Assembly (NCBI GenBank): GCA_024278345.1
Contig: JAJRTK010000501.1
Location: 1-20,742 of the forward strand
DNA: 20,742 nt
Direction: 5' to 3'
From: a bacterium
GTDB taxonomy: Bacteria > CSSED10-310 > JAJRTK01
Below are positions 1-20,742 of this stretch, piece after piece (the stretch's first letter is position 1; every line of letters begins with the position of its first letter). Below the pieces are notes generated by a model. The model made no database searches. It was not told the origin of the DNA and saw only the letters and a program-made list of their open reading frames with translations. A program made the position numbers and the translations under genes.

Positions 1-9
1 GGGAGCGGC

Positions 10-68
10 GCTCCCAGCGGAGGTCCGGAGGCAGAGCCTCCGCCGGGTTCCAGGGCTGGAAGCCCTGG
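10..68. repeat. Hairpin repeat block, copy at left edge
   Basis: This is a chain of perfect small palindromes. Positions 1-15 form a 6-base stem with loop GGC. Positions 27-41 form GGAGGC-AGA-GCCTCC, and 50-68 form an 8-base stem, CCAGGGCT-GGA-AGCCCTGG. The stretch 10-68 aligns almost base for base with 20468-20522 near the other end of the window, where the second and third hairpins are slightly decayed. It is non-coding and lies just beyond the stop codon of the leftward M16 peptidase, so it could also act as a transcript-end structure. No T tract follows. Confidence 0.75.
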
Positions 69-166
69 GGCGGCGTCTGAAATCTGCACCGTGGCCGGTA
101 CCATGACCGAGGCCCGGGGCTCCGCTGGCCTTCTCCTCGCCGCCCGGATTCCGGGGAGGGTCTCTC

Positions 167-2977
167 TCAAAGCTCCGGCTGTCCAGACCTGGTTGTGGTG
201 GGCCGCGTTTCACTTCCCGCCGATGTGGTGGTTGCAGTTTCAAAGTCTCCGGCCAGCACTTTGGACATGCGGTGGGGCTCAAAATATTGGTTCAAAACCC
301 GGCGAAGGTCCTCCGGAGTGGTCGCCAGAACGTCAGCCAGTTGGTTCCCGCGGAATCTCAAATCTCGACCGGTGAACAGGTCGTCCGCAAGCATGGAAGC
401 GATCACGCGGTCGCGAGTGAGGCGGGCTTCCTCACTTTGCTGGTAGCTCATTTTCGCTTCCTCGAACTCCTTTGGCTCGATGCCATCTTCCAGAATTTTT
501 TGAATCTCTTCTTCCACCATTTCCAGTGCTCGGTTCGCATTTTGAGGAGCGCAGATGGCGCCGGCCAAAAAAATTGCATTCTCCTCGAAAGAGCTGGAGC
601 GGACGCTGGAAAAGGCGCCATAAGAGATTCCTTCTTTTTGCCGGAGCCGGTCAAGAAGGCGGCTCCGAGCACTGGCCCCAAGAATATAGTTGCCCAACTT
701 GAGTGCGGCGTAATCCGGATGAGTATCGCTGATGGGCATGTTCTGTGCGACGCCGATGGCAGCCATCGCCTTGTCGGGCAGTTGAAACGTCGTCGTTCGG
801 GGCGGGACGTCGGGAATGTACGGGCGCTTGACCCGCTCGTAAGGGGTCGGATTTTCCCAGTCTCCAAGCAGTTGCTCCACCAGGTTTTCGATCTTTCCTG
901 GATCAAAATCTCCCACCAGAACCAATTCGCTCCGGCTGGCTCCGTAGATTTCCCGGTACAGACGTCTCATCTCTTCGATCTGAAGCTCCCGTAAATCCTC
1001 CAGTTTCTCCACGATGCTCGGTTTGTGCCGGACATCGGAGCGTGGCCAGGGGTCGGCGAGCCTGGAAAGTTCCGAGAAGCCCAGTGCCATGGGGTCCTGA
1101 AGATACTGCTCCAGTTTTGAGATCTTCTCTTTCTTGAAGCGCCCGAATTCGTGCTCCGAAAGAGCGGGTTTCCGGAGACATTCCGCAAGGATCTCAAGGA
1201 ATTGAGGAAGGGAGTCCCGGATGGTCGTAAACCGGAAGATCGCGGTTGCGTCGATTTCTCCGACAGCGGAAATCTCGACTTTCAGACGATCAAAAGCATC
1301 TTGAACGTCCTGGTACGACCGGCTTTCTGTTCCGCGGAGCAAAAGCTCCGGAAGCAGGGAAGCGGCCGTTGTTCGTCCCTGAAGCCTCTCTTCCGACCCT
1401 ACGTGGAGATTGAGGATCCCCGTCACTGTCCGACCTCTTGTCTTCTTGGGTACGAAGGCCAACTGGAGGCCCACCGGCAGTTTTTTCCGGACCAGCCGAT
1501 CTTCAATGGCATCGAGGCTTGCTTGGAGCACCTCTCCTTCCTCGATTTTTTCTCGTTCCTCGTACTGCTCCACCGCTTTGGCCACATCGACTGAAGAGAT
1601 GGCCGGTGCTCGCTGGGGAGTGTCCGTGGGAATGAAGAGGCCCGCCGTTCGGTTCGACTGGATCAAGAACTGCTCGGCGAAGCGCTGGATCTTATCAGCG
1701 GTCAACTTGCTGATTCGCTCCCGGTGGAGGAGCATGAGCCGCCAGTCTCCCTGTGCAGCCCACTCAGACAGCTCAACCCCAACGCGAGAACTGTCGGCCA
1801 GCGAAAGCTCAATCTCCCTGAGGGCTCGGGCGCGGAAGCGCTCCAATTCTTCCGCTTTTACGGGCTGACTGGAGAACCCCTCCACGATATCCACGAGCTT
1901 TGCCAGAACTGGGTCGAGCTCGCTGCCCTTTTTCACCGTCGCGAAGACCTCCAGCGTCCCCGGTTCAGCCCAAGCGTACGACTCTCCGTTCACCTCGGCT
2001 GCCGAGCCAGTTTCTACCAGTGCCTTGTAAAGGCGCCCCGCCGGCTTGTTGGTCAAGATATGAACCAGCGCCTCTTGAGCCACGAAATCCTCGTGGGAAC
2101 CAGGTAGGCCGTGGTAAAGGATGCCCACTGCCCCCACATCCCCCGTACGCCTCAGGACGACTCTCCGCTCTCCGTCCTGAACCGGTTCCACGGTGTACGT
2201 TGCCGGAAGTTGCCTCTCGGGGCGGGGAAGAGCTCCAAAATGTTTTGCCGCCAGCTCAAGCGCGTCATCGGTTTCGAACCCTCCGGCAACGATTAGCATC
2301 GCGTTATCCGGCTGGTAGTAGCGCTTGTAGAACGCACGAAGATTCTCGATGGGCACATGCTCGATATCGCTCTTGGAGCCGATGGTCGATTTTCCGTAGT
2401 TGTGCCACAGATAGGCTGTGGACATCATCCGTTCTTCCAGGATCTGAACTGGCTGGTTCTCGCCCATTTCGAATTCATTGCGGACGACGGAGAATTCCGT
2501 TGCCAGGTCTTCCTTGGAGATCGGGCTTTGGAGCATCCGGTCGGCCTCCAAGCCCAGCACGTAGTCCAGATTCTCTCCTTTGGCTGGGAAGGTTTCGAAG
2601 TAATTCGTCCGATCCACCCAGGTCGTCCCGTTGAACCTCGCTCCATGATCTTCCAGCAGTTTCCAGATATTGGGAAAGCGTGGAGTCCCTTTAAACATCA
2701 GATGTTCCAGAAGATGCGCCATTCCCGTTTCGCCGTATCCCTCGTGCCTGGAACCGACGAAGTAGGTGATATTCACGGTGATCTTCGAGCTGCTCCTGTC
2801 TGGAAAAAGTAAAAGCTTCAATCCGTTGTCAAAACGGTATTCCGTAATACCTTCCACCGACACAACTTTCGTAGGAAGGGAAAGGGAGGGGCGCGACGTC
2901 GAATGGGGATCTCGTTCTGCGTGGGTTATCATGGGGAATACCAAGGCAACGAAGGTGAAAACTGGAAGAAAGCGCAT
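167..2977 (-). CDS. Exported M16-family zinc peptidase (insulinase/pitrilysin type, two-domain)
   Basis: This is a predicted zinc metallopeptidase of family M16, which degrades peptides and small proteins in the periplasm. The inverted zinc motif HLLEH lies at residues 88-92. The third metal ligand is probably Glu168 in VVRNEFE, 76 residues after the second His, which is the usual M16 spacing. The C-terminal half repeats the fold (GISYGAFSS region) but has no HxxEH: the equivalent place reads LLPELLLRGT, so it is the usual inactive half of the clamshell. I chose ATG 2977 because a GGAGAAG ribosome site lies 8 bases upstream and the protein then begins with a signal peptide, MRFLPVFTFVALVFPMITHA. 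The frame is open to 3094, but that extension adds a non-hydrophobic leader. The length of 936 aa is normal for fused two-domain M16 proteins. The gene stands alone, divergent from ssb. The family is certain; the substrate is unknown. Confidence 0.93.
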   Translation of the reverse strand: MRFLPVFTFVALVFPMITHAERDPHSTSRPSLSLPTKVVSVEGITEYRFDNGLKLLLFPDRSSSKITVNITYFVGSRHEGYGETGMAHLLEHLMFKGTPRFPNIWKLLEDHGARFNGTTWVDRTNYFETFPAKGENLDYVLGLEADRMLQSPISKEDLATEFSVVRNEFEMGENQPVQILEERMMSTAYLWHNYGKSTIGSKSDIEHVPIENLRAFYKRYYQPDNAMLIVAGGFETDDALELAAKHFGALPRPERQLPATYTVEPVQDGERRVVLRRTGDVGAVGILYHGLPGSHEDFVAQEALVHILTNKPAGRLYKALVETGSAAEVNGESYAWAEPGTLEVFATVKKGSELDPVLAKLVDIVEGFSSQPVKAEELERFRARALREIELSLADSSRVGVELSEWAAQGDWRLMLLHRERISKLTADKIQRFAEQFLIQSNRTAGLFIPTDTPQRAPAISSVDVAKAVEQYEEREKIEEGEVLQASLDAIEDRLVRKKLPVGLQLAFVPKKTRGRTVTGILNLHVGSEERLQGRTTAASLLPELLLRGTESRSYQDVQDAFDRLKVEISAVGEIDATAIFRFTTIRDSLPQFLEILAECLRKPALSEHEFGRFKKEKISKLEQYLQDPMALGFSELSRLADPWPRSDVRHKPSIVEKLEDLRELQIEEMRRLYREIYGASRSELVLVGDFDPGKIENLVEQLLGDWENPTPYERVKRPYIPDVPPRTTTFQLPDKAMAAIGVAQNMPISDTHPDYAALKLGNYILGASARSRLLDRLRQKEGISYGAFSSVRSSSFEENAIFLAGAICAPQNANRALEMVEEEIQKILEDGIEPKEFEEAKMSYQQSEEARLTRDRVIASMLADDLFTGRDLRFRGNQLADVLATTPEDLRRVLNQYFEPHRMSKVLAGDFETATTTSAGSETRPTTTRSGQPEL

Positions 2978-3404
2978 GGAAATGACTTCTCCGTGAGGTC
3001 TATGGATGAAAGGCCCTATTTTCTTTTGTGGAGCATAGAGAAGCTGATGACTGGAAGATTGAACCGGATTCGTTTGGGAGGTCGGAGCTGACAAGGGGAG
3101 TTGCCAGGAGCGTCAAGTCCGTTGACAGTTTTCTCCAGCTCCTTGGTTGTTTCCCGACTTTGTGGGTCGTGTGCGGCCTTTCTTAGGCTGCCTTCTGTTC
3201 CTTTCCCTGGAAACCCCGCTGCGGTACGAGGAGTGATTCCGCTTGTGCTGTTCGCGTTTCATTGCCAGCCCGATGGGTCTCCAACCCGTCTCCGTGGACA
3301 GAGTGGATAAAAGTTGGCATGACTCCTGCTGTATACTGAGGCAACTCGGGAACGCGGAAGAGCCGTGACTACCGGAGTCAACGTCAACGAAGAGGGTAGG
3401 AACC
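2978..3404. other. Divergent intergenic region between M16 peptidase and ssb
   Basis: This is 427 bases with no convincing gene. It must hold the start signals of both flanking genes. A small imperfect hairpin lies at 3272-3290, with arms GATGGGT and ACCCGTC and loop CTCCA. A promoter-like stretch near 3314-3337 is listed separately. No tRNA fold or repeat of the hairpin family is seen here. Confidence 0.6.
3314..3337 (+). promoter_or_regulatory. Possible promoter of ssb (sigma-54-like or -10-like)
   Basis: The sequence TTGGCATGACTCCTGCT has GG at 3316-3317 and GC at 3328-3329, exactly ten bases apart. This is the spacing of a sigma-54 -24/-12 promoter (TGGCACG-N4-TTGCW), with two mismatches. 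The TATACT directly after it (3332-3337) could instead be a sigma-70 -10 box, but no good -35 box lies 16-18 bases before it. Either start would give a leader of about 55-65 bases before the ssb ATG. The evidence is pattern only. Confidence 0.25.
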
Positions 3405-3863
3405 ATGTTGAACAGCTTTGTCGGAATCGGTCGCATTGGACAGGACGCGGAAATTGGAACCACGAGCCGAGGCGAGCCCATGGCGCGATTCTCCGTTGCT
3501 ATCCCACGCTCCAGGAAGCGGGAAGATGGGTTGGAACCCGATTGGATTCGGTGCATGCTCTTTGGTTCGCGGGCGGCTACGCTGGGCCCCTATTTGAGCA
3601 AGGGGAAGTTGATCGGCATCCGAGGGCGCCTTAACAGCTACCGAACGATTGGTGACAAGCCCCGAACACACCTCAATATCGATGTGAGCGGGGTGGATTT
3701 CTTGGAGCGGCCAAGGCAAATCGAATCAAGGAGCCATGCGGTTTCGGAGGCCGTAGGCCGCGGAGCGACTCCGGAGCCGGTTGTTCAACCCGAGCCCCCA
3801 AAACCGGTTCGGAAAGCTCCGCGCCGTGGTAGGAAAAGCAAAGCCACGGCGCTCGCCATTTGA
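3405..3863 (+). CDS. ssb: Single-stranded DNA-binding protein with atypical basic C-terminus
   Basis: This protein binds single-stranded DNA during replication, recombination and repair in the cytoplasm. Residues 1-103 form a recognisable SSB OB-fold: MLNSFVGIGRIGQDAEI at the start, then RFSVAIPR, DWIRCMLFG, LSKGKLIGIRGRL and VDFLERPR. The ATG at 3405 follows GAGGG by 8 bases. The 152-aa length is normal, but the tail (about 104-152) is Pro- and Arg/Lys-rich and ends in KAPRRGRKSKATALAI. The acidic tip (DDDIPF-like) that recruits partner proteins in most bacterial SSBs is missing. The gene is single, divergent from the M16 gene and convergent with the DsbA-like gene. It could be the only SSB or a secondary paralogue; the tail hints at the latter. 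Confidence 0.9.
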   Translation: MLNSFVGIGRIGQDAEIGTTSRGEPMARFSVAIPRSRKREDGLEPDWIRCMLFGSRAATLGPYLSKGKLIGIRGRLNSYRTIGDKPRTHLNIDVSGVDFLERPRQIESRSHAVSEAVGRGATPEPVVQPEPPKPVRKAPRRGRKSKATALAI

Positions 3864-3878
3864 GGCGTTGGGTTCTCT

Positions 3879-3921
3879 TTGCCGGTGGAGTCCACGAAGG
3901 ATGGTACTCCGCCGGGCAAAG
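3879..3921. terminator. Imperfect hairpin between convergent ssb and DsbA-like genes
   Basis: TTTGCCGGTGGAGT (3879 onward) can pair with ACTCCGCCGGGCAAA (3907-3921), with one bulged base, a T-G pair and a loop near ACGAAGGAT. It lies 15 bases past the ssb stop codon and about 35 bases past the end of the leftward gene. It could therefore end transcription from both sides. There is no clear T tract on either strand, so it is at best a weak or Rho-assisted site. Confidence 0.35.
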
Positions 3922-3956
3922 AAGTCATGACTTGCGCAGGGGAACCCATTGACTCC

Positions 3957-4760
3957 TTATTCGGGCTGTTCCGGGGTATCTCCTTTCGCTTTCCGCTTCA
4001 GACGTTCGATAATCTCTTCGAACTTGGCCGGAGGATAGGCGCCTCGGACGGGGATCCCGTTGAGAAGGAAGCCGGGTGTACCGGTGAACTTGAAGGAGCG
4101 GGCTTCCTGAGAATCTTCGGCGATAATTTTCAGGATTTCCGTGCTGTCGGCGTCTTTCAGCATTTTTTCCACGTTGACGCCAAGCTTCTTGGCCGTGTCC
4201 AGATAGAAGTCATGGCCCATCTGTTTCTGGTTTTCAAAGATAGCATCGTGGAACTTCCAGGCCAGGTCCTGGGATTGGAGGGAGATCGCCTCCATGTACC
4301 GCGCCGAGGGCATCGCTTCCGGATGGATGTCTAGTGGAAGATGCTTGTAGACGAAGCGAAGCTGGTCACCATATTTTTCCCTAAGCGCCCGGACGGTTTG
4401 GTAGCCCCGTGCACAATAAGGGCACTGGAAATCGGAGTACTCCACCAGAGTGAAGGGAGCGTCGGGGTTTCCTCGAATCCTGGTATCGGAGCCAACCTTT
4501 GGCGTCATGGGGTTCTCGAAGGCCTTTTCAAACTCCTCTTCCTGAGCCTTGGCCTGTGTTTTGGCATCTTGTGCTCGGGCTTCGGACGCAGCCTGAGAGA
4601 CAACCTCAAGGAGCTCCTGCCGGTTTTCCCGGAGCACATCCATCAGAATGTCGGGATTTTTGCGAAGAGCTTCTTCCAGCTCTGTTCGCGAAAGCTCGGA
4701 AAAGGCTGGGGATGTCGTCAGAATGGCTGTTGCTGCAAGCAGCCATGAGGCGAGCTTCAT
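3957..4760 (-). CDS. DsbA-family periplasmic thiol:disulfide oxidoreductase
   Basis: This is an exported thioredoxin-fold enzyme that makes or rearranges disulfide bonds in periplasmic proteins. The active site CPYC is at residues 113-116 within VEYSDFQCPYC. The cis-proline loop is GTPGF, with Pro229 preceded by Thr. A signal peptide, MKLASWLLAATAILTTSPAF, is followed by a helical segment (about 22-85) with ALRKNPDILMDVLRENRQEL. That segment resembles the N-terminal oligomerisation region of ScsC/Com1-type proteins. ATG 4760 was preferred over the longer frame to 4802 because GGAG lies 9 bases upstream and it places the signal peptide first. The mature length suits this group (267 aa in all). 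It is the last gene of the leftward cluster, 142 bases beyond the porin gene. Whether it works as oxidase or isomerase cannot be told from sequence. Confidence 0.9.
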   Translation of the reverse strand: MKLASWLLAATAILTTSPAFSELSRTELEEALRKNPDILMDVLRENRQELLEVVSQAASEARAQDAKTQAKAQEEEFEKAFENPMTPKVGSDTRIRGNPDAPFTLVEYSDFQCPYCARGYQTVRALREKYGDQLRFVYKHLPLDIHPEAMPSARYMEAISLQSQDLAWKFHDAIFENQKQMGHDFYLDTAKKLGVNVEKMLKDADSTEILKIIAEDSQEARSFKFTGTPGFLLNGIPVRGAYPPAKFEEIIERLKRKAKGDTPEQPE

Positions 4761-4902
4761 CGTTGTATTCTCCAGTGGGGAAGGCAAATCAAAAGATCCC
4801 ATCTATTGCGTTCACGTGAAAACCAAAAAACTGTGTCACGAGTTCCAGCAACCGATCGCTTTTTTTCCCGGAGCGCCTGTCAATGTACGTGATCACTTGG
4901 GG

Positions 4903-6282
4903 TCAAAAAACGAAACCGATGGAAGCAAGCCAGCCGTCATTGTTTCCACGCACAAGGTGGAGATTGTCGGCATCGTTGAACTCACGGTTGAGCTTCAGAA
5001 CCCATTCATGGTTTGGGCGATAGTTCAACCCCACCGTCAGGCGCGACTCGGAATTCGTCAGAAACTCCCCGTCGAGTGGACCCTTGAGGTTGACTTTGCC
5101 ATATTGCACAACAGCCGCGAATGTCGCATCGGGAAACGATTTCCCGTAATCACCGTGGCGTGGGCGGCCTCGGCCGAAGTTGACAACGGCTCTGACGTAG
5201 TATCCTTCGAAATCGGCATCGGGCTCCGGGTTTCGGTCCGCCACCAGATGGTCAAATTCCCCAGTGATTTTTACAGGGCCAAGAAGCAAGAGTCCATCCA
5301 CCGCCCAGCCATTTAGGCGCCGCTTGTTGTCGTCGTCATATTTCCCTGTGTACCCGCTGAAGCCGACCTCGGCGGTTCCCAGTCTGTTGACGGCCACGCG
5401 GCCAACAAGCGCCTTGTCTCCGTTGTTATCTTCTCCGAAAGGCTGTCGGGCCCCTCGTGTACCCATGGCGGTGATGCCGCTGCCAAGCCCCGCGATCAGT
5501 GCTGTATCGTAGGTCACCGTAAAATCTCCCAGGAAAGTCTGTCCATAGAAGGCAATGCCGTTTTCCGTCCAGTCGCCCGGTGACACGAGCTGGGCGACCA
5601 AGGGACGGGAGATGACGTCTCGAATCGGGGCGAAATGGTCCACGTTGTAGTTGCCGAAGGGAACCAGCAGGATTCCCGCGCGAAGGTTGAGCAGATTGCT
5701 GAAGGAGAGGGTCGCGTACGCTTGTTCAATGACGACTTCTCCTCCCCGGGCTCCGCCCACGGCCGCAGCCCGCTCGAATTCAATTTCGGAGAAAAAACTG
5801 AGTCTTTCGTGGGGCTCTCCACTGATGATAATTTCGAAAGATTCAGCGTCGAAAATGGAATTGCCGCCGTCGAACGCGGAAGCGGTCAAGGTCCCATAGA
5901 CTCCCACTTGCGAGCTCCGTCGATTCGATTCGGCCAGGGAATCCACGCTTTCCTTGAGATTGGAAAGGCCCTCTTCGAGAGTCGCCAGTCTGGCACCGAG
6001 TTCCAGAATCTTGCTTCCCAGTGACAAGAGACTTTGCTCCGATGCGGTTTGGATTTCGTTTTTTTCTTCCCCTTGGTGGAGTTTCGCCTCGACTTCCTGT
6101 CGGAGAGCTTGGAGCTGCTGCCGGAGCGTTTCCACTTCGCGTTTGGTTGTGCCAAGGGCTTGCTCCAGCATCTCGTCGGCCGATCCGGAGGCCACTTGCG
6201 AAGCGGTCGCCGCGTTGGCAGGAAACAGCAATAGAGCTGCCAGGATTATGGCAGTCGAAGACCTTGATTTCCATCCACTCAT
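4903..6282 (-). CDS. Outer-membrane porin-like beta-barrel with N-terminal coiled coil
   Basis: This is a predicted outer-membrane channel of 459 aa. It has a signal peptide (about 1-28, AIILAALLLFPANAATA), then a heptad-rich helical stretch (about 35-120, including REVETLRQQLQALRQEVEAK). A beta-strand-rich barrel follows from about 126 (QVGVYGTLTASAFDG). The last residue is Phe in GWLASIGFVF, the usual barrel-assembly signal. The barrel has alternating hydrophobic strands and acidic, Gly/Asn-rich loops, as in phosphate-selective or carbohydrate porins (OprP/OprO-like). The coiled coil may form a trimer stalk or contact peptidoglycan. The start codon overlaps the kinase stop codon as ATGA (6279-6282), which indicates translational coupling. 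I infer the barrel class from pattern; the substrate is unknown. Confidence 0.8.
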   Translation of the reverse strand: MSGWKSRSSTAIILAALLLFPANAATASQVASGSADEMLEQALGTTKREVETLRQQLQALRQEVEAKLHQGEEKNEIQTASEQSLLSLGSKILELGARLATLEEGLSNLKESVDSLAESNRRSSQVGVYGTLTASAFDGGNSIFDAESFEIIISGEPHERLSFFSEIEFERAAAVGGARGGEVVIEQAYATLSFSNLLNLRAGILLVPFGNYNVDHFAPIRDVISRPLVAQLVSPGDWTENGIAFYGQTFLGDFTVTYDTALIAGLGSGITAMGTRGARQPFGEDNNGDKALVGRVAVNRLGTAEVGFSGYTGKYDDDNKRRLNGWAVDGLLLLGPVKITGEFDHLVADRNPEPDADFEGYYVRAVVNFGRGRPRHGDYGKSFPDATFAAVVQYGKVNLKGPLDGEFLTNSESRLTVGLNYRPNHEWVLKLNREFNDADNLHLVRGNNDGWLASIGFVF

Positions 6283-7958
6283 AGGTTCACATCCAGCAAG
6301 AGTCGGTTGATGGCTTTTCCGTGCTTGTCGGCCAGTATCAAGACGTAACTCCCTAACGGGGCGTTTCGTTCCACCGCCAGAACAAGGTTGATTTGGGTTG
6401 AGTCAATAAACTTCACGGAGCGTATCCGGATGCTCTTCGTGGGGCGATTCCCTCGAAAAAACCGCGGCACGAGCCCCTCCCGAAGGTTTCTGCCTTGAAC
6501 CTTGATCTTAACGCTCCGGCCGCGCCGGGCGGCGTTTGGGTGAATTCTCTCCAGGACTGGAGCTGCCTGCCCGGGAGTCGGTTCCAGTCTCGGGGTTGCC
6601 ACGGGGCTTGGGCGTCGCGTTGGCCTGAGGGGCGGGGTAGGCACCCTTTTGGTGGGGGCAGGCGTCTTGCTGGCCCATGGCTTTGGAGTTGGCGGAGGCG
6701 TGGGCGGCTGGGATGGTGTCGGGCTCATGGAGCGGGAGCGAGGGACGTGGCGTGCTGGTCGTTCCGTCTCCAGGGCGCGGGCCGCGGCCACTCGGTCCGT
6801 GGGAGAAGCGGACGGGGATGGAGAAGGAGGTGAGGCGGCGGGAGAAGCCGTTGGCGACTTGCCTTCACGGGCGATGGGGGAAAAGGGGTCACCGGAGATG
6901 CCTGGAATCTTGGTGGAGCCCGCTCTAGAGATCCCCGGAGGAGCGGGATCTATCCCAGGGGAGTGAGTGCGATTCGCGAGGAAACCGATAGCGGCGATGA
7001 GTCCAACAGCCAGCAGCCCCACGGGCCATAGAATACGCTTTCGAGGCTCGGCCCCGAAAGCGTCTCCCGTGAGGATTTCGCGGTTTGCAGTGTCCAGAGT
7101 CAGAGTCGAGGGAGAAAGGGGGAGAACCTCCGAAGTGCCTACCACCGGAGGTGCGTCGGACTCTTCCGCCAGCGGCAGATGCTCGATGACTTTTGTGAGG
7201 GCATTGAGGTTTTCAGGCCTGTGCGAGGGGTTCTTTTCGATGCACCCCATAACGGATCGAGCCAGTTCCCGGGGAAGCTCGGGGCAGGCCTCTTCAAGGG
7301 GAGTCGGGTGATGGTTGATCACCCGGTACAGGCAGGCTTGGAGATTGACGGCCCGAAACGGGTTGATGCCGCAGAGGAGCTCGTAGAAGAGGACGCCCAG
7401 AGAGTAGATGTCCGACTGCGCCGAATAGGTCGAATTGGCAAGGATCTCAGGCGCCATGTAGAGCGGCGTCCCGAGGATCGTGCCCGAGGCGGTCAGTTCT
7501 GACTCGTGACCTCGGGCGATACCGAAGTCCATGAGCTTACAGGTTCCGTCGGGAAGTACTTGCACGTTCCCGGGCTTGATATCCCGGTGGAGCACGTCGT
7601 GAGCGTGGGCATAGGCCAGGGCCTTGCAAAGCCCGCCCATGATCCTAGCCTTTTCCTTGAGAGGCCTTGGATCTTGCATCCAGGATTGGAGCTCGACCCC
7701 CTCAAGAAATTCCATGACCAGGTAGGGCTGTGTACCTTGCAGGCCAAAGTCATAGAGGATGACGATGTTCGGGTGAGAAAGCTTGCCAACGATCCGTGCT
7801 TCGTGAAGGAAACGCTCGCGGTTTTTCGGGGCTGCGGTGGTCATGATCTTGACGGCGACTTGCCGGCCAATAAAGGGGTCCTGGGCCAGGAACACCCTTC
7901 CCATTCCGCCCTGCCCAAGAAGGCGGATGATCCTGTATTTTCCGATCTTTTGGCTCAT
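6279..7958 (-). CDS. Membrane-anchored Ser/Thr protein kinase with Pro-rich linker and IPT/TIG-like sensor domain
   Basis: This is a Hanks-type kinase of the PknB group. The cytoplasmic kinase domain (about 8-262) is intact: glycine loop GQGGMG (15-20), ATP-binding Lys37, Glu53 of helix C, catalytic loop HRDIKPGN (Asp126), DFG (144-146) and GTPLYMAPE. One membrane span lies at about 308-328 (WPVGLLAVGLIAAIGFLA). The outer part begins with about 130 residues rich in Pro, Ser and Thr. It ends in a beta-sandwich-like domain (about 467-559, PVLERIHPNAARRGRSVKIKVQG and following) that resembles IPT/TIG Ig folds and could sense a wall or surface ligand. Only a weak ribosome site (GTGAGA) precedes the ATG. 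The ATGA overlap with the porin gene makes that barrel a candidate partner. The kinase call is certain; the ligand and substrates are unknown. Confidence 0.95.
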   Translation of the reverse strand: MSQKIGKYRIIRLLGQGGMGRVFLAQDPFIGRQVAVKIMTTAAPKNRERFLHEARIVGKLSHPNIVILYDFGLQGTQPYLVMEFLEGVELQSWMQDPRPLKEKARIMGGLCKALAYAHAHDVLHRDIKPGNVQVLPDGTCKLMDFGIARGHESELTASGTILGTPLYMAPEILANSTYSAQSDIYSLGVLFYELLCGINPFRAVNLQACLYRVINHHPTPLEEACPELPRELARSVMGCIEKNPSHRPENLNALTKVIEHLPLAEESDAPPVVGTSEVLPLSPSTLTLDTANREILTGDAFGAEPRKRILWPVGLLAVGLIAAIGFLANRTHSPGIDPAPPGISRAGSTKIPGISGDPFSPIAREGKSPTASPAASPPSPSPSASPTDRVAAARALETERPARHVPRSRSMSPTPSQPPTPPPTPKPWASKTPAPTKRVPTPPLRPTRRPSPVATPRLEPTPGQAAPVLERIHPNAARRGRSVKIKVQGRNLREGLVPRFFRGNRPTKSIRIRSVKFIDSTQINLVLAVERNAPLGSYVLILADKHGKAINRLLLDVNL

Positions 7959-8017
7959 GAATTTGTCTCACACGAAGTATCCAAAGACCCCGGTTTACGG
8001 GCCTCTATTCGCCATGG

Positions 8018-8283
8018 GTATCCACGCAAAGCGGGACAAGCAAGGAAACAAAAGGGAAGCCGCGCAGCGTACAAAAATGTGGGCTGGGATCCCGTTGCCC
8101 TTTGTTGCAACGGGAAGTTGAGTTCGCTCCCTGGTGGGTGCAGGGTGAAGCCCTGCCAGGGGACCGGGGACAGAGTCCCCGGACAACCTTCGAGTCACGC
8201 AAACGTGACCCGCCGAGCGGAGTGAGGCGCACCCTGCCGCTCGCGATTCCCAATTCCCGGAGTGTCCCGCTTTGCGTGGATAC
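8018..8283. mobile_element. MITE-like element with 21-base terminal inverted repeats and internal hairpin array
   Basis: The left end, GTATCCACGC-AAAGCGGGACA (8018-8038), is repeated perfectly in inverted orientation at 8263-8283. The 266-base element has no coding capacity. Inside is a run of perfect hairpins: 8091-8114 (8-base stem CCCGTTGC), 8140-8156 (GCAGGG/CCCTGC), 8164-8182 (CCGGGGA/TCCCCGG) and 8194-8209 (GTCACG-CAAA-CGTGAC). A CGAGC-type module follows at 8214. The stretch 8126-8171 matches 20697-20742 at 44 of 46 bases. No clear target-site duplication is visible at the ends. It sits between the start of the kinase gene and the end of the BNR gene, so the kinase promoter lies in or just outside it. 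A non-autonomous transposable element or a structured interspersed repeat both fit. Confidence 0.65.
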
Positions 8284-8332
8284 TCTCATTGTTTACCTTG
8301 ACTCATGGACCCGGAGCTCCAATCAGTGCAGC

Positions 8333-11300
8333 CTACTCCTCCTTCTGCCAGGCGGGGAGTCGTCCGGGAGTCCAGGGCGCTCCCGCTTCTTCCAGTTCTC
8401 TTTCCAAAGCTCGGAGATCTTTCTCAATAAGTTGCCTCAGTTTTGGCAGGTTCTTAGAAAATGCATCACTGGCAAGTTCGTAAGAGAGCTTATGGGTGGC
8501 AGTTGGCTCCGCGGAAGAGCTCCACTGGCCCCGGACGATCTCTTGGATCCGCTGGGAAATGGAGCGTGGGGCGGGGGCATTGTACCGGGCTCGGATCGGA
8601 TCGCCATCGAGCTCGATGATCAAGTCCTCCAAACGGCTGCGAATCTCTATCGCGCGACTCCTCATCGCCTCGGTGGCTCCAGGAGTCTCAAACAGTGCCT
8701 TGTCGATGTGATCGAGATGCGTTGCCGCTTCCCGGGCCGCCTTGGAAGCTCCGAAGACGGCTCTTTGCAGTCGGGCGGTACGCTTACGGAAAGCAAGGAC
8801 GGCGTCGGGGTCCCAGGCGGGCAGAATTGCGGCGCCAACAGGGACCGTCTCGAAGGTTCGCGGCTGGCCGATCTTTTTCAGCTTGCCGTCCAGCCGTAAC
8901 GCCATGGAAACGGTGTAAGTTCCAGGGACCGCCATGGGACCCCTTGGAGCGCCCCAATGAGGCCGTTTCGGGATCTCCAGGCTGACAGGTTTCGATGATG
9001 GATAGCGCAAATCCCAGGCGACTCGGTGGAAACCCGCCGTGGCGGGTGCCGTGATCCTCCGGACGACACTGCCGGATTCGTTGCGCACCGTCAGGATGGT
9101 GGCGGGCTTTTCTTGGCGCTCTTCACGCCGAAGCTCGTCCCACGTGGGGAGTTGGATCTCGCGGGCTTCCTTCACGGCTTTTTTCTCCGCCTTGTGGCGC
9201 TTGTCCCGGTCGCTCAGGGGCGTTTCCTTCAAGTAGTAGGTGAAGATAGCGCCGAACGAAGGATTGGGCGCGGCGAAGAAGGAGTCGCCCTGGCTTGCTT
9301 TTCCGTGGCCGCCCAGGCGGCTTCTGGGGATGTACATAGGGGCGTTTGGCACAAGAAAAAGGGACGCCTCTTGCTCCAGGAGTTCCGGAGTGACAAGACG
9401 CAGGGGAGAATAGTCATCCAGAATGTAGAATCCTCGGCCGAAGGTGGCAAGGACCAGTGCGTTGGCCTCTCGTTGAACGGCCAGATCCCGGACGGCAATC
9501 GTGGGGAGGCCTCCCTTGAGGCGGACCCACTGTTCTCCGTCGTCCACGGAGAAATAAAGGCCGAATTCCGTGCCGGAAAAAAGAAGCCCCTGTCGCACGT
9601 GGTCTTCGGCTAGGGCGTGGACGGAGCCACGCTCTGGAAGCCCGCCGACAATGGGTTTCCAACTGGTGCCCCGATCACGGCTCAGAAGGATGTAAGGTTT
9701 GAAATCGCCGCTCTTGTGGTGATCAAAAGCCGCGTACACCGTGTTCGGGTCGTGGCGGGACGCCAGAAGCGCGCTGACATAGGAGAGTTCCGGGATGCCG
9801 GGAATGGACTCCACCTTCCGCCAATGTTCGCCCCCGTCTTCGGTGATTTGAAGGAGTCCGTCATCCGTGCCCACATAGACAAGACCCTCCACCAAGGGGG
9901 ACTCGTCCAGAGCCACGATTGTCCCATAAAACGAAGTACCATCGTGTTTGCCAACGGCATCAACACTCCAGATCCGGCCCATCAACTCCAGCCGGTTCTT
10001 GTCGAGCTGCCGCGTGAGATCCGAACTTACGGCTTTCCAACTGCTTCCTCGGTCGTCGCTTCGAAACAGCTTGTTCGCTGCAAAATAGAGCCGTTTTCCA
10101 GAGTGAGGACTGATGAGGAGCGGTGAATTCCAATTCCAGCGCAGAGGCTCAGTAGCGGGCAGTTCTTCGGGCCGGATGCCGATCCGTTCTCCACTCTGGT
10201 GGTCGTAGCGGACCAGGCCTCCATACTGCCACTGGGAATAGACGATGCTGGGCTCTGCCGGATCGACCTGGGGTTTGAATCCATCCCCGCCCACGGTGAC
10301 ATACCAATCCGCGTTGGTGATCCCCTGCCGGCTGGTGGTGCGCGACGGGCCGCCGAGGGTTGCGTTGTCCTGAGTCCCGCCGTAAATCTTGTAGAAGGGC
10401 CTGGAATTGTCCACAGCCACGCGGTAGAACTGAGTAATGGGGAGATTGTCGAAAAAGCGCCAGGTTTCCCCGCCGTCGTGGCTCTCATAGAGCCCGCCGT
10501 CACAGCCGGAAAGAAGATGCTGGGGCTCGCCGGGATCGACCCAGAGCGCGTGGTTGTCCACGTGCTTGCTCGTGCCGTTGATGGATTGGAAAGTCTTTCC
10601 GCCGTCGCGGGTGACTTGGAGCAAGGTGTCCAGTAGGTAGACACGGTTGGGATCGTGGGGATCGGCTACGATCTCCTGGTAGTAAAAGGGATAGTCCGTT
10701 GTCTTTCCACTTCGCTTTGTCCAGCTCCAGCCTCCGTCGGTGGAGCGGTAAAACCCGCCCGCGTCTCCGGCGGCTTCGATGATGGCGTAGACGACTTCCG
10801 GATTTGTCTCCGAAATGGCAAGTCCGATCTTGCCCATCTCCTTGGAAGGCAAACCGCGCTTGAGCTTCTGCCAACTCTCCCCGCCGTCGGTGGATTTGTA
10901 GAGTCCCGACCCAGGTCCGCCATCGATAAAGCTCCAGACCCGTCGTTCCCGCTGGTACGCGGCGGCGATGAGGATATCGGAGTTTCCGGGGTCCATCACA
11001 ACGTCCGTGACACCGGTGTACTCGTCGATTTCCAGGACCCGCCTCCAGGTCTTGCCGCCATCGGTCGTCTTGTACAGACCTCTTTCGCCGCCAGGCTTCC
11101 AGAGTGGACCTTGCACCGCCGCGAAAACAGTGTCGGGGGCCACGGGATCCACAAGAATCCTCGAAATGTGCTCGCTATGGCGAAGTCCCATATTTTTCCA
11201 GCTCTTGCCCCCGTCCACCGACTTGTAGATGCCGTCTCCATAGGAAACGCTCCGTTGGCTATTCTCTTCCCCCGTTCCGACCCAGACCACCAGAGGATTC

Positions 11301-11728
11301 GTCGGATCGAGCTCCACGCAACCGATGGAATAGGAATCCTGGTCCTCGAAGATCGGACTCCAGGTGGTGCCGGCGTTGTCGCTTTTCCATACCCCGCCCG
11401 AAGCCGCGGCGACAAAAATTCGTTTCGGGTGCCGGGGATCCACGGCAAGATCCGAGATCCGGCCGGACATGAGGGCCGGCCCGATGCCTCGCAGCTTCAA
11501 ACCGGAGAACGTCTCGGCCTTCATCAGGTTTTTTTCGTGGCCTTCTTCCACAGGCTTGGTGGTCGCCGTGGCGTCAGACGAGACTCCGGCAGGCTGGGTG
11601 GTTGCCAGGGTCTCACTCTTTCCTGTGGCTGCCTTTGTGGTGGTTTCCGTTGGCATCGCGTGGGCTGGTTTCCACGGGCAGATTGCCAGGGCGCCCAGAA
11701 GGAGCGCCTTCAAAATCGTTCGTCTCAC
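8333..11728 (-). CDS. Exported sortilin/VPS10-like BNR-repeat beta-propeller protein
   Basis: This is a secreted or periplasmic protein of 1131 aa. It starts at GTG 11728, with AAAGG 7 bases upstream, and begins with a signal peptide, MRRTILKALLLGALAICPWKPAHA. From about residue 75 to 790 it carries at least ten Asp-box (BNR) motifs of the S-x-D-x-G-x-x-W type, such as DGGKSWKN, DGGKTWRR, DGGESWQK and DRGTSWKP. These form one or two beta-propellers like those in sortilin/VPS10 and sialidase-related proteins. An Ig-like segment follows (about 875-945, AGFHRVAWDLRYPSS), then a charged helical tail to the end. No sialidase catalytic residues can be assigned, so binding or scaffolding is more likely than hydrolysis. 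Large proteins of this design are common in Acidobacteriota, Bacteroidota and Gemmatimonadota. The gene is single and divergent from the acyltransferase gene by 96 bases. Confidence 0.9.
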   Translation of the reverse strand: MRRTILKALLLGALAICPWKPAHAMPTETTTKAATGKSETLATTQPAGVSSDATATTKPVEEGHEKNLMKAETFSGLKLRGIGPALMSGRISDLAVDPRHPKRIFVAAASGGVWKSDNAGTTWSPIFEDQDSYSIGCVELDPTNPLVVWVGTGEENSQRSVSYGDGIYKSVDGGKSWKNMGLRHSEHISRILVDPVAPDTVFAAVQGPLWKPGGERGLYKTTDGGKTWRRVLEIDEYTGVTDVVMDPGNSDILIAAAYQRERRVWSFIDGGPGSGLYKSTDGGESWQKLKRGLPSKEMGKIGLAISETNPEVVYAIIEAAGDAGGFYRSTDGGWSWTKRSGKTTDYPFYYQEIVADPHDPNRVYLLDTLLQVTRDGGKTFQSINGTSKHVDNHALWVDPGEPQHLLSGCDGGLYESHDGGETWRFFDNLPITQFYRVAVDNSRPFYKIYGGTQDNATLGGPSRTTSRQGITNADWYVTVGGDGFKPQVDPAEPSIVYSQWQYGGLVRYDHQSGERIGIRPEELPATEPLRWNWNSPLLISPHSGKRLYFAANKLFRSDDRGSSWKAVSSDLTRQLDKNRLELMGRIWSVDAVGKHDGTSFYGTIVALDESPLVEGLVYVGTDDGLLQITEDGGEHWRKVESIPGIPELSYVSALLASRHDPNTVYAAFDHHKSGDFKPYILLSRDRGTSWKPIVGGLPERGSVHALAEDHVRQGLLFSGTEFGLYFSVDDGEQWVRLKGGLPTIAVRDLAVQREANALVLATFGRGFYILDDYSPLRLVTPELLEQEASLFLVPNAPMYIPRSRLGGHGKASQGDSFFAAPNPSFGAIFTYYLKETPLSDRDKRHKAEKKAVKEAREIQLPTWDELRREERQEKPATILTVRNESGSVVRRITAPATAGFHRVAWDLRYPSSKPVSLEIPKRPHWGAPRGPMAVPGTYTVSMALRLDGKLKKIGQPRTFETVPVGAAILPAWDPDAVLAFRKRTARLQRAVFGASKAAREAATHLDHIDKALFETPGATEAMRSRAIEIRSRLEDLIIELDGDPIRARYNAPAPRSISQRIQEIVRGQWSSSAEPTATHKLSYELASDAFSKNLPKLRQLIEKDLRALERELEEAGAPWTPGRLPAWQKEE

Positions 11729-11824
11729 GAGTTTGCCTTTCTCCTCGCCATAGGTGGATCGTCGGGGAAAAGCAGAGTATCATCCCTGCAACTGGGAACC
11801 CAATGTGATGGCGGAGGAGGAGTT

Positions 11825-12625
11825 GTGGAAAGGGGAATGATGACGGTGCGGCGGAAGCTGGCGATTGCGACCTGGTCGGCGCCCAGAGAAGGTAATATCT
11901 ATGGAAAACTGACACTGGATGCCACTGAAGCGTTGGCCTATATCGACAGAACTCGGGAAACATCTGGAGAGCGCATCACCCTGACCCATTTTGTGGGAAA
12001 GGTTGTGGCGGAGGGGCTGAAGATTGTGCTATCCCTCAACGGCAGGATTCGCCTGGGTCGCTACGTTCCCCACGACCAGGTGGGCCTCGCCTTTTTGGTG
12101 GCACTCCCCGAAAGCGCCGATCTGGCCAAAGCGAAACTCAGCCGCGTGGACGAAATGTCGGTGGCGGACATTGCCCGCGAACTCCGAAAAAAAGCGGAGA
12201 GCCTCCGCGGAGGCAAGGACCCCGAGTTCGAAAAAAGCAAGGGACTTCTCCGGGCATTGCCCACTTGGATGCTCCGGCCCATCGTCTGGTTTTCCGGTTT
12301 TTTGACCGGGTCTCTCGGTGTCGAACTGAAGGCACTGGGCCTCGAAGCCTTTCCTTTCGGATCGGCGATTGTTACAAGCATAGGAATGATGGGGGTCGAT
12401 GAAGGGTTTGCGCCTCCTACTCCCTTTGCCCGTGTCCCATTGTACGTCGTGGTGGGAGCGGTTCGGGAACAGCCTGCCGTGGTTGACGGGAAAATCGCCA
12501 TCAGGCCCCAGATCACTCTCTGTGCCACCATCGATCACCGGTTTGTCGATGGGTTGCAAGTGGCGAAGCTCGTGGGAAAGGTGAGGGAACTCTTTGCCGA
12601 TCCCTGGAGTCTAAACAGCCCATGA
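11825..12625 (+). CDS. Stand-alone 2-oxoacid dehydrogenase E2-type acyltransferase domain protein
   Basis: The protein consists only of the catalytic domain of the dihydrolipoamide acyltransferase (E2)/chloramphenicol acetyltransferase fold. The active-site motif DHRFVDG has the likely catalytic His238 and Asp242. Other family segments are KLTLDATEALAYI, ERITLTHFVGKVVAEGL, VGLAFLVALPE and IVTSIGMMGVDEGF. There is no lipoyl domain and no E1/E3-binding domain, and the length is about 266 aa. A weakly hydrophobic insertion (LRALPTWMLRPIVWFSGFLTG) may contact membrane or partner. I place the start at GTG 11825 because GGAGGAGGAG (11813-11822) lies just upstream; ATG 11837 or 11840 would give a protein 4-5 residues shorter. 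The frame continues open far upstream (to 10655), but only as antisense of the BNR gene. No E1 or E3 genes are near, so the acyl substrate is unknown. Confidence 0.87.
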   Translation: MERGMMTVRRKLAIATWSAPREGNIYGKLTLDATEALAYIDRTRETSGERITLTHFVGKVVAEGLKIVLSLNGRIRLGRYVPHDQVGLAFLVALPESADLAKAKLSRVDEMSVADIARELRKKAESLRGGKDPEFEKSKGLLRALPTWMLRPIVWFSGFLTGSLGVELKALGLEAFPFGSAIVTSIGMMGVDEGFAPPTPFARVPLYVVVGAVREQPAVVDGKIAIRPQITLCATIDHRFVDGLQVAKLVGKVRELFADPWSLNSP

Positions 12626-12721
12626 CGGGAGGGTATGGCATTGCTTTTCGCAGGCGCCGGGAGCTTTGGGGTCGGCCATTTTCCGGGGTTGAAGCCGGAG
12701 CTCTGGGGCGTGCTCGGCGGA

Positions 12722-12747
12722 CGGCGGCGGACGGACTGCCGCCGCCG
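12722..12747. other. GC-rich hairpin downstream of the acyltransferase gene
   Basis: A 9-base perfect stem (CGGCGGCGG at 12722-12730, CCGCCGCCG at 12739-12747) closes an 8-base loop, ACGGACTG. It lies 97 bases past the acyltransferase stop codon, in the 261-base gap before the macroglobulin gene. It has no following T tract. It could slow or end transcription, or may only reflect local GGC bias. Confidence 0.35.
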
Positions 12748-12886
12748 GGAGCGGAACTCAACGCAAAGAAAGGTAGCTAAATCGGAAAAAACGGGATTCT
12801 ATCGTGAGAGTGGTGGTTTGATGGGAGTCTTGGCAGGTGCGGCACACACATCCCGGACGGGGTTTGAAACCAAAGGAGCGGGGAAA

Positions 12887-15800
12887 GTGAAGGAACGACG
12901 GAACAGAGATTGGCGGATGTCGGCTATCTCGGTAGTGGGATGGGTGGGTTTGGTCGCCGGGTTGCAGGCTTCTTGCTTCGCCCGCAGCTTCATGGAAGGA
13001 GAGGTGATGAACGGGCAAAGCCATGATGGAGCCCTCGTGTTCCGCTTGTCTGAAGGGGATGATCGCAGGGCGATGCCACGCCGTATTGCGCCTGCGGCTG
13101 GAGATCCTCTATCGGCTCAGGAGTCCGCCACCATCTTGTCTCGTTTGGCACCGTTGGCGGGGACGGAGAGCGACGTTCAGGCATTTGCTCTCCGAGATTC
13201 ATCGCTCCCGGCGCCCTTGACGGGAAAGTCCGTGGAGACGCAATTTCCGCCTGCGGGGGCGGAATCCGCCGCGGGACCTGGCGCTTCCGGAGAAGCCGAT
13301 CCCCTGAAGGTTCTCCGGTTTTCCCCCGAAGGTGAGGTTCCGTTGGCGGCTCGCCTTTCCGTGACCTTCTCTCAACCCATGGTTGCGCTGACGTCCCACG
13401 GCGCCCTCGCGGGGAAGGAGGTTCCGGTGAGGCTTCAACCCAGCGTTGACGGCGCGTGGCGCTGGATCGGCACGAAGACGCTCTTGTTTGAGCCGAAAAC
13501 CCGCTTTCCCATGGCCACTGATTTCCAGGTCGAGGTGCCGGCGGGAACCCGCTCTGTCGTCGGAGGCACGTTAGCTAAATCGCTGAGCTTTAGTTTTTCC
13601 ACGCCTCCTCCCACTCTGGGCCGGACCCATCCGGTCGGCGGGCCCCAGGGCCTGCGGCCCATGATTTTCGCCGCTTTCGACCAGGAGATCGAGCCGAGTG
13701 CTGTTCTGGGCACCACAGAGCTTTCTTCTGGGCAAAAGAGGTTTCCCGTTCGGCTGGCCACCGAAAAGGAGATCCAGAGTGACGCTCAGGTCAAGAGTCT
13801 TGCGGAAGCCGCGAGGAAAGGGCGCTGGATTGCTTTGGTGCCCGAGTCGGAATTGCCCGTGGGGACAACGTTTCAGGTGAGTTTCCTTCGCGGGACGGCG
13901 TCGCTGGAGGGGCCGAGGAGGACGACGAAGGCGCAGGGCTTTTCGTTTGGGACCTACGGGGTCTTCAAAGTTCGGGAGTCCCGTTGCGGTTGGGGTGGGG
14001 AATGCCCGCCCTTCGTTCCTTGGAACGTCCAGTTCAGTAACCCCTTGGACGTGGATCAATTCAGTGTTGAGCAGGTGGTGGTGGAGCCTCCCCTGCCCGG
14101 GCTCCAGATGGATGCCAACGGGGATCGGGTGACGATTCGCGGCCGGAGTAAGGCCAGAACCACCTACAAGGTGACTTTTGCGCCGGGCCTTAGCGACATC
14201 TACGGGCAGACTTTGGGCAAGGAAGCGATCGTCAGTTTTCAGGTTGGCGTGAGCCGGCCGCTGCTCTGGGCTTCCGGCGGGGCGTTCCAGGTTCTGGACC
14301 CCGAAGGTCGGCCCGAAATCAGGGTCTACTCCGTGAACCATGGAACGTTCTCCTTGAAAGTCAATGCCGTGGAGCCTGGCGATTGGGATGTTTTCACCGA
14401 GATGATGAAAACCCTCCACGGCAAGACGCGGCGACCGCTCCCAGGCCGGAATCTGGTCTCGAAAACCATCGAAGTGGATGGACCTCTTGAGGAGCTTTGT
14501 GAGACGACCATCGATTTGACTCCCTATTTTTCGGGAAATACGGGCCAGCTCGTGGTGGAGGTCTCTCCAACTTCAGGCTGGCGAAAGCTGTTGGGCTTGC
14601 CCGACCGGCACCGCCAAAATCCCATTGCTTTTTGGGTGCAGGCTACCCGGATCGGGCTGACGGCCATTTGGGACCAGGACGAGTTCTATGCGTGGGCGAC
14701 TTCATTGGCCGACGGCTCGCCGTTGGAGGGAGTGGAGATCCAAATGCTCCCCCTGTCCAGGACTGTGCGCACCGGTGCTGATGGTCTTGCCAGTTTTTCG
14801 TTGCCCGCGGCGGAGAGATCTCGGGGCAAGGACCAGCGTCGGGAAATTCTGGTGGCCAGAAAAGGAGAAGACGTGGCTATCCTCCCCGCGACGCTCTCCT
14901 GGTGGAGCGGCGTCGGATACTGGAAAGAGAGGCACCAGTCCGATTCCTTGCTCTGGTACGTCTTCGATGATCGGAAACTCTACAAGCCCGGTGAATCGGT
15001 GCGGGTCAAGGGGTGGATCCGAAAGATGACCGCCGGCACCCTGGGGGATGTCGGGCTGGTCTTCAACGAAGGGAAGAGCCTGGATTACAGGCTTCTGGAT
15101 TCCCGCAGGAATGAATTGGCTTCAGGGCAGGTGCAGCTTGGAAGGTTGGGTGGTTTTGACCTTCAGATCGATCTTCCCGATTCCATGAACCTTGGCAATG
15201 CCGTTTTGGAGCTCAATGTCGGGGGTTCGGTGCGAAACCATCGCCGGCGCCACACCTTTCAAGTGCAAGAGTTTCGGCGGCCCGAGTTCGAGGTCTCGGC
15301 GGCAGCCAGTGAAGCTCCCCATTTTGTCGGTGGCTCCGCCACGGTGACTGCCTCGGCGAAATACTACTCTGGCGGCCCGCTCCCGGGCGCCGAGGTCCGG
15401 TGGACCGTCAAGGCGTCCCGGGCGACCTATTCTCCCCCGAACTGGAGCGACTTCACCTTTGGAACCTGGCACCCTTGGTGGCGGCCCTGGCCGACGAAGA
15501 GTCGGTCTTCAGCACAAACCTTCCAAGGCAAGACCGGTCCCAAGGGCGAACATCATCTAAGGATCGACCTCGTTTCGGCGAATCCGCCGCAGCCGATGCA
15601 CGTGGCGGCCGAGGCCAGTATCATGGACGTCAACCGCCAGGCATGGGCTGCCAGCGCGGACTTCTTGGTCCATCCCGCGGAGCTCTACGTGGGAATCCGG
15701 AGCCCGCGATCCTTCGTGGAACAGGGTGAACCTCTCAAAATCGATCTTGTGGTGACGGACCTGGATGGCAATCCACAAGAAGGCCGCGAAATCGAACTCC

Positions 15801-18800
15801 AAGCCGTTCGCCAAGTCTGGGGCACCGTCAAGGGGGCATGGAAGCTCTTGGAGAAAGAGCGGCAGGCACGGACTCTTCCATCCGGTCCGGAACCAGTTCC
15901 AGCAACCTTCGACGACGTGGAGCCGGGGACGTGGAAAATCACGGCCAGGATCCTCGATGATCAGGGGCGCATCAACCAGAGCGAGATGACCGTCTGGGTG
16001 GCCGGTGGCAAGATGCCCGCCTCACGGAAGGTCGAAGAACAGGAAGTGCAGCTCATTCCGGATCGGAAGGATTACCAGTCGGGACAGACAGCTAGGATCC
16101 TGGTGCAAGCCCCTTTCGCTCCGGCGGAAGGGCTCCTCACCATCCGGCGGGACGGCCTTCTGAAGATGGTGCGCTTCTCCCTGTCCGGATCCAGCAAGAC
16201 TCTGGAGATTCCCATCGAAGATAGCCTGGTCCCCAACGTGCATATTCAGGTCGATCTCGTAGGGGCGGCCTCTCGAACCGATGAGGACGGTAAGCTCCTG
16301 GAAAATGTTCCCAAGCGCCCCGCCTATGCGACGGGGCGCCTGAAGCTCTCGATTCCACCGATCTCCAGAACACTCGAAGTGCAGGCGCTTCCAGCTCGGA
16401 AAGCCATTGAGCCGGGAGGCAAGACTCCTGTCAAGATCACAGTGAAGGATTCCCGGGGGCAGCCGGTTCAGAATGCCGAAGTCACTTTATTCGTCGTCGA
16501 TGAAGCGGTTCTCGCACTCACGGGCTACCAACTGGCCGATCCCGTCCAGACCTTCTATCCCAGCCGAGGCGACGGTGTTCGGCTAAGTAAAATCAGAAAA
16601 TATGTCCAACTCGCCACTCTGGAAAGCCTGGAGCTTCCTCAAGAGCCCGCCATGGGTGGAGAGGTCATGATGGAGGCTGGCGCCATGCCTCCACCGTCGA
16701 AACGGAGAATGCGGGCCATGGCCATGGCTCCCGGCGCTGCGCCAGCCAACGGCGGAGGTGGCGGACACGGGCCCGCCATCGCCGTCCGAAAGGACTTCCG
16801 GCCTCTGGCCGCCTTCTTCCCTCTGCTCCAGACGGATGCTGAGGGTACAGTTTCGGCTACCCTCAACCTTCCCGACAGCCTGACACGCTATCGGATCCTT
16901 GCCGTAGCCGTAGCGGGCGACCGCTCCTTCGGCAAAGGGGAGTCCTCCATTACCGTGCGGCTTCCCCTCATGGTCCGCCCGTCGCCGCCAAGGTTCCTGA
17001 ACTTCGGTGACCGCGCCGAGATCCCCATCGTCGTCCAGAACCAAACCGAAACACCTCTCCGGGTGTCGCTTGCCTTCCGAGCCACGGGAGTCGAGCTCTC
17101 CGGCAATTCGGGGCGCTCCACCCTTGTGCCCCCCAATGACCGAGTGGAGATCCGGTTCCCCGTCCAGGCCACCCAGGTGGGCCGCGCAAGGTTCCAGGCC
17201 GTGGCCGTCTCCGGCCGCTGGTCTGACGCCGCCGAGTTCGATCTCCCCGTCTGGACGCCCGCCACCACCGAGGCTTTCGCCACATACGGGCAGCTTGACG
17301 AAGGCTCCATCGTTCAGCCGGTGTCGCCGCCGCCCGACGTCGTTCCGCAGTTTGGCGGTCTCCAGGTGACCACCTCTTCCACGGCCCTCCAGGCCCTCAC
17401 CGATGCCGTCGTCTATCTCTACTCCTACCCCTTCGAATGCTCCGAACAACTCGCTTCCCGGGTCCTGGATCTCGTGGCTCTGGAAGACGTGCTTTCAGCT
17501 TTCCAGTCCGATGCACTGCCCTCAAAAAAGGAGAGCCGAGAGGCGATACAACGGGATCTGAAGAAGCTCGCCGCCATCCAGAACCACGATGGCGGCTTCC
17601 CCCTCTGGCAACGGGGTGATCGCGATTGGCCCTACGTGACCATTCACGTCGCTCACGCCTTGGCCAGGCTCAAGGCGAAGAACCACCAGGTTCCCCAAGG
17701 GATGCTGGAGAAGGCCCAGCGGTACCTGGCCAGCATCGATTCCCATATTCCGGGTTGGTACGGCCAGGCTGCCCGACACTCCATGAAGGCCTACGCCCTC
17801 TATGTTCGGCATCTTCTGGGCGACACCGTGACCAGGGAGGCCGAGGCCCTGGTCCAGGCCGCGGGCCTCGACAACCTGCCATTGGAAGCCGCCGGCTGGA
17901 TCTATTCCGCATCCGCCGGAAACGCCATGGCGGTCGATTTCCGCGCCAAACTCCTCCGCCACTTCCAGAACCGCGTCGCGGAGACCGCCGCCGGAGCCCA
18001 TTTCGTCACGTCGTACGGCGATGGCGATTACCTGCTCATGCACTCGGCCCGCCGCACCGACGCCATCATCCTGGAAGGTCTCATCAACAATGGATTGAAC
18101 GACGATCTGGTGGTCAAGCTTGTCCGGGGCCTCCTGGATCACCGGAAGAAGGGCCGCTGGGCCAGCACTCAGGAGAACGTCTTCGTCCTCCTTGCCCTGA
18201 ACGCCTATTTCAGGGCTTACGAATCGGTGACACCGGACTTCGTGGCCAGGATCTGGCTCGGCGACGGACTTGCGGCGGAGCACGCCTATCGCGGGCGCAC
18301 AACTGATAGCCGGCAAGTGGAGATCCCCATGTCCTTCCTGGCAAAGAAAGGAGCCGCGAATCTCGTCCTGCAAAAGGAGGGCCCCGGTCGCCTCTACTAC
18401 CGCTTGGGCATGAGCTATGCTCCAAGGAGTCTCAATCTCGAGGCCGCGGATCACGGGTTCACGGTGGAACGTTCCTACGAAGCTGTCAACGACAAAGGAG
18501 ATGTGCGGCGCGATGAATCCGGGGTTTGGCACGTCCGTGCCGGCGCCGAGGTCCGGGTCCGCATCACCATGGTGGCTCCCATGCGGCGGTACCACGTGGC
18601 GCTGGTGGACAAGCTGCCAGCGGGACTCGAGATCCTGAACCCCGCGCTGAAGGGCACGGGAAGCTTGCCCCAAGACCCCAAGGAGCAGAAGCGTGGCTGG
18701 TGGTGGTTCCGCACCTGGTACGAGCACCAAAACCTCCGCGATGAGCGGGTCGAAGCCTTCGCATCCCTCCTTTGGAATGGCGTCCATACCTACTCCTACG

Positions 18801-18925
18801 TGACCCGGGCCACCACGCCGGGCGATTTCGTCGTGCCGCCGGCCAAGGCCGAGGAAATGTATCACCCCGAAACTTTCGGCCGGAGCTCCACGGATCGCCT
18901 CATTGTGGAAACTCCGGAGAAATGA
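12887..18925 (+). CDS. Bacterial alpha-2-macroglobulin (thioester protease trap)
   Basis: This is a predicted broad protease inhibitor of the periplasm: cleavage of its bait region exposes a thioester that binds the attacking protease. The thioester motif CSEQ (Cys1518-Gln1521, in YPFECSEQ) is intact. Recognised segments in order are: macroglobulin-like domains from about 130; the MG2-type WYVFDDRKLYKPGESVRVKGW near 690; a Met/Ala/Gly/Pro-rich linker (about 1250-1298) matching the bait position; the A2M signature FRPLAAFFPLLQTDAEG near 1304; an alpha-helical thioester domain (about 1480-1805); and a C-terminal MG10-type domain (YYRLGMSYAP to the end). I chose GTG 12887 because GGAG lies 8 bases upstream and the protein then starts with basic residues and the hydrophobic stretch MSAISVVGWVGLVAGLQASC. 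The frame is open to 12635. The 2012-aa product is longer than the roughly 1500-1650 aa of E. coli homologues. The lipobox (QASC) is non-canonical, so lipid anchoring is uncertain. No penicillin-binding protein gene is adjacent. Confidence 0.93.
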   Translation: MKERRNRDWRMSAISVVGWVGLVAGLQASCFARSFMEGEVMNGQSHDGALVFRLSEGDDRRAMPRRIAPAAGDPLSAQESATILSRLAPLAGTESDVQAFALRDSSLPAPLTGKSVETQFPPAGAESAAGPGASGEADPLKVLRFSPEGEVPLAARLSVTFSQPMVALTSHGALAGKEVPVRLQPSVDGAWRWIGTKTLLFEPKTRFPMATDFQVEVPAGTRSVVGGTLAKSLSFSFSTPPPTLGRTHPVGGPQGLRPMIFAAFDQEIEPSAVLGTTELSSGQKRFPVRLATEKEIQSDAQVKSLAEAARKGRWIALVPESELPVGTTFQVSFLRGTASLEGPRRTTKAQGFSFGTYGVFKVRESRCGWGGECPPFVPWNVQFSNPLDVDQFSVEQVVVEPPLPGLQMDANGDRVTIRGRSKARTTYKVTFAPGLSDIYGQTLGKEAIVSFQVGVSRPLLWASGGAFQVLDPEGRPEIRVYSVNHGTFSLKVNAVEPGDWDVFTEMMKTLHGKTRRPLPGRNLVSKTIEVDGPLEELCETTIDLTPYFSGNTGQLVVEVSPTSGWRKLLGLPDRHRQNPIAFWVQATRIGLTAIWDQDEFYAWATSLADGSPLEGVEIQMLPLSRTVRTGADGLASFSLPAAERSRGKDQRREILVARKGEDVAILPATLSWWSGVGYWKERHQSDSLLWYVFDDRKLYKPGESVRVKGWIRKMTAGTLGDVGLVFNEGKSLDYRLLDSRRNELASGQVQLGRLGGFDLQIDLPDSMNLGNAVLELNVGGSVRNHRRRHTFQVQEFRRPEFEVSAAASEAPHFVGGSATVTASAKYYSGGPLPGAEVRWTVKASRATYSPPNWSDFTFGTWHPWWRPWPTKSRSSAQTFQGKTGPKGEHHLRIDLVSANPPQPMHVAAEASIMDVNRQAWAASADFLVHPAELYVGIRSPRSFVEQGEPLKIDLVVTDLDGNPQEGREIELQAVRQVWGTVKGAWKLLEKERQARTLPSGPEPVPATFDDVEPGTWKITARILDDQGRINQSEMTVWVAGGKMPASRKVEEQEVQLIPDRKDYQSGQTARILVQAPFAPAEGLLTIRRDGLLKMVRFSLSGSSKTLEIPIEDSLVPNVHIQVDLVGAASRTDEDGKLLENVPKRPAYATGRLKLSIPPISRTLEVQALPARKAIEPGGKTPVKITVKDSRGQPVQNAEVTLFVVDEAVLALTGYQLADPVQTFYPSRGDGVRLSKIRKYVQLATLESLELPQEPAMGGEVMMEAGAMPPPSKRRMRAMAMAPGAAPANGGGGGHGPAIAVRKDFRPLAAFFPLLQTDAEGTVSATLNLPDSLTRYRILAVAVAGDRSFGKGESSITVRLPLMVRPSPPRFLNFGDRAEIPIVVQNQTETPLRVSLAFRATGVELSGNSGRSTLVPPNDRVEIRFPVQATQVGRARFQAVAVSGRWSDAAEFDLPVWTPATTEAFATYGQLDEGSIVQPVSPPPDVVPQFGGLQVTTSSTALQALTDAVVYLYSYPFECSEQLASRVLDLVALEDVLSAFQSDALPSKKESREAIQRDLKKLAAIQNHDGGFPLWQRGDRDWPYVTIHVAHALARLKAKNHQVPQGMLEKAQRYLASIDSHIPGWYGQAARHSMKAYALYVRHLLGDTVTREAEALVQAAGLDNLPLEAAGWIYSASAGNAMAVDFRAKLLRHFQNRVAETAAGAHFVTSYGDGDYLLMHSARRTDAIILEGLINNGLNDDLVVKLVRGLLDHRKKGRWASTQENVFVLLALNAYFRAYESVTPDFVARIWLGDGLAAEHAYRGRTTDSRQVEIPMSFLAKKGAANLVLQKEGPGRLYYRLGMSYAPRSLNLEAADHGFTVERSYEAVNDKGDVRRDESGVWHVRAGAEVRVRITMVAPMRRYHVALVDKLPAGLEILNPALKGTGSLPQDPKEQKRGWWWFRTWYEHQNLRDERVEAFASLLWNGVHTYSYVTRATTPGDFVVPPAKAEEMYHPETFGRSSTDRLIVETPEK

Positions 18926-19272
18926 AGATCGCTTTCATGCGCGGAAACCAACTCAACGGAAGGAAGGCTTGAGGAAGCCCACGTTTCTTCTTTGGGTTGG
19001 CTTCCGCTCCCGTCAGCGGCCGTCCGACCGCCGCCACTCGCCTTTTTTCGGTTCGTCAACGATTCTCCTTCCCCAGGGAGCCCCTTTGGAAAACGGGGAC
19101 CTACCAAATTGTCGTGTCTTTGCTTTACAATTTTCTTCGCCGAAACGGTGGCACCGGCATCTTGCCGGTGGCGGGCTGGACGGGATTCACGGAATTGAAC
19201 GGTGGGTTCCTTTCGTGCGTGGACTTGTCAACCGGATCTGATAGGTCCCGGAAAACGTGAAAAGTAGGTGCC
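18926..19272. other. Intergenic region after the macroglobulin gene
   Basis: This is 347 bases without a supportable gene. A short stem GGCTT-GAGG-AAGCC (18966-18979) followed by a T-rich stretch (GTTTCTTCTTT) is a weak candidate terminator for the macroglobulin transcript. A palindrome at 19152-19170 is listed separately. No convincing promoter for the next gene was found. A TACAAT at 19126-19131 lacks a partner -35 box. Confidence 0.5.
19152..19170. repeat. Short palindrome CACCGGCA-TCT-TGCCGGTG
   Basis: Two perfect 8-base arms enclose a 3-base loop. In one reading frame this palindrome gives the peptide TGKMPVPP, which I recall as common in spurious ORFs from Planctomycetes-like and related genomes. 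It is therefore probably one member of a REP-like interspersed repeat rather than a local regulator. It lies about 100 bases before the start of the next gene. Confidence 0.45.
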
Positions 19273-20268
19273 ATGGAAATCCTTGATATTCGTCGATTCA
19301 GAACCCCGGCTTTTTCCGCTATCCTTTTGCTGTCGCTTCTGGTTTCGTCTGCCACGACGGGGCAGACCAAAGAGTCCCAGTCACCCGGTGAACCCCCGAC
19401 GTTGCGCTGGCTGCCTGGTGGCGAGTCCATCCTGGTGGCTGATCGTTGGCTTCTGGGCAGCGAGACCGGAAACTTCCGGAAGCTCGGTTTCCGGATCCCC
19501 ACCGATCCGGAAACCGGATACGCCCAGGGGCGATTGATCCTCTCGCCGTCGGGCCGCCGCCTCCTCCTGGCCAAGGAATGGAGCTTTCGCATAGGCGATT
19601 TCCAGGGGCTCTCCGACGAAACGGTGGAGATCCCCGCCTGGTTTCTGAAAGCCGATGGCGGGAGCTCCGTGGCGCGGGACGAGGTCTGGAATCTTCTCTT
19701 CTGGCTGGATGACCAGAGGGTTTTCGCGCAGCAGCTCCACCGCTTCATGGCCTTCGACCAACAGTGCGGAGTTTACCACCTGGGAAACCAAGCCTGGAAC
19801 CGGTCTAAATACTGCGTCGAAGGCGATTTTCACGAGCTCTGGAAGGTGGAATCCGGCCTCGGCGGTCGGATCGCCGCCTACAGCGTTGGCGAGGGCCATC
19901 CGGGAATCCGCCTTCTTCATTTCGATCCTGGCAAGGGCCAGGAAGAGATCGGACTGCCGGAGCTGGACCTCTATCCTTTCGGAACCGCCGAAGCCCTCTT
20001 CCTTCCCGGTGGCGCCATCGGTCTTTCCTCGCCCTGCGACTTTTCCCGGAAGGAGCCAAGACCTTGCGAAGAACCTATTGGCCCCTGGCGTACTTACGTC
20101 TGGAAGCCCGGCTCCAAAGATCTGGACCTCCTTTTTATGGAGCTTCCAGAAGGCGCCATCCTCGATCCAAAAGCCCTAAAATTCGCCTGGCCCAAGGCCG
20201 GCAAGATCTGTGTCGGCACCCCTGGCCAAAAAAGAGAAGCCCGTTGTTACACCACGCCCAGCCCCTGA
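19273..20268 (+). CDS. Exported six-cysteine protein of unknown function, possibly beta-propeller
   Basis: I do not recognise a family. The 331-aa product begins with a signal peptide-like segment: basic start MEILDIRRFR, hydrophobic core AILLLSLLVSSATTG. The ATG follows AGGTG closely. The rest is rich in short beta-strand-like segments with aromatic and Gly turns. One such segment, LRWLPGGESILVADRWLLG, is followed by GRLILSPSGRRLLLAKEWSF and resembles the repeated 'W-x-P-x-G' strands of TolB/WD40-like propellers. Six cysteines occur in three close pairs: CGVYH...KYC, CDFSRKEPRPC and CVGTPGQKREARC. This suggests three local disulfides in an extracytoplasmic protein. It follows the macroglobulin gene on the same strand after 347 bases, so co-transcription is possible but not shown. 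Confidence 0.75.
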   Translation: MEILDIRRFRTPAFSAILLLSLLVSSATTGQTKESQSPGEPPTLRWLPGGESILVADRWLLGSETGNFRKLGFRIPTDPETGYAQGRLILSPSGRRLLLAKEWSFRIGDFQGLSDETVEIPAWFLKADGGSSVARDEVWNLLFWLDDQRVFAQQLHRFMAFDQQCGVYHLGNQAWNRSKYCVEGDFHELWKVESGLGGRIAAYSVGEGHPGIRLLHFDPGKGQEEIGLPELDLYPFGTAEALFLPGGAIGLSSPCDFSRKEPRPCEEPIGPWRTYVWKPGSKDLDLLFMELPEGAILDPKALKFAWPKAGKICVGTPGQKREARCYTTPSP

Positions 20269-20295
20269 GCTTCGGCCTGTCTGCGTGACGCCGCG

Positions 20296-20619
20296 AAATG
20301 TGGGGGCCTCGTCCATCGGTGGTCGGCGGAGCCGACTCTCCCTTTGGTCGGCACCGGCCACCCGGTAAATACGCGAAGCGTACAAAGAGGGGTCCAGGGA
20401 GCTGGCTCCCTGGCGTGGGTCTGATGCCGAGCGTAAGCGAGACGCGGCCCAAGGGGCCGCGGCGCAAGCTCCCAGCGGAGATTCGGAGGCCGCCTCCGCC
20501 GGGTTCCAGGGCTGGAAGACCCGGGCTGGACCCGAAGTTCACTGGGTGGCCTGGTCCGAGCGACAGCGAGAGCTGCCGAAGGCACCAACGATCACCAGCT
20601 CCCAACAAGGATAATCTGG
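20296..20619. repeat. Hairpin-module array, right edge
   Basis: This non-coding stretch is built from short palindromes with 1-4-base loops. They are GTCGGC-GGA-GCCGAC (20322-20336), TACGC-GAA-GCGTA (20370-20382), CCAGGGAG-CTGG-CTCCCTGG (20394-20413), GCGGCCC-AAG-GGGCCGC (20444-20460) and GGAGGC-C-GCCTCC (20485-20497). Two CGAGC-N4-GCGAG modules lie near 20429 and 20558. The part 20468-20522 repeats the block at 10-68. The segment GCGTACAAAGAGGGGTCCAG recurs in modified form inside the 8018-8283 element and at 20663-20690. The array starts shortly after the stop of the six-cysteine gene and may contribute to its transcript end. Confidence 0.7.
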
Positions 20620-20742
20620 GTATCAACGTAAGGCGGGACACCCACGAAAAGAACGACGCGGAGCGTCGTACATAAACGTGGGTCCAGGGAGCGATGGCTC
20701 CCTGGTGGGTGCAGGGCAAAGCCCTGCCAGGGGACCGGGGAC
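20620..20742. mobile_element. Second copy of the MITE-like element, cut by the window end
   Basis: The stretch 20620-20640 (GTATCAACGT-AAGGCGGGACA) matches the left terminal repeat of the 8018-8283 element at 18 of 21 positions and in the same orientation. Downstream are hairpins ACGACGC-GGA-GCGTCGT (20653-20669), CCAGGGAGC-GATG-GCTCCCTGG (20684-20705) and GCAGGGC-AAA-GCCCTGC (20711-20727). The last 46 bases match 8126-8171 at 44 positions. The window stops inside the next hairpin, so the right terminal repeat is not visible. Confidence 0.65.

Follow-up and report, generated by a model that had tools for sequence, protein, structure and literature searches.

A short element with 23-bp terminal inverted repeats and its predicted DUF6399 transposase in a bacterium of the lineage CSSED10-310

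The window, the whole stretch of 20,742 nucleotides that was analysed, is one whole contig. At positions 8016 to 8285 it carries an element that is, with near certainty, a MITE, i.e., a short DNA transposon that contains no gene and is bounded by 23-bp terminal inverted repeats (TIRs). The preceding gene (Sortilin/BNR-repeat) ends 47 bp from the element, and a Ser/Thr kinase gene on the same strand starts 57 bp past it. The initial annotation had placed the element ahead of a kinase-porin pair; the Ser/Thr kinase gene was recovered, and the "porin" had no Pfam match. A search of 7900-8450 for sigma-70-like promoters and intrinsic terminators gave no match, and an effect of the element on kinase expression is possible. 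A different repeat (GCTCCCAGCGGAGGTCCGGAGGC...GCCTCCGCCGGGTTCCAGGGCTGGAAGCCCTGG) lies close to both contig ends, at 10-69 and 20468-20525, with similar sequence in loci L070, L101 and L043. The features of the element and of its second copy are as follows.

8016..8285, no strand: complete MITE copy of 270 bp; limits taken from those copies whose 8-9-bp target duplications are exact; whole element also matched across the genome
8016..8038, plus strand: left terminal inverted repeat GGGTATCCACGCAAAGCGGGACA, 23 bp; 355 genome copies of the 23-mer at ≤3 mismatches
8090..8115, no strand: internal hairpin TCCCGTTGC/GCAACGGGA, from the fold; many copies have a CCAGGGAGC/GCTCCCTGG module instead
8140..8156, no strand: internal hairpin GCAGGGT/GCCCTGC, from the fold; belongs to the shared cassette
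8164..8182, no strand: internal hairpin CCGGGGAC/GTCCCCGG, from the fold; compensatory GAT/ATC and GCC/GGC versions elsewhere
8194..8209, no strand: internal hairpin GTCACG/CGTGAC, from the fold; 0 to 4 tandem units in other copies
8263..8285, minus strand: right terminal inverted repeat, minus-strand reading GAGTATCCACGCAAAGCGGGACA (GA variant)
20618..20742, plus strand: second MITE copy with left end GGGTATCAACGTAAGGCGGGACA (20618-20640); stops at the contig end

The perfect 21-base inverted ends reported earlier were found as an exact match between 8018-8038 and 8263-8283. Such a pair is indeed beyond chance, with about 3e-6 pairs within 300 bp expected in a random 20.7-kb sequence. The spacing between the arms is 224 bases rather than the 225 given before, and the ends extend to 23 bp; they read GGGTATCC... 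generally and GAGTATCC... at the right side of the window copy. As had been stated, no gene is enclosed (0 Pfam families matching overlapping ORFs on both strands). The proposed second copy does start at 20618 (20620 for the 21-mer), with 3 mismatches in the 21-mer and its right end beyond the contig end at 20742.

At ≤3 mismatches, the 23-mer matched 181 forward and 174 reverse positions in the host assembly (6.06 Mb, 550 contigs, 88% complete), and from these 355 ends the number of elements is estimated at roughly 180. The host holds hundreds of paired copies. The reversed pattern, used as a control, had 0 matches in the host, and a scan of 97 other genomes gave a single match, with 3 mismatches. 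Numerous family ends are found no more than a few hundred bases from where a contig stops, indicating that the repeat breaks the host assembly.

Pairing of the ends in the fetched loci gave 46 distinct complete elements, mostly of 190-360 bp. An exact direct repeat directly outside the ends was detected in 17 of the 43 copies with enough flank on both sides (8 bp in 13 copies, 9 bp in 4), compared with a mean of 0.39 and a maximum of 3 exact duplications in 1000 trials with randomly re-paired flanks. Several further host copies have a duplication with one mismatch, and in locus L060 a copy was inserted within the end of another copy, with TATCTACG duplicated. Since the duplications start immediately outside GGGTATCC, the elements end 2 bases beyond the repeat first described, with which the copy limits otherwise coincide. 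The repeated paired ends and the 8-9-bp target duplications together indicate a MITE family. No target duplication flanks the window copy itself; the copy in L002, with the same GA-variant end, has CACCCTTC on both flanks as an exact 8-bp duplication.

The internal hairpins were also borne out. With its ends, the element has a folding energy of -152.5 kcal/mol (z = -8.7 versus shuffled sequence), and the interior without the ends, folded as DNA, has z = -4.8. From one copy to another, hairpins are replaced as whole modules, deleted or repeated in tandem. A shared hairpin cassette (CTCCCTGGTGGGTGCAGGGCRAAGCCCTGCC) is present in 254 copies in the host and in 0 copies in 192 other genomes, and the interior is, on this comparison, a modular hairpin set specific to the host genome. 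Among 19 sequences, compensatory stem changes amounted to 10 cells altered on both sides, versus 2.4 in shuffles and 0-4 with the partner slid, these counts being of sequences and not of events. This pattern could come from selection that favours stems, and equally from copying templated by palindromes. Stability, insulation from transcription, or no role at all are candidates for what the interior hairpins do. The cassette was also found without MITE ends in at least three places, indicating that the history of the interior is partly separate from that of the ends. In L238, L248 and L250 it lies between other shared flanks, TTAACACTCATGGGAGAATCGAACCACCCCG ... GGCGTGTACTTTCATGGTAAC, and so is not confined to the MITE family.

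A second small element, of about 105 bp (TACCATGAAAGTACATGG...CATGCTCGTTA), lies within the MITE terminal repeat, each time at one and the same point (after GGGTATCCACNT). It was seen in differing backgrounds (L069 at 180-400, L100 at 1361, L011, L147, L249 and L043), in one of them as a tandem pair. This element may target the MITE terminal repeat or TA/TTA sites.

The exact 21-mer had no match in a scan of 84,980 species genomes. A degenerate form of the 23-mer matched at least 26 stretches, in a proteobacterial MAG (CAIMUS), Competibacteraceae, SAR324, Crenothrix and Nodosilinea. The Competibacteraceae stretch L077 has 1,724 bp between the ends, with a DUF6399 gene (PF19936, E=1.5e-57) that is frameshifted in this copy; in CAIMUS (L166), 1,725 bp between the ends hold an open 545-codon DUF6399 frame. 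The ends of both are identical to the window ends at 18-19 of 23 positions. A full-length relative with the same ends, which the initial annotation had proposed to look for, therefore exists, and it encodes a DUF6399 protein with DDE-like residues, a predicted transposase. Beside its intact insertion sequence (IS), the CAIMUS genome contains a 352-bp derivative with both ends kept and the interior deleted, as well as several elements of 114-159 bp whose interiors are unrelated and in part palindromic. SAR324 has a 146-bp element with these ends and an exact 8-bp duplication, ATTTTTTA. In Crenothrix polyspora (L084, 1474-2775), of a phylum other than the host's, a tandem array of about seven units of ~193 bp was observed, each containing a MITE-like unit whose ends are related and whose interior (TTCGTGGTGAGC...) is palindromic.

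DUF6399 genes between related ends with an exact 8-bp duplication were found in Nodosilinea (L168, TCCCGATC) and on a Crinalium plasmid (L164, CGTTTTCT). The Crinalium element (1577-4081) spans 2.5 kb and has an extra 149-aa gene without known family between the same ends, possibly a passenger gene. The cyanobacterial genome G266 has 15 DUF6399 matches; a 1,756-bp unit is present there in 11 full-length copies, which are ≥99.7% identical and all (11/11) have an exact 8-bp duplication; a 565-aa DUF6399 frame occupies nearly the whole unit. TIRs and 8-bp duplications also accompany the DUF6399 genes in L180 and L182. On a Thiodictyon plasmid, the copy is flanked by an 8-bp duplication yet has different ends; different ends are recorded for L165. 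The automatic scan for TIRs and duplications around full-length DUF6399 genes found none for L163, L164, L166, L171 and L178; the L164 pair lies beyond the distance of that scan from the gene and was recovered by the end search, and no duplication was found next to the genes in L163, L166, L171 and L178. The distribution of DUF6399 is sporadic (17 of 242 cyanobacterial genomes and 4 of 369 gammaproteobacterial genomes, the latter class label being taken from the organism of the centre genome). Plasmids yielded five DUF6399 records and no match to the MITE itself, and searches of viral contigs for the ends, the DUF6399 protein and the hairpin cassette, and of phages, yielded nothing.

In the host, DUF6399 is present as fragments only, several of them next to or within the same ends. 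On contig C188, a DUF6399 gene end lies about 20 bp inside the end GGGTATTCACTTAAGGCGGGACA, which is identical to the window end at 19 of 23 positions (shuffled ends reach ≤17). Contig C390 holds an 832-bp element that combines the 3' part of DUF6399, at one end, with a standard MITE half at the opposite end, and similar IS/MITE chimeras or deletions are present on C393 and C507. Across the host assembly, which is 88% complete, no intact copy of DUF6399 turned up; an assembly gap may hide the gene, or the family may by now be stranded.

DUF6399 (PF19936) is listed in Pfam with function unknown. Neither Pfam nor NCBIfam names it a transposase, and the literature searched, with incomplete coverage, contained no mention of it. 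Ten full-length DUF6399 proteins share the invariant residues D152-E-T-F, D206 (in a VSD-x-A-x-AL context), D226-x-FH and S-S-x-x-E459-G-R-N-G. An N-terminal helix-turn-helix was matched in 8 of the 10, and the rve integrase core was weakly matched in two (best E=4e-4). The Pfam ISL3 transposase domain matched one of the ten below the cut-off (E=0.035), as did the NCBIfam ISL3 model (best of ten, 0.21); no NCBIfam transposase family reached its cut-off among the matches listed. A profile search of PDB sequences with DUF6399 gave no transposase match, and the sole admissible structure model bearing on a possible RNase-H-like fold (AlphaFold, N-terminal half of the L077 protein) is of low confidence, with a mean pLDDT of 40.4. 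The residue and domain pattern is that of a divergent DDE transposase, pointing to a putative catalytic role.

The repeat ends, boundaries, duplications, linkage of DUF6399 to the ends in several phyla and host IS/MITE chimeras were established by comparison of sequences. From the same comparison we infer that DUF6399 would be the catalytic transposase and would have moved the host MITEs. The mover would be a DDE-type DUF6399 transposase encoded by an IS of about 1.7 kb whose ends are the same. After binding to those ends, it would excise the element, or copy it, and insert it elsewhere, and a staggered cut of the target would produce the 8-bp, sometimes 9-bp, duplications. That putative DUF6399 transposases made and moved the host MITEs is well supported by sequence comparison. 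For the joint reading, a MITE with a DUF6399-family DDE transposase as its mover, we put the probability at roughly 85%. The paired copies, their boundaries, the duplications and the full-length relatives agree with the earlier proposal of a non-autonomous transposable element that depends on an enzyme encoded outside the window.

The MITE could instead have been mobilised by another transposase, e.g., of the ISL3 or IS1595 type, that was lost or is unassembled in the host, with the DUF6399 genes as passengers. The host has no intact DUF6399 gene, and 8-bp target duplications and ends starting with GG are common to the ISL3 and IS1595 families. To ISL3 there is the further likeness of the weak profile match of one DUF6399 protein; however, the ISL3 models do not recognise DUF6399 (E=0.035 in Pfam; 0.21 in NCBIfam, best of ten). 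IS1595 is present in the host and was considered as the parent, but it belongs to another protein family and its host copies carry different ends (GGCTCTATATGCG...). Passenger status also accords poorly with the G266 unit, which has 11/11 duplications and is nearly filled by the 565-aa DUF6399 frame, and with the DDE-like residues kept in the DUF6399 proteins. Another transposase as the mover is therefore unlikely.

A repeated structured RNA gene, or a cis-regulatory RNA before the kinase, would account for the strong fold and the compensatory stem changes among the copies. Against this, the Rfam search of the window element gave 0 matches at the gathering score and no meaningful match nearby, hundreds of copies lie at unrelated sites with target duplications, and the stems are exchanged as whole modules. 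Such an RNA is thus very improbable, and a HEARO/OMEGA-like RNA, which the hairpins had raised, was set aside on the 0 Rfam matches.

Least probable of all is that a single-strand transposase (RAYT/Y1), acting on the hairpins, spread the element as a palindromic repeat of the REP/BIME kind. The dense palindromes, the hairpin cassette without MITE ends and a host 242-aa ORF could be cited for this, but the duplications follow the 23-bp ends rather than the hairpins, and Y1 enzymes are not known to make long TIRs with 8-9-bp duplications outside them. That ORF (L069, C390:22999-23169) is Y1_Tnp/RAYT-like below the Pfam cut-off; with this single weak match and the wrong anatomy, Y1/RAYT was rejected as the mover. 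The duplications outside the ends disfavour such spread, which could survive for movement of the internal cassette only. REP/BIME repeats with RAYT (PMC8266576) are likewise numerous intergenic palindromes joined into mosaics, but REPs have a GTAG-type tag (GTAG/CGTC) and no long terminal repeats, unlike the 23-bp ends and duplications described here.

The MITE with a predicted DUF6399 transposase resembles known bacterial MITEs (MITEAba12, PMC6382973; Coxiella MITEs, PMC5896051) in being short and gene-less, with paired TIRs, target duplications and a high copy number, and in deriving from an IS that supplies the transposase. It differs from them in that the parent IS family is without transposase annotation in Pfam/NCBIfam and in that its interior consists of hairpin modules swapped among copies. 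ISAm1 of Acaryochloris (PMC8763236), a DDE element not assigned to a class, was also considered; with its repeat of 14 bp and size of ~1.5 kb, it is apparently different. As far as shown, the mode of the element is classical, and what is new is DUF6399 as its predicted transposase and the modular hairpin interior. More tentatively, DUF6399 may represent an uncatalogued DDE IS family in several phyla, with the host MITE cassette as a mobile or recombining module of its own, common to elements with different ends and diversified by hairpin swapping and tandem duplication.

Proteins annotated merely as "DUF6399 domain-containing protein" would gain a testable function, that of a transposase. The family accounts for a large repeat set that breaks the host genome assembly, and its signature, GGsTAyC...CGGGACA ends with 8-bp duplications, can serve to look for more copies of the IS and of MITEs in cyanobacteria, gammaproteobacteria and SAR324.
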